From: Nitrosomonas mobilis
GTDB lineage: Bacteria > Pseudomonadota > Gammaproteobacteria > Burkholderiales > Nitrosomonadaceae
DNA length: 64,000 nucleotides
Assembly: GCF_900103035.1 (NCBI RefSeq)
Contig: NZ_FMWO01000020.1
Span: 1-64,000 of the forward strand
Direction of reading: 5' to 3'
Positions 1 to 64,000 of the stretch are shown here, piece after piece. The notes below the pieces were generated by a model that was not told the origin of the DNA, searched no databases, and saw only the letters and a list, made by a program, of their open reading frames with translations. Numbering within the stretch: the stretch's first letter is position 1; each line of letters begins with the position of its first letter. The position numbers were made by a program, and so were the translations under genes.

Positions 1-11
1 AAGCTTGGGAG

Positions 12-386
12 ATGAGAAGAGATTATCCAAGTGATATCAAGTCGGAGCAATTCGAGGTTATCAGGCCTTTGCTGGAGAGTGCCCGCAAAAGGACAGCGCC
101 ACGTCAAGTAGATCTGTACGAGGTATTCTGCGCGGTGCTGTACCTGCTGCGCACGGGCTGCCAATGGCGAGCCCTGCCCAGTGACTTTCCCAAGTGGCGC
201 ACAGTGCACTCATACTGGGCAATCTGGAGTGAGCCCCGCGAAGGAGGCAGCCTGCTGGAGCAGGCATTAAAAAAATCAGGTTGGCGTGGCCCGCGAGAAA
301 CGGGGGCGCAACGCCTGCAGCACGTTCTTGATTGTGGACGCGCAGAGCGTGAAGAACACGGACACGGCAGGCCAGAAGGGCTATGA
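12..386 (+). CDS. IS5-family transposase, N-terminal frame (OrfA)
   Basis: The first ~85 residues match the N-terminal domain (DUF4096-like) of IS5/IS427 transposases: an early PSDIKSEQF stretch, then LYLLRTGCQWRALP and a WRTVHSYW motif. Beyond codon ~86 the frame runs into out-of-register sequence, which overlaps the second frame. An A7 run at 269-275 lies just before the overlap. Removing one A would fuse the two frames, so the full transposase would need a net +1 shift or polymerase slippage there. Alternatively this copy carries a one-base indel. The ATG at 12 is preceded by a purine-rich GGGAG. Confidence 0.75.
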   Translation: MRRDYPSDIKSEQFEVIRPLLESARKRTAPRQVDLYEVFCAVLYLLRTGCQWRALPSDFPKWRTVHSYWAIWSEPREGGSLLEQALKKSGWRGPRETGAQRLQHVLDCGRAEREEHGHGRPEGL

Positions 387-804
387 CGCGGGCAAGAAGG
401 TTTCGGGCATCAAGCGCCACATCGCAGTGGACACGCAAGGGCTGCCGCACGCGGTGGCCGTAACCACAGCCGAGGTGACAGACCGGAAAGGAGTGCTACA
501 GGCGCTGCGCCGCTGTAAACCTAAGCTTGGGCGAGTGCAAAGCCTGCTGTGCGACAGCGGCTATGTGGGCCCGCCCTTTGCGCAAGGAGTGCGCGAAATC
601 CTGGGCAAGCATGTGCAAGTACAGATTGCCAGACGCAGCGAACTACACACCTTTAAGGTCATGCCCAAGCGATGGATCGTCGAGCGTAGTTTCGCCTGGC
701 TGGAAAAGAATAGAAGACTGTGGAAGAACTGCGAGCGAATGATTAACACCAGTTTGCAGTTCATCCACTTGGCTTTCCTGGCCCTTCTACTCAAAAGACT
801 TTGA
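286..804 (+). CDS. IS5-family transposase, catalytic frame (OrfB)
   Basis: This frame carries the DDE catalytic core: the first Asp in the IVDAQSVKN motif, the second in LLCDSGYVG, and the Glu in RWIVERSFAWLEKNRR, which is the usual IS5 C-terminal Y/R/E block. It probably works only as a frameshifted fusion with the upstream frame; the GTG at 286 is a nominal start. All three catalytic residues are intact, so the element may still be active. Confidence 0.75.
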   Translation: MAREKRGRNACSTFLIVDAQSVKNTDTAGQKGYDAGKKVSGIKRHIAVDTQGLPHAVAVTTAEVTDRKGVLQALRRCKPKLGRVQSLLCDSGYVGPPFAQGVREILGKHVQVQIARRSELHTFKVMPKRWIVERSFAWLEKNRRLWKNCERMINTSLQFIHLAFLALLLKRL

Positions 805-1228
805 ACAAGTTCTTACGAAACCATTTTACTGCTTCAGTGAAATCCTTGTTTGTGCCAACGCCATCGGCATACATTCCACCGAGAGCGCTATACCCCTCAG
901 GAATTCCCTGTTCAGCAGATTTCCGAAACCACTTCATCGCCTCGGCATAATCCTTATTTACGCCTTTGCCCTCGAAATACATAACGCCAAGGGCATACTG
1001 TGCTTTGGGATGTCCCTGTTCAGCCAGAGGTGGCAAAAGGCGGGCTGCTTTCACAAAATCTTCGGATTCAACAGCCAATCGTGCCGCTTCAATATCTTCA
1101 TCTGATATGTTTGAGGTAACGACCGATTGCCTCTCTTCTCGATCTACGTTAGGAATTACCGAGGTGCATGCAGTGCTCAGCAGAACGAGTAAGGATGCTA
1201 CCTTAAGTGATAACTTGTTGGTATTCAT
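791..1228 (-). pseudogene. Sel1-repeat lipoprotein, C-terminus truncated by the IS
   Basis: The ATG at 1228 has an AGGAGG seven bases upstream, better than the longer frame that opens at 1249. A lipoprotein signal ends in LLSTAC, so the mature protein should be lipid-anchored. Two Sel1-type repeats follow (QYALGVMYFEGKGV...AEAMKWFRKSAEQG and GYSALGGMYADGVG...EAVKWFRK). The third repeat unit stops abruptly, and the last residues (NLFKVF) are encoded by the end of the insertion sequence. Sel1 proteins usually carry more repeats, so the gene was probably longer before the insertion. It may still make a short, stable protein. Confidence 0.7.
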
Positions 1229-1249
1229 CAATGTGCCTCCTATTCGCAT

Positions 1250-1572
1250 TGTGCGCCCAATATGAATTAACAGGGGCTATGTCACCGTTAAATAACGATT
1301 ATCGGGCAGTGAAGCGAATAACACGGCCAATGCTCGAATTTAAAATATTTTTACTCAGCCAGAAACGTGTTGGCTGGCATCGAACTAATGTACACTTTTT
1401 CGCAAAGGCCAGTTGATGATGGGGGAGCTGTCAGGATGTTTTTTTTACGCAAGTTTATGCATTGGCAGAATAAATCCGTCTAGCTTAAAAAGATGGCATG
1501 TCAGCTCATCCGTAATATGTTTTTTTGTGGTTAATGCGACAGAACCATAAATATAAATGCAGTCCGCGTACA
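1250..1572. other. Intergenic gap, no gene recognised
   Basis: This AT-rich stretch lies between the start of the Sel1 lipoprotein gene and the end of the histidine kinase gene. It should hold the lipoprotein promoter. I see no convincing reading frame, repeat or terminator hairpin in it. Confidence 0.5.
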
Positions 1573-2850
1573 CTAATTTGAAGTGAATAACACTGTAAAT
1601 TTAGAGCCTTGGCCTATCTTGCTCTCAAAGGATATCGTCCAGCCATAACGCTCACAAATACGTTGAACAATTGCGAATCCTAATCTGACCCTATCCGAAT
1701 TGTCCAGGTTAACATTTACAGTATGTTCAGATAGTTTAGTCTGCATAGCTGCATCGATGCCAACACCAGTGTCCGCAACTATTAGCTGGTTGGATGTTAT
1801 TGTCACTGTAACAGTACCTTGATTGGTATATCGAAATGCATTTCGTACCAGATTCGCAACCAGAACACTGAGAATTCCTGAGGGCGCCTGCACTTGTAGC
1901 TGGCCCTTTTCTTCGATTATCACTTTGACCGGCTTGTCGCCCAACCATACGCGCTGCTGTTCAATTACCCCGTGAACTATTGGCATCAAAGCACAATCAT
2001 CATGGCATATGCTTGATTCGCTTTTAATTTGTGCCAACACTAAAAATGTCTCGATCAATTCAGAAATCTCACCGACTGCACGTTGAATTCGCCGAATTCG
2101 CCCGAGATCTATGGCAGATAAATTAGGCTTCGCAGACATTAATTCTGCCGCCAAACTAATACTGGTAACGGGTGTTCTTAACTCATGGCTCACATTGCTC
2201 GCAAATTCTTTTTCGCGAAGCAAAAGCTGCTGCAATTGTTCATGGTGGTGTTGAAACTCTTGCGCCAGGGCGCCTATCTCATCGTCTTTGAATACGGACA
2301 GATTCAGGGATTCTCCTGGCTGATGCTTAAATGCAGCGACTTGTCCAACGAGCTGCTTGATAGGATTGATTACGCGAAGTGACAGTCTCCAACCAAAAAC
2401 TAGTGCAATAATCAGAATGGCAATTGAACATAACCCAACCAAGTAGCTAAAAACACGTTCACGTTCGCGGATACTGGTCTCGTCAAATTGCACGGTATAA
2501 CGAGTTCCGTCGATATGCTCGACCAGTATTCGGTAGTTTCGATCGTTGTGCTTTACGTTGTGAAAACCCTGAGTAAGATCACGCAAATGCTCAGGCATGT
2601 CGACGATTTCATCGAATGGCGTAATATAGATGAAGATAGTCGTGCGCGAATTAGGGAATCCAAGAGCTTTAGCATTTTCAACCTGCAGACGATATTCTCT
2701 TAGCTCTGCATAGAGTATGTCGTCGAGCATGTTTTTCTCAAATGATTCCAATACAATAATCAGAACCACCCCGAAAACAAAGACTAATATAACTCCAAAA
2801 AATAGAAACTCAAGAACGATACGTCGACTGATTCGGTTAATCTTCTGCAT
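1573..2850 (-). CDS. Two-component sensor histidine kinase
   Basis: This is a 425-residue inner-membrane sensor kinase. It has a TM segment at ~11-34, a periplasmic loop, a second TM at ~134-154, then a HAMP linker containing RVINPIKQL. The HisKA domain has phosphoacceptor His222 in SHELRTPVTS. The ATPase domain shows the N box (VANLVRNAFRYT, ~331-341) and G1 box (DTGVGID, ~360). The start at 2850 is chosen because the longer frame to 2976 runs far into the regulator gene; at 2850 the overlap is 14 bp, typical of translational coupling. It pairs with the OmpR-type regulator upstream. The stimulus is unknown; the neighbours suggest an envelope or acid/metal stress signal. Confidence 0.9.
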   Translation of the reverse strand: MQKINRISRRIVLEFLFFGVILVFVFGVVLIIVLESFEKNMLDDILYAELREYRLQVENAKALGFPNSRTTIFIYITPFDEIVDMPEHLRDLTQGFHNVKHNDRNYRILVEHIDGTRYTVQFDETSIRERERVFSYLVGLCSIAILIIALVFGWRLSLRVINPIKQLVGQVAAFKHQPGESLNLSVFKDDEIGALAQEFQHHHEQLQQLLLREKEFASNVSHELRTPVTSISLAAELMSAKPNLSAIDLGRIRRIQRAVGEISELIETFLVLAQIKSESSICHDDCALMPIVHGVIEQQRVWLGDKPVKVIIEEKGQLQVQAPSGILSVLVANLVRNAFRYTNQGTVTVTITSNQLIVADTGVGIDAAMQTKLSEHTVNVNLDNSDRVRLGFAIVQRICERYGWTISFESKIGQGSKFTVLFTSN

Positions 2851-3520
2851 GTTTGTCGGTAAATTTATACCCGAAACCACGTACAGTGTGTAAAAGCGGT
2901 TGATCAAACGGTTTATCAATAATCTGCCGCAGATTGGAAAGGTGGGTACGCAGGGCATCACTATCCGGCGGATCATCCTTCCAGATGGCGTACTCGATTT
3001 CTTCGCGCCCGATGACTCGATGCGCGTTTTGCATCAGAAACATCAATATTCGGAACTGCGTCGGATTGAGGGTGATATGCTTACCTGCACGGCAAACTTC
3101 GTGAGCATTCACATCGAGTGAAAGATCTCCAACTGTCAGTTGTGGGTTAGGTATACGGCAGATGCGCTCGGATAATACTTTAATGCGCGCTGCCAGTTCT
3201 TTTAGGGAAAATGGCTTTGCCATATAGTCGTCCGCACCCGATTTGAAGCCCTCCAATTTATTTTCGATTGAATCACGGGCGGTCAGCATAAGTACAGGGA
3301 TTAATCGTTGTGCATCCGCGCGAAGTCGACGACAAAGCGTGATCCCATCGATACCAGGCAAACCTAGGTCAAGGACAATTACATCGTAGTCTTTCGTGGC
3401 CGCCAGATGCAAACCTGTCACCCCATCTCCAGCAGCATCAACCGTGTACCCTAAAACTTCCAGGTAATCGAAGATACTGGCGGCTATGTCCTGGTTGTCC
3501 TCTATGATAAGCACTTTCAT
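2837..3520 (-). CDS. OmpR/PhoB-family response regulator
   Basis: The protein has 227 residues. The receiver domain (~1-115) has acidic residues near E7/D8, phosphoacceptor Asp51 in VIVLDLGLPG, a Thr in the MLTA motif and Lys102 in MAKPF. A winged-helix trans_reg_C domain (~128-222) ends in LHTVRGFGYKF. It should bind DNA when phosphorylated by the kinase encoded just downstream. It is the first gene of the pair. The HdeD-like, SmbP-like and YfdX genes lie upstream on the same strand, but the gap of nearly 290 bases from 3521 suggests a separate promoter. Its regulon is not visible from sequence. Confidence 0.93.
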   Translation of the reverse strand: MKVLIIEDNQDIAASIFDYLEVLGYTVDAAGDGVTGLHLAATKDYDVIVLDLGLPGIDGITLCRRLRADAQRLIPVLMLTARDSIENKLEGFKSGADDYMAKPFSLKELAARIKVLSERICRIPNPQLTVGDLSLDVNAHEVCRAGKHITLNPTQFRILMFLMQNAHRVIGREEIEYAIWKDDPPDSDALRTHLSNLRQIIDKPFDQPLLHTVRGFGYKFTDKHAED

Positions 3521-3808
3521 GGGAGCGTCTTAGGCCAAAACAAAAAACTAAAAGAAAACTTAACCAAACTCTACATTTCGCCAGATCACTTAATACAGAA
3601 GAAACATAGCTACTCGCCCCCTTAGAAAAATAATCAAGAAAACACTTGATAAAAATGGTTTATTCTGATTAAAAGGGCTCGATGCGACAGAGTCAGCGTA
3701 AACACTCCTTGAATCTGGAAAATTGTCTATATAGCTGAATTTTCTTGGTGCTATCGATTGAAGATTCTGCTCATTATTTTAGCTCCGCACAGATTATGAC
3801 TATGATTC

Positions 3809-4378
3809 TTAATCATTTTTATTATGTCCGGTATTATCTGCGACGCTGGCCCTAAAACCCAGCAATAAAGCCACAGTCCCGCTTGCTAATAAATTAATTC
3901 CGACCAATATACCTAATAAAGCTGCAGATTGTTGTGGCCAATCGCCTAACAATATCATTGCTATTGCGATGGACAGAACTCCACTTGCCACGAGCCAACC
4001 AATTTTTGGTTGGCTGCGCCAGTGCCAGGAATATATCAATTTCATTACTCCCTCAACAACAAACAGCGTTCCAACAACAAAAGCTAATGCTTGTATGCCT
4101 TCAGCCGGACGTATTAATAGCCATGACCCAACTACTAAAAAAAGTACCGCCCACAGTAATCTAAACCAAAACGATTCATGTTTGCGTGTGGTCAGAGCAG
4201 ATCCGGCTTGAATACAGCCACTAATGAAAAATAGCCATCCAAGTAACAATTCAATTGCTATGCCCGCTACCACAGGGGCAAATAAGGCGGCAAAACCTCC
4301 TAAAATAAAAACAATGCCAAAAATTTTAAACCACCCGGAAGGCGGCGATAAGTTTAATTGAGTATTTGTTGGTTGCAT
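3809..4378 (-). CDS. HdeD-like membrane protein (DUF308)
   Basis: This is a 189-residue, very hydrophobic protein with about six TM segments arranged as repeated pairs, typical of the HdeD/DUF308 family. Family-like motifs include LLGWLFFISGCIQ near residue 45 and GTLFVVEGVMKLIYSW near residue 105. E. coli HdeD sits in the inner membrane and helps acid resistance at high cell density; the molecular activity is unsettled. Here it sits with YfdX and SmbP-like genes on the same strand. A short charged tail (NTGHNKND) ends the protein. Confidence 0.85.
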   Translation of the reverse strand: MQPTNTQLNLSPPSGWFKIFGIVFILGGFAALFAPVVAGIAIELLLGWLFFISGCIQAGSALTTRKHESFWFRLLWAVLFLVVGSWLLIRPAEGIQALAFVVGTLFVVEGVMKLIYSWHWRSQPKIGWLVASGVLSIAIAMILLGDWPQQSAALLGILVGINLLASGTVALLLGFRASVADNTGHNKND

Positions 4379-4491
4379 CTTATTTCCCCAATATCAAAGA
4401 TACTGAACTAATGGTTTAGCTACCTGTTACAAGAAATATGATTAAACTGAACAATGCTGTAATTTTGATTTGCCTAACTTTATAAATTTTC

Positions 4492-4905
4492 TCAATTATC
4501 ATTCAGGTAATCGACTTTCTTTGGAGTGTATGCGTGCATCTCATCTAATGCTGCATTGATATGCTTGCTGGCAATATCCGCATGTCCCATTTTGGCGTGC
4601 TTTACAGCCTCTTCCAAGTGCTTAATTGACGCATTTATGTGTTCCACTCCGGAAACATTTATTTTGCTAATGGCTTTTACATCAGCAGCGTGGGCATACT
4701 GCAAACTCATTTCTGCATGCTTAAGAATTTCCTTTGCATCATTTCCGTGCGCTTTGGCCATTTCTGCGTGCTTGATAGCTTCTGTCATAGAGTTACCAGT
4801 TTTTTCTGCAGATTCAACTTGTCCACCATAACCTGATGCGCTGATCTGACTGCTGAAGAAAAGCACTAACGTACTGACTGCTAAAATAGTTGATATTTTT
4901 TTCAT
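4492..4905 (-). CDS. Small metal-binding protein (SmbP)-like, secreted
   Basis: This 137-residue protein has a signal peptide (~1-23, ending around ISASG). The mature part is helical, with repeated units such as EAIKHAEMAKAHG, EILKHAEMSLQYAHA and HLEEAVKHAKMGHADIASKHI. Regularly spaced His/Glu in KHAE-type units is the hallmark of SmbP, a periplasmic copper- and metal-binding protein described from Nitrosomonas europaea. This copy has fewer His residues than the classical protein as I recall it and an extra low-His linker in the middle, so affinity may differ. A GGAGCGG lies just upstream of the ATG. A MITE (copy A) sits just behind its promoter region. Confidence 0.8.
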   Translation of the reverse strand: MKKISTILAVSTLVLFFSSQISASGYGGQVESAEKTGNSMTEAIKHAEMAKAHGNDAKEILKHAEMSLQYAHAADVKAISKINVSGVEHINASIKHLEEAVKHAKMGHADIASKHINAALDEMHAYTPKKVDYLNDN

Positions 4906-4966
4906 GATTTAACCGCTCCATTTTTTGTGTAAAAGTAAAACATTCATTATTATTTTGTTATCTTAA

Positions 4967-5106
4967 GGGCACCTCTGAAATCCACATTTGCGAGCACCTC
5001 CTTCGGGGATTGCCTGCTTACCCCGCCTCGTCGCAATACCATGTTGCGTAATCATTTTTTAATTGCGCCTGGTTTTATTTAGAACCCTGAATTTTTAGAG
5101 GTGCCC
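4967..5106 (+). repeat. MITE-like element, copy A (divergent subtype)
   Basis: A 140-bp element bounded by GGGCACCTCT at the left and the inverted AGAGGTGCCC at the right. The body differs from most copies in having a GC-rich insert (ttcggggattgcctgc). The same variant appears in fragment G near 58.96 kb and partly in copy I near 60.81 kb. No reading frame is present. Flanks are TTAA and TTTA, a near target duplication. It sits between the SmbP-like and YfdX genes. Confidence 0.85.
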
Positions 5107-5154
5107 TTTAATCATAAGTGAGATACCAATCCGGCTGATCTAAACTATACCGAG

Positions 5155-6030
5155 TTAACTGCTCCATCCTTTGATGGTTTTTTTCCATTGATCAAGTTGA
5201 TCGCTGATGCGCTGGGTTATAGTAGGGTCCTGCTTCTTTAACTCTGCTTGTAACTTATTCAAATCTGCTGAGAGCTTTTCTACACTCGCCTGATCAACAT
5301 CGGGAAGGTCTGCTTCTTTTGCGTCGGTTAAACGTTTCTGCACGTACTGAAGTGTGAAACGCGCCTTGTCGTATTCTTTCTCGCTCAAGAATGCTTTGGC
5401 AAGCGCCAAGTTACCGGAGATCGCCAGTACGGGATCATCGATTTCTGTTTCATCAATAATCGCACCCTCAAAAATTGAGGCAAGCGCGTTTTGCGCCTTG
5501 CTATATTCTTTTTTGTTTATGTCCTGGAGAGCATTATTCAGATCCGTTTTAACTGTGGCCAGATCTATCTTGACATTTACGTGCACCAAACCCGCATCTA
5601 TTTCCTTTATTCCCAATTCTTTTGAACGTTTGAAAATAGTTTCATAATCGCTAGTCAGGAATACGTCATCCATGATGGGAACATAGTGTTCCTTGACCGT
5701 TTGGCTGTCGTCGTAGCTCACCTTGCCGTACTTAAACGAAGAATTAATCTTGAGCTCCGGTAATTGTTCCGCCAGCGTAGTTTGAATGGCCTGTGCTTTT
5801 TTAATGTGACTGGAAGCTTCATCAGGAAGCTTGATTCCCAATGCAAACTGTGCAAGGTTGATGTGCCCCATCATTTTGTGCGCAAGCTGCAGAGTTTGCT
5901 CGCGCTGCAGCTCAATTGGCGTCTTCTCTTTAGCCGATTGACTTTTTGACGCATCGGCAGCGATTACGATGCTCGGTAGCATAAAAGCGACAACCAGTAA
6001 AAATCCGCGGATTAATTTATATTTATTCAT
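5155..6030 (-). CDS. YfdX-family periplasmic protein
   Basis: The protein has 291 residues with a signal peptide (~1-25: RGFLLVVAFMLPSIVIAA). The YfdX domain occupies most of the rest, starting at LAHKMMGHINLAQ. The C-terminal ~70 residues are helical and charged (VEKLSADLNKLQAELKKQ). YfdX of enterobacteria lies in the EvgA acid-stress regulon and has been reported as a periplasmic protein. Here it neighbours an HdeD-like gene, another acid-stress family, and a two-component system, so a shared regulon is a reasonable inference. Confidence 0.85.
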   Translation of the reverse strand: MNKYKLIRGFLLVVAFMLPSIVIAADASKSQSAKEKTPIELQREQTLQLAHKMMGHINLAQFALGIKLPDEASSHIKKAQAIQTTLAEQLPELKINSSFKYGKVSYDDSQTVKEHYVPIMDDVFLTSDYETIFKRSKELGIKEIDAGLVHVNVKIDLATVKTDLNNALQDINKKEYSKAQNALASIFEGAIIDETEIDDPVLAISGNLALAKAFLSEKEYDKARFTLQYVQKRLTDAKEADLPDVDQASVEKLSADLNKLQAELKKQDPTITQRISDQLDQWKKTIKGWSS

Positions 6031-6497
6031 TTCATGCCTCCATACTTTTAAAGGTTTAATGCACCAAGGGGATAACGATTTTTATCGCCTCGTGTGATAG
6101 AGACTTTAAAAGCATGTATGTAAATGTTGCGTTAAAGTATTGTTAAAATTTTGCTAAATCATCAGTATTTTGCTCAGATGGTGGAAAAAACAGCTTTGCC
6201 GCATTAAATATTCTTCATCCATTTCGGTTTCCTGTACACCAAAAGCAAGCTGGTCACGCTGACGTAACTGATCAAACAGGTGGCTATTCCGCCACCCAAT
6301 CTCGCCCGGCGGTGAACTGCAACATGCTGCATGCGGATTGTGCGCACACGGGTGGGATGCGATGGAGATGTATTACGCAGCCTACATCGGTTTGAGAGAC
6401 AGCCATGTAAAACAGCGTACCCATAAAACCTGCAGTACAACTAACAGGTTAGGATTAATTCACCCTGAAAATGGCCGAAAATGAATCAGACTATTAA
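6031..6497. other. Intergenic gap with possible degraded sequence
   Basis: The first ~150 bases are AT-rich and should hold the yfdX promoter (a TTAAAGTATTGTTAAAATTTTGC stretch near 6130-6160). From ~6200 to 6440 a minus-strand frame of 78 codons ends in a hydrophobic stretch (ATCLISYVSVTSLLLVY), but it matches no family I know and lacks a good start. I treat it as likely remnant sequence. Confidence 0.3.
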
Positions 6498-6791
6498 TTG
6501 GTTGCCGAGGACGAGGAGGCAGCGGTGATCGAAGCGATCGAGATGAAGGATAAGTCTGTGGTGTATCCGCATTGTGGAAGTGGAAGCATAGTCAGGAACG
6601 GAAGTGCCAATGGTATGCAGCGCTACAAATACCGTGGTTGTAGCCGAACTTACAACGCCCTGACTGGGACACCGCCGGCCCGTCTGCGGCAGAAGGCAAA
6701 ATGGCTTGCGCGGGCCAAGTTTTTACGTGACGGCGTAACCGCCAACTCTTGCCTGTTCCATTGTTTACCGTGCAGGGAATACGCTTCTTAA
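6498..6791 (+). pseudogene. Decayed IS1595-type transposase fragment (zinc-ribbon N-terminus)
   Basis: From about codon 17 the frame resembles the N-terminal zinc ribbon of IS1595-family transposases: PHCGSGSIVRNGSANGMQRYKYRGC...RTYNALTGTPPARLR. The first Cys of each expected CxxC pair reads Tyr (YPHC and YRGC). The frame stops at about 97 codons, before any DDE catalytic region. No second ORF or inverted repeats are visible, so this is a remnant, not an active element. Confidence 0.65.
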
Positions 6792-6843
6792 GCTTGGCCT
6801 GATGCGACTTGCCGGGGAATTTTACCCATTCACTAATGAATCC

Positions 6844-8619
6844 TTACGGTGCCCCTTGTTCATATGACTGCGTGTTGCGTTCGCTCAGCGCCTGGAATCC
6901 TTCGCCTTGATGCACCGTCAGTTGAGCAAATGGAATAATCCAGTGTTCTCGATTACAGACTTCAACACATGTTTTCTGGATCAAACGGCCGATCGCAAAA
7001 TATGAGCTGGCAGCTTCACCTTTACAGTTAACAACAATCAGATAGTCCAGCGAATTTGCACTGGCTTCCTTAAACTCGACCAGCAAGCTGACAACCTTGT
7101 CGCTAAATTCCGCTTGCGCAAGCGCGTGCTCCAGTGCCTCGCGCAAACGTGTCGGCACTTCATCCAAACACTGCGCCTGATGCTGATAATCAATGCCGAA
7201 TGTAACGACCACGACGAATCCCTGCCGCGATAGGTTGAGAAGGTCTAGGCGAAAGAAATCAGCAGCAGGGAATTGAACCAGGCTACCTTTTATATTCAAC
7301 TTCACCAGTTCCAAGGTTTGCTCTAATACTTCACCGAAACGGCCATCCGGCAGCATAACGTATTCGCCTGGACGGCAAGGAAACCAAGGTTCATCAATGT
7401 CTGGACGCGACACCATGTCATTAAGCGCGCTTAATGGGAGCCGGACAATACCTTTTAAATCAGGGTTACGTAGCAGGGAATCTACATTGATTGATCTAAC
7501 CCGCATGGGCAAGCCGTTATAAGTTATTCTTTCACCAATTCTTACCGGTCCAATATCCAGCAACAATCGCGTTTCATTAATATAGTGCGGCAACAAATGC
7601 CGGAAGCTTAGCATAACCGCGATTAATAAAATAAAAGCCAAAGTCAGTAACAAGAAATCATTGGCCAGATAAAATGTGGCTAGAACTGCCAGCATCGCCA
7701 GTAATCCGGTCATAATACGATAAGCGTATCTCGCCAATCGTGCTTGGATACTATTGCGGTTACCGGGGGAAATCAGCTTCTTTTGATACAGCCATAACAA
7801 ACCGTGCATTAGCAACCAAACGCTTAATGCGGCCATGATGGCGATTGCCAGGGTAAGCCCGCGACCCTGCACAAAGTCTGCCATTCCAGTTTTCAGGCTT
7901 TGCCACCAGTTCTTATTGCTTTCTTCCAGGCTCGCCAGCTGAATGCGAGCAATGTCTATATCTTGCGCGTTATCGGCTTGTCTCTGCAACCACTTTTGGG
8001 TAATAGATTCAAATTTAGCTTTGGTCGATTGGTCCATAGCATCTGGCTGAAACCGCGCCATCGCGTCCAACGCAAGCTCAATTAGATTCTGTTGTTCCTG
8101 TAATAGACTGATGTCCCCGCGTAACTTCTCAATTTTACGTGGTTTTTCGGTCAGATCCTTAAGTACATCAATGATCGGTTTAATTGCCAGAATCAACTCT
8201 TCTTGCCAATCAAATGGCTGCGTTGGGGTATCAGAAAACGAATCCAGGTCCAGGCCGCCAGTGATTATTTGCTCAAATGAATGGTCCAGCTGTTTGATGG
8301 TTGTTTTGAGCTCATCAATTTGCTGCTGCAAATCATTTTTATCATCTTCTTCGGTGACCTTAGCCAATTTCTGCTGCAACGCTTTCCGTTGCTCGCGCTT
8401 TTCCTGTAGGGATTGAGTAATGGCAGATAATTGGTCTGCTGGTTCTCGGGGAGAGGCTTCAGCATTCTTGGCTGAATCGCTAACAGTCGAGCCATTTATT
8501 TGGGGTTTAACTTGCGGTTTAACTTGTGCATATAGCTCTGGCCCACACAACCCCAAGCTCAACAGCAGCATTAAAGGAAATGTACGAAAAATAATAAATT
8601 GAAGAATAAAAATACGCAA
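6844..8619 (-). CDS. MscS-like mechanosensitive channel family protein with N-terminal coiled coil
   Basis: This is a 591-residue membrane protein. A signal-like hydrophobic segment (~10-30) precedes a long charged, helical N-domain (~45-240) rich in Gln/Glu/Lys that probably forms coiled coils. About three or four TM segments lie between ~255 and 345. A cytoplasmic beta/alpha region follows, with an MscS-like beta domain around IGERITYNGLPMRV...VRLPLSALNDM and GRFGEVLEQTLELVKL. The order resembles large MscS relatives such as MscK/YbdG types, but the pore helix is not a textbook match. It is probably an inner-membrane osmotic valve or related transporter. No operon partner is apparent. Confidence 0.7.
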   Translation of the reverse strand: MRIFILQFIIFRTFPLMLLLSLGLCGPELYAQVKPQVKPQINGSTVSDSAKNAEASPREPADQLSAITQSLQEKREQRKALQQKLAKVTEEDDKNDLQQQIDELKTTIKQLDHSFEQIITGGLDLDSFSDTPTQPFDWQEELILAIKPIIDVLKDLTEKPRKIEKLRGDISLLQEQQNLIELALDAMARFQPDAMDQSTKAKFESITQKWLQRQADNAQDIDIARIQLASLEESNKNWWQSLKTGMADFVQGRGLTLAIAIMAALSVWLLMHGLLWLYQKKLISPGNRNSIQARLARYAYRIMTGLLAMLAVLATFYLANDFLLLTLAFILLIAVMLSFRHLLPHYINETRLLLDIGPVRIGERITYNGLPMRVRSINVDSLLRNPDLKGIVRLPLSALNDMVSRPDIDEPWFPCRPGEYVMLPDGRFGEVLEQTLELVKLNIKGSLVQFPAADFFRLDLLNLSRQGFVVVVTFGIDYQHQAQCLDEVPTRLREALEHALAQAEFSDKVVSLLVEFKEASANSLDYLIVVNCKGEAASSYFAIGRLIQKTCVEVCNREHWIIPFAQLTVHQGEGFQALSERNTQSYEQGAP

Positions 8620-8662
8620 AAAACACCTTCTAGTTAAGTTGTTGGTTTAGAGATATCTTAGT

Positions 8663-8681
8663 GACTCTGTTGCAAAAATTT
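8663..8681 (+). repeat. Possible solitary IS end
   Basis: The string gactctgttgcaaaaattt closely resembles terminal repeats of IS6-type elements (GGCTCTGTTGCAAA-like). No matching second end or transposase is seen nearby. This may be a solo end left by an old insertion, or chance. Confidence 0.25.
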
Positions 8682-8799
8682 GTTCTGATCAGAGTTAAGC
8701 CTATGATATGAAGGCTTGCTAGCATTCTTACTGTCCTTTTTGGTGCTGCGCTCAAGGACGATGGCCAGAATCGGGAGAGGAGGGGGGCACCTTATATTA

Positions 8800-8960
8800 T
8801 TAAGTGCAATCCTTGACTATTTCGTGTTCGGATAAAGCAGTGAACAGCGCATTAGCGAGTTCTTTTTCCTGAAGTTCGCTATTCGCCTCCTCTGCATGTG
8901 CTCGCGTAATTGCGCAGTAGTGACTCTTCATACTCTCTTTCTGCCATCAATTCTCGATCA
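8800..8960 (-). pseudogene. Frame-broken remnant of an unrecognised gene
   Basis: Read on the minus strand, one frame gives DRELMAEREYEESLLRNYA and then stops. The neighbouring frame continues as RAHAEEANSELQEKELANAL and ends at 8800. Joined by one frameshift they would give a single hydrophilic, helical, Glu/Ala-rich protein tail. An alternative reading is a free 43-codon ORF starting at 8931. It follows the GST gene directly. I do not recognise the family. Confidence 0.3.
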
Positions 8961-8964
8961 AATT

Positions 8965-9609
8965 TTAATCAGTAGCGGCTGGTTGCAGCAGTTGCTGACT
9001 GCGCGCGGCGCTGGGTCGCGCCGCCACCCGTGCGAACCACGGTTCAATGTGCGGCAGGCTGCGATCAAATGGCTGGTTGACGGTCAGCGCAAAATCCAGC
9101 CAGACATATAGCCAGATATCGGCTGCGCTGAATCGCTCGCCGCACAGATACGGCCCGGCGCCAAACATGCCGTCCAGCCAGCGTAGGCGGTCCTGCGCAA
9201 TGGCTTTAAGTCCAGCCGCCGCGTCTGGCAACACCGGGATGCGCGATTCGAACCGTGACAGGCCTTCAGCATAGTGATAGGCGTTGTGGATAAACTCGGT
9301 GACATTGAGCTCCACCCGTCGCCACCACTGCCGGGTCTGCGCGCGTTGCTCTGGCGTACTGCCGATCAGCGCTGGTGAGGGATGCAGCTCTTCCAGATAT
9401 TCGGCGATCGTGACGGCCTCCGCGAGCGTGCTACCATCATCGCAGCGCAGCGCCGGAGTTTGCCCCGCCGGATTGATGGCAAGAAACGCCGGTTGGCGAT
9501 TTTCACCGGCAAACACGTCGATCGTCACCGCTGGCAGCTGCAATTGCTTTTCCAGCAGAAACATCCGCAAGCAGCGCGGCGCTGGACTCTTCGCGTCATA
9601 AAGCAGCAT
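8965..9609 (-). CDS. Glutathione S-transferase family protein
   Basis: The protein has 214 residues. The N-terminal thioredoxin-like domain (~1-78) starts MLLYDAKSPAPRCLRMFL and holds the cis-Pro region (NPAGQTPALRCDDG) and EAVTIAEYLEE, which bind glutathione in this fold. The helical C-domain contains the conserved FSAADIWLYVW motif. It is a cytosolic enzyme likely acting in detoxification or as a glutathione-dependent reductase; the substrate is unknown. The gene looks GC-richer than its flanks, hinting at acquisition. It is not closely similar to the GST at 60.2 kb. Confidence 0.88.
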   Translation of the reverse strand: MLLYDAKSPAPRCLRMFLLEKQLQLPAVTIDVFAGENRQPAFLAINPAGQTPALRCDDGSTLAEAVTIAEYLEELHPSPALIGSTPEQRAQTRQWWRRVELNVTEFIHNAYHYAEGLSRFESRIPVLPDAAAGLKAIAQDRLRWLDGMFGAGPYLCGERFSAADIWLYVWLDFALTVNQPFDRSLPHIEPWFARVAARPSAARSQQLLQPAATD

Positions 9610-10033
9610 GCACTACCTCCATTTCAGTACCCAGCCGCATCGGAAATTCATGAGTCCTGCCTGGCGCCTGAGTGTACTCAGGCACGAACCTCAACAATGG
9701 TCCTCAGGGCCGCTTCGTCGGATCAACCCATGGCGCTGCTTGTACTACGCCATGAGATACGGGTAAAGGAAAAACTAAACCACCTTTTCCATGAGTTCTG
9801 AATGTACTGAAAGCCGGCTCGGTTGTCAAACACGGTGATAATCGATCGAAAAATGACTGTACTTTGGTTCAGCTAACACAAAAAAATCAAAAAAAATATG
9901 CTCCTATATTATTTTCAGTTAAAAGAACGGAGCACAGAGGAATTCACCGGAATTTACATAATTAACCGCATTTTTATCGTTTTAATTACCACTCAAAAGT
10001 ACCCAACTGAAAATTAAGGAAGGAGACGCTACG
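9610..10033. other. Intergenic gap upstream of the GST gene
   Basis: No convincing gene. A perfect 8-bp inverted repeat (GCCTGAGT-GT-ACTCAGGC) lies at 9666-9683, about 57 bases upstream of the GST start, and could be a regulator-binding site. The segment from ~9830 to 10000 is very AT-rich with long A runs and no reading frame. Confidence 0.4.
9666..9683. promoter_or_regulatory. Perfect inverted repeat, possible operator of the GST gene
   Basis: Arms of 8 bp with a 2-bp centre, roughly 57 bases upstream of the GST start codon. The size and symmetry fit a dimeric repressor site (TetR/LysR/MarR types). No regulator gene lies next to it, so the role is speculative. Confidence 0.25.
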
Positions 10034-10421
10034 CTATATTACAGTGGACGCTGCTGAGACACCAAGGACAGAGACGGCCGCCGACAACCCATGCTGTTGG
10101 TGCAGCAGTGCCGCTTGAACCAACAGGATGACTATCGCGATGCCGATTGTACCAATCGCATTTGCCCGGGCAATCTTCCCGGTTGCTTTAATTCGAAGAG
10201 CTTTTTTTGGTAGGTCGCCTTCAATCTCAATGCTGCCCTGATTGTTCTTGAGTGCTTTGCCAAACTTTCTCTGTAGAAATAGCCATAAGTACCGCCTGTG
10301 ATGAGCACTAACACCAACCGTAACCGGTGCTTTTGTAGTGAGCGCGGCAGGCGAAAAATGCGCCCGGGTTGACGGCCTTGTCGAGCCAATACTTCTCTGA
10401 AAATATAAATGCGATTTTCAT
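10034..10421 (-). pseudogene. Frame-disrupted small membrane protein, unrecognised
   Basis: An ATG at 10421 starts MKIAFIFSEKYWLDKAVNPG and runs into a stop after ~37 codons. A second frame, open through the same region and ending at 10034, encodes LPKKALRIKATGKIARANAIG followed by a clear TM helix (TIGIAIVILLVQAALL). The third frame is also open (85 codons from 10389) but has a poor composition. The protein-like character of the two pieces suggests one gene with a frameshift, or a start I cannot place. It lies at the left edge of the cassette array. Confidence 0.35.
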
Positions 10422-10471
10422 TTCTTTGTTTGCCTAATAAGAAAGGGTAGCGTCCTATTTTTTCTATGAGT

Positions 10472-11056
10472 TTATTTTTTCTGCGCTTTTTGTTGAGTTT
10501 GATACTCTAGAATCTGTGGGAACTTTTTCTTCACGTCATCTTTGGCACGGGAAATACTCAAATAGAAACCTTCAGCAAACTCTTTGATTTGCGCTTCAAT
10601 CCTTTCTTGCATGCTACTTTTGCTTCCAGCCAATATGTAGCTACCCATTGAAAAAGTAATTGGCGCTAGGGTGTTCGGCCCATCTGGTACGGTTTGAGCA
10701 TATGGCACGACCACACTACCCCAAAACACCAAGTTGGCATTAATATGCACAGCGCAAGAAGATGAATTTGTTGCAAAACCCAAAGCTGTGATAGATATTT
10801 TGTTTGCAATAAATGCTTCCTCTGCGGCAATTGAGAAACCATTTTGCCTAAGTACTAGTTCCATCTTGTCTTTCATTTTTGATGGCTGAGGAAGGCAACC
10901 ATCCGACACTTGATCACTATATTCTATGAAAAAGTTGTCTCTATGTGCGATCAAACTTCCTAAAGACCCTTCTAGCAGAAGAGATGCCTCATTTTCTGCT
11001 GCAGCCCAAGTAGGGGCAAGTATTAGGACCACCAAAGCAAATATATATTTCCTCAT
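10472..11056 (-). CDS. Secreted protein of unknown function (cassette gene)
   Basis: The protein has 194 residues from the ATG at 11056, which has AGGAGAGAG just upstream; the longer frame from 11080 starts inside the preceding attC-like site. A signal peptide (~1-20, LVVLILAPTWAAAE) predicts export to the periplasm. The mature protein has two Cys residues (near DGCLPQ and SSCAVH) that could pair, and a Lys/Gln-rich tail. I do not recognise the family. It is the last gene in the reading direction of the cassette array, and no clear attC follows it, only a weak ATTAGGC-like end near 10430. Confidence 0.6.
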   Translation of the reverse strand: MRKYIFALVVLILAPTWAAAENEASLLLEGSLGSLIAHRDNFFIEYSDQVSDGCLPQPSKMKDKMELVLRQNGFSIAAEEAFIANKISITALGFATNSSSCAVHINANLVFWGSVVVPYAQTVPDGPNTLAPITFSMGSYILAGSKSSMQERIEAQIKEFAEGFYLSISRAKDDVKKKFPQILEYQTQQKAQKK

Positions 11057-11069
11057 TCTCTCTCCTTGC

Positions 11070-11130
11070 TCATAACGCAAAGTCGAGGGGTGCTGCGCTC
11101 GCGGCGTCCCGCTCGAACGCCAGGTTAGGC
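11070..11130 (-). repeat. attC-like recombination site 3
   Basis: On the minus strand the site runs from GCCTAAC to GTTATGA. The inner part folds strongly: TCGAG pairs with CTCGA and GCCGC with GCGGC around a short loop. The outer 7-mers fit the RYYYAAC...GTTRRRY layout of integron attC sites, with a non-consensus last base. It lies between two leftward genes, as expected of a cassette junction. Confidence 0.65.
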
Positions 11131-11176
11131 TGCACGATGTTACGGTGGTACTTTGCCGCAGTAGCCTTAGCGAGTT

Positions 11177-11479
11177 TCACTTTTTCCCCATGCTTCTTTT
11201 TTTTGCAATGAAATCTGCAGCCTCTTGGGCGTTTATTATTTCATAAGCCCATTGCCATGATGTATAGAGGTGTAGCTCTTGAACGGTATTCTTAATTTTT
11301 GCACGTACTTTGAAGAGCGTTCCAAGCGGATGACCTTCTCGCATGGATGATGAGCATTCAACCCGCATTGAAGTCGAAAGACCTTGGCCAAGTAGCGGAC
11401 GAGCGCGAATTGAGTGCTTCGAGCTTCCTCCCGTGTGATGGAACGTTTCAATAATCACATTTCGATAATAGTCACCCAT
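11177..11479 (-). CDS. Hypothetical protein (cassette gene)
   Basis: A 100-residue basic protein with no signal peptide or TM segment. The ATG is only seven bases after the GTTAGGC end of the upstream attC-like site, the usual tight spacing of a cassette ORF, so there is no room for a normal Shine-Dalgarno. Notable stretches are LHLYTSWQWAYEIINAQEAADF in the C-terminal third and a Ser/Arg-rich centre. No family is recognised. A second frame of 71 codons overlaps the same bases; the cassette boundaries favour the longer one. Confidence 0.5.
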   Translation of the reverse strand: MGDYYRNVIIETFHHTGGSSKHSIRARPLLGQGLSTSMRVECSSSMREGHPLGTLFKVRAKIKNTVQELHLYTSWQWAYEIINAQEAADFIAKKRSMGKK

Positions 11480-11485
11480 AGTGCG

Positions 11486-11556
11486 GCCTAACTACTGTTT
11501 TTGCGGAAGCAAAGATGGGTGGCGGGTTAAACGTCACCTGCAGCGAAATGTTATGT
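11486..11556 (-). repeat. attC-like recombination site 2
   Basis: On the minus strand the site begins ACATAAC right after the stop codon of the DUF4917 gene and ends GTTAGGC seven bases before the next start codon. The arms TTTCGCTGCAGG and CTTCCGCAAAA pair imperfectly, with one extra base on one arm, a feature of attC sites. The 71-bp length is in the normal range. Confidence 0.65.
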
Positions 11557-11557
11557 T

Positions 11558-12604
11558 TCACATTCTCCCCCACACATCGGCCGTCTTCGCATCGTAGATG
11601 TGCACCTTGCACTTGAATTTGTGCTCGATGCTGTGGATGTGTTCCCTATCGTCTTCCGTGTAGGTGCCGATATAGATACTAAGGAGTTTCGGGAACGACT
11701 TTCTCCCGAATTTCGCAGCACGATTAATGGCCTCGATGATGTGCTCATCGTACTTGCCGAAGTTAAACCCAAACGTAACTAGCGACCCAGTTGCATTGCA
11801 TAGATTGTCGTAACAGTCCGTGAGGTACGGGTTGTGCTTGATGTGGCTCAGCTTCTGGTTTCCGTCACCAGCAGTAACGAAAATTGGGTACTCACCAAGC
11901 TCCATACGAGAGCTGATGTTCTCAAGCAAATAATGGTGCTGCGAGTATTCCTCTTTCTCAATGGCGATGCCGGCATCGAAAAACGGCAAGGCGCCATGAA
12001 GATAGAAAACGTTCTGGTTATCCCTGTTTTTCCCCCACATTAAGTCAGACTGAATCTGCTTTTCAGGCGGGACGAACTCATCGGAGTTTTCTAACTCTCG
12101 CCCAAAACCATCACAATGATCGGAAACACTGTTGCGCATCAATATCCAGTACAGCAACAGATCGTAGTTGGTTGAAAATATCTTACCGCCGGTGTTCAGG
12201 AATTTCGCAAGAAATTTTGAGCAAGCTTCGCTTTCGTTTTCAGGGACCGTAAACACGTGCTCTGGATGTAGTTCTTTAACCGATTCAAGGAGACATTTCT
12301 TCAGCCTGGCGCTTGCTGCATCGATCTTTTTCTTCAGCCCGACGCCACCGCCGAACGCGTCAATCAGGGCTGAAAAGTTGTCCAGTTGCTGCATAATAAT
12401 TTCAAAGTTTTTGGTTTCAATCACCTCTAAAATCTTTGATAAGTCAACATCATTCAAGTTGTCTATGAATTCGTGTAGGGCATTGTAAGAGAAGATCTCC
12501 GGGTCATACGCCACGCTAAAACCGTTGCCCAAAAGGAGATGAAATTCGCGGTTCCTATATTTTCCTACGGCCTTCAGGACATCAGCGAAGGTTTCGAGCT
12601 TCAT
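11558..12604 (-). CDS. DUF4917 / SIR2-like family protein (cassette gene)
   Basis: The protein has 348 residues. It carries SIR2-fold motifs in order: HLLLGNGFSVAYDP near residue 23 (nucleotide-binding loop), KIFSTNYDLLLYW near residue 146, NVFYLHGALPFFD near residue 198 and SLVTFGFNFGKYDEHI near residue 285. These match the DUF4917 family as I remember it, which resembles SIR2 proteins; many such proteins in antiviral systems degrade NAD. No TM segment or signal. AGGAG lies eight bases before the ATG. It has its own attC-like site at the 3' end, so it is a separate mobile cassette. The defence role is inference. Confidence 0.7.
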   Translation of the reverse strand: MKLETFADVLKAVGKYRNREFHLLLGNGFSVAYDPEIFSYNALHEFIDNLNDVDLSKILEVIETKNFEIIMQQLDNFSALIDAFGGGVGLKKKIDAASARLKKCLLESVKELHPEHVFTVPENESEACSKFLAKFLNTGGKIFSTNYDLLLYWILMRNSVSDHCDGFGRELENSDEFVPPEKQIQSDLMWGKNRDNQNVFYLHGALPFFDAGIAIEKEEYSQHHYLLENISSRMELGEYPIFVTAGDGNQKLSHIKHNPYLTDCYDNLCNATGSLVTFGFNFGKYDEHIIEAINRAAKFGRKSFPKLLSIYIGTYTEDDREHIHSIEHKFKCKVHIYDAKTADVWGRM

Positions 12605-12629
12605 GAGTGTCTCCTACGTGTCCTGTGAA

Positions 12630-12712
12630 ACATAACGACATGGGCAAGGGGCCGCCGCCGCTTTTTGGCGGTCCCAGCGACCGAAGGGAGCGAACTTGAC
12701 CCACTTGTCAGA
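12630..12712 (-). repeat. attC-like recombination site 1
   Basis: On the minus strand the site starts within three bases of the stop codon of the two-TM protein gene and ends GTTATGT. The arms GTGGGTCAAG and CTTGCCCATG pair with a single unpaired T in the first arm, the classic asymmetry of attC L boxes. A GC-rich hairpin (GACCGCC/GGCGG(C)) lies inside. This is the best-formed of the three sites; the outer box next to the stop codon (TTCTGAC) is degenerate. Confidence 0.72.
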
Positions 12713-12714
12713 AA

Positions 12715-13320
12715 TCATTGTTTCAACGCTGCCTTACAGATACGGACAAAAGATTCGTATTTAGGTGTAAATTCACTCGACCTATCATTTAGTATTTTTG
12801 CTGAATCAAGAACATGTTGTGGTCTTGGATCGCCTTCGTTTCTTACGTTATCTGGGTAAACAGAAATAAAATCACCAGAACCTACTGGTACTGTTTGTTT
12901 GGCGAATTCCATAGCTAGTTCTTTTGCGGCTTCATATAGAGATTTTCGCTCTTTTTCCAATTTCTTATTGAAGAATTCTTTCTCAACCGTATCCCAAGTG
13001 TCAGCAAAGTCATATAAAGGCTGAATAGAACTTTTCGGAAATGAATTACCAAAATCTGTTTCTTTTAATAAGCGCAGAGTTGGTTCGACTGGAAATACCT
13101 GCTGAAACTCCTCAAATAACGCTAGGTCATGACTGTTTTTTTCACCACCAAAACCAAGTTTCTCTTTGACTTTATCTTTGCCGAATAAGGCACCTAACGA
13201 GACTAAAAAACCAATTGCTGGTTCAAATTCCGGATTTCCAGAAAAATAGCCACTAAGAAACCATGCCTCAAACAAAATGAGCGATAAAACAACAATAATA
13301 TTTTCTACGGTAATCCTCAT
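12715..13320 (-). CDS. Two-TM membrane protein with cytosolic domain, unknown function (cassette gene)
   Basis: The protein has 201 residues. Two TM helices lie at ~8-28 (IIVVLSLILFEAWFLSGYF) and ~34-47 (AIGFLVSLGALFG), separated by a short NPEFEPA turn, then a soluble domain of ~150 residues with many charged helices. The two-TM module with an xPEFEPxIxF turn recurs in front of various domains in bacterial conflict proteins as I recall, but I cannot name the C-terminal family. AGGAAAC precedes the ATG. It is the first gene of the array in the direction of reading. Its 3' end abuts attC-like site 1. Confidence 0.6.
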   Translation of the reverse strand: MRITVENIIVVLSLILFEAWFLSGYFSGNPEFEPAIGFLVSLGALFGKDKVKEKLGFGGEKNSHDLALFEEFQQVFPVEPTLRLLKETDFGNSFPKSSIQPLYDFADTWDTVEKEFFNKKLEKERKSLYEAAKELAMEFAKQTVPVGSGDFISVYPDNVRNEGDPRPQHVLDSAKILNDRSSEFTPKYESFVRICKAALKQ

Positions 13321-13341
13321 ATGTTTCCTATGATTTCTAAC

Positions 13342-13656
13342 ATAATATATACGACATTATTTGCCTTACAAAAATAGCAACCCATCCCATACATATCATG
13401 CTGAATTCCAACTAGCTGACATTATTGCGATTTTATGTGGGTGACAAGTCAGTCTCAAAGATAATTACGGCAACGGTTTCAGAAGCTTTATTTGAATCTG
13501 ATGTGGAGCGGCAGCTTTAGGGTTGTATTGTCCGGATTGAATGGTTTAGTAGTAAGCTGGTCGCTGTGTAATCGGTCTATGCAGTTGGTTTCCGCCTTAC
13601 TCAATCAGACTTGCGTTCGTTTAAAATTTGGATCGTGAGTACTTGATATGATCAAG
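13342..13656. other. Intergenic gap at the head of the cassette array
   Basis: About 315 bases between the first cassette gene and nadC. A ttctaac at 13335-13341 (GTTAGAA on the minus strand) just ahead of the first cassette gene could be an attI or attC core remnant, but no paired arm is seen. No integrase gene or other reading frame is present. Confidence 0.4.
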
Positions 13657-14505
13657 TCATGCCGTTTCAAAACGCATTGATAAATCGACTGCCTGGATAT
13701 GTTTGGTCAGGCTGCCCACGGAAATTCGGTCTACGCCGGTTTCTGCTACCAGACGCACGTTGTCCAGTGTGATATTTCCGGAGGCTTCCAGTATGGCTGG
13801 ATGAGCAGGGAGCTGCTGGTTGAGTTTCACCGCTTCGCGCAAGTCAGACACGCTGAAGTTATCGAGCAGTATCATTTTGGCGCCCGCTTGCAATGCCTGT
13901 TGTAGTTCATTGGTTGTTTCTACCTCAATTTGTACCCAGACATTGGCAGGTGCAATTTCCGTGGCTTTGCGCAGAATGTTTTCTATACCACCAGCGGCGA
14001 TGATATGATTTTCCTTGATTAGGATGCCGTCATAGAGTCCCGTGCGGTGATTCGTCCCTCCTCCACAGCGCACGGCGTATTTTTGTGCGGTGCGTAATCC
14101 CGGGATGGTTTTGCGAGTATCGACAATGCATGCAGCGGTGCCTTGGATGGCTGCTACGAATTGTCTGGTGCGAGTGGCTACTGCGGAGAGGGTTTGCAGA
14201 AAGTTGAGCGCGGTTCGTTCTGCGGTGAGCAGTGGTCTGGCTGCGCCGCGTACCACACACAGATTTTCTCCGGCTGAAGCCGCCTGACCGTCGGTGATAT
14301 GCCAGTCAATGGTAATGGAGGGGCAGAGCTGCTGAAAACAGGTTTCAAACCATGCGGTGCCGCAGACGACAATCGCTTCTCGTGTTACCACTTGGGCATT
14401 CAGGAATGCTTCTTTCGGCACCAGTGCAGCCGTTAGATCACCACTGCCAATATCTTCAGCCAGTGCCTGGCAAACCTGATTGATAATGAGTTCACTATTC
14501 AACAT
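13657..14505 (-). CDS. nadC: Nicotinate-nucleotide diphosphorylase (carboxylating), quinolinate phosphoribosyltransferase
   Basis: The protein has 282 residues, the normal length. It condenses quinolinate with PRPP to give nicotinate mononucleotide and CO2 in NAD synthesis, in the cytosol. Family motifs: EDIGSGDLT near the N-terminus, LLTAERTALNFLQTLSAVAT, then VDTRKTIPGLRTAQKYAVRCGG with the substrate-binding Arg/Lys, and the C-terminal barrel motifs LEASGNITLDN and VDRISVGSLTKH. AAAGGA lies ten bases before the ATG. A solitary MITE end lies just upstream. Confidence 0.95.
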   Translation of the reverse strand: MLNSELIINQVCQALAEDIGSGDLTAALVPKEAFLNAQVVTREAIVVCGTAWFETCFQQLCPSITIDWHITDGQAASAGENLCVVRGAARPLLTAERTALNFLQTLSAVATRTRQFVAAIQGTAACIVDTRKTIPGLRTAQKYAVRCGGGTNHRTGLYDGILIKENHIIAAGGIENILRKATEIAPANVWVQIEVETTNELQQALQAGAKMILLDNFSVSDLREAVKLNQQLPAHPAILEASGNITLDNVRLVAETGVDRISVGSLTKHIQAVDLSMRFETA

Positions 14506-14518
14506 GCTGCATACTTTC

Positions 14519-14541
14519 CTTTAAAATTTTTAGAGGTACCC
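14519..14541 (+). repeat. MITE fragment J (one terminal repeat only)
   Basis: TAAAATTTTTAGAGGTACCC matches the right end of the MITE family found elsewhere in the window. The rest of the element is missing. It lies in the short divergent region between nadC and the glutamate synthase-like gene. Confidence 0.55.
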
Positions 14542-14555
14542 ACAAGATTACTACT

Positions 14556-16037
14556 ATGCCTACCAGCCTGTTTAACCTGATTATTTACGGTTTCGGTACC
14601 ATCCTCGGATTGATTGTGGTTGGTACCGTCGTGACTTTCTTTATTCGTGATGTCACTCAAAAAGAACACACCATCCTGCGTAATTATCCCATTATCGGGC
14701 GGTTGCGCTATTTCTTCGAGACGCAGGGTAAATATTTCCGTCAGTATTTCTTTGCCAGCGATCGCGATGAAATGCCGTTTAACCGTGCCACTCGCGGATG
14801 GATCTATAAAAACGCAAAAAATAAGGGGGGCATTGTTGGCTTTGGTTCCTCTTATGATTTGCGTGAACCGGGGGCCTTTATTTTCGTCAGTGCTGCTTTT
14901 CCGATTCTGGAAGAAGACCAGTTACCCGCCCCAATATTAAGTGTCGGCGAAGGTTATTGCGCGCATCCTTTTCGGGTGAAATCCATATTCAACATCAGTG
15001 GAATGAGTTACGGCGCAATTTCAGCACCGGCTGTGCGTGCGCTATCACTCGGCGCAGCTAAAGCCGGTTGCTGGCTGAATACCGGAGAAGGTGGCCTTTC
15101 CCCCCATCACCTGGCGGGTGATTGTGACCGAATCATGCAGATCGGTACCGCCAAATATGGCATCCGAGATGAGCTGGGTGGCTTTTCTGTTGCTCGCGCC
15201 AAGGAGATTGCCGGTCAGGTCAAGGCATTCGAGATCAAGCTGTCGCAAGGCGCTAAACCGGGTAAGGGTGGGGTGTTGCCTGCGTCCAAAGTCAGCCTGG
15301 AAATTGCCGGGATCAGGGGTATCGCTGTCTTTCAGGATTCTATCAGTCCGAATCGTCATTATGATATAGGGAGCATTGACGAGCTGCTTGATCAGATCAG
15401 TTTTATCCGCGAGCTGACCGGACGGCCGGTCGGTGTTAAAACTGCTATTGGGGGCTGGAGATTCATCAATGAATTGTGTGATTCAATTTTGCGACGCGGG
15501 CTGGATCATGCACCGGATTTTTTGACCATCGACGGGGGGGAAGGCGGAACGGGAGCGGCACCCCAGACGCTGCTGGATCATGCCAGCCTGCCAATTGCCG
15601 AAGCGCTGCCAAGAGTTATAGATGCACTGATCGAGTCTGGTTTGAAGCAACGCATTCGTGTGGTTGCTGCCGGCAAGCTGGTGACTTCCGCACAAGGCGC
15701 GTGGGCACTGTGCGCCGGTGCGGATTTTATCAATTCCGCACGTGGCTTCATGTTTGCGCTGGGTTGTATTCAGGCGATGCGCTGTCATTTGAATACTTGT
15801 CCAACTGGTGTGACTACTCATGATCCACGCCTGCAACGCGGTCTGGTGGTTGAGGAAAAATATCTGCGCGTCGCCAATTACGTTGCCAATGTGAACCGCG
15901 AGATGGACATGATTGCGCACTCATGCGGATTGCGCCATGCACGTGAATTTACTCGTGAACATGTGCGTATCGTGCAGACGGCGGGGCAAAGCATTGCACT
16001 TAACATGCTGCACCCGTACCCGCAAACGAAAGCCTGA
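14556..16037 (+). CDS. FMN-binding glutamate synthase family protein
   Basis: This 493-residue protein has an N-terminal TM helix (~5-28) followed by a full GltB-type FMN/4Fe-4S barrel domain. Motifs: SGMSYGAISAPAVRALSLGA, LNTGEGGLSPHH, GAKPGKGGVLPASKVS, FLTIDGGEGGTGAAP and, near the end, CIQAMRCHLNTCPTGVTTHD. The last holds the three clustered Cys that bind the iron-sulfur centre. It lacks the amidotransferase domain of true glutamate synthase, so the donor and reaction are uncertain. The membrane anchor fits stand-alone members of this family. It is the start of a rightward gene series with clpB, although clpB has its own promoter. Confidence 0.87.
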   Translation: MPTSLFNLIIYGFGTILGLIVVGTVVTFFIRDVTQKEHTILRNYPIIGRLRYFFETQGKYFRQYFFASDRDEMPFNRATRGWIYKNAKNKGGIVGFGSSYDLREPGAFIFVSAAFPILEEDQLPAPILSVGEGYCAHPFRVKSIFNISGMSYGAISAPAVRALSLGAAKAGCWLNTGEGGLSPHHLAGDCDRIMQIGTAKYGIRDELGGFSVARAKEIAGQVKAFEIKLSQGAKPGKGGVLPASKVSLEIAGIRGIAVFQDSISPNRHYDIGSIDELLDQISFIRELTGRPVGVKTAIGGWRFINELCDSILRRGLDHAPDFLTIDGGEGGTGAAPQTLLDHASLPIAEALPRVIDALIESGLKQRIRVVAAGKLVTSAQGAWALCAGADFINSARGFMFALGCIQAMRCHLNTCPTGVTTHDPRLQRGLVVEEKYLRVANYVANVNREMDMIAHSCGLRHAREFTREHVRIVQTAGQSIALNMLHPYPQTKA

Positions 16038-16040
16038 ATA

Positions 16041-16068
16041 CTTGAAATTTGCTGGTTTCACCTCATAC
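16041..16068 (+). promoter_or_regulatory. Sigma-32 heat-shock promoter of clpB
   Basis: CTTGAA at 16041-16046 and CCTCATAC at 16061-16068, separated by 14 bases. This fits the sigma-32 consensus CTTGAA-N(11-15)-CCCCATNT with few mismatches, and clpB starts 36 bases downstream. Confidence 0.7.
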
Positions 16069-16104
16069 TAGTACCAGCTCAACTTATTATAATCAGGAGA
16101 TCAC

Positions 16105-18696
16105 ATGCGCTTTGACAAATTCACCACCAAATTTCAACAGGCTCTCTCCGATGCACAAAGTCTGGCAACCAGACAGGATCATGCCTACATCGAACCCCAA
16201 CACTTATTGCTTGCCCTGATACAACAGGAGGATGGCGGTACGACTTCATTGTTGCAACGGGCTGGCGTCAGTGTGCCGCCTTTGCGCCAGGCGTTGACGC
16301 AAAGCTTGGAGCGTTTACCAAAAGTGGAAGGTACGGGGGGGGAGGTTAATGTTTCCCGCGATCTAAGTAATCTGTTGAATGTGACCGATAAGGAAGCGCA
16401 AAAAAAGGGTGATCAATTCATTGCCTCTGAAATGTTTCTGCTGGCAGCGCTGGAAGACAAGGGCGAAACTGGCAGACTCCTGAAGCAATATGGCGCCAAC
16501 CGGTCCGCGCTGGAGCAGGCGATCAATACGGTGCGTGGTGGCGAGAAGGTGGCTGATGCAGAAGCAGAAGGCAGTCGCGAAGCGTTGAAAAAATATACGC
16601 TGGATCTGACTGAGCGGGCACGCATGGCTAAACTTGACCCGGTTATCGGCCGCGATGATGAAATCCGGCGCACCATTCAGGTGCTACAACGACGTACCAA
16701 AAACAATCCAGTACTGATTGGCGAGCCGGGTGTCGGCAAAACCGCTATCGTCGAGGGACTCGCGCAGCGGATTGTCAACGGTGAAGTTCCCGAGACACTG
16801 AAAAACAAGCGTGTTCTTTCGCTGGATATGGCCTCGCTGCTGGCTGGCGCCAAATATCGGGGGGAATTTGAAGAACGGCTCAAAGCCGTTCTGAAAGAGT
16901 TATCACAGGATGAAGGGCGCACCATCGTTTTTATCGATGAATTGCATACCATGGTCGGGGCAGGTAAGGCGGAAGGCGCAATCGATGCCGGTAACATGTT
17001 GAAACCCGCATTGGCGCGAGGCGAGCTGCACTGTGTTGGCGCGACTACACTCGATGAATACCGTAAACATGTCGAGAAAGATGCGGCGCTCGAACGCCGT
17101 TTTCAGAAAGTCATGGTAGAGGAGCCGAGTGTGGAAGCGACCATCGCTATTTTGCGTGGTTTGCAGGAAAAGTATGAATTGCATCATGGCGTGGAAATTA
17201 CCGATCCGGCCATTGTTGCCGCTGCCGAGCTTTCGCATCGCTATGTTACCGACCGTTTTTTGCCTGACAAGGCCATTGATCTGATCGATGAAGCTGCTGC
17301 GCGTATTCGTATGGAGCAGGATTCCAAGCCTGAAATCATGGATAAACTGGATCGCCGTCTGATTCAGCTGAAAATAGAACGTGAGGCAGTTAAGAAAGAG
17401 AAAGATGAAGCCTCGAAAAAGCGACTGACGTTACTTGAAGATGAAATCCACAAGCTCGAACGCGAATATGCCGATTTGGATGAGATTCTGAAAGCTGAGA
17501 AATCACGTGCTAAAGGTTCCCAAGGCACCAAGGAAGCGTTGGAGCGTCTGCGCCGCGAAGAGGAGGCAGCCCGGCGCAGCGGTGATTTGCAGAAAGCCGC
17601 GGAATTACTTTACCGCGACATTCCGCAACTGGAAGCGCAGTTAGCCGAGCAAGCTCGTCAGGGGGAAGCTTCCGAGGAGAGTACGCAGCCCAAACTGTTC
17701 CGCACGCAAGTAGGCGCGGAAGAAATTGCAGAAGTCGTCTCGCGTGCCACCGGTATACCAGTTTCGAAAATGATGCAGGGAGAGCGCGAGAAACTGCTAC
17801 ACATGGAGGCCAAACTACATGAGCGTGTCATTGGTCAGAATGAAGCCGTGCAGTTAGTTTCTGATGCCATCCGGCGTTCACGTTCAGGCCTGGCAGATCC
17901 GAATCGGCCTTACGGTTCTTTTCTGTTTCTCGGGCCAACCGGGGTGGGTAAAACCGAGCTATGCAAGACGCTGGCCTCGTTTCTGTTTGATTCGGAAGAT
18001 CATCTGATCCGGGTGGATATGTCGGAGTTTATGGAAAAGCATTCAGTCGCTCGCTTGATTGGCGCGCCACCAGGGTATGTAGGCTATGAGGAAGGCGGTT
18101 ATCTGACAGAACAGATACGACGCAAACCTTATTCGGTGATTTTGCTCGATGAGGTTGAAAAGGCGCACCCGGATGTCTTCAACGTGCTGCTGCAAGTGCT
18201 GGACGATGGCCGCATGACCGATGGCCAGGGGCGCACGGTCGATTTCAAGAACACCGTGATCGTTATGACCTCCAACCTGGGCTCGCAAATGATTCAGCAG
18301 ATGACCGGGGACGATTATCAGGTGATCAAGTTGGCCGTCATGGGAGAAGTCAAAACCTATTTCCGCCCGGAATTCATTAATCGCATCGATGAAGTCGTCG
18401 TCTTTCATGCGCTGGATGAACGCCATATCAAATCGATCGCTGCCATTCAGCTGGGACATCTGGAAGCCAGGCTCGCGAAAATGGAAATTGAGCTGACCGT
18501 CGACGAATCGGCGCTTGCTGAGCTGGCACAAGCTGGTTTTGATCCGGTGTTTGGCGCGCGCCCATTAAAAAGGGCCATCCAGTCTCAGATAGAGAACCCA
18601 CTTGCCAAGGAATTGCTGGAAGGACGTTTTGCAGCGGGTGATACTGTTTCTGTTACTTGTGAGAATGGCGTCTTTCGATTTGTGAAAGCAGGCTGA
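16105..18696 (+). CDS. clpB: ATP-dependent disaggregase ClpB
   Basis: The protein has 863 residues, the normal length. The Clp_N double repeat spans ~1-145. The first AAA+ domain has Walker [10 protein letters not shown] (~205) and Walker [11 protein letters not shown]. The coiled-coil middle domain (~410-530) is rich in Glu/Lys/Arg. The second AAA+ domain has GPTGVGKTE (~613) and [14 protein letters not shown], followed by the C-terminal D2-small domain ([11 protein letters not shown]). It pulls apart protein aggregates with DnaK, which is encoded with GrpE at the right edge of the window. It has a sigma-32-type promoter and AGGAG before the ATG. Confidence 0.97.
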
Positions 18697-18770
18697 ACGA
18701 TCCTGCGAAGTTGAAAAGCAAAGGGTGGGTATTCGGGTAAAATGATTGTTTTTGTTTGGACGAAGCACTC

Positions 18771-19649
18771 ATGTTTACAGGTAGCCTGGTAGCAATTGTG
18801 ACCCCCATGTTAGAAGACGGGGCGCTGGATCTGGAGAGATTTCGCGCCCTGATCGATTTTCATATCGAGCAGAAAACGGACGGCATCGTAGTGGTCGGCA
18901 CCACCGGTGAATCGCCCACGGTTGATTTTGAAGAGCATCATCTGCTGATTCGTACTGCTGTCAAGCATGCAGCAGGGCGTATTCCCATCATTGCCGGTAC
19001 GGGCGCTAATTCAACCCGGGAAGCAATCGAGTTATCCGTGTTTTCAAAGAATGCCGGTGCCGATGCCTGTCTGTCGGTTGCGCCTTACTACAACAAGCCA
19101 ACCCAGGAGGGCCTATACCAGCATTTCAAGGCTATCGCTGAAGCCGTGGATATTCCGCTGATTTTATATAATGTGCCCGGGCGAACGGTTGCTGACATCG
19201 AGAATGACACGGCAATCAGGCTGGCACAGATTCCCGGAATTATCGGCATCAAGGATGCCACTGGCAATATCGCGCGTGGGTGTGATCTGTTGATGCGGGT
19301 TCCGGAAGGCTTTCTGGTTTACAGCGGGGATGATGCAACTTCACTTGCATTGCTGCTACTCGGCTGCCATGGTGTCATCTCGGTTACGGCAAATGTGGCA
19401 CCAAGACGCATACACGAGATGTGTGCCGCCGCCTTTTCAGGGGATCTGACTCAGGCACGGCGTATCAATAATCAGCTGTTCAAGCTGCATACTAATTTGT
19501 TCGTGGAAGCCAATCCCATTCCGGTCAAATGGGCAGTCGCCCAGATGGGATTGATTGAAAACGGAATACGTTTGCCATTGACGGTGCTATCGAGCAAGTA
19601 TCACGAATTAGTCAAGGATGCTATGCGACATGCTGGCGTCACCGCATAA
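18771..19649 (+). CDS. dapA: 4-hydroxy-tetrahydrodipicolinate synthase
   Basis: The protein has 292 residues from the ATG at 18771; the extra codons to 18756 (TTG start) are not needed. This cytosolic aldolase joins pyruvate and aspartate semialdehyde in lysine/diaminopimelate synthesis. Motifs: [32 protein letters not shown] with the catalytic Tyr, and [14 protein letters not shown] with the Schiff-base Lys. bamC follows after 9 bases, an arrangement common in betaproteobacteria and gammaproteobacteria. Confidence 0.96.
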
Positions 19650-19658
19650 GGGTCATTC

Positions 19659-20810
19659 ATGCAGAACAAGCAGCATAAATACAGATTCATCGTATTGCAT
19701 CTTGCACTCTTGGTTTTGCCTTCGGGTTGTAATCTATTGCCTGAGGCAGATAAGATCGACTATAAATCAGCAGGTAAACTGCCGCCACTTGAAATTCCAC
19801 CCGATCTGACCCTGCCCGATACTGAAGACCGCTTTACTGTTCCGGACTTGCATACCCCTGGAAGCGCAACTTTCTCCACCTACGATAGTAATCGTATGCG
19901 GGGTGATCAAGGCAATGTTCGCACCGAATCTTCTGTTTTATCGGTGACGGAAATGCAAGGAAATATTCGAATGGCGCGTGCCGGTACGCAGCGCTGGTTG
20001 GTTGTGCCGCGTGCGCCAGAAGTCGTTTGGCCACAAGTTAAGGAATTCTGGCAGGATATGGGCTTTTTGCTCAAGCTGGAGGCACCAGACGTTGGCATCA
20101 TGGAAACTGACTGGGCCGAGAATCGCGCCAAGATTCCACAAGATATTATTCGCAGCGCACTCTCGACCTTTCTGGATGGTTTGTACTCGACTGCGGAGCG
20201 GGACAAGTTTCGTGCCCGTCTGGAACGTAACGAAGCCGGTGAGACTGAAGTTTATATTAGTCATCGAGGGATGATCGAAGTGCTCGCTGATCGAAGCACC
20301 AATCGTACTATTTGGCAGCCAAGACAGGCCGATCCTGAGCTGGAGGCAGAAATGCTAACGCGCATGATGAAACACTTCGGGGTGGAGGAAGAGCGGGCAG
20401 TTACGGAGGTTGCCGCCAGTGAAAATATTACTGAAACGCGTGCCTTTGTCGATAACAGCAGAGAGGGCGTGCTGATCGTTAAGGAAGCATTTGATCGAGC
20501 ATGGCGCAGAGTAGGGCTGGCTCTGGATCGGGTAGGGTTTACCGTAGAAGACAGAGACCGCGCAAACGGTATTTATTTTGTCCGTTACGTCAGTGCAGAA
20601 GAAACTCGCCAGGCGAACAAAGGAGAGGGGCTGCTCTCAAAAATTACTTTCTGGAAAACCGATGACGACAAAACAGCCGAAAAGTATCAAATTCAAGTTA
20701 ATGAAATTGGTTTAAACAGTGAAGCTGTGGTAAGAAATACTGATGGAACGCCAGCGGAACCAGCGATTTCCAAGCGTATTATCAATTTATTGTATGAACA
20801 ATTGAAGTAG
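19659..20810 (+). CDS. bamC: Outer-membrane assembly lipoprotein BamC
   Basis: The protein has 383 residues with a lipoprotein signal; the lipobox LPSG-C places the lipidated Cys at residue 24. The unstructured N-terminal segment (PPLEIPPDLTLPDTEDRFTVP) is typical of BamC and contacts BamD. Two helix-grip domains follow (~95-225, starting with RWLVVPRAPEVVWPQVKEFW, and ~255-380, starting with LIVKEAFDRAWRRVG). It is part of the Bam complex that folds outer-membrane beta barrels. It is probably co-transcribed with dapA and ends in front of a strong terminator. Confidence 0.93.
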   Translation: MQNKQHKYRFIVLHLALLVLPSGCNLLPEADKIDYKSAGKLPPLEIPPDLTLPDTEDRFTVPDLHTPGSATFSTYDSNRMRGDQGNVRTESSVLSVTEMQGNIRMARAGTQRWLVVPRAPEVVWPQVKEFWQDMGFLLKLEAPDVGIMETDWAENRAKIPQDIIRSALSTFLDGLYSTAERDKFRARLERNEAGETEVYISHRGMIEVLADRSTNRTIWQPRQADPELEAEMLTRMMKHFGVEEERAVTEVAASENITETRAFVDNSREGVLIVKEAFDRAWRRVGLALDRVGFTVEDRDRANGIYFVRYVSAEETRQANKGEGLLSKITFWKTDDDKTAEKYQIQVNEIGLNSEAVVRNTDGTPAEPAISKRIINLLYEQLK

Positions 20811-20866
20811 AAAAGACGGTTGGCAATTCATGCTGTGGTTACGGTATTACGTCATAATTACTCCAT

Positions 20867-20894
20867 AAAAAAACCGCCATTGGGCGGTTTTTTT
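20867..20894. terminator. Bidirectional intrinsic terminator
   Basis: Stem AACCGCC / GGCGGTT with loop ATTG, flanked by an A run on the left and a T run on the right. It can end bamC transcription rightward and the small lipoprotein gene leftward. Confidence 0.9.
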
Positions 20895-20918
20895 ATAGTC
20901 AAGTCTTAGTGAAGAATA

Positions 20919-21059
20919 TTATTCTTTAGAGCTTTGGCCTGCTTCAGACTGAATTTTTTCAAAATTCTCTTTTTGTGTAACAGGCTGCGGCTGTTCTGGG
21001 CGTCCACATGCTGCCAATATCATTGCTGCGACTATAGCTAATACATAAACAGATTTCAT
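20919..21059 (-). CDS. Small lipoprotein
   Basis: The protein has 46 residues from the ATG at 21059, which has GAGGAA upstream; the longer frame is not needed. Signal peptide with lipobox ILAA-C (Cys19), then a short hydrophilic, Gln/Glu-rich tail. It resembles the small LptM/YifL-like lipoproteins in size and layout, but the match is only in form. It converges on bamC with a shared terminator. Confidence 0.7.
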
Positions 21060-21303
21060 TATAAATTCCTCAGTAAGATTGCACAAAAACCACATCGTGG
21101 AGCTGCAGTATATAACGAGACACATACTTTACTCAAGAACTAAAATAAATGCGAGATAGAATTCAGCTGTTGAGTGGTTTAGTTTCTTGAGGGGAGAAAT
21201 AAAAAATTACTTTTGTGCCGGTACTGAAGGGAATTTAGAAAACAAATCGGGAGGCCATTATCTGTATAAAATAGATCAGCCACATAAATAGGGGGGGGCT
21301 GAA

Positions 21304-21927
21304 TTGGAGAATCCTGAGCAAAAAGAAAATAACACATCTGAATTGTTGCAGTTAATTGTGGTAAAAAATCACAATGAACTTATCAGTGTGGGAGAGATAA
21401 AAAACTCTCTGCATGAGAGAGGGTTTGGCGTATTGCTGGCAATTGCCGCATTGCCGCTGTGTCTGCCGATTCCGGTTCCACCGGGGTATTCCACTTTTTT
21501 TTCGATACCGCTATTCATTTTTTCCGTGCAGATGATGTGGGGCATGAGCTCGCCCTGGATTCCCCAATGGCTGGCAGTCAAGCAAATCAAAAAAGTAAAT
21601 CTCGATAGAATGGTGCAGAAAGCCACGCCCTGGTTACGCAAAATCGAGAGTTATCTTCATCCGAGATTGACCTATATCAGCACGCGTGCATGGGAACGCA
21701 TTATCGGAATTTTTGCATTTATATTCTCACTTTCAATTGCATTGCCGATCCCATTGACTAATTTTCCGCCTGGTTGGGGTATTCTTATCATGTCTTTGGG
21801 ATTGCTCAGCAAGGATGGCTTGACCATCATTGCTGGTATGATTGTTGGTACAGTAGGGGTAGGTATTACTTTGGTAGTGCTTGCGCTTTTATGGATGGGG
21901 GTCTCTATGCCGGATTTTTATGGGTAA
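21304..21927 (+). CDS. ExoD-family membrane protein
   Basis: The protein has 207 residues. The N-terminus is polar; then come paired hydrophobic segments with family motifs: GFGVLLAIAALPLCLPIPVPPG, IPLFIFSVQMMWG, and in the second half IALPIPLTNFPPGWGILIMSLGLLSKDG. ExoD was named for an effect on exopolysaccharide and alkaline tolerance in Sinorhizobium; the biochemical role is unknown. The frame begins with TTG at 21304 after a G-rich tract (ggggggg) that could serve as ribosome-binding site. No ATG occurs before residue ~75, so the TTG is plausible. Confidence 0.8.
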   Translation: MENPEQKENNTSELLQLIVVKNHNELISVGEIKNSLHERGFGVLLAIAALPLCLPIPVPPGYSTFFSIPLFIFSVQMMWGMSSPWIPQWLAVKQIKKVNLDRMVQKATPWLRKIESYLHPRLTYISTRAWERIIGIFAFIFSLSIALPIPLTNFPPGWGILIMSLGLLSKDGLTIIAGMIVGTVGVGITLVVLALLWMGVSMPDFYG

Positions 21928-22114
21928 CCAGAAACAGAAAAAATACGGCTGTCGATAAAATTTACATTTTCTGAAGCAACTGAATATTTAACTAAGGTTG
22001 TTTGATGAGTTTATATATATTCTCTTCAAGATCAACTGGTAAGGTGGGTGATATTTAAACTGGCGCGCTCTGTGCTACTTTATGGTTATCAAAATATTCT
22101 CAGGATAACTACTT

Positions 22115-23008
22115 ATGGCTTCCTGTTTTTTTAATCTGTATTTTCAAAGATCAATAATTTTATTGTGTGGGCTATTACTCATGAGTAATACTGTAATGGC
22201 CAACAACTTTAAAACCTTGCTGGCGCTGGGACAGCAGTATGAACATGGCGAAGGTATTCCTAAAGATTATGCCAAAGCACTGGAATATTACTGCCTTGCT
22301 GCGCAGGGAGGTTCCGCCGATGGACTGTATGCACTGGGGTGGATGTACGCCAATGGGCGTGGGGTAACACGCGACGATAAGATTGCTGCGGCGCTGCTTA
22401 CTCGGGCGGCTTCAAAAGAACATCCTGGGGCACAAAAAATGCTTACCTATTTGCCGCCACCTGTCAAGAAATCCAATACCGCATTATCTGGTTGCGTAGC
22501 TTCTTCCTCTGCAAGTATCAATTATGTGGACAAGCAGCAGGATGCGTACTCTGCGGGACAACAACCTGTTATTTCGTTGGTGTATAAATTGGCACCAGAA
22601 TATCAGGTAGATCCAGATTTGGTGCTGGCCATTATTTCGGTTGAGTCCGCTTTTAACAGTCGTGCGGTTTCTTCGAAAAATGCCCAGGGGCTCATGCAGC
22701 TTATACCGGAGACTGCTCAACGCTTTCAGGTCAAGGACAGTTTTGACCCCGAGGAAAATATTAAAGGTGGGCTTGCCTATCTAAGATGGCTACTTGCTTA
22801 TTTCAAGGGAAATGTTGCGTGGGTTGCTGCTGCTTACAACGCCGGGGAGGGCGCTGTTGAGAAATACCGTGGTATTCCTCCTTATCCCGAGACAGTTAAT
22901 TATGTTGATAAAATTCTTCAGCGTTACCAGAAAGCCGTTCATCCTTATCAGCCTGAAATAATTAACCGATCATCTTTCATTTTTACGTCTGCGGAACAAC
23001 GAAATTAG
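22115..23008 (+). CDS. Lytic transglycosylase with Sel1 repeats
   Basis: The protein has 297 residues. A signal peptide (~1-29) is followed by two Sel1 repeats (~33-110: EHGEGIPKDYAKALEYYCLAA and YALGWMYANGRGV). The C-terminal SLT domain (~150-270) has catalytic Glu in AIISVESAFNSRAVSSKNAQGLMQL, and the GGLAYLRWLL and AAYNAGEGAVEKY motifs of soluble lytic transglycosylases. It cleaves peptidoglycan glycan strands in the periplasm. The Sel1 part probably binds protein partners. It is a second Sel1 protein in the window, intact unlike the one at 0.8 kb. Confidence 0.88.
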   Translation: MASCFFNLYFQRSIILLCGLLLMSNTVMANNFKTLLALGQQYEHGEGIPKDYAKALEYYCLAAQGGSADGLYALGWMYANGRGVTRDDKIAAALLTRAASKEHPGAQKMLTYLPPPVKKSNTALSGCVASSSASINYVDKQQDAYSAGQQPVISLVYKLAPEYQVDPDLVLAIISVESAFNSRAVSSKNAQGLMQLIPETAQRFQVKDSFDPEENIKGGLAYLRWLLAYFKGNVAWVAAAYNAGEGAVEKYRGIPPYPETVNYVDKILQRYQKAVHPYQPEIINRSSFIFTSAEQRN

Positions 23009-23189
23009 GGCGTACACAAACTGAGATTTGTTGGTTTCTTATTACTCGCAAGATTAAACCTGAAACCCAAATAACCACCAAGTGCGCTTTGTGTGAGTGC
23101 AGTCTGCATGGCAGGAACCATAACACTGGCTTATCCTTGCTTTGGCTGCAGCTGTATACAATTTTGACCAAGGCAAGTAACAGTTTGCG

Positions 23190-23876
23190 TTAGCGGCAAG
23201 CATCCAGACCATTATTCATTGTCAGCGTGCAGGCCAGCGCAAGCAGACGACGGCGCGCTGGTCGTGGATCATTTTTTAATTGCATGCATAATCTAGCGAT
23301 ATCTTGCGGTTGATCGACATCCGCGCCTGTTGACAGCGTACCGATAGTTTGCCCAAAGCGTTGGCAGCAATTCAATAATGCCTTACCCAGCTGATCGGTA
23401 CTCCAGGGTAATTTGTCAAGTGGCGGCCAAGGCAAATGGCTCGCCATCATCACTACGCCTCCGTCGGCAGCAGGTTTCAGGACAGTTTGATAATCCTGCA
23501 AGGCCGCTAGGCAGCCAGCATAATCTGCGTCGCCGAGTAATGGGGCGTCACTTCCGATAAAAATCAGCGAAGTCATCCCATGCTGTCGCAGTGTCGTGTC
23601 CAGTGCATTCAATCGCTGTCCAAGGTTACCGTGTGTTTGGGGAAAAATAGTTACGTGTGGGGCCGTTGCGAGCAGTCCTGCAGCCCAGGTCGTATCGTTA
23701 TCAGTGGCTGGAGCGATTACGACCGGTCCTTGCCACGAAAGAGCATCTTCCAGTGCGCAGTTCAATAACGCCTGTGCAACCAGGTAGGTAGCTTCGACTC
23801 CGAGCTTAGCCGTTAGCCGCTGTTTACCCTCTCCCGGCCGCGGTCGCTTGCATACCAGCACTAATGTTGTTTTCAT
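23190..23876 (-). CDS. DUF2064 / TIGR04282-family glycosyltransferase-like protein
   Basis: The protein has 228 residues. The N-terminus LVLVCKRPRPGEGKQRL is the nucleotide-binding loop of this GT-A-fold family; LIFIGSDAPLLGDADYAGCLAAL and KPAADGGVVMM are further family motifs, with the SDxP motif replacing DxD. Members are annotated as possible arsenosugar glycosyltransferases, but no partner radical SAM gene is present here, so the substrate is unknown. It is likely cytosolic. It is followed at its promoter side by MITE copy B. Confidence 0.8.
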   Translation of the reverse strand: MKTTLVLVCKRPRPGEGKQRLTAKLGVEATYLVAQALLNCALEDALSWQGPVVIAPATDNDTTWAAGLLATAPHVTIFPQTHGNLGQRLNALDTTLRQHGMTSLIFIGSDAPLLGDADYAGCLAALQDYQTVLKPAADGGVVMMASHLPWPPLDKLPWSTDQLGKALLNCCQRFGQTIGTLSTGADVDQPQDIARLCMQLKNDPRPARRRLLALACTLTMNNGLDACR

Positions 23877-23893
23877 CTGGAAAATTTAGTTGA

Positions 23894-24034
23894 AGGCACT
23901 TCTAAAAATTCATATTTCGCTACAATACTTCGTTGTTCATAAAAAATATTTCCATATATATCAATCATATGCTGCGCCAAAATTTTTTATTCGCGCCTGG
24001 CATTGCTTAGAACGCTGAATTTTTAGAAGGACCC
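23894..24034 (+). repeat. MITE-like element, copy B
   Basis: 141 bp with ends AGGCACTTCTAAAAATTC and its near inverted copy GAATTTTTAGAAGGACCC. Perfect 4-bp target duplication TTGA at 23890-23893 and 24035-24038. No reading frame. Confidence 0.9.
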
Positions 24035-24307
24035 TTGATTGTTTAAGTTGGATCAGCAATGACCCGGAGTCGGCGTTTTGCCATATTATATTGCTGATAT
24101 TTTGCATGTAATATCAATGAGTCTTGTGAATGTTATGCCGTTAATTGTTTGAATATAGTAAATAAATAAGTGGACTCTATGCACGAGCGTACTGTGGTAA
24201 TCGCTTGCAGACAAGACCGGTATGCTAAAATGCGCGCATTAAACAGAGAGCAGAGAGGGTCAAGCGCGGCAGTGAAGATAACCCGAAGTCGTTTGCCGGC
24301 CGATTCA

Positions 24308-24325
24308 ATTTCATTAAATTGTAAT
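24308..24325 (+). promoter_or_regulatory. Pho-box-like site upstream of pstC
   Basis: ATTTCAT-TAAA-TTGTAAT: two 7-mers separated by 4 bases, each matching 5 of 7 positions of the PhoB half-site CTGTCAT. It would act in place of a -35 element. If so, transcription starts past 24340 and the pstC start is further downstream. Confidence 0.45.
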
Positions 24326-24378
24326 AATCCATACCTACAATGAAATTTTCCAGACGCAACGATGCAAAATCTGAGGAT

Positions 24379-25329
24379 ATGAAAATTTCCGCACAGAATA
24401 TGGACAATAGGAATGACGTTGTTCCTGCATATAAAAGTTTGCGGCGTAACTTCAGACGTCATATCAAGGAACGAATCATCGAGTCCATTTTGTTTCTGGC
24501 AGCCTTGTTCTCGGTTTTTATTACATTTGCGATCGTGTACATGCTGGTCAGTGAGTCCATGGTCTTTTTTGAACACGTCTCATTACGTGAATTTCTGACC
24601 GATACCCAATGGACGCCGCTCTTTGATGATGCCCACTACGGTATTCTTCCTCTCGTTTCCGGTACGGTTGTCAGTTCACTTGTTGCATTGGCTGTAGCGC
24701 TCCCTCTTGGTACCATTATTGCGATTTATCTTTCTGAATTTGCTCCATTTGCGGTACGCGAAATTGCAAAGCCGTTTTTGGAATTACTCGGTGGTATCCC
24801 GACAGTTGTCTACGGCTACTTTGCCTTGCTATCCGTCACGCCGTTGTTACAATATTTTTTTCCAGACTTGCCGGGCTTCAGTTTATTATCCGCCGGGTTA
24901 GTGATGGGCATCATGATCATTCCGTATGTGAGCTCAATGACCGAGGATGCAATGCGCTCGGTACCGATGCATCTGCGGGAGGGGTCCTATGCTACCGGGG
25001 CAACACGATTTCAAACAGCGGTCAAGGTTGTCGTGCCTGCCTCTATGTCCGGGATAGCAGCAGCTTACATACTTGGAATTTCACGCGCGGTGGGTGAAAC
25101 CATGGTGGTTACCATAGCGGCAGGGATGCAGCCCAATTTAACCTGGAACCCTACGGAACCCGCTGCCACTATCACTACTTATATTGTTCAGGTCAGTCTG
25201 GGCGATTTACCTCATGGCAGCATTGGTTATCAGACTATTTTTGCTGCTGGTTTGACGTTATTGCTGATAACCCTGATATTCAATATTCTTGGGCATTTGC
25301 TGCGTAAATATTATCGCGAGGTTTATTGA
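24379..25329 (+). CDS. pstC: Phosphate ABC transporter permease PstC
   Basis: The protein has 316 residues from the ATG at 24379; the frame is open from 24340. The later start is preferred because the Pho-box-like site ends only 14 bases before 24340, and GAGG lies just ahead of the second ATG. About six TM segments. The permease loop EFAPFAVREIAKPFLELLGGIPTVVYGYFAL and the EAA-like block SVPMHLREGSYATGATRFQTAVKVVVP contact PstB. It forms the inner-membrane channel with PstA. pstS is not in the window. Confidence 0.93.
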   Translation: MKISAQNMDNRNDVVPAYKSLRRNFRRHIKERIIESILFLAALFSVFITFAIVYMLVSESMVFFEHVSLREFLTDTQWTPLFDDAHYGILPLVSGTVVSSLVALAVALPLGTIIAIYLSEFAPFAVREIAKPFLELLGGIPTVVYGYFALLSVTPLLQYFFPDLPGFSLLSAGLVMGIMIIPYVSSMTEDAMRSVPMHLREGSYATGATRFQTAVKVVVPASMSGIAAAYILGISRAVGETMVVTIAAGMQPNLTWNPTEPAATITTYIVQVSLGDLPHGSIGYQTIFAAGLTLLLITLIFNILGHLLRKYYREVY

Positions 25330-25393
25330 TCGTCATGGATCGTGTGGAATTATTTTTTCCGAATAACGATAAAAATTTTAAGTCAATTCTGAC

Positions 25394-26320
25394 ATGGATC
25401 ACGATAAAAATCTGACTGAAATCCGGATGATGATTGCCCGTCACCGACGCTGGGACAGGCTGTTTCTGATAACAGGTATCGTCACGCTGATGATTGCCAT
25501 GTTGATTTTCTTCGCACTTATTATGGGCATGGTAATCGATGGCATGCCGCGTCTGACACTGGATTTTTTTACCTCGTTCCCTTCTCGTCGGCCTGGAGCT
25601 GCCGGTATTCTGTCTGCTTGGGTCGGTACCACACTGGTGATGCTGGTGACTGCGGTCGCTGCCGTGCCACTGGGTGTCTCAGCCGGTGTTTATCTCGAAG
25701 AATATGCACCTAAAAATTTGCTGACGGAAATCATTGAAATAAACGTCACTAATCTGGCGGGCGTACCGTCGATTATTTACGGTTTGCTTGCACTTGGGTT
25801 GTTTGTGTATCAACTTGGCCTGGGGCAGAGCATTCTCGCCGCTGGTCTGACGCTTGCGTTGCTGATTCTGCCAGTTGTCATTGTTGCCACACGGGAAGCC
25901 ATCCGGTCCATCCCGGTTTCTATCCGTGAGGGGGCATATGCTGTAGGTGCAACCAAATGGCAAACTGTTTCCGATCATATTCTGCCTTATTCCTCGGCCG
26001 GTATATTGACCGGTATCATTATCGGACTGGCGCGTGCAATTGGAGAAACTGCTCCTATTATTACGATTGGCGCACTGACATTCATTGCTTTTTTACCTAC
26101 TTCGCCGATACAGAGTGAATTTCCTTTTCTGTCTTTCGAATGGTTAATGGCGCCTTTTACTGTCATGCCGATTCAAATGTTCAACTGGGTTTCGAGACCT
26201 GAAGAAGCTTTCCAGCTCAATGCGGCTGCAGCTGGTCTGGTGCTTGTCGTTATGACGCTGGCCATGAATGGGCTGGCCATTTATTTACGTTATAACCTTC
26301 GCAAAAAAATCAAATGGTAA
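25394..26320 (+). CDS. pstA: Phosphate ABC transporter permease PstA
   Basis: The protein has 308 residues with about six TM segments. Motifs: [38 protein letters not shown] and the EAA-like [27 protein letters not shown]. It is the second channel subunit of the high-affinity phosphate importer. It follows pstC by 64 bases and overlaps pstB by 7 bases, so it is translated as part of one operon. Confidence 0.95.
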
Positions 26321-27141
26321 CCAACTATTTCACGCAAGCCGCCGGATCTGATAACTCAACTGCCCCGGCCAGCAAACCGGTAGCTGATAAGTGTGTTGTA
26401 AAAAATCTTAACTTCTTTTATGGTGAATTGCAGGCGCTGAAGTCGATCAGCATGACGGTTTATGAAAAGCAGGTAACTGCACTCATCGGCCCATCAGGCT
26501 GTGGCAAATCTACCTTTTTGCGATGCTTCAACCGTATGCATGATCTTTATTCTGGCAACCGCTATGACGGGGAAATCATTCTGCACCCGGACAACGAAAA
26601 TATTCTTTCTCGTGCGGTAGATCCGATCGAGGTCAGAATGCGTATCGGCATGGTTTTTCAGAAACCAAATCCATTTCCAAAATCCATTTTTGAGAATGTA
26701 GCCTATGGTCTTCGTATCCGGGGTATCAATAAACGTGCGATTCTGGAAGAGAAAGTAGAAACCGCATTGCGCAATGCTGCACTGTGGGGGGAAGCAAAAG
26801 ACCGGTTGAATGATCTTGCCTTTAACCTGTCCGGTGGACAACAGCAGCGCCTGTGTATTGCGCGCGCGCTCGCCACCGATCCCGAATTACTGTTATTCGA
26901 TGAACCTACTTCCGCACTTGATCCAGCGGCAACTGCCAGCATCGAGGAACTGATTACCGATCTCAAAAACAAGGTGACGATTCTGATCGTCACCCATAAC
27001 ATGCAACAGGCGGCAAGGGTTTCTGATTTTACCGCCTACATGTATGTCGGTGAGCTGATCGAATTTGGTGTGACAGACACCATCTTCATCAAACCCAAGC
27101 ATAAACAGACCGAGGATTATATTACCGGCCGGTTTGGCTAG
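26314..27141 (+). CDS. pstB: Phosphate ABC transporter ATP-binding protein PstB
   Basis: The protein has 275 residues. Walker [10 protein letters not shown] (~63), the PstB-typical [20 protein letters not shown], signature [16 protein letters not shown], Walker [14 protein letters not shown] and the switch His in [15 protein letters not shown]. It powers phosphate uptake at the inner face of the membrane. It starts inside the end of pstA. No phoU follows, unlike many pst operons; mutY is next. Confidence 0.97.
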
Positions 27142-27206
27142 GTTCTGAATCAGTATTTTGTAGTGCTTTCCATTTTTTACCCTTCCTTTACAAAATTTAG
27201 CCCGTA

Positions 27207-28304
27207 TTGCCGACTTTTGCAGACAGGTTGATTCGCTGGCAGCTGGAAGCCGGTCGCCATCATTTACCCTGGCAAGGTAATCAGGACCCCTACGCGATCT
27301 GGATTGCGGAAATCATGCTGCAGCAGACCCAGGTAACGACTGTCATTCCCTATTACCAGCGATTCATGCGTGCTTTCCCGGATATTGCGACTCTGGCAAG
27401 TGCAGCACCTGATGATGTTCTGGCGTTGTGGAGTGGCCTTGGTTATTACGCGCGTGGCCGTAATCTTCATCAAGCTGCCCGCTTGCTTGTATCGGAGCAT
27501 GGCGGCGTTTTTCCGGCTAGCGCATCTGCTATCGAGCAGCTTCCCGGCATAGGGCGTTCGACGGCCGCAGCTATTGCCGCATTTGCGTTTGGTGAACGCT
27601 GCGCAATTCTGGATGGCAACGTCAAGCGTATCCTGGTACGTTATTTTGGAGTTTATAGCCATCCTGCTGGCAAGGCAGTTGAGGCCAGATTATGGCAGAT
27701 GGCGGAAAAACTACTGCCAGTAAATAATCAAGAAAAAGCCATGGCAACTTATACGCAAGCATTTATGGACCTGGGCGCGCTCGTTTGCACCCGTAGCCGG
27801 CCAAAATGCGAGTATTGCCCACTGCAGCAGGAATGCGTTGCTTTCACTCATGGATCAACTGATCAATTGCCTGTGCCTAAACCGCAAAAGACACGTCCAG
27901 AAAAGAATATCATCCATTTGTTACTGGTTAAAGACAGCAAGATTTTTCTGGAAAAACGCCCGTCTCCTGGTATCTGGGGAGGGCTGTGGTGTTTCCCAGA
28001 AATTCCGTTTGATTCCAGCAGCGACAATAGTCATTCTGCTAATCTGGCAAGTTGCAACACACCGTTTTTTGAATTTCCTTGCATAATTCATACCTTCACA
28101 CACTTCAGGCTCAATATTTATCCGCGACTGATACACGTCGGGTGCAATAACGCGTTCGAAGAAAAAGATAACCAGTGCTGGGTGACTGTCAGCGCGGCAA
28201 TGAAACTGGCTATCCCGGCACCGATCAGAAAAGTATTATTAACAGTGTCCAATGTTCTGGGATCATCTGTCAATGTGGCGAGCATAAACGAAAAGAATGA
28301 GTAA
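27207..28304 (+). CDS. mutY: A/G-specific adenine DNA glycosylase MutY
   Basis: The protein has 365 residues. It removes adenine mispaired with 8-oxoguanine. Catalytic Glu35 in IAEIMLQQTQVTTV, helix-hairpin-helix LPGIGRSTAAAIAAFAFG, catalytic Asp in AILDGNVKRILVRYFG, and the 4Fe-4S ligands CTRSRPKCEYCPLQQEC (C-X6-C-X2-C-X5-C). The C-terminal NUDIX-like domain (~235-350) reads the 8-oxoG. The start is TTG at 27207, since no ATG lies close enough to keep the N-terminal helix. The end overlaps the next gene by 8 bases. Confidence 0.94.
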   Translation: MPTFADRLIRWQLEAGRHHLPWQGNQDPYAIWIAEIMLQQTQVTTVIPYYQRFMRAFPDIATLASAAPDDVLALWSGLGYYARGRNLHQAARLLVSEHGGVFPASASAIEQLPGIGRSTAAAIAAFAFGERCAILDGNVKRILVRYFGVYSHPAGKAVEARLWQMAEKLLPVNNQEKAMATYTQAFMDLGALVCTRSRPKCEYCPLQQECVAFTHGSTDQLPVPKPQKTRPEKNIIHLLLVKDSKIFLEKRPSPGIWGGLWCFPEIPFDSSSDNSHSANLASCNTPFFEFPCIIHTFTHFRLNIYPRLIHVGCNNAFEEKDNQCWVTVSAAMKLAIPAPIRKVLLTVSNVLGSSVNVASINEKNE

Positions 28305-28902
28305 AAAACAACTACGTCAGGATTTGCGCCAATTGCGTGGGCAAATAACATCCGCACAAAGATTACGTTGGAGCAATGCGATCAGCCATAACCTGAAACA
28401 AGGGTTTCCTGAGTTACAAAATTGTTGTGTTGGCGGCTATTGGCCTCATGCAGGGGAATATGACCCACTTCCTTTGATGCAATGGCTGAGCACTCATGGC
28501 GCCACTCTTGCATTACCTAAAGTGCTCACCTCATCCGAGCCACTTGAGTTTGTTGCATGGTGGCTCGGCGCGCCGATGAGAAACGATGCTTACGGCATTC
28601 CAGTTCCGGATAAGAGCCCGATTGTCGCAGTCGATGCTGTTCTGATTCCGATGCTGGGTTTTGATGCAGGTGGTTTCCGGCTTGGTTATGGTAGCGGCTA
28701 CTTTGACCGGACACTGGTGAGCTTGACTCCGCGCCCGCTAACAATTGGTATTGCCTTTGAAGTGTTGAGAGTACCAACTGTTTTTCCGCAGTCACACGAT
28801 ATCGCCATGGATTACATCGTCACCGAGCAAGCGATTTTTTATCGTCAACAGGGCAAGCTGGTAACGCTGTCCCCTGAAGAATGTGCGAATATGACGCGAT
28901 GA
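28297..28902 (+). CDS. 5-formyltetrahydrofolate cyclo-ligase
   Basis: The protein has 201 residues. It converts 5-formyl-THF to methenyl-THF with ATP, in the cytosol. Motifs: the N-terminal KKQLRQDLRQLRGQI, YWPHAGEYDPLPLMQWL, and the C-terminal signature DAVLIPMLGFDAGGFRLGYGSGYFDRTL. The ATG lies inside the end of mutY, so the two are probably co-translated. It is often called ygfA/fau; in other betaproteobacteria the neighbour differs. Confidence 0.93.
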   Translation: MSKKQLRQDLRQLRGQITSAQRLRWSNAISHNLKQGFPELQNCCVGGYWPHAGEYDPLPLMQWLSTHGATLALPKVLTSSEPLEFVAWWLGAPMRNDAYGIPVPDKSPIVAVDAVLIPMLGFDAGGFRLGYGSGYFDRTLVSLTPRPLTIGIAFEVLRVPTVFPQSHDIAMDYIVTEQAIFYRQQGKLVTLSPEECANMTR

Positions 28903-28932
28903 GGATCTTGACGAGCCATCTCGCTGTCTAGC

Positions 28933-29556
28933 CTATTCACCCCAGCGTGGCATCAGCTCATGTGCTACACCCAGATGATCCAGTATGCGCGCAACAACAA
29001 AATCGACAATATCCTGAATGGTCTCGGGCTGTTGGTAAAAGCCGGGATTGGCAGGCAGAATGGTGGCGCCTGCATGAGCAAGTTTCAACATATTTTCCAG
29101 GTGGATGATCGAAAATGGCATTTCACGTGGAACGACGATCAGAGGGCGCTTTTCTTTCAGCATGACATCCGCTGCGCGTTCTATCAATCGCTGACTCATT
29201 CCAACAGCCACCGCCGAGAGTGTTCCCATGGTGCATGGGCAGATCACCATGGCATCGGCAGGATTGGAACCTGATGCGACTGGTGCGAACCACTCTTCAC
29301 GACCGAACACGCTCAACAGTCCTGGCGCAACTTTGAAATACTCACTCAGGGAAGCTTCGGTTTCCTTGGGACGTGAGGATAAAATCAGTCCCATTTCCTG
29401 TTGCGCTACAATTTGTGCGGCTTGTGAATACAGCAGATACACCCGGTAGCGCTGTCGTAGCAATATTTCGAGCAGGCGGATGCCATAAGGCATACCCGAT
29501 GCACCTGTCAAAGCAATAGTGATTGTTTTGCAGGGAGTGTTGGTTTTTTCACTCAT
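28933..29556 (-). CDS. ubiX: Flavin prenyltransferase UbiX
   Basis: The protein has 207 residues. It makes the prenylated FMN cofactor needed by the decarboxylase UbiD in ubiquinone synthesis. Motifs: IALTGASGMPYGIRLLEILLR (FMN-binding N-terminus), APVASGSNPADAMVICPCTMGTLSAVA, and KRPLIVVPREMPFSIIHLENM. Normal length. It converges with the cyclo-ligase gene; no terminator hairpin is visible between them. Confidence 0.94.
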   Translation of the reverse strand: MSEKTNTPCKTITIALTGASGMPYGIRLLEILLRQRYRVYLLYSQAAQIVAQQEMGLILSSRPKETEASLSEYFKVAPGLLSVFGREEWFAPVASGSNPADAMVICPCTMGTLSAVAVGMSQRLIERAADVMLKEKRPLIVVPREMPFSIIHLENMLKLAHAGATILPANPGFYQQPETIQDIVDFVVARILDHLGVAHELMPRWGE

Positions 29557-29616
29557 ATCTGATAAAGATAATCTGCACCATTACCTCTTATGACGGCAAA
29601 CAAGCAGCCGTGTGCC

Positions 29617-30600
29617 TCAGTTATTCCGATGATCCGCATGATCTTCTTCGTCATAATCTGCCGTATTCCCACCCATTGCCAACTCATGGCGATGAACAAA
29701 GTCTTGTGTACTGTCAATCCCGCGTAATTGCAGAATATGGTTGCGAACTGCAGCCTCAACTAACACGGCCAGATTACGTCCAGCAGCAACTGGAATGGTT
29801 ACCTTGCGTATCTTGACATTCAAAATTTCTTCATCAAGGTTACTCAATGGCAGGCGTTCGTAGGCACCGATTTCACTGCTGGTGGTTTTTTCCAAATGGA
29901 CGATCAGTTTCATATTTTTGCGACGACGGACAGCTGTCTCACCAAAAATAGTACGAATGTTCAACATGCCCAGCCCACGTACTTCAATAAAATCCCGCAG
30001 TAATGGTGGACAACAACCTTCTAAGGTTTCGGGACCAATACGCGATAATTCGATCACATCATCCGCGACCAGGCCGTGCCCACGACTGATCAGCTCCAGT
30101 GCGAGCTCGCTTTTGCCGACGCCACTGTCACCTGTAATCATGACGCCCATACCAAGTACATCCAGCAAGACCCCGTGGCGGGAAATGGTAGGCGCCAGAT
30201 TTCTGACTAGATAGGAGTGCAGCATCCAGATGACCTGTGAACCTGTACTGCTGGAACGTAATAATGGTGTTTGCGTTCGGCAGGAAAATTTGTCTATGCT
30301 TGCCGGTACCGCTAGACCATTGGCAACGATCAGACAGAAAGGATTGCTCGCTTCCAGTATGGACAGTTTCTTTTGCAGAGACGGCGCATCCATTTCCAGC
30401 AGGAATGTAATCGATGCCTGATTCAGTACCTGAATCCAGTTGGGATTGATAAAATTAAGATAACCGATGAGATTCTGTGCACGGTCTGAAACCTGGGTAT
30501 TCTCAAGCTGCTTGCTTATTACACTTGATGGAGTATTCCACTGCAGCTTCAGTTTTTCTTCGTTATCCCTGAATAATTGAACAATATCAATTCTGGACAT
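29617..30600 (-). CDS. hprK: HPr kinase/phosphorylase
   Basis: The protein has 327 residues. A divergent N-domain (~1-135) precedes the kinase domain with Walker A ITGDSGVGKSELALELISRGH (~160) and the HPrK signature LRDFIEVRGLGMLNIRTIFG. It phosphorylates or dephosphorylates HPr on serine. In betaproteobacteria it accompanies the nitrogen-related PTS rather than sugar uptake. Its start lies inside ptsN (14-base overlap), so the two are coupled. An acidic His/Asp-rich tail (YDEEDHADHRNN) is unusual but consistent with a flexible C-terminus. Confidence 0.95.
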   Translation of the reverse strand: MSRIDIVQLFRDNEEKLKLQWNTPSSVISKQLENTQVSDRAQNLIGYLNFINPNWIQVLNQASITFLLEMDAPSLQKKLSILEASNPFCLIVANGLAVPASIDKFSCRTQTPLLRSSSTGSQVIWMLHSYLVRNLAPTISRHGVLLDVLGMGVMITGDSGVGKSELALELISRGHGLVADDVIELSRIGPETLEGCCPPLLRDFIEVRGLGMLNIRTIFGETAVRRRKNMKLIVHLEKTTSSEIGAYERLPLSNLDEEILNVKIRKVTIPVAAGRNLAVLVEAAVRNHILQLRGIDSTQDFVHRHELAMGGNTADYDEEDHADHRNN

Positions 30601-31063
30601 ACTCTGGCTCGGGTGTCCAGTCCGATATCAACTGGCGAATTTCCTTGGCATCCCTGCTGTAAAGCAATTTCTCACGAAAACTTTTATTGCTGAACATTTG
30701 CGCAAGTTCGCTCAAAATCAACAAGTGCTGGTCAGTCGCCTTTTCGGGTACCAGCAGAATACACGCGATATTTACCGGTTGGCCATCCGGCGCATCGAAC
30801 GGAATTGCTTCCTTTAATCTAATCAGCATCAAAGCGGCTTCGCGAAGACCCTTAATCCTGCCATGAGGAATCGCAACTCCCTGACCGAGACCGGTCGACC
30901 CCAGCTTTTCACGAGTAAACAGGCTGTCAAAAACCTGACTGCGCGCCACATGAAGTGTATTCTCGAACAATAATCCCGCCTGTTCAAAGATACGTTTCTT
31001 GCTTGTGGCTTCCAGATCAATCATCACGTTTGATTCCGGCAATAGTTCAGAGATAAGATTCAT
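30587..31063 (-). CDS. ptsN: Nitrogen-regulatory PTS enzyme IIA
   Basis: The protein has 158 residues. Active-site His in GLGQGVAIPHGRIKGL accepts phosphate from NPr/HPr; ILLVPEKATDQHLLILSELAQMF is the family C-terminal block. It is a soluble regulator that in other bacteria tunes potassium uptake and envelope responses. It is part of the lptC-hprK series but is separated from hpf by a MITE. Confidence 0.94.
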   Translation of the reverse strand: MNLISELLPESNVMIDLEATSKKRIFEQAGLLFENTLHVARSQVFDSLFTREKLGSTGLGQGVAIPHGRIKGLREAALMLIRLKEAIPFDAPDGQPVNIACILLVPEKATDQHLLILSELAQMFSNKSFREKLLYSRDAKEIRQLISDWTPEPEYVQN

Positions 31064-31119
31064 AAATAACTAATCAGTTGGCTTCTAGTAGCACGAAATA
31101 TTTATACTAGGATATTTAA

Positions 31120-31257
31120 GGGCATTTCTAAAATTCATATTCAGTCATGATACTTCGGCATTCACAAAAATATTTCCTTTAATATCAATTATATGTCACG
31201 TCAATATTTTTATTCTCGTCTGCTCCTGCCTGGACCTCTGAATTTTTAGAGGCTCTC
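31120..31257 (+). repeat. MITE-like element, copy C
   Basis: 138 bp, ends GGGCATTTCTAAAATTCA and TGAATTTTTAGAGGCTCTC, with a perfect TTAA duplication at 31116-31119 and 31258-31261. It lies between hpf and ptsN, in the 5' region of ptsN. No reading frame. Confidence 0.88.
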
Positions 31258-31333
31258 TTAAGTGAGCGATTACCTCGTCAGGATAGTAGTGACAGTTCAT
31301 TCAGACACTACCAGTTTTCAGGATAAAGAATAC

Positions 31334-31666
31334 TTATTCGGGTTGCTCAAGTGGCTGATCTTTCAGCCCGCCATGATTGCGCTGGTCTAATCCTTTTTCC
31401 TTGTGTTTCAGAATCTGGCGATCCAGCTTGCCCACCAGGCTGTCGATGGAAGCGTACATGTCAGGGCTGTCTGTTTCGACAAAAATATCTTTTCCCCGTA
31501 TATGAATCGTTGCTTCAGCCTTTTGGCTGAGTTTGTCTACCGACAGTATCACCTTGATATCGATCACATGGTCAAAATGGCGTGTAATTTTTTCAAATTT
31601 TGATAAGACATATTCACGCAGTGCAGGGGTTATTTCCACATGATTACCGGTGAGATTCAAATTCAT
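31334..31666 (-). CDS. hpf: Ribosome hibernation promoting factor
   Basis: The protein has 110 residues, the short form. It starts MNLNLTGNHVEITPALREYV, with the conserved basic and acidic patches HIRGKDIFVETDSPDMYASIDSLVGKLDRQILKHKEK that bind the 30S decoding region and promote 100S ribosome dimers in stationary phase. It lies directly downstream of rpoN, the usual position; in other bacteria it is co-transcribed with rpoN. Confidence 0.93.
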   Translation of the reverse strand: MNLNLTGNHVEITPALREYVLSKFEKITRHFDHVIDIKVILSVDKLSQKAEATIHIRGKDIFVETDSPDMYASIDSLVGKLDRQILKHKEKGLDQRNHGGLKDQPLEQPE

Positions 31667-31712
31667 TATTTCTCCTTATTTAAGCAGTTGTAACAATAAA
31701 GCAATAAAAAAA

Positions 31713-33185
31713 TTAGAGTATCTTACGTAAATTGGTCGGGGGAATATGCATTAACTCCCGATATTTTGCAACCGTTCGTCGTGCAACGATGACGCCTTGC
31801 TGTGACAGCAACTGTGACAGACGGTTATCACTGAGTGGTTTTTTGGGGTTCTCATTTTGAATCAGTTGCTTGAGTAGGCTGCGAGTTGCAATGGATGAGC
31901 AGGCATCGCCCTGTTCCGTTGACACATGACTGCCAAAGAAATATTTAAACTCGAAGATACCATGCGGGGTCCTCATATACTTATGAGAGGTCACACGAGA
32001 AATGGTGGATTCATGCAATTTGAGAGTCTCGGCAATTTCACGCATCACCAGCGGACGCACAGCAGTTTCTCCGTGCTCAAGAAATGCCTGCTGGTGATCA
32101 ACAATCGCCTGACCCACACGTAAAATGGTTTGTACACGCTGGTGAATATTGCGAATCAGCAAACGCGCTTCCTGTAATTGCCCTCTAAGTGGACGGGTCT
32201 CCTCGCTGCGACTGTTTTTTAAAACATCCGCATAGAGCTGGTTGATATGAACAGGCGGAACTGCTTCCTGGTTAAGTTTCACCAGCCAGCTTTTGTCAGA
32301 TCTGACTACTATTATGTCAGGAACGATATAATGTGCAAGCGTTGAGTTGAAGTCGCTGCCTGGCTTGGGGTGTAGCTGAGTAATCATCTGCTGGATGTGC
32401 TGTAGGCAGGTTTCGTTACATCCCAGTATTTTTTGCAGCAGGCGAAAATTTTTCGCTGCAAAAGTTTCCAGATGATTCTCCACTAATTCCAGTGCCTGTT
32501 GTCGGCTGGGTGTGTCTGCAGGTAAGGCTCTGATCTGCAGAGACAGGCATTCCTGCAGATTTCTTGCTCCAACACCAGGGGGATCCAGCTGCTGAAGATA
32601 TTCAAGCGCCGCCTGTAATTCAGTGCGGCTTGCAGTGAGCCTGGACGGCAATTGCCGCAGCAGTTCATCAATGTCCTGGGTCAGATAGCCATCATCATCT
32701 AGACTATGAATCAGCAGATTGACGATTTGCCGTTGCTGTTCGGGTAACTGGCTCATGCTGAGCTGCGTCAGTAAATGTTCACACAAGCTGATGGGTTTGA
32801 TTGCAAAACGGGAAAATTCCAGATCGCTGCTGTCGGTACCATGCGAATTTAGTAACGGCTGCTGGTAAACATTGCCGCTATCCTCATAGGAGTCAGCAAA
32901 TGTGTCCAATGGCTCGTCATTCCCAATTATTGCTACCGGATCAGGCAAATCAGCATTTGCAGCATCGTCAGCCAAATCGGGCAGGTTCGAGTCAACCGGC
33001 TGCTGGAATTCAGACCGGCTGTCATCAGAATGCTCATCGAGCTCCAGCATCGGATTTTCCTGAACCATTCGCTCGATCTCTTTATTCAGCTCAAGTGTTG
33101 ACAAGGTTAACAACTTGAGGGCATGCTGCAGCTGCGGCGTTAATGTCAGACTATTCGTCGGTTTAAGTGTAAGCGTTGGTTTCAT
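31713..33185 (-). CDS. rpoN: RNA polymerase sigma-54 factor
   Basis: The protein has 490 residues. Region I is Gln/Leu-rich (QLQHALKLLTLSTLELNKEIERMVQENPMLEL), region II is acidic, then the core-binding domain (LDPPGVGARNLQECLSLQ) and the DNA-binding C-terminus with HTH (LHESTISRVTSHKYM) and the RpoN box ARRTVAKYRE. It directs transcription from -24/-12 promoters with AAA+ activators. Two candidates for such control lie in the window: fleR-linked flagellar genes and the PEP-CTERM gene at 52.3 kb. Confidence 0.97.
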   Translation of the reverse strand: MKPTLTLKPTNSLTLTPQLQHALKLLTLSTLELNKEIERMVQENPMLELDEHSDDSRSEFQQPVDSNLPDLADDAANADLPDPVAIIGNDEPLDTFADSYEDSGNVYQQPLLNSHGTDSSDLEFSRFAIKPISLCEHLLTQLSMSQLPEQQRQIVNLLIHSLDDDGYLTQDIDELLRQLPSRLTASRTELQAALEYLQQLDPPGVGARNLQECLSLQIRALPADTPSRQQALELVENHLETFAAKNFRLLQKILGCNETCLQHIQQMITQLHPKPGSDFNSTLAHYIVPDIIVVRSDKSWLVKLNQEAVPPVHINQLYADVLKNSRSEETRPLRGQLQEARLLIRNIHQRVQTILRVGQAIVDHQQAFLEHGETAVRPLVMREIAETLKLHESTISRVTSHKYMRTPHGIFEFKYFFGSHVSTEQGDACSSIATRSLLKQLIQNENPKKPLSDNRLSQLLSQQGVIVARRTVAKYRELMHIPPTNLRKIL

Positions 33186-33228
33186 ATTTCCAGTTAAAAA
33201 TCAGACTGAACGCTTGAGTATCAGCGTA

Positions 33229-33951
33229 TCAAAGCCGAAAATTTTCGCCTAAATAAACTTCCCTGACGCGACTATCATTGACGATATCTTCAGATTTGCC
33301 GCTCGCGAGTACCGCACCTTCACTGATAATATAAGCACGGTCACAGATCCCCAGTGTTTCCCGAACATTATGGTCGGTAATCAGCACACCGATACCTCGA
33401 TTCTTCAAAAAACCGATAACTTTCTGGATGTCCAGAACTGAAATGGGATCTACGCCAGCGAATGGTTCATCCAGCAGAATAAAACGTGGACGGGATGCCA
33501 GCGCTCGCGCAATTTCAACACGCCGCCGCTCCCCTCCCGAAAGACTGATAGCCGGACTCTCGCGTAAATGCCCAATATGAAAATCATGGAGCAGGGCATC
33601 TAGTTGTTGCATGATTTCCACTTCGGACAATTCTTGCAGCTCAAGTACCGCAATGATGTTTTCCTCGACGCTCAGGCGTCGAAAAATTGACGCATCCTGT
33701 GGTAAATAGCTTAGGCCCAGGCGCGCACGCTTGTGAACTGGAAGCCGGCCAAGATCGTGTTCATCCAGAAAAATTTCTCCCCCATCTAGCGGAACCAGGC
33801 CAACGACCATATAAAAACAAGTTGTCTTTCCGGCACCATTTGGCCCCAGCAAGCCAACGACTTCACCGCTGTCAACAGAAAAGGAAACATCCAGCACTAC
33901 CTTACGTGATTTGTAATGCTTCTGTAGATGTTGCGCCCGCAGCCTGCTCAT
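33229..33951 (-). CDS. lptB: LPS export ABC transporter ATPase LptB
   Basis: The protein has 240 residues. Walker [17 protein letters not shown] (~35), signature [16 protein letters not shown], Walker [17 protein letters not shown], switch [12 protein letters not shown]. It powers extraction of lipopolysaccharide from the inner membrane together with LptF and LptG (not in the window). It sits between lptA and rpoN, in the conserved order. Confidence 0.97.
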
Positions 33952-33991
33952 GGGTCAATCTGACCCATGCATTTGTAATGATCAAACCGGA

Positions 33992-34558
33992 TCACTTATC
34001 TGTTTCCTCAATTGGCTGCGTGGCAGGCTGCCTGGTTCTTGGTTGAATAATAGCGCGCACACGGCTATCCGGCTGTTCGTCATTCTTTTGCTTCGCCAAG
34101 CCCTGGACCTGAAAAAAATCGCGCGTGATGTCATATGTTATATAGTCCCCGACCACTTCATCCCCGCCACGTTTCAATCTTGCGTTACCAAACAGTTCTA
34201 TCTTGTTAGTTTTGTCATCATATTCGACCCGTTTGCTCCACGCTTCGACATATTCATCCAGGCCATCACGCTTTTCTCTGAAACTAGCCAAATTGCCATA
34301 AGCAGTTGCATAACGATAGCCTGTACTATCTTCTTTCATAATAACTTTGTCTGCTTGTATCCGGAGCGTACCTTGGGTCAATATTACATTGCCGATAAAT
34401 ATGCTGGTACGAAACTCGCCTTTACGCTTGTAATCCTCGACTGTGGCACGATCGGCTTCCAGATGAATAGGTTTGTCTCGATCGGCGCGTTCTGCGAGAG
34501 AGATAACCGGGAAGGAACAACAAAGACAGAGCAATAAAGTAAGAAGTCGTTTCATCAT
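33992..34558 (-). CDS. lptA: LPS transport periplasmic protein LptA
   Basis: The protein has 188 residues from the first of two adjacent ATGs (34558 and 34555), with GGAAAG ahead. The frame is open to 34636, but that would overlap lptC by 23 bases and bury the signal peptide. Signal peptide KRLLTLLLCLCCSFPVISLA, then the OstA jellyroll domain (PIHLEADRATVEDYKRKGEFR, VILTQGTLRIQADKVIM). It bridges the periplasm for LPS. The C-terminal 30 residues are low-complexity. Confidence 0.92.
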   Translation of the reverse strand: MMKRLLTLLLCLCCSFPVISLAERADRDKPIHLEADRATVEDYKRKGEFRTSIFIGNVILTQGTLRIQADKVIMKEDSTGYRYATAYGNLASFREKRDGLDEYVEAWSKRVEYDDKTNKIELFGNARLKRGGDEVVGDYITYDITRDFFQVQGLAKQKNDEQPDSRVRAIIQPRTRQPATQPIEETDK

Positions 34559-34613
34559 TAGCAGCTTTCCAGCATGAGGCATCCACATCAATGGCAGCGA
34601 CTGACAACGACAT

Positions 34614-35186
34614 TCAGCGTTCATTTCGCTGATCATTCGCGCTGACCCGTGACTGCAACTGAATTTCCCCGGTTCGATTGTTAAGTGTCATTCCTACGGA
34701 CTTCGCAAGACTGTTCATTCGAAACACAGTCACGGCATGATCGGTTTTCACCAAATCTTCATCAGGGATGATATGTAAAAATTCAGTCACCATACGAATC
34801 TTATCCTCGTCAGTATCTTCTCCCCTGATAATCAAAACATTTCCACTAAGAAAAATATCATCGCTACCTGCAAACAGTTCTGATTGATCTGCAGTTATCC
34901 TTAGTAACGGCTTGTCGGGCTCAGTACTGGAGAATTTCACCTGTTCCAGTAAGGCATTATCTTCCTGTGGATAATGCGTCATCCTGTTTGCCGTAAACCG
35001 ACGGTGCGCGGTGGTGTCGTGATTAATCTGAATACCTTCAAGATGTTCCATTATGTAATCTACGCTATTTTTTATGGCGGCAGTATCCCGTCGAATCTGT
35101 TTTTGAAAAAAACCTTCCAACAACATTGTCAGCAACAGCAAAACGACTAGCCATATAGTGGGCCGCAAAATATAGGAGCGATTCAT
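34614..35186 (-). CDS. lptC: LPS export protein LptC
   Basis: The protein has 190 residues. One N-terminal TM helix (~10-27) anchors it in the inner membrane; the periplasmic LptC domain follows (QINHDTTAHRRFTANRMTHYP, FLSGNVLIIRGEDTDEDKIRMVTEFLHIIPDEDLVKTD). It passes LPS from LptBFG to LptA. It is the first gene of the leftward lptC-lptA-lptB-rpoN series. kdsC and kdsD, often found upstream, are missing from this spot; a MITE and a long palindrome occupy the region instead. Confidence 0.93.
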   Translation of the reverse strand: MNRSYILRPTIWLVVLLLLTMLLEGFFQKQIRRDTAAIKNSVDYIMEHLEGIQINHDTTAHRRFTANRMTHYPQEDNALLEQVKFSSTEPDKPLLRITADQSELFAGSDDIFLSGNVLIIRGEDTDEDKIRMVTEFLHIIPDEDLVKTDHAVTVFRMNSLAKSVGMTLNNRTGEIQLQSRVSANDQRNER

Positions 35187-35394
35187 GTATATTTATTTCG
35201 ATCGTTAGCGTTAATGCTCAATGAACGTTATCAATGGTGTAATGGTGAAAAGGGAGCATATCTAGTAACCGAATTTATTTTAGTATCTAGAGGTTATCAT
35301 TGAGCCTTGTCGGCATGGTTTTGACAGCAGACCTGCTTCCGCGATCTAAGATTTTACTCGATTGAGCAATTCTATTTGTTGCTAACATGCTTAT
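35187..35394. other. Intergenic gap upstream of lptC
   Basis: Together with the following MITE and palindrome this makes a gene-free stretch of about 580 bases between lptC and the helicase gene. The first ~200 bases should hold the promoter of the lpt-rpoN series. I see no reading frame. Confidence 0.5.
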
Positions 35395-35534
35395 GGGCAC
35401 CTCTAAAAATTCAGAGTTCTAAACAAGACCAGGCGCGAATAAAAATATTGACGCAGCATATAATTGATATGTAAGGAAATATTTTTTGTAAGCAACACAG
35501 TATTGTGACGAAATGTAGACTTTTAGAGGTACCC
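35395..35534 (-). repeat. MITE-like element, copy D (inverted orientation)
   Basis: 140 bp. Its reverse complement matches copies B and H along the whole length (for example ttccttacatatcaattat and gctgcgtcaatattttta). Ends GGGCACCTCTAAAAATTCA and TTTTAGAGGTACCC; flanks TTAT and TTAG, an imperfect duplication. Confidence 0.9.
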
Positions 35535-35653
35535 TTAGGTTGGGTTACTGAGGAAGTACCGGGGGATTTGAGTGCAATGGAGAGAGCGGGACTGGATTAG
35601 AAAGGGCAGGCTGCCCATCAGAGAGATAAAGCCAGTAGATGATCGATCAAGCA

Positions 35654-35716
35654 ATTGACGAAGCATTCTGCCCAGAAAAATAAGCCTTATTTTTCTGGGC
35701 AGAATGCTTCGTCAAT
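35654..35716. repeat. Perfect 63-bp palindrome
   Basis: Two 31-bp arms, exactly complementary, around a single central base at 35685. The left arm starts attgacgaagcattctgccc. It lies 55 bases past the end of the helicase gene. It can form a very stable hairpin, but no T run follows in either direction, so it is not a standard intrinsic terminator. Confidence 0.9.
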
Positions 35717-35770
35717 AATATTTTCTCTACTTGCTGATCAGTCTTTCACAAGTGACCAGGTTCGACAGCT

Positions 35771-37138
35771 TTATTTTGTGCGTGATTGATAGCTTGCGCT
35801 AACCAAACTGTCACCTCTGAAAGTACGTCTCTGGCTGTCGCGCTCCTGGGGTTGACCGCTGTTGTATCCCGCTGGCCTGTTTTTATTGTAACTGGTGGCG
35901 TTACGGGTATCACTGCTGTTTGACCAGACTCGCTTGCCTTTGTGATCGGTAGCAGGCGCCCTTCTGGAGTTTCCGTCAGCGCGACCAACTCTTGGCTTGA
36001 AGCGTGGCTCCATGCCAGGAATGACATGCGATTCGATGGCATTTCCAGTAAAGCGCTCAATTTTCTTCAGATTGACGGTGTCCTTATCAGAAGCGAAAGA
36101 AACCGCGATCCCTGATGCGCCCGCACGACCTGTGCGTCCGATACGGTGCACATAATCTTCAGCAAATTTAGGCAGGTCAAAATTGATTACATGTGTGATA
36201 TCGGTCACATTGATGCCACGTGCGGCGACATCGGTGGCAACCAGTATTTTGAGATGTCCCTGGCGCAAACCAGTCAAGGTGCGAGTACGCTCACGCTGAG
36301 TCATGTCGCCATGCATCGCAGCCGCTTTATGGCCCTGTGCAGCCAGATTATCCGCCAAGGAATCTGCATCTCTTTTGGTTGCGGTAAAAATAATCGCCTG
36401 CTTGATTGAAACATCCCGCAACAGATGATCCAGTAATTTGTTTTTATGGGAAATATTATCTACGTAATGGAGCCGCTGCTCAATGTTATCGAGCTTGGCG
36501 CGTTGCGAAGCAATCTGGATGCGTTTGGGTGTTTTCAGCAAACGTGCGGCAATCTTGTCGATGGCGCTGTCCAGTGTTGCCGAGAACAGCATGGTTTGGC
36601 GTTCAGCCGGTGTGGCGGAGGCAATCAGTTCGACATCCTGAATAAAGCCCATGTCCAGCATACGGTCTGCCTCATCCAGTACCAACATTTCCAAGCGCGA
36701 GAAATCGATCCGGCCGCGCTGGATATGGTCAATTAGGCGACCTGGTGTTGCAACCAGAATATCGACCGGCTGAGAAAGCAGTTTGTTTTGCAGCGGGTAC
36801 GGCATGCCGCCAAGAATGCTGACCACCTTGACACGTGGCAGAAACTTGCCGTATTTACTGGCGGCTTCCGAAACTTGTAAAGCCAGCTCTCGCGTTGGCG
36901 TCAAAACCAGTACGCGCGGGCCACGGCTACGTACTGTTGCAGGAGTAGCCAGACGATGCAATGCCGGCAGCATAAAGGCAGCAGTTTTACCCGTTCCCGT
37001 CTGCGCACTTGCCATCACATCGTGGCCTGCGATTAATTCCGGGATGGCTTGTTGTTGAATGGGGGTTGGCGTAGTGTAGCCAGCTTCTAGAACTGCTTTG
37101 AGTATATCGGAATGTAGATTTAAATTTTCAAAAGACAC
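35771..37138 (-). CDS. DEAD-box ATP-dependent RNA helicase (RhlE-like)
   Basis: The protein has 455 residues from the GTG at 37138, which has AGGA eight bases upstream and begins SFENLNLHSDILKAV, as RhlE proteins do; the frame to 37333 encodes an unrelated hydrophobic stretch. Motifs: Q motif TPTPIQQQAIP, Walker A SAQTGTGKTAAF, LVLDEADRMLDMGF, MLFSATLD, and HRIGRTGRAG. The tail (~385-455) is basic and Arg/Asn/Ser-rich, likely RNA-binding. It remodels RNA in ribosome assembly or decay, in the cytosol. Confidence 0.92.
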   Translation of the reverse strand: MSFENLNLHSDILKAVLEAGYTTPTPIQQQAIPELIAGHDVMASAQTGTGKTAAFMLPALHRLATPATVRSRGPRVLVLTPTRELALQVSEAASKYGKFLPRVKVVSILGGMPYPLQNKLLSQPVDILVATPGRLIDHIQRGRIDFSRLEMLVLDEADRMLDMGFIQDVELIASATPAERQTMLFSATLDSAIDKIAARLLKTPKRIQIASQRAKLDNIEQRLHYVDNISHKNKLLDHLLRDVSIKQAIIFTATKRDADSLADNLAAQGHKAAAMHGDMTQRERTRTLTGLRQGHLKILVATDVAARGINVTDITHVINFDLPKFAEDYVHRIGRTGRAGASGIAVSFASDKDTVNLKKIERFTGNAIESHVIPGMEPRFKPRVGRADGNSRRAPATDHKGKRVWSNSSDTRNATSYNKNRPAGYNSGQPQERDSQRRTFRGDSLVSASYQSRTK

Positions 37139-37446
37139 GTTACTTATCCTAATTAAGAAACGCGCGAGCAGGAACGAAAAAACACCTTGATAAAGGTGTC
37201 TGGCAAGTACCGCTGGCGCAGGTAAATAAACATCGCTGCTAACCGGGGTACTGCGAAATTTCCAGAAGAAAAAAGAAATCCAGGGAAGGTCAGGAACGAT
37301 GAAGCTAAAAAACATTGCCACGTGAAGTAGCAATCCAGCAAGTATACAGAAACCAGGCTCGTTGTCGAGCAGTTTATAAATGACCGACTAAGGATACGGG
37401 TTTAATCTGTTAGAATTGGCCGATTCCCGCCATCACCCTGGTCATC

Positions 37447-38508
37447 ATGATAAAGGTTCTCGTTCGGCTGCTGCTTTATGGTTGTTTTGTTATCGGATTT
37501 TCGGCCTGTTCGATTGATGAGAAAACGGATTCGGTCCAGACAGTGGTTCCTTGGGTAAAAACCGTTTTGGCCAGCGTTGATAATCAATCCACACTAGAGT
37601 TGTCCGGTGTAGTGCGCGCGCGCTATGAAACGCCGGTGGCATTTCAGCTGAGTGGACTCATTGCCGCGCGCCACGCCCATGCCGGACAATCGGTTAAGAA
37701 AGATCAGATTTTGTTTGATCTGGATACGCGTGACTTACTGCAGGCCGCCCAGGCTGCTGTAGCTGAACGGGCAGCCGCACAAGCCGCGCTTGCCACTGCA
37801 ACGGTAGATGTGGGCCGGGATCGGAAATTGCTGGCAAAGAATTTCGTGAGCAAGCAAGCGCTTGACCGGAGCAGACTGGTTGAACAAGAGGCTCGCGCCC
37901 GGCTGAATGCGGCATGGGCAAGAGAGAAACAGGCTCAACATGCTTTGGGGTATGCAAAGTTACGCGCAGAAGCATCCGGTGTACTGATTGAAGTGAGCGG
38001 AGAGCCTGGCCAGGTCATCTCGTTTGGACAGGCGATTGCGGTGTTGGCACAGGATGGCGAACGGGAAATAGAAGTATTTTTTCCCGAGAATACCCGGCCA
38101 CGCGAGTCAGGAACCGTCAATCTGCCCGATGGCAATGCGTTGCCAATATTGTTGCGCGAAGCGGCAGGCGCAGCCGATCCTGCCAGCCGTACCTGGCGTG
38201 CACGTTATCGCATCAAGCAGGATCATCAGGATTTGTCGCTTGGTCAGGTGGTAAAAACCCGTTTCATGAAAACTAACGGCGCAGGCAATACATTGAAAAT
38301 CCCGCTCGGTGCATTGGATGAACGCGGCGAAGGCGCGCGTATCTGGCAGTTGCGTGAGGGTAAGGCACAGCCGGTATCCGCCTGGATTGTTGCGCTGGAT
38401 AATGAGCATGCCTGGGTGCGTGCCGATCTGCCCGAGAATAGCCACATCATCGCACTAGGGGTCAATCTGCTCAAACCTGGCATGGCCGTCCAAGCATTGG
38501 CACAGTGA
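37447..38508 (+). CDS. RND efflux periplasmic adaptor (membrane fusion protein), lipoprotein
   Basis: The protein has 353 residues. Lipoprotein signal with FSA-C (Cys21). HlyD-type architecture: beta-barrel and lipoyl halves (VAFQLSGLIAARHAHAGQSVKKDQILFDLD), a helical hairpin (~100-165) of Ala/Arg/Gln-rich repeats, then the second lipoyl half (GVLIEVSGEPGQVISFGQAIAVLAQDG). It links the inner-membrane pump to an outer-membrane channel. The pump gene overlaps by 4 bases; no outer-membrane factor is encoded in the window. Confidence 0.92.
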   Translation: MIKVLVRLLLYGCFVIGFSACSIDEKTDSVQTVVPWVKTVLASVDNQSTLELSGVVRARYETPVAFQLSGLIAARHAHAGQSVKKDQILFDLDTRDLLQAAQAAVAERAAAQAALATATVDVGRDRKLLAKNFVSKQALDRSRLVEQEARARLNAAWAREKQAQHALGYAKLRAEASGVLIEVSGEPGQVISFGQAIAVLAQDGEREIEVFFPENTRPRESGTVNLPDGNALPILLREAAGAADPASRTWRARYRIKQDHQDLSLGQVVKTRFMKTNGAGNTLKIPLGALDERGEGARIWQLREGKAQPVSAWIVALDNEHAWVRADLPENSHIIALGVNLLKPGMAVQALAQ

Positions 38509-41500
38509 ATTTCCCCAATCTTTCTGCGCTTGCTGTCCGCGAGCGTTCGGTCACGTTGTTTTTCATTCTGTTCTCGGTTTTTGCCGGTATCTATGCGTTT
38601 CTTTCGCTGGGGCGTGCGGAAGACCCAGCGTTCACGGTGCGGGTGATGGTGATATCGGTACTTTGGCCAGGCGCTACCACAGTGGAAATACAAAATCAGG
38701 TAGTGGATCGTCTGGAAAAACGTGTTCAGGAAGTAGAACATCTGTACCGCATTGAAACCACGATTCGTCCAGGCCGGGCTGATTTGCAGGTGGAATTTCA
38801 TGATTACGTTACCAACGCTATGATTCCCGATCTTTTCTATCAGGTGCGTAAACGCATGGTTGATGAGGCCCCCCGTCTCCCGCGAGAAGTGATTGGACCT
38901 ATCATCGACGAGGATTTTTCTGACGTTTACTTCACTCTCATCGCGCTCACTGCTCCCGGCATGCCTATGTGGCAGCTGACTCGTGAAACGGAAGCGATAC
39001 GCGACCGCCTGCAACGGGTGGAAGGCGTGCATAAAGCTTTAATATTGGGGGAGCGTAGCGAACGTGTTTATGTTGAGTTCGATAACGCCCGGCTGATCAA
39101 CCTGGGAATTTCGCCACAGCAAATTTTTGATGCTATCGAAGCACATAATCGCATGGTGCCCGCCGGCCATCTGGAGACCAGCGGGCCCAGAATTTACCTG
39201 CGATTGGATACCGATCTCGCCGATCCCTCAGCACTTGCCGCCATCCCGATCCGTATCGGCGATAGCCTGCTGCGCCTCGATGATGTTGCGACCATCAGCC
39301 GCGGTTACGAGGACCCGCCGAGTTATCTGATCCGGGCGCAAAGTGAGGATGCGATTGTGCTGGGTGTCGTCATGCGCAAAGGTGAGAATGGCCTGGATCT
39401 GGGGAAACGCCTGGTCAATTTCCTGGATGTCGAGCGTGGTCGTCTGCCACTCGGCATGTCTATCACGCAGTTGACCAATCAGGCCGAGGTCATTTCGGCT
39501 GCCGTCGATCTTTTTCAGATCAAACTGCTGGTCGCCGTCATGGTTGTAATGGGCGTGACCTTGCTGGCAATAGGCTGGCATGCGGGACTGGTGGTCGGGA
39601 TTGCCATTCCGATCACGCTGGGTATTACCTTCCTCCTGATCAAGGTAGGTGGCATCAATCTTGATCGTATCTCGCTCGGCGCGTTGATTATTGCGCTCGG
39701 ATTGCTGGTGGATGATGCGATCATCTCGATCGAGATGATGGTGGTAAAGATGTCCGAAGGCTGGGACCGCACACGCGCTGCAACCCATGCCTGGACTGTC
39801 ACTGCCGCTCCGATGCTGTTCGGCACGCTGGTCACCATAGCGGGTTTTGTACCGATTGGTTTTGCAAAATCGGGCGTGGGCGAATATGCGGGCAATATTT
39901 TCTGGGTACTCGCCTATTCGTTGTTGGCGTCCTGGATCGTGGCGGTAACTTTTACACCCTATTTGGGTACTTTGCTGTTGCCTGACCAGCTGAAACATGA
40001 AGTCAATGAGGGTGATTTATACCAGACACCGCGTTATAACAGGATTCGCGCGCTGATCCACTGGTGTGTTCTGCATCGCAAAACCATTGTATTCGGTACT
40101 GTTGGCTTGTTGCTGTCAAGCATTGCCGGACTGGCTGGGCCAGTGCAGAAGCAGTTTTTTCCCAGCTCTGACCGACCGGAAATACTGGTCAGTATTTTCA
40201 TGCCGCAGGGTAGCGCCATTATCAATACTGATGCAACCGTACGAAAAATGGAGGCGATTCTTGCTGAAATGCCGGAAATCAAAACATATTCCGCCTACAT
40301 TGGTGCCGGTGTGCCGCGTTTTTTCTTTGCGGTCAATCCAGAGCAGCCCGACCCGGCTTTTGCCAAACTGATTGTCGTGGCGAAAGATACGGCCGCGCGC
40401 GATAAAATCATGGCGGCGCTTGATCACCATATCGTTAGTGGCGCATTCCCGGAAGCAAGGATCCGGGTAACAACGCTGTTATTTGGCCCACCTATTATTT
40501 GGCCGATCACATTTCGCGTGGTTGGTCCAGACCCGGTCAAGCTGCGGCACATTGCGCACCAGGTGCGGGATGTCATGAAAACTAACCCCTACGCGCATGA
40601 TCCTCATCTGGAATGGGATGAGCGGGTACCGATACTTCACCTGGCCATCGATCATAATCGGCTGAGCCTGACCGGGTTGACACCACAGGGTGTTGCGCAA
40701 CAGCTTCAGTTTCAGCTCGATGGTTTCTCCGTTACGGAAGTTCGACACGACATCCGTACGGTGGAAGTACGTGCGCGTGGCCTCAAGGAAAATAAGCCGG
40801 ATCTGCTGGCTTTGGAAATAAGAACCCAGAACGGACGTAAAGTGCCTCTGGCGCAAATTGGCGAGCAGCAGGTGCGCTATGAAGATCCGGCTATCCGACG
40901 CTATAATCGCGAGCTTTTCATCGCAGTGAATGCGGAAGTGCGTGGCGCGCAATCGAGTGATGTTACAGCGGCCATCTGGGAGAATCTCAAAGCCATCCGA
41001 CAGGCATTGCCCGAGGATTACCGCATCGATATTGGCGGAACCGTCGAAGATTCGATTCGCGCCGATTCCTCGATCGAGAAACTGCAGCCGCTCATGATTG
41101 GCCTGATGATGATCTTCATCATGTTGCAGATGCGTTCATTTTCCGGCACCTTTATCGTCGTGGCAACGGCTCCGCTGGGTTTGATAGGCGCAGTTATCAC
41201 GTTGCTGCTGTTCAACCAGCCTTTTGGCTTTGTTGCGCTCCTTGGGTTGACCGGCCTGGCGGGTATTCTGATGCGTAATACTTTGATTCTTACCCAGCAA
41301 GTGTCAGACAACATTGCGGCGGGGATGGAAATTCTGCCTGCCGTGGTGGAAGCCGCTGTGCACCGGGCCCGTCCGGTTGTCCTGACAGCGCTAGCCGCTG
41401 CACTGGCCTTCATTCCCCTGACATTCGACAGCTTCTGGGGACCACTCGCCTATGTATTAATCGGGGGCGTACTGGTCGGTACCGCAATCACTCTGCTTTT

Positions 41501-41540
41501 TGTCCCGGCGCTGTACGCGCTCTGGTTCAGGATACGTTGA
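38505..41540 (+). CDS. RND efflux transporter, AcrB-like
   Basis: The protein has 1011 residues, full length for the family. Twelve TM segments in the 1+5, 1+5 pattern; TM4 carries ALGLLVDDAIISIEMMVVKM with the proton-relay Asp pair, and the second half repeats the fold (LLGLTGLAGILMRNTLILTQQV). Large periplasmic porter loops lie at ~45-335 and ~555-855. The start is GTG at 38505 (gtga overlap with the adaptor stop), indicating translational coupling. It belongs with HAE-type pumps (drugs, organics) rather than CzcA metal pumps, but the substrate is not readable. Confidence 0.93.
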   Translation: MNFPNLSALAVRERSVTLFFILFSVFAGIYAFLSLGRAEDPAFTVRVMVISVLWPGATTVEIQNQVVDRLEKRVQEVEHLYRIETTIRPGRADLQVEFHDYVTNAMIPDLFYQVRKRMVDEAPRLPREVIGPIIDEDFSDVYFTLIALTAPGMPMWQLTRETEAIRDRLQRVEGVHKALILGERSERVYVEFDNARLINLGISPQQIFDAIEAHNRMVPAGHLETSGPRIYLRLDTDLADPSALAAIPIRIGDSLLRLDDVATISRGYEDPPSYLIRAQSEDAIVLGVVMRKGENGLDLGKRLVNFLDVERGRLPLGMSITQLTNQAEVISAAVDLFQIKLLVAVMVVMGVTLLAIGWHAGLVVGIAIPITLGITFLLIKVGGINLDRISLGALIIALGLLVDDAIISIEMMVVKMSEGWDRTRAATHAWTVTAAPMLFGTLVTIAGFVPIGFAKSGVGEYAGNIFWVLAYSLLASWIVAVTFTPYLGTLLLPDQLKHEVNEGDLYQTPRYNRIRALIHWCVLHRKTIVFGTVGLLLSSIAGLAGPVQKQFFPSSDRPEILVSIFMPQGSAIINTDATVRKMEAILAEMPEIKTYSAYIGAGVPRFFFAVNPEQPDPAFAKLIVVAKDTAARDKIMAALDHHIVSGAFPEARIRVTTLLFGPPIIWPITFRVVGPDPVKLRHIAHQVRDVMKTNPYAHDPHLEWDERVPILHLAIDHNRLSLTGLTPQGVAQQLQFQLDGFSVTEVRHDIRTVEVRARGLKENKPDLLALEIRTQNGRKVPLAQIGEQQVRYEDPAIRRYNRELFIAVNAEVRGAQSSDVTAAIWENLKAIRQALPEDYRIDIGGTVEDSIRADSSIEKLQPLMIGLMMIFIMLQMRSFSGTFIVVATAPLGLIGAVITLLLFNQPFGFVALLGLTGLAGILMRNTLILTQQVSDNIAAGMEILPAVVEAAVHRARPVVLTALAAALAFIPLTFDSFWGPLAYVLIGGVLVGTAITLLFVPALYALWFRIR

Positions 41541-41588
41541 TCGCAATCAGATACCGGTTGTTTACAAAGATAGTTTTTAAAGTCACCT

Positions 41589-42701
41589 TCAAGCAAATGT
41601 ATTAATGATGCCCATCTGGCTGATGGCCATTTTCCCGGAATCTTGCTGGATGTCGATACTGCCTGCATTTTTTCTGCCTGACGGATATGGATGGGCAGGT
41701 GTCTGCTGTGGGTTTCGTGCGTCCTGACGAGGGGTGTCCGCACCAACGGAAGTATCGGTTAAGGTGATGCCGCTTTCTGCCATGGCTTCGCGTAATCGCA
41801 ATAAATTTGCTTCAATGGTTTCGCGTACCAGCGGATTCTGCGACGTGAACTGGGCAGTTAATTGCTGTATTCCCTGTTCGTTGGAAATTTTCAACAGGAC
41901 TTCGATTGGTCCGAGATGTGCCGGATGCAATTTCAACTCGGCTGTTTGCAATCGTTCTGTAGCCAGCCAGGTAACTTTCTGACTAAATTCATCCGGCCAG
42001 ACTGGATCACTCAAGGCAGCAGACATGGGCACACTGGTCGTTGCTGCTGGAGAGGGATTTGCTGATGAAAGGGATAACGGCAAGGATTTGCCGCTATCAG
42101 TTGGAATTGCCGAATGATCCGCGATTATATTGATATCAGGCAGAGCTTCCGTTAGTTTTGATGCCAGGGTAGACATATCGGCGTCTGCATTCAACAAAGA
42201 GGTGCCAGCGAATACTGATTGACCAAGTTTTGATGAAATGGAATGAGCGGGACTGGTTAGCCATTTCGGTGGCAATGTATTTGCGTTGGATGGGTTGCTG
42301 GTAAAAAAGTCCGATTGACCTGTTATGGACGTCCTGGTTTGCAGTTGAGCGGTAAAGCTATCGGTAGCAGACTGGATGGTGGTTGATAACATTCCGGATG
42401 TCAGCGGTATGGCCGGATTGATAATCCCGCTCCCTGGCGGAATGGAGACGGTGCCGGTGCTCATGACTACAGGCAATTCAACTGGTGACTCAACTGACGA
42501 TTCGTCCGTGGTGATGGGTTCAATCGTGATATCGCTCTGCGCTTCCGCAACCGCCTCTTTCTCGGTATTTTTCAGCACCTCACTGAAAGCTTGATCGCGA
42601 GGTTGCTCAGAAACAGGCGTGACAGGCGCGGCCGAACTGATTGCGCTGCTGGCATTGCTGGAGGCAGGCTGGGAAATAGGTAGCAAGGGTAAATTCAGCA
42701 T
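41589..42701 (-). CDS. fliK: Flagellar hook-length control protein FliK
   Basis: The protein has 370 residues. The N-terminal two thirds are Ser/Thr/Pro-rich and low-complexity, as in FliK rulers. The conserved C-terminal domain (~225-325) reads WPDEFSQKVTWLATERLQTAELKLHPAHLGPIEVLLKI with LVRETIEANLLRLREAMAESGITL. It measures hook length and switches export specificity. It is the last gene of the leftward fliFGHIJK series. A second FliK-like gene lies at 53.3 kb. Confidence 0.9.
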   Translation of the reverse strand: MLNLPLLPISQPASSNASSAISSAAPVTPVSEQPRDQAFSEVLKNTEKEAVAEAQSDITIEPITTDESSVESPVELPVVMSTGTVSIPPGSGIINPAIPLTSGMLSTTIQSATDSFTAQLQTRTSITGQSDFFTSNPSNANTLPPKWLTSPAHSISSKLGQSVFAGTSLLNADADMSTLASKLTEALPDINIIADHSAIPTDSGKSLPLSLSSANPSPAATTSVPMSAALSDPVWPDEFSQKVTWLATERLQTAELKLHPAHLGPIEVLLKISNEQGIQQLTAQFTSQNPLVRETIEANLLRLREAMAESGITLTDTSVGADTPRQDARNPQQTPAHPYPSGRKNAGSIDIQQDSGKMAISQMGIINTFA

Positions 42702-42758
42702 GATGTTTACTTTATAAAATTAATGGATACAATTTATTAGCAATTTCCATACCATAAA

Positions 42759-43208
42759 TCATGAAGAAGATTTGCGGCGACTCACGCTGTTGGTCGCGTG
42801 TTCATCTTGCTGCTTCTGTTCGTGTTTCATCAAACAAACCGCCTGTTGATGCTGTTGTTTCTGCGTCAATGTATCGAAAGTTTTTAATTTTTGGCGATGC
42901 TGCTGAAATTCGCTGCTACCTGCCGCGGTATGTTTTTGGGTATGCAGGACCAGTTTTTGCTGTTCCGCAATTGCGGCATCCAGTTTGCTGATAAAAGCCA
43001 TGAAATTACGCAATTCGACCGGGTTGACAGCATTTGCGGAATACTCCGCAAGTTGTTGCTGATAGCTTTGCCGGTAATTCAGCAGCATCTTCAGTGTCTT
43101 TTCGGATTCCTGCTGTTTGCGGTTCAACTTGCCTAATTTGATGGCGCAATCATCCGCCTGCTTGCGAGCATGATCGGTCAACAGTTTCAGAGTGCGGGGA
43201 GTAGACAT
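42759..43208 (-). CDS. fliJ: Flagellar export chaperone FliJ
   Basis: The protein has 149 residues, almost entirely alpha-helical coiled coil, rich in Gln/Lys. It starts MSTPRTLKLLTDHARKQADDCAIKLG, the typical FliJ N-terminus. It works with the ATPase FliI in flagellar export. An AGAGG sits nine bases before the ATG and belongs to the terminal repeat of MITE copy E, so the element seems to supply the ribosome-binding site. Confidence 0.88.
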   Translation of the reverse strand: MSTPRTLKLLTDHARKQADDCAIKLGKLNRKQQESEKTLKMLLNYRQSYQQQLAEYSANAVNPVELRNFMAFISKLDAAIAEQQKLVLHTQKHTAAGSSEFQQHRQKLKTFDTLTQKQQHQQAVCLMKHEQKQQDEHATNSVSRRKSSS

Positions 43209-43212
43209 TTCA

Positions 43213-43354
43213 GGGCGCCTCTAAAAATTCAAAGTTTTCAACAAAACGCGACACGAGTAAAAAATGTCGACGTCGTATATTTTTGATATATAAGAAAACA
43301 TTTCTTGAAAGTAACAAAGTGTTGTGACGAAATCTGGTGTTGTTAAAAATGCCC
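43213..43354 (-). repeat. MITE-like element, copy E (inside the fli operon)
   Basis: 142 bp, ends GGGCGCCTCTAAAAATTC and a decayed GTTAAAAATGCCC. Its reverse complement matches the other copies. It is inserted between fliI and fliJ, four bases before the fliJ start codon. Flanks TTCA and TTTA, not a clean duplication. Confidence 0.87.
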
Positions 43355-43388
43355 TTTATTCTTCTGGTTGAATACATAACGAATGGGC

Positions 43389-44798
43389 TCATAACGCTAA
43401 TCGCATGAATTGACTGATGCTGTCGGTAGAATGCGCCGCCTCAAACATACCCTGTTGCAGAAAGGATTCCATATCCGGATAAAGTTTGATCGCCTTATCC
43501 AGTTGCAGGTCACTTCCCGGAATATAGGCACCAACATTAATCAAATCCCGGTTTTGTCGATAGCGTGCATACAGTCCTTTGAAACGCTGCGCGCGTTCAA
43601 GCTGCTGGGAGGTAACGATACTGGGCATCACACGGCTAATCGAGGCCTCAATGTCGATTGCCGGATAATGGCCGGACTCCGCCAGTTGACGCGACAGTAC
43701 GATATGACCATCGAGAATGGCGCGTGCATTATCGGCAATCGGATCATTAGGATCATCGTTTTCAGTCAGGATCGTGTAAAAAGCGGTAATTGAACCGCTG
43801 CCCAGACGACCGTTGCCTGCACGTTCCACCAGTTGTGGCAGGCGTGCGAAAACCGAGGGTGGATAGCCTTTGGTAGCGGGTGGTTCACCAATCGCCAAGG
43901 CAATTTCGCGTTGCGCCATGGCAAAACGGGTCAGTGAGTCCATGATCAATAGCACATGTTTGCCTTCATTGCGGAAATATTCTGCAACGGCAGTGGCATA
44001 AGCGGCGCCCTGCAGACGCATCAGCGGAGAAGTATCCGCAGGAGCGGCAATCACCACCGAACGCTGCAGACCTGCGCTGCCGAGGATATTCTCGATAAAT
44101 TCCTTGACTTCGCGACCACGTTCACCAATCAGCGCGACTACGATAACATCGGCGCTGGTGTAGCGTGCCATCATGCCAAGCAACACACTTTTGCCGACAC
44201 CGCTACCGGCAAACAATCCCATGCGTTGGCCACGACCCACACTTAACAGCGTATTGATTGCGCGTACTCCGACATCAAGTGTTTCCTCGATGGGTGCGCG
44301 TTCCAATGGATTGAAGGGGCGACTGTAGAGTGGCACGCTGTGATCACAATTGAGTATGCCGCCACGATCCAGCGGCTCACCGACTCCATTGAGCACGCGA
44401 CCAAGCAATGCCTGACCGACCTGGATGTGCTTGGTGCGATCTGCCGCACGCCGTCTCGGGTGTTGCGCGACACCGACATGTGGCATATTACCCAGATATT
44501 CCAATGGAATGACTTTGGCGCCGGGAGCGAGTCCGTAAACATCGCTGGAGGGCATCAGGAACAGTCTTTCCCCGGAGAAACCGACCACTTCGGCTGTGAC
44601 ATTGTTGCCGTTGGGCAGCAAGACCAGGCAACTGGTGCCGACTGCCAGTTTTAGCCCAACCGCTTCCATTACCAGACCAGCAACACGAGTCAAGGTACCG
44701 CTGATCAGATAGGGATCGACCGGCGTGACCAGTTGCTGACAATTCCGGATAAAATCCTGCCAGAGGGGGGTGTGTGCGCAAATGTCGGTATGGCTCAT
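43389..44798 (-). CDS. fliI: Flagellum-specific ATPase FliI
   Basis: The protein has 469 residues. F1-like ATPase: Walker [22 protein letters not shown] (~185), Walker [38 protein letters not shown], and the arginine-finger region [24 protein letters not shown]. It energises export of flagellar subunits at the cytoplasmic side. The start overlaps the end of fliH by 4 bases. Confidence 0.97.
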
Positions 44799-45496
44799 AT
44801 CAACCAGGGCTGTTCCTGCCCCAGGCTGGCCAACGTGCGTTGCCAGCGGGTAGGCAGGGTGGCATCCACTTCACAACCGCCACTTTCCACCAGACAGCCA
44901 CCGGGCTCGATTTGGCTGTCTTCAATGACTTCCCATTTTGATTGGGCTGACTGGCTGGCGAGGTGTTCCTGAACCAATGCTACATCCTGCGGATGAAGCT
45001 TCAGGTGCAAGGGCTGAGTGGTGACTGGCAACTGGCGAAGCGCCGCCTCAATGACGGGCAGCACCAGCTCGGGTCTGGCCTGGAGAGCCTGTCCCACCAT
45101 TTTTCTGGCAAGATCCATGGCAAGCGCCAGCACATCCTGTGCGATGGTTTGATCTATTTTAATCAATTCCTGCTCAAAGGAACCAATCAACAAATACAGG
45201 CGCTGTCGCTCTGCCGTACTCTCCTGGGCAGCCTGCTCCCTACCTGCCTGGTAGCCTGCCTGCGTGCCTTCATCCCGCGCTTGCTGGTAAATAGTCTCTA
45301 TTTGATCTGCCGTGGGTAGAATGTCAGCTTTCTGCCGGGATGGCGCATTGGCATCCCGGGTGGCTTTTGCAGGTTTGGGGATCGGCGGTTCTGCGGTCTC
45401 ATTTTTTTTCATAGACCTGAAAGCATCGAGTGCGCTAAATTCCCATTTTTTCCAGTCAGTCAGGTCTTTTTTTGCAATTACTTGAGCGGCATCCAT
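44795..45496 (-). CDS. fliH: Flagellar assembly protein FliH
   Basis: The protein has 233 residues. Begins with a Trp-containing N-terminus ([10 protein letters not shown]) that tethers the FliI complex to the export gate and C ring. A Gln/Glu-rich central helix ([21 protein letters not shown]) includes the GxxxG-like pattern typical of FliH, followed by the C-terminal domain ([34 protein letters not shown]). It regulates FliI. Confidence 0.92.
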
Positions 45497-45581
45497 CGCG
45501 GTGTCCTTGGTTAAATTGTTTCAATGTCAGCAAGAAAAAAATTGAAAAAATTGAAGAAACATTAGACTGACTTAAGGGCGA

Positions 45582-46574
45582 TTACAAAAATCCTTCTGCC
45601 CCTCCACCCAGCACGATACGACCATCATCGGCAAGTTGGCGCAAAGTCTTGAGGATTTTCTTCTGTTCGGTTTCCACTTCCGAGACACGTACCGGTCCCT
45701 TGGATTCCAGGTCTTCGCGCAGCGTCTCGGCTGCACGCTGTGACATGTTTTTAAAGATCTTGGTGCGCAATTCTTCCCTGGCGCCTTTGAGAGCGGTAAT
45801 GAGTGAATCTGACTGGATCTCCCGCAGCAGCAGCTGAATACCCTGATCATCGACCTTCATCAGATCATCAAACACAAACATTTCATCCATGATCTTCTGG
45901 GCAATATCTTCATCATACTGGGAGAAATTTTCCATGATGCCGGCTTCGAGTGCGGTTGGCATGAAATTCATGATTTCAGCAGTGGTTCGAATGCCGCCCA
46001 TGCGTGGTTTTCTGATATTGTCGCTGCCGGATAGCAGTTTGCCGAGCACGCCATTCAATTCCCGCAGCGCAGCCGGTTGCACACTGTCAAGCGTAGCGAT
46101 GCGCAGCAGAACATCATTACGCAGCCGTTCGGTAAACAGCGCGAGAACTGCACTGGCCTGATCGCGTTCCAGATGTACCATGACCGTGGCGATGATCTGG
46201 GGATGTTCACTCTTGATCAGTTCAGCAGCCGCCGCCGCATCCATCCATTTCAGACTTTCGATACCGCTCGTATCGTCACTCTGATTGAGCCTGTCGAGCA
46301 GGGCGTTGGCCTTGTCTTCCCCCAGCGCTTTGGTGAGCACCTTGCGCAGGTAGTCACTGGCATTCTGTCCAAGCGAAGTTTTGTCTTTTGCCTGACTGCA
46401 GAATTCCTCCAGCACCAGTTCTATCTTGTCGCGCTTGATGTCATTCAGACCTGCAATCGCTTCGCTGAGCTTCTGTACTTCCTTGGGCGCGAGGTGGCGA
46501 AAAACTTGGGCAGCTTCTTCTTCACCCAGTGACATCAGCAAAATGGCACTTTTTAAAATACCTTCATCGTTCAT
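45582..46574 (-). CDS. fliG: Flagellar motor switch protein FliG
   Basis: The protein has 330 residues from the ATG at 46574 (MNDEGILKSAILLMSLGEEEAAQVF), which overlaps the fliF end by 11 bases; the longer frame to 46622 lies wholly inside fliF. N, middle (EHPQIIATVMVHLERDQASAVL) and C-terminal (MFVFDDLMKVDDQGIQLLLREI) domains are present, with the charged torque helix near the end. It is a C-ring rotor component. Confidence 0.95.
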   Translation of the reverse strand: MNDEGILKSAILLMSLGEEEAAQVFRHLAPKEVQKLSEAIAGLNDIKRDKIELVLEEFCSQAKDKTSLGQNASDYLRKVLTKALGEDKANALLDRLNQSDDTSGIESLKWMDAAAAAELIKSEHPQIIATVMVHLERDQASAVLALFTERLRNDVLLRIATLDSVQPAALRELNGVLGKLLSGSDNIRKPRMGGIRTTAEIMNFMPTALEAGIMENFSQYDEDIAQKIMDEMFVFDDLMKVDDQGIQLLLREIQSDSLITALKGAREELRTKIFKNMSQRAAETLREDLESKGPVRVSEVETEQKKILKTLRQLADDGRIVLGGGAEGFL

Positions 46575-48195
46575 TGCCAGCCACCCATCCTTTAATAACA
46601 TTGGCCACAATGGAAGGTTCATTAACAGCCAGGAATCTCGCCTGCTGTAGATTTTCCTCCAGCGTGATTACCCTGACAGCTTGAGCTGGCTGTTCACTTT
46701 CTAATTCCGCATGTGCTAGCGCAGGTACCGGTGGCGGCGGAGGCAGCAATGTCTTGAGAAATGGCCGCAGTATCTTTTGCAGAAAATACAGCACGATCGC
46801 CGCAATCAGAAGTTGCTTGCCAATATCCTGGGCAAGCTGAATCGTTTCCGGCGCTTTCCAGAAGGGTATTTCCTCGAAGGTTTCTTCTGTAAGGTTGAAC
46901 TGACTGTTGGTCACGGTCAGCGTATCACCACGTGCCTCATTAAAACCGATGGTTTGTTTGACGAGATCAGTGATCTTATCGATTTCTTCGGCGGGTAGAG
47001 CTGCGTTGATTGGATTACCTTCCTCATCCAGTCGACTGCGGTAGTTGATCACGACGGCGGCGGATAGCCGGTTGATTCGGCCTGTTGACTGACGGGTATG
47101 CGAGATGGTTTTATCAACTTCATAATTGGTGGTTGATTCCTTGCGGCTATCCGTAGGCGTGGTTTTTTCGGCCTGGGCTGCTTCAGTCGCCTGTGCATCG
47201 ACTTCAACAGGGGCTTGGGCGGGAGCAGGGGGGCGATTAGTCAATGCTCCGGGGATGCCGCCTTCCGCTTGTGCGATAGAAAGTGACTCCGATTTCTGCT
47301 CACTGCGGATTGCTGCAGCTTCGACAGTATTATTATTGGGCTTATAAGTTTCTTCGGCACGTTCCACTCGGGAGAAATCCAGATCGGCGGTGACCTGGGC
47401 ATGCACATTGGCCGGCCCGGTAAGCGGGGTCAGTATGGCCTCAATACGGCGCGCAAAATTTTGTTCCAGGTCTTGCACGTATTTGAGCTGACTGGGATTC
47501 AGCCCGGTTTCTTCGGTATCATTTTTTTGCGCGCTGAGTAAATTGCCATGCTGGTCAACAACGGTCACATTCTTGACCGGCAGATTGGGAATACTGCTCG
47601 AAACCAGATGCACAATGGCGCTGACCTGTTCAGCAGCAAGTACTCTGCCAGGATGAAGATTGAGCAATACGGATACGCTGGGTTGCTGACGCTCTCTGGC
47701 AAACACAGTTGGCTTGGTAATGGCCAGGTGAACGCGCGCACCTTCGACTGCCGATAGGGACTGGATCGAGCGGGACAATTCCCCTTCGAGCGCACGTTGA
47801 TAATTGACCTGTTCCAGAAATTGACTGGAGCCAAATTTTTGGTTTTCCAGAATCTCAAACCCGGCCAGCCCTCCCTTGGGCAGCCCCTGGCTGGCCAGAC
47901 GCAAACGTACCTCGTGCACCTGTCCGCCAGGAATCAGAATGGCTCCACCGCCATCCGCAAATTTGTAGGGAATATTCATTTGCTGCAGTGCGCCAATGAT
48001 TGCCCCGCCATCCTGATCGGAGACATTAGCGTAAAGTATGCGGTAATCCGGTGTTTGACTCCACATCCAGGCACCAGCAATCAATGCAATGATAGTGGCC
48101 GCTGCCAGCATCAGCCCCAGTTTTTTCTGCACGGATAATTGCTTGATTTGATCGAGCCGATTAACCGCTTCTGTCTCGTTTGGAATCGTTGCCAT
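46564..48195 (-). CDS. fliF: Flagellar MS-ring protein FliF
   Basis: The protein has 543 residues from the ATG at 48195, which has GGAGAGAA upstream; the frame is open to 48339 without need. TM1 at ~25-45 (GLMLAAATIIALIAGAWMW), ring-building motifs (RLRLASQGLPKGGLAGFEILENQKFGSSQFLEQVNYQRALEGELSRSI), a long periplasmic domain, TM2 at ~445-465, and a C-terminal FliG-binding tail. It is the first structural gene of the leftward operon, divergent from fleS. Confidence 0.95.
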   Translation of the reverse strand: MATIPNETEAVNRLDQIKQLSVQKKLGLMLAAATIIALIAGAWMWSQTPDYRILYANVSDQDGGAIIGALQQMNIPYKFADGGGAILIPGGQVHEVRLRLASQGLPKGGLAGFEILENQKFGSSQFLEQVNYQRALEGELSRSIQSLSAVEGARVHLAITKPTVFARERQQPSVSVLLNLHPGRVLAAEQVSAIVHLVSSSIPNLPVKNVTVVDQHGNLLSAQKNDTEETGLNPSQLKYVQDLEQNFARRIEAILTPLTGPANVHAQVTADLDFSRVERAEETYKPNNNTVEAAAIRSEQKSESLSIAQAEGGIPGALTNRPPAPAQAPVEVDAQATEAAQAEKTTPTDSRKESTTNYEVDKTISHTRQSTGRINRLSAAVVINYRSRLDEEGNPINAALPAEEIDKITDLVKQTIGFNEARGDTLTVTNSQFNLTEETFEEIPFWKAPETIQLAQDIGKQLLIAAIVLYFLQKILRPFLKTLLPPPPPVPALAHAELESEQPAQAVRVITLEENLQQARFLAVNEPSIVANVIKGWVAGNER

Positions 48196-48378
48196 GGATT
48201 TCTCTCCTGCCTCGCTATTGCTTTGGTATGCCTCAGTTTGTCGTAACCAGCCAAAAATTGATTGTAGATTCAGGCTGACTGTGCGGATAGCAGGATTATC
48301 AGGATTTTCATATTTTCCGAATGATGAAAAAGACCACATTTGGCCGCGCTATTTGCTCAATGATTGAACCCATGAGCA

Positions 48379-49599
48379 ATGCTAAGCTGCGCGGCAATGA
48401 AAACAGAAAAAACAGTTCCGGTTTCGATGCACACTATGGATAACGTTAGTCTGGCTGTTGACCAGCAGCAACTGAAAGCGGCATTTGCACAATTCAGTCA
48501 GGCTTCAGCACAGCTTTCTGGCGTTTATCAGGCGTTGCAGCAACAAGTCCACCAGCTTACGCAGGAACTGGCGCTCGCCAATGGTGAGCTGCAACATGAA
48601 TTGATGGCTAAGGAAGCGTTGTCGCAGAAACTGAGTCAGTTATTGACTGCCCTGCCTGCCGGGGTAGTCACGCTGGATCAGGACGATCGTATCGAGCAGG
48701 TCAACCCCGCAGCGCTGCGATTGCTGGGTGAACCCCTGCTTGGTTGCCGCTGGTGGCAAATCGAGCAGGATAGATTGTGTCCGGCAGGCGTGGCTGGTGA
48801 ATGGCATTTCGCGGCGGAAACCACCCGCGTGCAGCGTGTGTATATCGAGAGCAGCATCTCGGTAGTCGATCAGACACGTATCCTGTTGATTCACGATATC
48901 AGCGAAGCACATGCCATGCGCGAGCAGAATCGGCGTAACCAGCGGTTGGCGGCGATGGGCGAAATGGCTGCTGGCCTGGCACACCAGCTGCGTACACCAT
49001 TATCCACTGCATTGCTGTATGCGGAACACCTGAGCAGTGAAGCACTGAGTATTCAGGCGCGTCAGCGTTTTGCCGTTAAGACGCAGGAACGGCTGCAGCA
49101 TCTGGAACAGCTGATCTGCAATATGTTGCAGTTCGTCAAGGGTGACAGTATTCCGACGCATGAGGTCAGGCTGTCTGCCCTGTTGAGCGAGTTGCAGTGG
49201 ATGATGACACCGCAGCTGCAACGCGCGGATGTACGGCTGACCGTGACCGACAACAGCAATAATGTCTGCCTCCATGCCAATCAGGACTCGCTGTGCAGCG
49301 TCCTGAGCAGTCTGCTGGAAAATGCTCTCCAGGTGTCTGTTGCAGGTAGCCGAATTACGCTTTCCTGTGAAGCGACCGAAGATGCGGTCATGCTGACAGT
49401 AGGTGATGACGGACCGGGAATCGAACCGGCAGTGGTGGAGCGGTTATTTGATCCATTCTTTACGACCCGTTCTGAAGGAACCGGGCTCGGTCTGGCGATT
49501 GCGCATGATGTAGTGCGATCGATGCGCGGAGAAATCCGGGTGGCGTCGGTGCCGGGAGCGGGCAGTCGTTTTACGGTGTGTTTGCCGAGAAAAATTTGA
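48379..49599 (+). CDS. fleS: Sensor histidine kinase of the FleS/FlrB type
   Basis: The protein has 406 residues. A Gln-rich helical N-terminus (~25-80) leads to a PAS domain (~85-185: LLTALPAGVVTLDQDDRIEQVNPAALRLLG), then HisKA with His in GEMAAGLAHQLRTPLSTALLYAEHL, and an ATPase domain (LCSVLSSLLENALQVS, VGDDGPGIEPAVVERLFDPFFTTRSEGTGLGLAIAHDVV). No TM segment, so it is a soluble kinase, as FlrB/FleS are. The start could also be the ATG at 48397. It pairs with the adjacent FleR and should time middle flagellar genes. Confidence 0.88.
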   Translation: MLSCAAMKTEKTVPVSMHTMDNVSLAVDQQQLKAAFAQFSQASAQLSGVYQALQQQVHQLTQELALANGELQHELMAKEALSQKLSQLLTALPAGVVTLDQDDRIEQVNPAALRLLGEPLLGCRWWQIEQDRLCPAGVAGEWHFAAETTRVQRVYIESSISVVDQTRILLIHDISEAHAMREQNRRNQRLAAMGEMAAGLAHQLRTPLSTALLYAEHLSSEALSIQARQRFAVKTQERLQHLEQLICNMLQFVKGDSIPTHEVRLSALLSELQWMMTPQLQRADVRLTVTDNSNNVCLHANQDSLCSVLSSLLENALQVSVAGSRITLSCEATEDAVMLTVGDDGPGIEPAVVERLFDPFFTTRSEGTGLGLAIAHDVVRSMRGEIRVASVPGAGSRFTVCLPRKI

Positions 49600-49612
49600 G
49601 GGCACCTCTAAC
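49600..49612 (+). repeat. MITE terminal fragment F
   Basis: GGGCACCTCTAAC directly after the fleS stop codon matches one MITE end. The other end is missing. It may be a relic of an excised or deleted copy at the fleS-fleR junction. Confidence 0.5.
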
Positions 49613-49630
49613 AATAGGGAGATGGCAGAA

Positions 49631-50950
49631 ATGCAAAATTTACCGGTTTTGATTGTTGAAGACGATCCTGATCTTCGCGAGGCGCTCAGTGCGACGCTGC
49701 ATCTGGCGGGCATCGCGAGTCTGACCGCTGCGGATGGCGAACAGGCGTTGCAGCAGCTGGCGGCACAACCCGTCGGGCTCGTCATCAGTGATGTGCAAAT
49801 GCGACCCATGGATGGCCATACACTGCTACAGAATATCAAACGGCAATTTCCGGTCATACCGGTGGTATTGATGACGGCTTTTGGTGAGATCGGAAAGGCG
49901 GTGGCCGCGATGCGTGACGGTGCCTGCGATTATCTGAGCAAACCTTTCGATTCAGCCAGCTTGCTGGCGCATGTCAGGCATTACCTGCTGCCTGTCGCCA
50001 GTGACGAAACATCGAATCTCGTGGCACGTGACCCCCAAACTCTCAATCTACTCTCGTTGGCGAAAAAAGTGGCGGAATCAGCTGCAACCGTGATGCTGAC
50101 CGGCGAGAGCGGCTGCGGCAAGGAAGTATTTGCCCGTTATATCCATCAGCATTCACCCCGTGCCACTGCACCTTTTGTGGCGATCAACTGTGCGGCCATT
50201 CCGGAAAATCTGCTGGAAGCCATCCTGTTCGGTCATGAGAAAGGAGCATTTACCGGCGCCGTCCAATCACAGGCCGGTAAATTTGAACAGGCCAACGGCG
50301 GCACTCTGCTGCTCGACGAGATTTCAGAAATGCCACTGGGTCTGCAGGCGAAACTGTTGCGGGTGTTACAGGAGCGGGAAGTGGAACGAGTGGGCGGGAA
50401 CAAGCTGATCAAGCTAGATTTTCGTCTGATCGCCACATCAAACCGGGATATGGCCGCACGGGTGCGCGAGGGGGCGTTTCGCGAGGACCTTTATTACCGG
50501 CTGAATGTGTTTCCACTGGAGATTCCGCCACTCAGAACGCGCCCGAAGGACATCGTGCCGCTTGCCAGACATATTCTGGCCAGGACTGCCCAGGATGCAC
50601 AATTATGTTACACCCTGAAGCAGTCAGCGATTGATTCCCTGGAGAATTATGCCTGGCCGGGGAATGTGCGTGAATTGGAAAATGTCATGCAACGCGCGAT
50701 GATCATGGCATCAGAATCAATCGAGGCGGCCCATCTCAATTTGCCGGCCAGCCCTATTCAGGAGCAGTCGCCCGCCATCGATACCAGGCCAGTTACCGAT
50801 TTGCGTGATATCAAATCGCTGGAGCGTGAGCATATTCTGCAAACGCTCGCGGCTGTCAATGGATCACGCAAGCTGGCGGTACAGAAGCTCGGTATTTCCG
50901 AACGCACCTTGCGTTACAAGTTACAGCAGTATCGCCTTTCCGGATGTTAA
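49631..50950 (+). CDS. fleR: Sigma-54-dependent response regulator of the FleR/FlrC type
   Basis: The protein has 439 residues from the ATG at 49631, nine bases after GGGAG; the ATG at 49622 is too close to that site. Receiver domain with Asp54 (VISDVQMRPMDGH); AAA+ domain with Walker A GESGCGKEVFARYIH, the sigma-54-contacting GAFTGAV loop and LLDEISEMPLGLQAKLL; C-terminal Fis-type HTH (NGSRKLAVQKLGISERTLRYKLQQY). It activates RpoN promoters of flagellar genes once phosphorylated by FleS. RpoN is encoded at 32 kb. Confidence 0.93.
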   Translation: MQNLPVLIVEDDPDLREALSATLHLAGIASLTAADGEQALQQLAAQPVGLVISDVQMRPMDGHTLLQNIKRQFPVIPVVLMTAFGEIGKAVAAMRDGACDYLSKPFDSASLLAHVRHYLLPVASDETSNLVARDPQTLNLLSLAKKVAESAATVMLTGESGCGKEVFARYIHQHSPRATAPFVAINCAAIPENLLEAILFGHEKGAFTGAVQSQAGKFEQANGGTLLLDEISEMPLGLQAKLLRVLQEREVERVGGNKLIKLDFRLIATSNRDMAARVREGAFREDLYYRLNVFPLEIPPLRTRPKDIVPLARHILARTAQDAQLCYTLKQSAIDSLENYAWPGNVRELENVMQRAMIMASESIEAAHLNLPASPIQEQSPAIDTRPVTDLRDIKSLEREHILQTLAAVNGSRKLAVQKLGISERTLRYKLQQYRLSGC

Positions 50951-50963
50951 CAGGAGCTAAGTG

Positions 50964-51290
50964 ATGGAAATTTCTTCAGGTATCAACCAGATGCTGGCGC
51001 AAATCAGAGCTGCATCTGAGCTGGCAGCGGGAAACGCTAAACCCGACGCAGGAACCACTGCGCCACAGGCAGATTTTGGACAACTGCTCAAGTCCGCTGT
51101 CGATCAGGTCAACGACGTCCAGCAAACTGCTGGACAATTAACCCAGGGATTTGCACGTGGTGATCCGGATACTCAATTGCATGAAGTCATGATTTCACTG
51201 CAAAAGGCAAATATTTCGTTTCAGTCAATGATACAGGTACGAAACCGCCTGGTGACGGCGTATCAAGAAATCATGAACATGCAAGTGTAA
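50964..51290 (+). CDS. fliE: Flagellar hook-basal body protein FliE
   Basis: The protein has 108 residues from the ATG at 50964, with AGGAG upstream. Contains [75 protein letters not shown] C-terminus typical of FliE (quoted here only by its ends: [12 protein letters not shown] and [10 protein letters not shown]). It joins the MS ring to the rod. It follows fleR closely and divergently completes the fliF cluster. Confidence 0.94.
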
Positions 51291-51312
51291 GCAATCTTAA
51301 CAAGAGGTAATT

Positions 51313-52101
51313 ATGTCCAACCCGCATCTGGTTTCTGGTCATTATGACGACGCATATCAATCAGCAGACGATCTGCAAGAGAATTTTGGCGTGAATTCGC
51401 CAATTGAAATTCAGTTTATACTCAAGGCTATTCAACAGGAGAAATCGTTGCTGTCGCTCTTTCCGGAACGCAGTGGCCAATTTGTGCTGTCCTCCATTCT
51501 GGCGATTGAGCCTGCCAGGAATCTGCTGTTGGTTGATCTTGGCAATGATCCAGCCATGAATGAACTTGTCCTCAAGGCCAATACCGTTACCTGTGTCTCC
51601 TCACAGAACCGGGTCAAAATCGAATTCTGCTGTGAGAAATTTCAACTGGTACAGTTTGAAGGTCGCCCCACATTTGCAGCCAAAATTCCATCTTCGTTGC
51701 TGCGTTTTCAGCGTCGCAATTTCTATCGCATCATGACCCCGGTCAGCAACCCTGCAACCTGCCTGTTTACCATGCTGGTAGACCATGACCAGCAAAGTGA
51801 AGCCATTTTTAATTTATTTGATATCAGCTGTGGTGGCATGGCGCTGATCGATCAGCACTATGCGCTTGATTTGGAGCCGGGAAAGGTTTTTGCCGGATGT
51901 CTGCTCAATTTCCCCGAGGCAGGTGAAATTGTCGTGACGGCAGCAATCAGAAATTCCTATTCCATGACGCTGAAGAACGGGCTTTCCTGCCAGCGGGCAG
52001 GTTGTGAATTTATTAACCTGCCGGAAGATGGCCGTATGTTGATTCAACGCTACATTACCCGGCTGGAGCAGCAGGAGCGGCAGTTCCGGCGTGATGCTTG
52101 A
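51313..52101 (+). CDS. YcgR-type flagellar brake protein (PilZ domain)
   Basis: The protein has 262 residues. An N-terminal YcgR-like domain (~20-125) precedes a PilZ domain (~128-245). The c-di-GMP-binding signature is visible: RFQRRNFYRIM (RxxxR region) and FDISCGGMALID (D/NxSxxG). When bound to c-di-GMP such proteins slow the flagellar motor. AGAGG lies before the ATG. It follows fliE by 22 bases and is probably in the same transcript. Confidence 0.9.
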   Translation: MSNPHLVSGHYDDAYQSADDLQENFGVNSPIEIQFILKAIQQEKSLLSLFPERSGQFVLSSILAIEPARNLLLVDLGNDPAMNELVLKANTVTCVSSQNRVKIEFCCEKFQLVQFEGRPTFAAKIPSSLLRFQRRNFYRIMTPVSNPATCLFTMLVDHDQQSEAIFNLFDISCGGMALIDQHYALDLEPGKVFAGCLLNFPEAGEIVVTAAIRNSYSMTLKNGLSCQRAGCEFINLPEDGRMLIQRYITRLEQQERQFRRDA

Positions 52102-52214
52102 CAGGATGCCTGCAAGTAATGAGGTGAGTGGCGGGTTGTCGATTTTGATTACATCTTTGTGAATGTGTACATGCACTCGTTTTTAACATATTGATATTAA
52201 AAATAAATATTTGT

Positions 52215-52230
52215 TGGCACGAATACTGCT
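52215..52230 (+). promoter_or_regulatory. Sigma-54 (-24/-12) promoter of the PEP-CTERM gene
   Basis: TGGCACGAATACTGCT matches the sigma-54 consensus TGGCAC-R-N4-TTGCW with one mismatch and the exact 12-base GG-to-GC spacing. It is 60 bases ahead of the start codon of the PEP-CTERM gene. Confidence 0.75.
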
Positions 52231-52289
52231 CTTATATAGATAGCAATTGAAAAATCGTGTCCAAATCATAATGACGAGGAGTCAGAATA

Positions 52290-52994
52290 ATGTTACAGAA
52301 TACAAAGATATTTCTTGGTGGAGCGCTGTTATTGAGTGTTTTGGCAATTTCAACCAATGCACATGCCGTTTTTTTAATCGATGATTTCACGGATTTTCAA
52401 ACAGTCAGTGATTCTGGAATAGCGCCGGGCACCGGCAGCACTCCCCTTGCGCTTTCTGCTACCGCCAGCAGTCTGGCGGGTATTCAGAGAACGCTGTTTT
52501 CTGATGCCACTGGCGGTGGATTTGGTGATCAGACCATTCTGATCGGCGAGCCGGGTGGCCCAGGCACGGGTGGCATGCTGGCCGTCTCTAACAATACTTT
52601 TTCCGCGGGCACGGCCACGATTACCTGGAATGGTTTTGCAACCAGCGATTTCACGGCATTTTCCAATGCCATTTTGCTGGAAGTAATCGCTATCGATTTG
52701 AATATCAACGTAGAAATGATCGTCAATGGCAACACGCTGACACCATCCACCTCCGGGCTGCAAACATTCACTGGCCCAGGCAATTTCTTTGTCAACTTCG
52801 CTACTTTCAGCGACCCGCTCGCTTTCCAGGCGGTCAGTCAATTTCAACTGAAATTTACGGGTCCAACCGCCTGGGATGGCCAGTTCCGTTTGCTGGCGGC
52901 AGAGAGCAATCAGGAAATACCCGAACCTGCCATGCTGTTTTTGATGGGACTGGGTTTTCTGGGATTGATGGCTGTCAGAAAACGCATTATCTGA
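52290..52994 (+). CDS. PEP-CTERM domain protein
   Basis: The protein has 234 residues. Signal peptide (~1-26, ending NAHAV), a Ser/Thr/Gly-rich beta domain that looks like a surface adhesin module, and a C-terminal sorting signal: EIPEPAML, a TM helix FLMGLGFLGLMAV and the basic RKRI end. Exosortase should cut at the PEP motif. GAGGAG precedes the ATG. Its own sigma-54 promoter sets it apart from the flanking flagellar genes. The exosortase, EpsH-type genes and PrsK/PrsR regulators are not in the window. Confidence 0.9.
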   Translation: MLQNTKIFLGGALLLSVLAISTNAHAVFLIDDFTDFQTVSDSGIAPGTGSTPLALSATASSLAGIQRTLFSDATGGGFGDQTILIGEPGGPGTGGMLAVSNNTFSAGTATITWNGFATSDFTAFSNAILLEVIAIDLNINVEMIVNGNTLTPSTSGLQTFTGPGNFFVNFATFSDPLAFQAVSQFQLKFTGPTAWDGQFRLLAAESNQEIPEPAMLFLMGLGFLGLMAVRKRII

Positions 52995-53025
52995 CGTTGA
53001 AGACATGCTGGCTGGAAAATTTTGT

Positions 53026-53358
53026 TTAGTTTTTACTTTCCAGCCGGTAAAGCCACGCCAGCAGCTCAGCAACGGCAATATACAATTCGGGCGGGATGCG
53101 TCCATCCAGATCAAGCTGCATTAACATTGCCACCAACTCCGCGGATTCATGCACATAGATGCCGTGCTCCTGAGCACGGCGAATAATTTCTTCGGCAACC
53201 AGTCCTTTCCCTTTCGCCACTACTGTGGGTGCAGTCATGCCGCTGTGATAGCTGAGTGCAACCGCATGTTGCATGGGCGTGGGTTTCACCGGCTGTCCAG
53301 AGGGACCGGTAGAAGGGTCGATTGGATTATCCGGATCAACTGGTCTGGGTGGGGGCAT
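53026..53358 (-). CDS. FlhB-like C-terminal domain protein (EscU/YscU family)
   Basis: The protein has 110 residues from the ATG at 53358; the longer frame to 53412 lies inside the FliK-like gene. A Pro-rich N-terminus is followed by the cytoplasmic FlhB domain: AVALSYHSGMTAPTVVAKGKGLVAEEIIRRAQEHGIYVHESAEL-like (ends AVALSYHSGM and IYVHES). No TM region, so it is a stand-alone FlhB tail, known as FhlB/YlqH-like proteins. In Campylobacter and others such proteins can replace the cleaved FlhB tail. It overlaps the FliK-like gene by 23 bases. Confidence 0.82.
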   Translation of the reverse strand: MPPPRPVDPDNPIDPSTGPSGQPVKPTPMQHAVALSYHSGMTAPTVVAKGKGLVAEEIIRRAQEHGIYVHESAELVAMLMQLDLDGRIPPELYIAVAELLAWLYRLESKN

Positions 53359-54325
53359 GGGGTTCGATCTCGATTTCCTGTACCGACAAACTGGCGGCAG
53401 ACAGGGCGGCAATCAAAGCCGCCTGCTCATCTTTCATCAGATGAGTGGTTGCTTCCGCGCTGGCATTCAGTTTGATGCGTACCCCTTGTGCATCGATGAT
53501 CAGGGTGGCATTGATTTCGGAAAGTTTGGGTAACTGCAGGCGCAGATGGGTTTGCCAGCGGGCAGGACTTTCGGTTGTGTCGGCATGATTTGTAGGCTGC
53601 TCATGAATTATCCATTCCATGGCCTGATCTGGCCAGATGTCTCCCCGCCAGTGTAGTTGCCCGGTTTCCAGCGCCTGTAGTTGCTGCTGCACAATGGGCA
53701 GAATTTTCGCGGTATCGGGCGCAGGTGTTTCCAGATCCATGATGGCGGTATGCGCTGGCAACGCGCTTTGCGGCATCTGTTTGACTGAATCCAGCGATTT
53801 GCGCCCATTCGCCCATTGTGCCAGATGGGATTCATAAAACAGGCCGCTTTGTGCGATTGCCTGTTGCAGGATGCTCGGCAGGGCATGACTGGTGGTTGGC
53901 GGTGCCGGCAATAACGGGGCGGTCTGGCTGAGCGTCGGCGGTGCCGGCTTGAACAAGTGTGCCAGAAACTGACCAATCGGGCTGAGGGTGGCTGTCTGGC
54001 TGGTGGCGGGTGCATTGCTGGCGAGCAGAAACTGCAGCCGCGGTGACTGCGCGACCAGTGTCAAATCAATTTGATTGCCTACTTTTGCCGCTGCCGGGGG
54101 CAAGCGCATATCGAGTAATTGACCCGCCACATTCACCAGTGATGAGCCACCCATCAGCCGAGCTTCAACCTGCGCAAGATATTTCTGCCCCAGCGTGAAC
54201 GCGGGCGTATCCGATTGAGTGGCATCGGGTGCAGGCTGAACCGGATTAACCGGCTGAACCGGCGAGAGCGCCTTGCCTGGCGAGGCAGATAAAATTTGTG
54301 CCGGATAAACCGGATGCGTAATCAT
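53336..54325 (-). CDS. Second FliK-like hook-length control protein
   Basis: The protein has 329 residues. N-terminus Pro/Ala/Gln-rich; the C-terminal domain resembles Flg_hook: MEWIIHEQPTNHADTTESPARWQTHLRLQLPKLSEINATLIIDAQGVRIKL (ends MEWIIHEQPT and QGVRIKLN). It is more diverged than the FliK at 41.6 kb. It is coupled to the FlhB-like gene, suggesting the pair acts at the export switch. Confidence 0.75.
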   Translation of the reverse strand: MITHPVYPAQILSASPGKALSPVQPVNPVQPAPDATQSDTPAFTLGQKYLAQVEARLMGGSSLVNVAGQLLDMRLPPAAAKVGNQIDLTLVAQSPRLQFLLASNAPATSQTATLSPIGQFLAHLFKPAPPTLSQTAPLLPAPPTTSHALPSILQQAIAQSGLFYESHLAQWANGRKSLDSVKQMPQSALPAHTAIMDLETPAPDTAKILPIVQQQLQALETGQLHWRGDIWPDQAMEWIIHEQPTNHADTTESPARWQTHLRLQLPKLSEINATLIIDAQGVRIKLNASAEATTHLMKDEQAALIAALSAASLSVQEIEIEPHAPTQTS

Positions 54326-54413
54326 GAGTAGAATTCCGACATTCGTATAACCAGTCGGAATTCTACTCGATGTATGTCAATGATCGGCAACCGATGTGGG
54401 ATTAATTTGCCCG

Positions 54414-54779
54414 TCAATCCGCCCGATAAGCCTGGTTCAATTGTTGTTTGTGATGAGAACTGCTCAGCAGATTCTGCAAATGCATCATCCATGGCTCGGT
54501 CACGGCACGTATTGCTGCGTCATGCGCCAGAATCTGCTGAATCAGCGCTATTTTTTTTTTCTGCTGCGACTCGTCCAGTTTATGTTGCGTCTGTTGGCCG
54601 ATCAGACGGCTGGTAATGTGTTTGCACTCCTGCTCCAGCGCGACCAGTCCATCCCAGTCGCTGGCATGCGCGGCTTGCAGCATTTTGCCGGTAATCGCCA
54701 ATATTCCTTCATAAGCCGCAATGGTTTGTGCGCCATTCATATATTCCGCCGTATGGTTGGTCGAGTTATTTTCAATCAT
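54414..54779 (-). CDS. fliT: FliT-like flagellar chaperone
   Basis: The protein has 121 residues, helical: MNGAQTIAAYEGILAITGKMLQAAHASDWDGLVALEQECKHIT (ends quoted) is the FliT pattern of a DWD loop between two helices. Probably guards the cap protein FliD. It overlaps fliS by 4 bases. Confidence 0.82.
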   Translation of the reverse strand: MIENNSTNHTAEYMNGAQTIAAYEGILAITGKMLQAAHASDWDGLVALEQECKHITSRLIGQQTQHKLDESQQKKKIALIQQILAHDAAIRAVTEPWMMHLQNLLSSSHHKQQLNQAYRAD

Positions 54780-55231
54780 TTGACTGCCATTCCGGTTTCG
54801 AATAATTTTTCGATCTGCGCCAGCTTGCCACTGGCGGCGGGTTTTTTGCCAATCGCTGCCCAGGCGTCATGCAATTCGCCGAGCAACTGGCTGACTTCAT
54901 CGATGATTTCAACACTGCTGCGCAGGTTGGCCTGCAGCAGGCGATCGGTCATGTAGTCATAGAGCTGAGCGAGCTGCTCGGCAAGTGCGCCGCCCGCCTT
55001 GACGTCGAGACTCGCCTTCAAGCCATGGTCGATGATCATGATCGCTTTTGAAATCATCTCGCCTCTGGCGGCAATTTCGTTCTGCTGGATATGCAGCTTG
55101 CTGCGATTGAGTGCCTGCTGCGCGCCCTCAAACAGCATCAGAATCAGTCTGTGAGGGTCGGCGATAGTGACGCCGGATTCCACGCCTACTTTGCGGTAAG
55201 CGGAAATGGCACTGGATGAGTTTGCAAACAT
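54776..55231 (-). CDS. fliS: Flagellar export chaperone FliS
   Basis: The protein has 151 residues from the ATG at 55231 with GGAG upstream; the longer frame adds five codons. Family motifs: AYRKVGVESGVTIADPHRLILMLFEGAQQAL and KAGGALAEQLAQLYDYMTDRLLQANLRSSVEII. It binds unfolded flagellin before export. Lies between fliT and fliD. Confidence 0.93.
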   Translation of the reverse strand: MFANSSSAISAYRKVGVESGVTIADPHRLILMLFEGAQQALNRSKLHIQQNEIAARGEMISKAIMIIDHGLKASLDVKAGGALAEQLAQLYDYMTDRLLQANLRSSVEIIDEVSQLLGELHDAWAAIGKKPAASGKLAQIEKLFETGMAVK

Positions 55232-55296
55232 GAGTTCTCCTTGCATGGTATTTATTTTCGGATTAGCAGCGTGTAATGGTTGTTAGTGAATCGGGA

Positions 55297-57351
55297 TTAT
55301 CTGCCCGATCCGGGTAAGCTGGCCAGTTGCTGCTGCAGGAAGTTGCTGGTCTGGCTCATGCTGGCGAGCAATGTATCTAATGCTGAAAACTGCGTGCGAA
55401 AACGTCTTTCCACATCCTCCAGGCGGCGATCGACTGCATCACGTTGCCTGCCGATATCGCGAATGGAGGTATTGATCCCGTCCATGCGCCCATCGATCAG
55501 ACCATCGCTGCGCAGCAGACCATCAATGAAGGTATTCAACCGTCCAGCAAGGCCGATGGAATTCGGATCGGATCCAATCGTCTCGGTCGTTTGCGTTAAA
55601 TCTACGGTACCACGTGCACCAGTGCTGCCGCCATTGACGTTCAGAACCAGGCCGCTCAGAGCGCCGCTTGCGTTCAGTGTCTTGCCGGACCCAGTCGCTG
55701 CGAGTCCGCCAATCGTGCCAGCGACATTCTGCCCGGCCGTCTGCGTGGGGGAGCCAAAAATATCATCTTTGCCATTGCCGCCGGTGATTAGCACATTGGA
55801 GCTCGCGCCATAGCTGCTCGACGTAACGGACAATACCCCCGCATTCTGACTGACGGTCGTTGAGATGCCCGCTGCTGAAAAGGCAGCTTTGCTGTTGATT
55901 TTGGACTGGATTTCCGCCGCCAGTGAATCTGCGTTATATGAGCCATTAGCCAGTGTGATGCTGGCGCTGACGCCATCAATGGTCACATTCAATGTGTTGT
56001 TGGCAAACCCAATCAACGAGGTGATACTCAGCCCTGCAACCTTGCTCGCCGTCGCATTGCCTTGTGTGGCGAGCTGAGTGATATTGACCGCATAATTACC
56101 AGCCTGGAAAGCTGCTGGTGGGTTGACGATAGAGATCAGGGCATCGCTTGTTGTCACTGAATCTGAGATTGTTGAAGTCGTCGCAGATTGGTTGGCAAAA
56201 AACGCAGCGATATTTTTACCGGGATCAGCCAGCACGGCGTCCAGCTTGTTCGCGTCGAGCGCCAGTTTGCCGTCTTTCTGGAACGTGATGCCGATCTCGG
56301 ACAAGTGGCTCAATCCTCCGCTGGTCGTGGTCAAGGGCGTATTGAAAATGGCCATCATGCGCGATTGAATGGTTCTCGTAATCGAATCGCCCGTCAGTAC
56401 TGCGCCCTGACGGTTGGTTGAGTCAAAACGGGTCAGGCCGTTGATGGTTTTGTCGAGTGCATTGTACCCATCGACAAACGATTTCACTGTTTCCTTGATG
56501 CTGTCCACATCACGCTCGATGGTCAGCAATGCGGTGCTGCCTTCGTTGGTTTTCTGCAGGTTGAGGGTCACGCCTTCAATTGCATCGGTGATGGTGTTGG
56601 TTGACTTGGTAATGAGAATGCCGTCGACCACCAGCGAAGCATTGCGTGCTGCCATCGCTTGGGACAGATTGGATACCCCGCCAGTGGAAGCATCAAACGC
56701 TAACCGGGAGAGGCCGGCATTGTCGGTAGCATTACCATCATCGTCGCTGACGGTAATGCGAAGCGCATTGCTTGTTCCACCATCCTGCGAGGCAATTACC
56801 AGGCGGCTGCCACTGCCATCATTGACTATGCTGGCGGTTACGCCCGCATTGGCATTATTGATGGCGCTGCGAACGCCCGCCAGGGTCGATTGGTCGGAGT
56901 CGATAGTAATGGTTTGATCGGGCTTGTCCGGATTGACTGTGTAACTGCCATCCTCGTTATAGGCGCCGAACTGGATCGTCAACGTACCGCTGCCGACGAC
57001 GTCGCTGCTGGAGGCAAAATTCTCTGACTTGATTTTGTGTGCTTGTGCCAGGCTTTTGATTTCGATTGCATAGCTGCCGGGCACGGCATTGCCGCTGGTG
57101 CTGACCACCGCCAGCGAACTGTCGGCAAAACTGGCGGTGGTTGCAGAAAATTTCAACGGATCAGACAGTGTCTTCAGCGTTTCCTGAAACGTAGACAACG
57201 CACTCTTGATATTACCAAAGGCTGACAGTTGGGCCTTTTGCTGGGTTTCCCGTGTATCGAGCAACTGCAGGGGCCTGCGTTCCAGCGTCATCAACTGGGT
57301 GACGATGCCGTTGATGTCGAGTCCTGAGCCAATTCCGGGTGATGCGAGCAT
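55297..57351 (-). CDS. fliD: Flagellar hook-associated protein 2 (filament cap) FliD
   Basis: The protein has 684 residues, at the long end for the family. N-terminal FliD_N (GIGSGLDINGIVTQLMTLERRPL), flagellin-hook IN motif repeats and a Ser/Thr/Asn-rich central region (~380-560) that probably makes the exposed cap plate, then FliD_C (RLNTFIDGLLRSDGLIDGRMDGINTSIRDIGRQ). It caps the filament. It stands upstream of fliS-fliT and downstream of flaG. Confidence 0.93.
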   Translation of the reverse strand: MLASPGIGSGLDINGIVTQLMTLERRPLQLLDTRETQQKAQLSAFGNIKSALSTFQETLKTLSDPLKFSATTASFADSSLAVVSTSGNAVPGSYAIEIKSLAQAHKIKSENFASSSDVVGSGTLTIQFGAYNEDGSYTVNPDKPDQTITIDSDQSTLAGVRSAINNANAGVTASIVNDGSGSRLVIASQDGGTSNALRITVSDDDGNATDNAGLSRLAFDASTGGVSNLSQAMAARNASLVVDGILITKSTNTITDAIEGVTLNLQKTNEGSTALLTIERDVDSIKETVKSFVDGYNALDKTINGLTRFDSTNRQGAVLTGDSITRTIQSRMMAIFNTPLTTTSGGLSHLSEIGITFQKDGKLALDANKLDAVLADPGKNIAAFFANQSATTSTISDSVTTSDALISIVNPPAAFQAGNYAVNITQLATQGNATASKVAGLSITSLIGFANNTLNVTIDGVSASITLANGSYNADSLAAEIQSKINSKAAFSAAGISTTVSQNAGVLSVTSSSYGASSNVLITGGNGKDDIFGSPTQTAGQNVAGTIGGLAATGSGKTLNASGALSGLVLNVNGGSTGARGTVDLTQTTETIGSDPNSIGLAGRLNTFIDGLLRSDGLIDGRMDGINTSIRDIGRQRDAVDRRLEDVERRFRTQFSALDTLLASMSQTSNFLQQQLASLPGSGR

Positions 57352-57383
57352 GGTATTCTCCTGTCCTGTTGCTGATTGTGGAA

Positions 57384-57764
57384 TCAGGCCTGATCGTTGA
57401 ACAGTACGCCCTCGATCTTGCCGAGCGTGCGCGCGATGTTGATCGCTTCTTCCGATGGAATCTGGCGAATCAGCTCATTGGTCTGCGAATCCATGATTTT
57501 GACCACGGTTTTGCCGGTATCCTCATCGATGGAAAACTTCAGGTTCTGTGCCACAGACTGCGTGAACTGCTCGATTTGTTTAACGGCATCTGCTACCTTC
57601 TCAGGCGAGCCTGGCTCGGCTTTTACTGCTGGGGCAGCTTTGGTCGGTAGACTATTTTCTGTAGTGATGGCTTCGTTGCCAGATACCCGGTTGCTGCCAC
57701 CGGAAAACAGGGTAGGTTGCACCAATTCACTGGTGCCTGCTGCTGAGTTGATTATCATGTTCAT
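57384..57764 (-). CDS. flaG: FlaG-family flagellar protein
   Basis: The protein has 126 residues. The FlaG domain occupies the C-terminal half: VAQNLKFSIDEDTGKTVVKIMDSQTNELIRQIPSEEAINIARTL (ends quoted). The N-terminus is flexible. FlaG influences filament length in other genera. It lies between fliC and fliD, in the usual order; the ATG two codons in (57758) is an equally good start, preceded by AGGAG. Confidence 0.88.
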   Translation of the reverse strand: MNMIINSAAGTSELVQPTLFSGGSNRVSGNEAITTENSLPTKAAPAVKAEPGSPEKVADAVKQIEQFTQSVAQNLKFSIDEDTGKTVVKIMDSQTNELIRQIPSEEAINIARTLGKIEGVLFNDQA

Positions 57765-57787
57765 TCTCCTTTAGGTGACGCTAAACT

Positions 57788-57814
57788 GGGGCGGCTGACA
57801 CTGCAAGCCGCCCC
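57788..57814. terminator. Hairpin between fliC and flaG
   Basis: Perfect 9-bp stem GGGGCGGCT / AGCCGCCCC with a 9-base loop. Only a short T tract follows on the minus strand, so it may attenuate rather than stop transcription from fliC into flaG-fliD. Confidence 0.65.
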
Positions 57815-57835
57815 ACATTACGGGTTAGCCCTGCC

Positions 57836-58654
57836 TTATCTCAACAAGGACAAGACGTTGTTCGGCAAAGCATTGGCCTGCGCCAGCATCGCGACGCCCG
57901 CCTGCTGCAGGATCTGCCCACGGGTCAAGGCAGCTGTTTCCGCAGCGAAATCCGCATCCTGAATCCGACTGCGGGAAGCAGACAGATTTTCCGACGTGGT
58001 CTGCAAGCTGGAAACGACCGAGGAAAAACGGTTTTGTATCGCACCCAGGTCGGCCCGTGTTCCATTCACAGTCTGCAATGCGGTATCAACCGCAGTGATT
58101 AGGGCAGTGGCATCGCTAACGCTACTTACACCCCCGGATGCGCCTAAAGTGGCGGTATTAGAATTTGCAATAGTAGTGAATGTAATGGTTTCTGATGCAT
58201 TCGCACCCACTTGAAAGTTTTGTGAGCTGAAACTACCATCCAATAACTTGGCGCCATTAAAAGCAGTTGTTGTAGATACGCGGTCGATTTCGGCTTTGAG
58301 GGCAGTCACTTCTTTATCCAGTGCGGCACGGTCAGTAGAACTGTTGGTGGCATTGGCGGATTGCACCGCCAGTTCACGGATCCGTTGCAGGTTGTTGCCG
58401 ATTTCCTTCAACGCGCCTTCCGCGGTCTGTGCCAGCGAGATACCGTCGTTGGCGTTACGTGCTGCCTGATTCAGTCCACGTATCTGCGCAGTCATGCGTT
58501 CAGAAATCGCCAGACCAGCGGCATCATCCTTGGCGCTGTTGATGCGCAGGCCGGAGGATAACCGTTCGAGTGAGGTATTCAACGCGCTTTGTGAGCTGCT
58601 GAGATTACGTTGCGCATTCAGTGACGCGATATTGGTGTTAATGACTTGTGCCAT
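57836..58654 (-). CDS. fliC: Flagellin
   Basis: The protein has 272 residues, a short flagellin made mostly of the D0/D1 domains. N-terminus [51 protein letters not shown] (ends [11 protein letters not shown] and KDDAAG); C-terminus [55 protein letters not shown] (ends QDADFAAE and NVLSLLR). The central part is only ~100 residues, so the filament surface is simple. GGAG precedes the ATG. A sigma-28 promoter lies 120-150 bases upstream. Confidence 0.97.
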
Positions 58655-58776
58655 GGTGTTTCTCCTTCAGAGTTTGATTACTATTTAAGTAAAATGCGGC
58701 GCTTGTGCCGCTTACGTCCACATTGACTCGGCCTGCTGATTAATTGAGGCGATGAGTGAGTCACTGTTGAGAGCAG

Positions 58777-58803
58777 TAATCGGACAGCCGGGGGAAATAT
58801 TTA
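58777..58803 (-). promoter_or_regulatory. Sigma-28 (FliA) promoter of fliC
   Basis: On the minus strand TAAA at 58803-58800, then exactly 15 bases, then TCCGATTA. The consensus is TAAA-N15-GCCGATAA. The 5' leader of ~115 bases contains a GCGGCACAAGCGCCGC hairpin. Confidence 0.8.
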
Positions 58804-58959
58804 GTGAATTGATGAACCTGGATAGAAAACTATGCGGCTTTGAAAGGGAGAGATGCGCTGGAAAACCCTGCCAATTCGATCGATAGCCCGCTGGCTTGAT
58901 GGCCTGCTGTGATCTTCTGTAATGACCGCTCCAAAAGGCCTCTCCAGGGGGCACCTCTA

Positions 58960-59018
58960 GGGCACCGCTACAATCCATATTTGCGAGTATCCCCTTCGGG
59001 GACCGCCGCTGTCTGTTT
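58960..59018 (+). repeat. MITE fragment G (subtype A), with a doubled end
   Basis: A first end GGGCACCTCTA at 58949-58959 is followed immediately by GGGCACCGCTA and then caatccatatttgcgagtatccccttcggggacc, which matches the divergent body of copy A. The right half is lost. The doubled terminus suggests an insertion into or beside another MITE end. Confidence 0.6.
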
Positions 59019-59147
59019 CGATGTGACGAACACGGTCTGGAAATTATTGGTCACACCCGGGCGGTCGGTCAAAAGCGACGCAACCCTCTCATCGCGATCG
59101 AATCGATAAAAATGGAAGTCGCGCTCACGGCGCCGGTCGATGTGTAA
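59019..59147 (+). pseudogene. C-terminal gene fragment, unrecognised
   Basis: A frame without a start codon reads RCDEHGLEIIGHTRAVGQKRRNPLIAIESIKMEVALTAPVDV-like protein (ends RCDEHGLEII and LTAPVDV) and stops at 59147. Its composition is protein-like and it directly follows the MITE fragment. It may be the tail of a deleted gene. I do not recognise the family. Confidence 0.3.
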
Positions 59148-59154
59148 TATCTAT

Positions 59155-60012
59155 CTACACACGCAATTTCAACCAGCGCTGCATAAGCAGGCGCATGGCG
59201 TCAGGTTGCTCGGTGGGAAGCCAGTGCTGGGCGTTGAGTTGGTGAATCTCAACCTGTGGCAAACATTCCAATGCACGCTGGGTAAGCGCGGGATCACCAA
59301 ATAAGCCGCCGGATGACAGCATGACAAGGCAGGGGAGATTAAGATGATCGAACGAGGGCAGGGGCTGCAAGGTTGCGTGTAGCGCCTGTAAATACGCTGC
59401 ACTGTGCATATAACGTAAATCATCCAATGGCGCAGCGTAGCGTTGCAGTAAGGCACTATTCGAGGGATCGGTCTGCATGACCTGACGCGTAAAGCGGTCG
59501 AGTTCATAGAGATCAAGTCGTGGCAACTGGCGACGGTAAATACCGATGCGGTTGCCCATGACGATCAGGAAAGCCACCACCAACAGCAGCCAGCGTAACT
59601 TGCCGAGTACACGTAGATAACCCTGCCGTGCCTGCGGTAACATCGGCTCGATCAGGATCATGCCCAGACAACCAGATGGTCGTCTGACGGCATACTGCAA
59701 CGCCAGATTCGCCCCCAGACAATGCCCGCTGATGACATGATGCTGGATCGATTCTGCTGTGAGCATTTGCTCCAGATCAGCTAACCACTGGGCGTGACCA
59801 ATCTGCCCCTGCCAGGCTGAGTTGCCGTGGCCACGCAGATCTGGCACCAGCGCACACCACCCGGGTGGTAAGTCAAGCTGTTCGCAAAGCTCCTGCCAGC
59901 GACTGCTGTTACTGGCAAGGCCATGACATAATACCAGCGCGGCATGGCCAGCTTGATCGCCGTGGCGACGATAGAACATGCCGCTTGCCGTGCAGTGCTC
60001 TGTTATTTCCAT
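59155..60012 (-). CDS. Alpha/beta-fold hydrolase
   Basis: The protein has 285 residues from the ATG at 60012; the frame can also open at a GTG inside MITE copy H (60030). Oxyanion region LVLCHGLASNSSRW, nucleophile elbow SGHCLGANLAL (G-H-C-L-G: Cys in the usual Ser position), and the C-terminal His in LNAQHWLPTEQP. The Cys nucleophile is unusual for esterases and recalls dienelactone-hydrolase-like enzymes. A hydrophobic stretch (WLLLVVAFLIVMG) lies near residue 145. Substrate unknown. Confidence 0.8.
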   Translation of the reverse strand: MEITEHCTASGMFYRRHGDQAGHAALVLCHGLASNSSRWQELCEQLDLPPGWCALVPDLRGHGNSAWQGQIGHAQWLADLEQMLTAESIQHHVISGHCLGANLALQYAVRRPSGCLGMILIEPMLPQARQGYLRVLGKLRWLLLVVAFLIVMGNRIGIYRRQLPRLDLYELDRFTRQVMQTDPSNSALLQRYAAPLDDLRYMHSAAYLQALHATLQPLPSFDHLNLPCLVMLSSGGLFGDPALTQRALECLPQVEIHQLNAQHWLPTEQPDAMRLLMQRWLKLRV

Positions 60013-60024
60013 ATAAACACTTAT

Positions 60025-60165
60025 GGGCACCTCTAAAAATTCATATTTCGTCGTAATACTTCGTTGCTCACAAAAAATGTTTCCTTACATATCAATTATA
60101 TGCTGCGTCAACATTTTTTACTCGCGCCTAGTCTTGCTTAGAACTCTGAATTTTTAGAGGCGCCC
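60025..60165 (+). repeat. MITE-like element, copy H
   Basis: 141 bp with the best-preserved ends: GGGCACCTCTAAAAATTCA and TGAATTTTTAGAGGCGCCC. Perfect TTAT target duplication at 60021-60024 and 60166-60169. It lies between the hydrolase and a GST gene. Confidence 0.93.
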
Positions 60166-60175
60166 TTATGAAGAA

Positions 60176-60784
60176 TTAGTCTGTCGGCACGGTTTGTTTG
60201 AATGATTCCCGCTTAGCCAGTTTGTCAGCCAAGTGAGCAAGATTGGTGTAGGTATTGCGCCACGGGTTTTTAGGGAAACGGAAAGACAAATAACCAAGCG
60301 CGCAACCCAAGGCAATATCTGCCAGGGTCATTGATTTGCCTGTGCACCAGGACTGATCACCTAGATCCGCCGCTGTTGCCTGCAGCCCCAGATCGATTTT
60401 GCGTTGCTGGCGCGTGATCCATTCGGGGCTTTGCTGCACCCGCGGGCGCTTTTGTTCGAGAAAAATGGTTGCGCTGGCATCCGCAATTCCGTCGGCCAAG
60501 GCTTCCCAGCGCTTGACGGCAAATCTTGGCGCGCCAGATGCCGGAATCAGCAGGGGATCATCCTGCAAACTATCCAGATATTCAATAATGACGCGCGAAT
60601 CATGCAGAGATACGCCATCGTCCAGCACCAGTACAGGCACTTTACCAAGAGGGTTGATATTGGCTATCTGGTTATCCGGGTGAAAGGGCGGGTCAACGAT
60701 GAAATCAGAGTTGATTTTCTTCTCGGCAAGCACAATGCGTACTTTTCGGACATAGGGGCTGGTCAAGGAGCCGATTAGTTTCAT
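60176..60784 (-). CDS. Glutathione S-transferase family protein
   Basis: The protein has 202 residues. Thioredoxin-like N-domain: KLIGSLTSPYVRKVRIVLAEK (with SPYVRKV, as in YibF-type GSTs), NPLGKVPVLVLDDGVSLHDSRVIIEYLD. C-terminal helical domain with LADIALGCALGYLSFRFP. Likely a cytosolic glutathione-dependent enzyme; substrate unknown. A decayed MITE (copy I) sits in its promoter region. Confidence 0.9.
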   Translation of the reverse strand: MKLIGSLTSPYVRKVRIVLAEKKINSDFIVDPPFHPDNQIANINPLGKVPVLVLDDGVSLHDSRVIIEYLDSLQDDPLLIPASGAPRFAVKRWEALADGIADASATIFLEQKRPRVQQSPEWITRQQRKIDLGLQATAADLGDQSWCTGKSMTLADIALGCALGYLSFRFPKNPWRNTYTNLAHLADKLAKRESFKQTVPTD

Positions 60785-60807
60785 AAGTCAATCCTTTGCG
60801 AACAATA

Positions 60808-60870
60808 GGGACACCTCCAAAAATCCACATTTCTTCACAGTACCATGTCGCTTGTAAAAAAATTGTTAAC
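60808..60870 (+). repeat. Decayed MITE copy I (left part)
   Basis: GGGACACCTCCAAAAATCCACATTTCTTC followed by cagtaccatgtcgcttg resembles the left half of copy A (gggcacctctgaaatccaca, caataccatgttgcg). No right end is visible. It lies in the divergent region between the GST gene and purB. Confidence 0.5.
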
Positions 60871-60980
60871 ACCAAATAGAAATGCCCGTTTTTCCGCAAA
60901 GTAGAAACACACATAGCAACAATGCAGCATCATCCGTGAATAGGGGTGCTGTGCTAAAATACCGCCTTTTATCCAATTAA

Positions 60981-62369
<1,389 letters not shown>

Positions 62370-62444
62370 AACCTGGCTGGGCAGCACCATTAAAATTCAC
62401 AGTTATATTCATTAAAAAAGTTTCAACCTGGCGAGAAAAAGGGG

Positions 62445-62474
62445 TTGAAAAAAATTATTTGATCACAATATAGC
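62445..62474 (+). promoter_or_regulatory. Sigma-70-like promoter of grpE
   Basis: TTGAAA at 62445-62450, an 18-base spacer and TATAGC at 62469-62474. It lies 23 bases ahead of the grpE ATG. No clear sigma-32 -10 box (CCCCAT) was found here. Confidence 0.4.
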
Positions 62475-62496
62475 ATGATCATACTGGAGGAAATTT

Positions 62497-63099
62497 ATGC
62501 AGGAATCGAATAATCAAGAGCCTATCGATACAGAGAAACTGGTAGAGGAATCTGATACAGCATCGACAGTGGGCACGGCTCCGCTTTCCAGTGATGAAAT
62601 GATTCACACTGGAGCGGCGGGTGAGGCGGAATCCATGCCATCAATCGAGCAGCTTTTGAGAGAGGCGGAACTGAGGGCAGAGGAGCATCATGATGCCTGG
62701 CTGCGTGCCAAAGCGGAAACCGAAAATCTACGAAAACGGGCACAGGTGGATGTTACCAATGCTCATAAATACGCCATTGACAAATTCTCCGCGGAATTAC
62801 TTCCGGTCATGGATAGTCTGGAAGCGGCGCTTATGACCGAGAATGCCACAGTCGAGAACTTCAAGGATGGCATAGAGCTCACACGCAAGCAGCTGGTTTC
62901 AATTTTTGAGAAATTCAATATTCAGGTCATCAATCCGCAAGGTGAGAAGTTCGATCCTCACCATCATCAGGCAATGTGTACCATCGAATCAGATGTTGCT
63001 CCCAATACCATCGTTCAGGTCATGCAAAAAGGCTATGCGCTGCACGATCGCGTTATCCGGCCAGCCATGGTTGCCGTCGCGAAAGCGAAAGAGGCTTGA
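62497..63099 (+). CDS. grpE: Nucleotide exchange factor GrpE
   Basis: The protein has 200 residues. A disordered acidic N-terminus (~1-45), a long helix (LLREAELRAEEHHDAWLRAKAETENLRKRAQVD, ends quoted) and the C-terminal beta-domain with FDPHHHQAMCTIESDVAPNTIVQVMQKGYALHDRVIRPAMVAVA-type motif (ends FDPHHHQAM and RPAMVAV). It releases ADP from DnaK. GGAGG precedes the ATG, and dnaK follows 68 bases later. Confidence 0.96.
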   Translation: MQESNNQEPIDTEKLVEESDTASTVGTAPLSSDEMIHTGAAGEAESMPSIEQLLREAELRAEEHHDAWLRAKAETENLRKRAQVDVTNAHKYAIDKFSAELLPVMDSLEAALMTENATVENFKDGIELTRKQLVSIFEKFNIQVINPQGEKFDPHHHQAMCTIESDVAPNTIVQVMQKGYALHDRVIRPAMVAVAKAKEA

Positions 63100-63149
63100 G
63101 ATTCTTTGAAAAGCACCCACATACAATCATTATTGATAACCAAAAGTAA

Positions 63150-64000
<851 letters not shown>

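Follow-up and report, generated by a model that had tools for sequence, protein, structure and literature searches.

An orphan attI platform with four gene cassettes in Nitrosomonas mobilis, a probable component of a dispersed integron

In Nitrosomonas mobilis, a locus within a 64,000-nucleotide stretch of contig C36 (the window) is probably an orphan attI platform with four captured cassettes and no integrase gene (intI) of its own, belonging to a dispersed integron; this assignment is drawn from sequence comparison (Table 1). The usual picture of an integron is a single integrase with a single attI and one array. Several scattered orphan attI copies in this genome and in many relatives suggest that one integrase can serve many docking sites. 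We more tentatively propose a distributed integron, in which a lone attI with a long and largely silent array gives way to orphan promoter–attI platforms that are spread over the chromosomes of the genus, each with few cassettes close to a promoter, and are served in trans by one integrase that would be resident or acquired now and then. An earlier note on this DNA had described an integrase-less cassette array, and this description holds: four leftward open reading frames and three R′ ends are present, and a TIGR02249 search for an integron integrase gave no match on C36. Compared with a complete integron, the locus has an attI at its head and cassettes in one orientation, and intI is absent beside the array. 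The span given earlier, 10421 to 13341, is right as far as it goes, but the element extends at least from the attI at 13358 to the repeat end at 10433-10465. Likewise, the label CALIN is apt for an array without integrase, but it passed over the attI head, and the locus is no loose attC cluster.

Table 1. Features of the orphan attI locus, in window coordinates
Feature	Position	Strand	Remark
'Type B' platform, upstream part	13359..13627	(-)	common to attI copies C7:3167 and C80:472; no intI found
Candidate Pc, TTGAGA-17-TAAAAT	13430..13458	(-)	points at cassettes; consensus match only
attI core (AATGTCGTATATATTATGTTAG)	13337..13358	(-)	directly upstream of cassette gene 1
Cassette gene 1	12715..13320	(-)	201 aa; no family over cut-off
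attC-derived site 1	12630..12713	(-)	R′ GTTATGT intact, R″ degenerate
Cassette gene 2	11558..12604	(-)	348 aa; DUF4917/SIR2-like; PADLOC candidate defence family PDC-S21
attC-derived site 2, GTTAGGC	11486..11556	(-)	lacks 28 bases of right arm
Cassette gene 3	11177..11479	(-)	100 aa; no family match
attC site 3, GTTATGA	11070..11130	(-)	best preserved of the three
Cassette gene 4	10472..11056 (11080 with TTG start)	(-)	194 aa
End of ~150-bp RAYT-like repeat	10433..10465	(+)	88% match; just past gene 4

The attI core, with its crossover G|TT at 13341/13340, was compared with the genome's own intI and attI, as the earlier note had proposed, and 20 of its 22 bases proved identical to the motif beside the intI gene on contig C100. 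A search pattern drawn from these two copies found 12 in the genome at up to three mismatches, the remaining 10 being independent matches, and none with a reversed control; a slightly looser pattern gave 13 copies and one control match. By profile R2, the window copy scores 28.8 bits (E 4.5e-7), being one of the 57 training rows of that profile, and two of the 13 copies (on C80 and C16) are weak (E 0.003-0.004). The sequence 3′ of the crossover base differs from copy to copy, and no gene is listed after the C80 attI. Only the C100 copy adjoins an intact intI. The relevance of an integrase elsewhere in the genome, raised by the earlier note, is upheld by two full-length intI genes, on C14 and C100, the former encoding an integrase 99% identical to one from N. 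eutropha.

Upstream of the window attI, the type B sequence is 85% identical to that of C7 over 13400-13627 and 91% identical to that of C80 over about 13417-13590; in the alignment, the C80 platform lacks about 60 bases adjoining attI. Identity between the C36 and C7 platforms is 0.80 upstream of attI and 0.30 downstream. The candidate Pc matches 10 of 12 consensus bases, and both hexamers, as read from the alignment, also occur in the C7 and C80 copies; three promoter-like sites of this type were observed in the stretch vs. 1.1 expected by shuffling.

By nucleotide similarity, all three cassette junctions are attC-derived, with R′ ends on the minus strand at 12630-12636 (GTTATGT), 11486-11492 (GTTAGGC) and 11070-11076 (GTTATGA). 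In a BLAST comparison with 51 attC sites (44 training sites of the model R1, described below, and seven from this genome; the E-values apply to that small set), all three matched on the expected strand and none on the opposite one. Site 1 resembles the attC sites of L067 and L073 (12652-12713, best E 1e-7), site 2 matches the C14:4033-4131 attC with 84% identity over 61 bases (11495-11555, E 2e-12), and site 3 matches over 11073-11130 (E 4e-11). Rfam at its gathering threshold gave no matches in the window; therefore, an attC covariance model (R1) was trained on 44 sites that lie upstream of intI in other species. The training pool came from a rule-based scan that yielded 52 array-strand and 21 other-strand sites in 249 kb upstream of intI, compared with 15 sites on both strands in 666 kb beyond intI, and that recovered none of the three window sites. 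Visual inspection removed eight of the 52 because they looked spurious, were long or were hard to align, and some of these may be real attC sites. Where the earlier note had looked to such a search for three or more matches in one orientation, R1 returned one, site 3 (32.9 bits, E 4.3e-5 in the window and 0.002 genome-wide), the next-best match in the window reaching 11.2 bits (E 1.9). In a search of 3 kb, site 2 gave an off-register match of 8.7 bits (E 0.31), and site 1 only 5.0 bits (E 1.9); the C14 counterpart of site 2 scores 41.8 bits. The attC-like character of the three junctions is thus confirmed by BLAST throughout, but by R1 for site 3 only. As for the paired arms reported earlier, the sites are attC-derived by similarity, but six folds of them as single-stranded DNA gave weak z-scores, from -1.9 to +0.3, poorly separated from shuffles, and paired arms alone are therefore insufficient as proof of attC. 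Under the CALIN rule of IntegronFinder 2 (two or more attC sites, no intI), the locus offers one R1 match and three BLAST sites; applied strictly, the rule could miss the window array because one attC passes R1.

Past the R′ ends GTTATGT, GTTAGGC and GTTATGA, the next gene starts after 25, 6 and 13 bases, respectively. Cassette gene 2 scores 361.7 bits against PDC-S21 of PADLOC, 138.4 bits against PF16263 and 24.0 bits against SIR2_2, slightly below the cut-off of 24.5, and has 4953 homologues at E ≤ 0.001. The 31 homologues of cassette gene 4 are few and scattered, with named sources that include Shewanella, Ferrimonas and Maribrevibacterium, and the gene has no match in Pfam, PADLOC or NCBIfam. 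SIR2-like genes, which could serve in defence, occur in two attI-led arrays of this genome, namely in the window and at C61:91284-92354, and this pairing bears on the exchange of such genes. Between cassette gene 4 and the repeat end, R1 found no attC. With two of its three attC sites damaged and none ending the array, the array may be frozen.

A clean pre-insertion (empty) site was sought in the nadC loci of relatives, and none was found there. In 13 of 19 such loci, the same gene, which we take to be glutamate-synthase-like, lies 3′ of nadC; homology with the window stops at the nadC 3′ end, and the GST gene is located on other contigs. No attC match was obtained beside nadC in the 15 loci searched.

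Elsewhere in the genome, at least 15 attC model matches were obtained at E ≤ 1, 12 of those 15 on contigs with attI or intI, and at E ≤ 0.01 the share is eight of 10; these counts are lower bounds, 150 of 603 first-look candidates having been scored. Across the genus, the attI profile matched at least 200 times in at least 66 of 85 Nitrosomonas genomes (likewise lower bounds, with 45 candidates scored per genome under stricter filters). An intI over the cut-off is present in 21 of the 85, and 47 of the 66 attI-bearing genomes have none today. The intI start lies 132-135 bases from the motif in all seven copies with an end-to-end intI (C100 and six in relatives, L266 among them in two pieces), and in an alignment of 74 copies conservation stops directly after GTTRG, the IntI crossover; because copies were selected by the motif, conservation within it is biased and only the flanks are independent. 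Among 60 attI loci of relatives, 38 of 41 attC matches lie downstream of attI on the same strand, vs. 31% expected (binomial p 2e-16), the exceptions being two in L300 upstream of attI and one in L280 on the opposite strand. At least one attC match was found in 24 of these loci and none by the model in 36, and there was no match in 99.6 kb of control sequence from 31 loci of the same genus. At the level of sequence, the survey thus documents copies of attI, most of them with no intI alongside, attC-bearing genes after many, and a change at the crossover base.

Where copies share one intI-deletion junction, their first cassettes differ, with the switch at G|TT. For example, the copies C31a, C92a and C92b of this genome, which have a single such junction, show a mean identity of 0.88 upstream and 0.29 downstream of attI. 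In nine copies from seven genomes, all beside an M28 peptidase gene and with one deletion junction, the values are 0.79 and 0.27, the latter at chance level. Six copies in five genomes, comprising five of these nine and the L254 copy, whose intI stub was lost through a further deletion, also have a conserved gene on the right flank, at a distance of 0.4-2.4 kb from attI, and the genes between are mostly different. None of these five genomes has an over-cut-off intI, and an attC at E < 0.01 is present in only three of the six copies; before the right flank, 305 bases are common to L241 and L273, and 78 to L245 and L247.

From these differing first cassettes, and from the placement of attC matches downstream of attI with none in controls, we infer that IntI acts on the orphan copies in trans. 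A full-length IntI encoded at another locus would load and reshuffle the approximately 13 platforms, or would formerly have done so; the C100 integrase is the most likely one because the attI beside its gene has nearly the same sequence. The platforms would have spread through the genome, and a promoter retained in them would presumably express the cassettes. In the same genus, the integron integrase of N. europaea reportedly excises and integrates cassettes, to go by a 2003 title of Leon and Roy.

It is unlikely that the platforms are merely fossils, i.e., complete integrons that were loaded in cis and later lost intI, with no action in trans. Decay is certainly frequent: partial intI genes accompany 10 of 61 attI copies of relatives, intI often survives as a stub or with an internal deletion, two of three window attC sites are damaged, and nearly one third of intI genes are pseudogenes in the available passages of a 2008 survey (PMC2426708). 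However, in copies sharing one deletion junction, intI was lost before copying or inheritance, and yet they differ in the first cassette at G|TT; cis loading alone is insufficient unless every copy suffered a separate intI loss at an identical position. Exchange of whole arrays, in which homologous recombination within shared platform sequence swaps in an array loaded elsewhere in cis, is a serious alternative but appears less probable still. The 0.2-1.6 kb of upstream sequence common to platforms would permit it, and the passages available on the class 1 integrons of SGI1 call such exchange common (PMC7056807). However, it needs far-side homology or a rearrangement, and on the far side of C31a, C92a and C92b an unsystematic inspection revealed no common sequence but the ~150-bp repeat.

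CALINs are common, and the window array could in principle be a plain one, either because IntI inserted the cassettes at a fortuitous secondary site (attG) or because a rearrangement moved an array fragment. Although attG insertion is reported in passages of two papers (PMC12444791; PMC12901181), this origin is highly improbable here, as the site 5′ of gene 1 is no chance GTT but a copy of the attI type that belongs to the resident integrase, and more than 200 bases of platform sequence are common to the window and two other attI copies. Finally, a reading of the 22-base motif as a promoter or operator of Nitrosomonas, with ordinary genes behind it, is scarcely credible: the motif is A+T rich, stands just 5′ of genes and has matches in many genomes without intI, but the fixed intI spacing, the same-strand attC sites downstream and the halt of conservation at the IntI crossover all speak against this role.

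The orphan platform favoured here can be compared with known systems. Like a CALIN, the locus carries cassettes and attC-type sites without a nearby intI; unlike one, it is headed by an attI of its own, together with platform sequence, and could, judging from that sequence, offer a proper docking site for new cassettes. According to excerpts from the literature, CALINs are mobilisable in trans by a functional IntI (PMC12444791). In the passages available on the complex class 1 integron In104 of SGI1, two attI sites each have their own cassette and arrays are exchanged through homologous recombination (PMC7056807); both sites lie within one element, whereas the present copies number a dozen over one chromosome and extend across a genus. 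Delta-attI-type cassettes of class 1 and 2 integrons, as far as the excerpted text describes them, also place extra attI sequence in arrays where IntI1 uses it, but in most of them an attI1 fragment of 14-18 nt (or an attI2 segment) replaces the attC of a cassette in one mobile integron, with a complete second attI1 in one case (PMC12901181); the Nitrosomonas attI copies head separate arrays at many loci. Chromosomal integrons of Xanthomonas resemble the present case in their ancestral platform, frequent intI loss and CALINs off the main locus, but there the CALINs are attC clusters, and further attI copies go unmentioned in the passages at hand (PMC12444791). Among the titles and opening lines of abstracts examined, none described dispersed attI copies.

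Should attI sites indeed be duplicated within a genome and receive cassettes in trans, this would alter cassette capacity as well as expression and detection. Some 'CALINs' may then be docking platforms invisible to present software, because attI outside class 1 is not modelled in IntegronFinder and goes undetected, according to the part of its description available (PMC9024848). The genus-wide attI profile makes loading in trans directly testable.

Two further candidates were set aside. A TTGYCA-N17-TTTAAT site, conserved in intI 5′ regions and kept in many stubs, was considered as Pc; it overlaps coding sequence in intact intI, so its conservation is weak proof, and it is weak in the stub platforms of this genome. 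The ~150-bp RAYT-like repeat, which abuts three intI stubs, was considered as the vehicle of the platforms and dropped, since many orphan attI copies of relatives lack such a junction in the stretches examined. The repeat may merely prefer attI arrays, near which it clusters in this genome: 14 of its 27 matches, one of which is an opposite-strand echo of another, are no more than 5 kb away from an attI or intI (binomial p 2e-12).

The earlier note had described four leftward genes separated by three attC-like junctions as a cassette array. A covariance model trained on 44 attCs, all upstream of intI genes in other species, recognised one of the three junctions, and nucleotide similarity to those 44 attCs and seven of this genome recognised every one of them, in each case solely on the expected strand; the array is thus upheld, with two of its sites damaged. 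What that note overlooked is an attI directly ahead of the first gene. One end of a ~150-bp repeat follows directly after the array. Because two attCs are damaged and the terminal attC is absent, the array may be frozen. The 348-aa gene scored 361.7 bits against the PADLOC candidate family PDC-S21 and had weak matches to SIR2 models. On contig C61, the first gene downstream of attI likewise encodes a SIR2-like domain (45.9 bits), scoring 32.5 of 500 bits against an NCBI SIR2 anti-phage family, far under the cut-off. A defence role for such cassette genes is a guess from family labels.

The genome is a 3.08-Mb draft of 112 contigs, the window lying on contig C36. Profile search found two full-length integron integrases, on C14 (488.3 bits) and C100 (449.5 bits), and three N-terminal intI stubs of 72 model positions each (one on C31, two on C92). 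The sequence AATGTCGTATACATTACGTTAG adjoins the C100 intI at the expected attI position, is followed by genes with attC matches, and differs from the window attI at 2 of 22 bases. A pattern derived from these two copies had 12 genome matches at 0-3 mismatches (reversed control, 0) and 13 with R at position 21 (control, 1). By a 57-position profile whose training rows included most attI copies of this genome, only the copies on C80 and C16 score weakly (E 0.003-0.004), the other 11 strongly. A co-directional ORF begins within about 50 bases of attI in 12 of 13 copies, the exception being C80, and the sequences 3' of the copies are dissimilar. Upstream, type A copies carry intI promoter sequence and in some an intI stub; type B sequence (window, C7 and C80) is unlike type A. 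Genome-wide, the attC model gave 15 matches at E up to 1 and 10 at E up to 0.01, with 12 and 8, respectively, on attI- or intI-bearing contigs. Matches on C58, C53 and C39, contigs on which no attI or intI was detected, are possibly array ends severed by assembly. The C14 integrase is 99% identical to one of N. eutropha Nm57 (locus L063), but nadC shows only 67% DNA identity to that of G001, which identical match coordinates mark as the genome of L063; judged from this disparity, a recent move of the C14 gene is probable. Where its attI would lie, the sequence looks unlike the dispersed attI.

The ~150-bp repeat has inverted ends, AAAAAGGGGACGCTACCC, and gathers around integron arrays: of its 27 matches, 14 lie no more than 5 kb from an attI or intI. 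It also abuts the three intI stubs. It contains an N-terminal coding stub that, from its translation, we take to be RAYT-like. The repeat may be a mover of platforms (attI plus upstream sequence) or a mere inserter beside them. To the left of the array lies a mosaic of three more repeats, all with copies elsewhere in the genome, the outermost also occurring in other Nitrosomonas genomes. In three stretches, attI copies stand in tandem in the order attI, genes, repeat, in some an intI stub, then further attI and genes, as if the platform itself were transportable as cargo.

Coordinates of features in the N. mobilis genome and extracted loci; the array runs from 13358 to 10433 on the minus strand, in the order listed
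Feature	Sequence	Position
attI	window	13337-13358
201-aa gene	window	
attC-derived site	window	
348-aa SIR2-like/DUF4917 gene	window	
shortened attC	window	
100-aa gene	window	
well-kept attC	window	
194-aa gene	window	
~150-bp repeat end	window	10433-10465
left-flank repeats	window	9761-9895, 9896-10014, 10153-10366
~150-bp repeat	L143	1399-1546
~150-bp repeat	L020	6626-6775
~150-bp repeat, seven matches	L021	
tandem attI copies	C92 (L020)	1856-6780
tandem attI copies	C7	1361-3188
tandem attI copies	C31	3126-4987
second intI	C14	5035-5979
attC match	C58	1467
attC match	C53	891
attC match	C39	8606

At E up to 0.01, the attI profile, built from 57 of these copies, which are not independent evidence, matched 66 of the 85 Nitrosomonas genomes and 5 of the 40 other family members, 71 of 125 in all. 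Nitrosomonas matches total 200, with a maximum of 11 per genome, in N. mobilis; 137 lie in genomes without an intI above the curated cut-off, and 34 of the 48 genomes with at least two matches lack such an intI. An intI above that cut-off occurs in 21 of 85 Nitrosomonas genomes, some partial or with stops. Two single-contig genomes (G020 and G059) have 5 and 4 attI matches and lack an intI of that standard; in these two, its absence is not accounted for by gaps in the assembly. Sixty attI loci of relatives were picked by eye from listed pattern matches, mostly with 0-2 mismatches, many listed matches being left aside. By protein comparison, their 61 motif copies are accompanied by an end-to-end intI in 6 cases (one in two pieces), a partial one in 10 and none in 45; the end-to-end genes start 132-134 bases from the motif. 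At least one attC match was found in 24 of the 60 loci. Of 41 matches at E up to 0.1, 38 are downstream and on the same strand, the three exceptions lying in L300 (two) and L280 (one); the model had no matches in 31 same-genus control loci (99.6 kb). The parts are ordinary integron cassettes; the architecture, orphan attI platforms dispersed genus-wide, is unusual. Nothing comparable was found in the open-licence papers searched, the nearest likenesses being a complex class 1 integron that has two attI sites, and attI fragments inside cassettes.

Across 74 attI copies (13 from this genome and 61 from relatives), sequence conservation ends at GTTRG; it counts only outside the 22-base core because the core was the selection criterion. 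An intI-deletion junction common to several platforms means that the deletion is older than their separation. For three copies with a common stub-repeat junction (C31a, C92a and C92b), mean identity is 0.88 over 300 bases upstream and 0.29 over 60 bases downstream; for the type B pair C36/C7, 0.80 and 0.30; and for nine copies from seven genomes beside a gene that in L247 encodes a PDZ-domain M28 peptidase, 0.79 and 0.27. The downstream values match the level of unrelated DNA. Of these seven genomes, only G022 has an intI over the cut-off, and that gene is broken. In six copies from five genomes (G020, G016 twice, G059, G088 and G067), the right-flank gene, 387 to 2383 bases from attI, is conserved too, and three of the six have an attC match at E below 0.01. 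The intervening sequences differ, barring tracts adjoining the right flank that are common to L241/L273 (305 bases) and L245/L247 (78 bases). In L254, from G059, the intI stub and the peptidase gene end were lost by further deletion and attI was kept. One cassette protein is common to two platforms in different genomes (L273 and L281, 71% identity over 171 residues).

A switch at G|TT, the IntI crossover point within attI, that postdates intI loss suggests an integrase that works, or once worked, in trans from another locus; such an enzyme would switch cassettes at orphan attI sites. Whole-array exchange by homologous recombination, which is known from class 1 integrons (PMC7056807), could also yield differing cassettes behind shared platforms and is a less probable but live alternative here. 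In genome G016 (C45 and C55; L245, L246 and L247), all three platforms carry the same peptidase-gene flank; thus, the flanking gene, or its end, is duplicated along with the platform.
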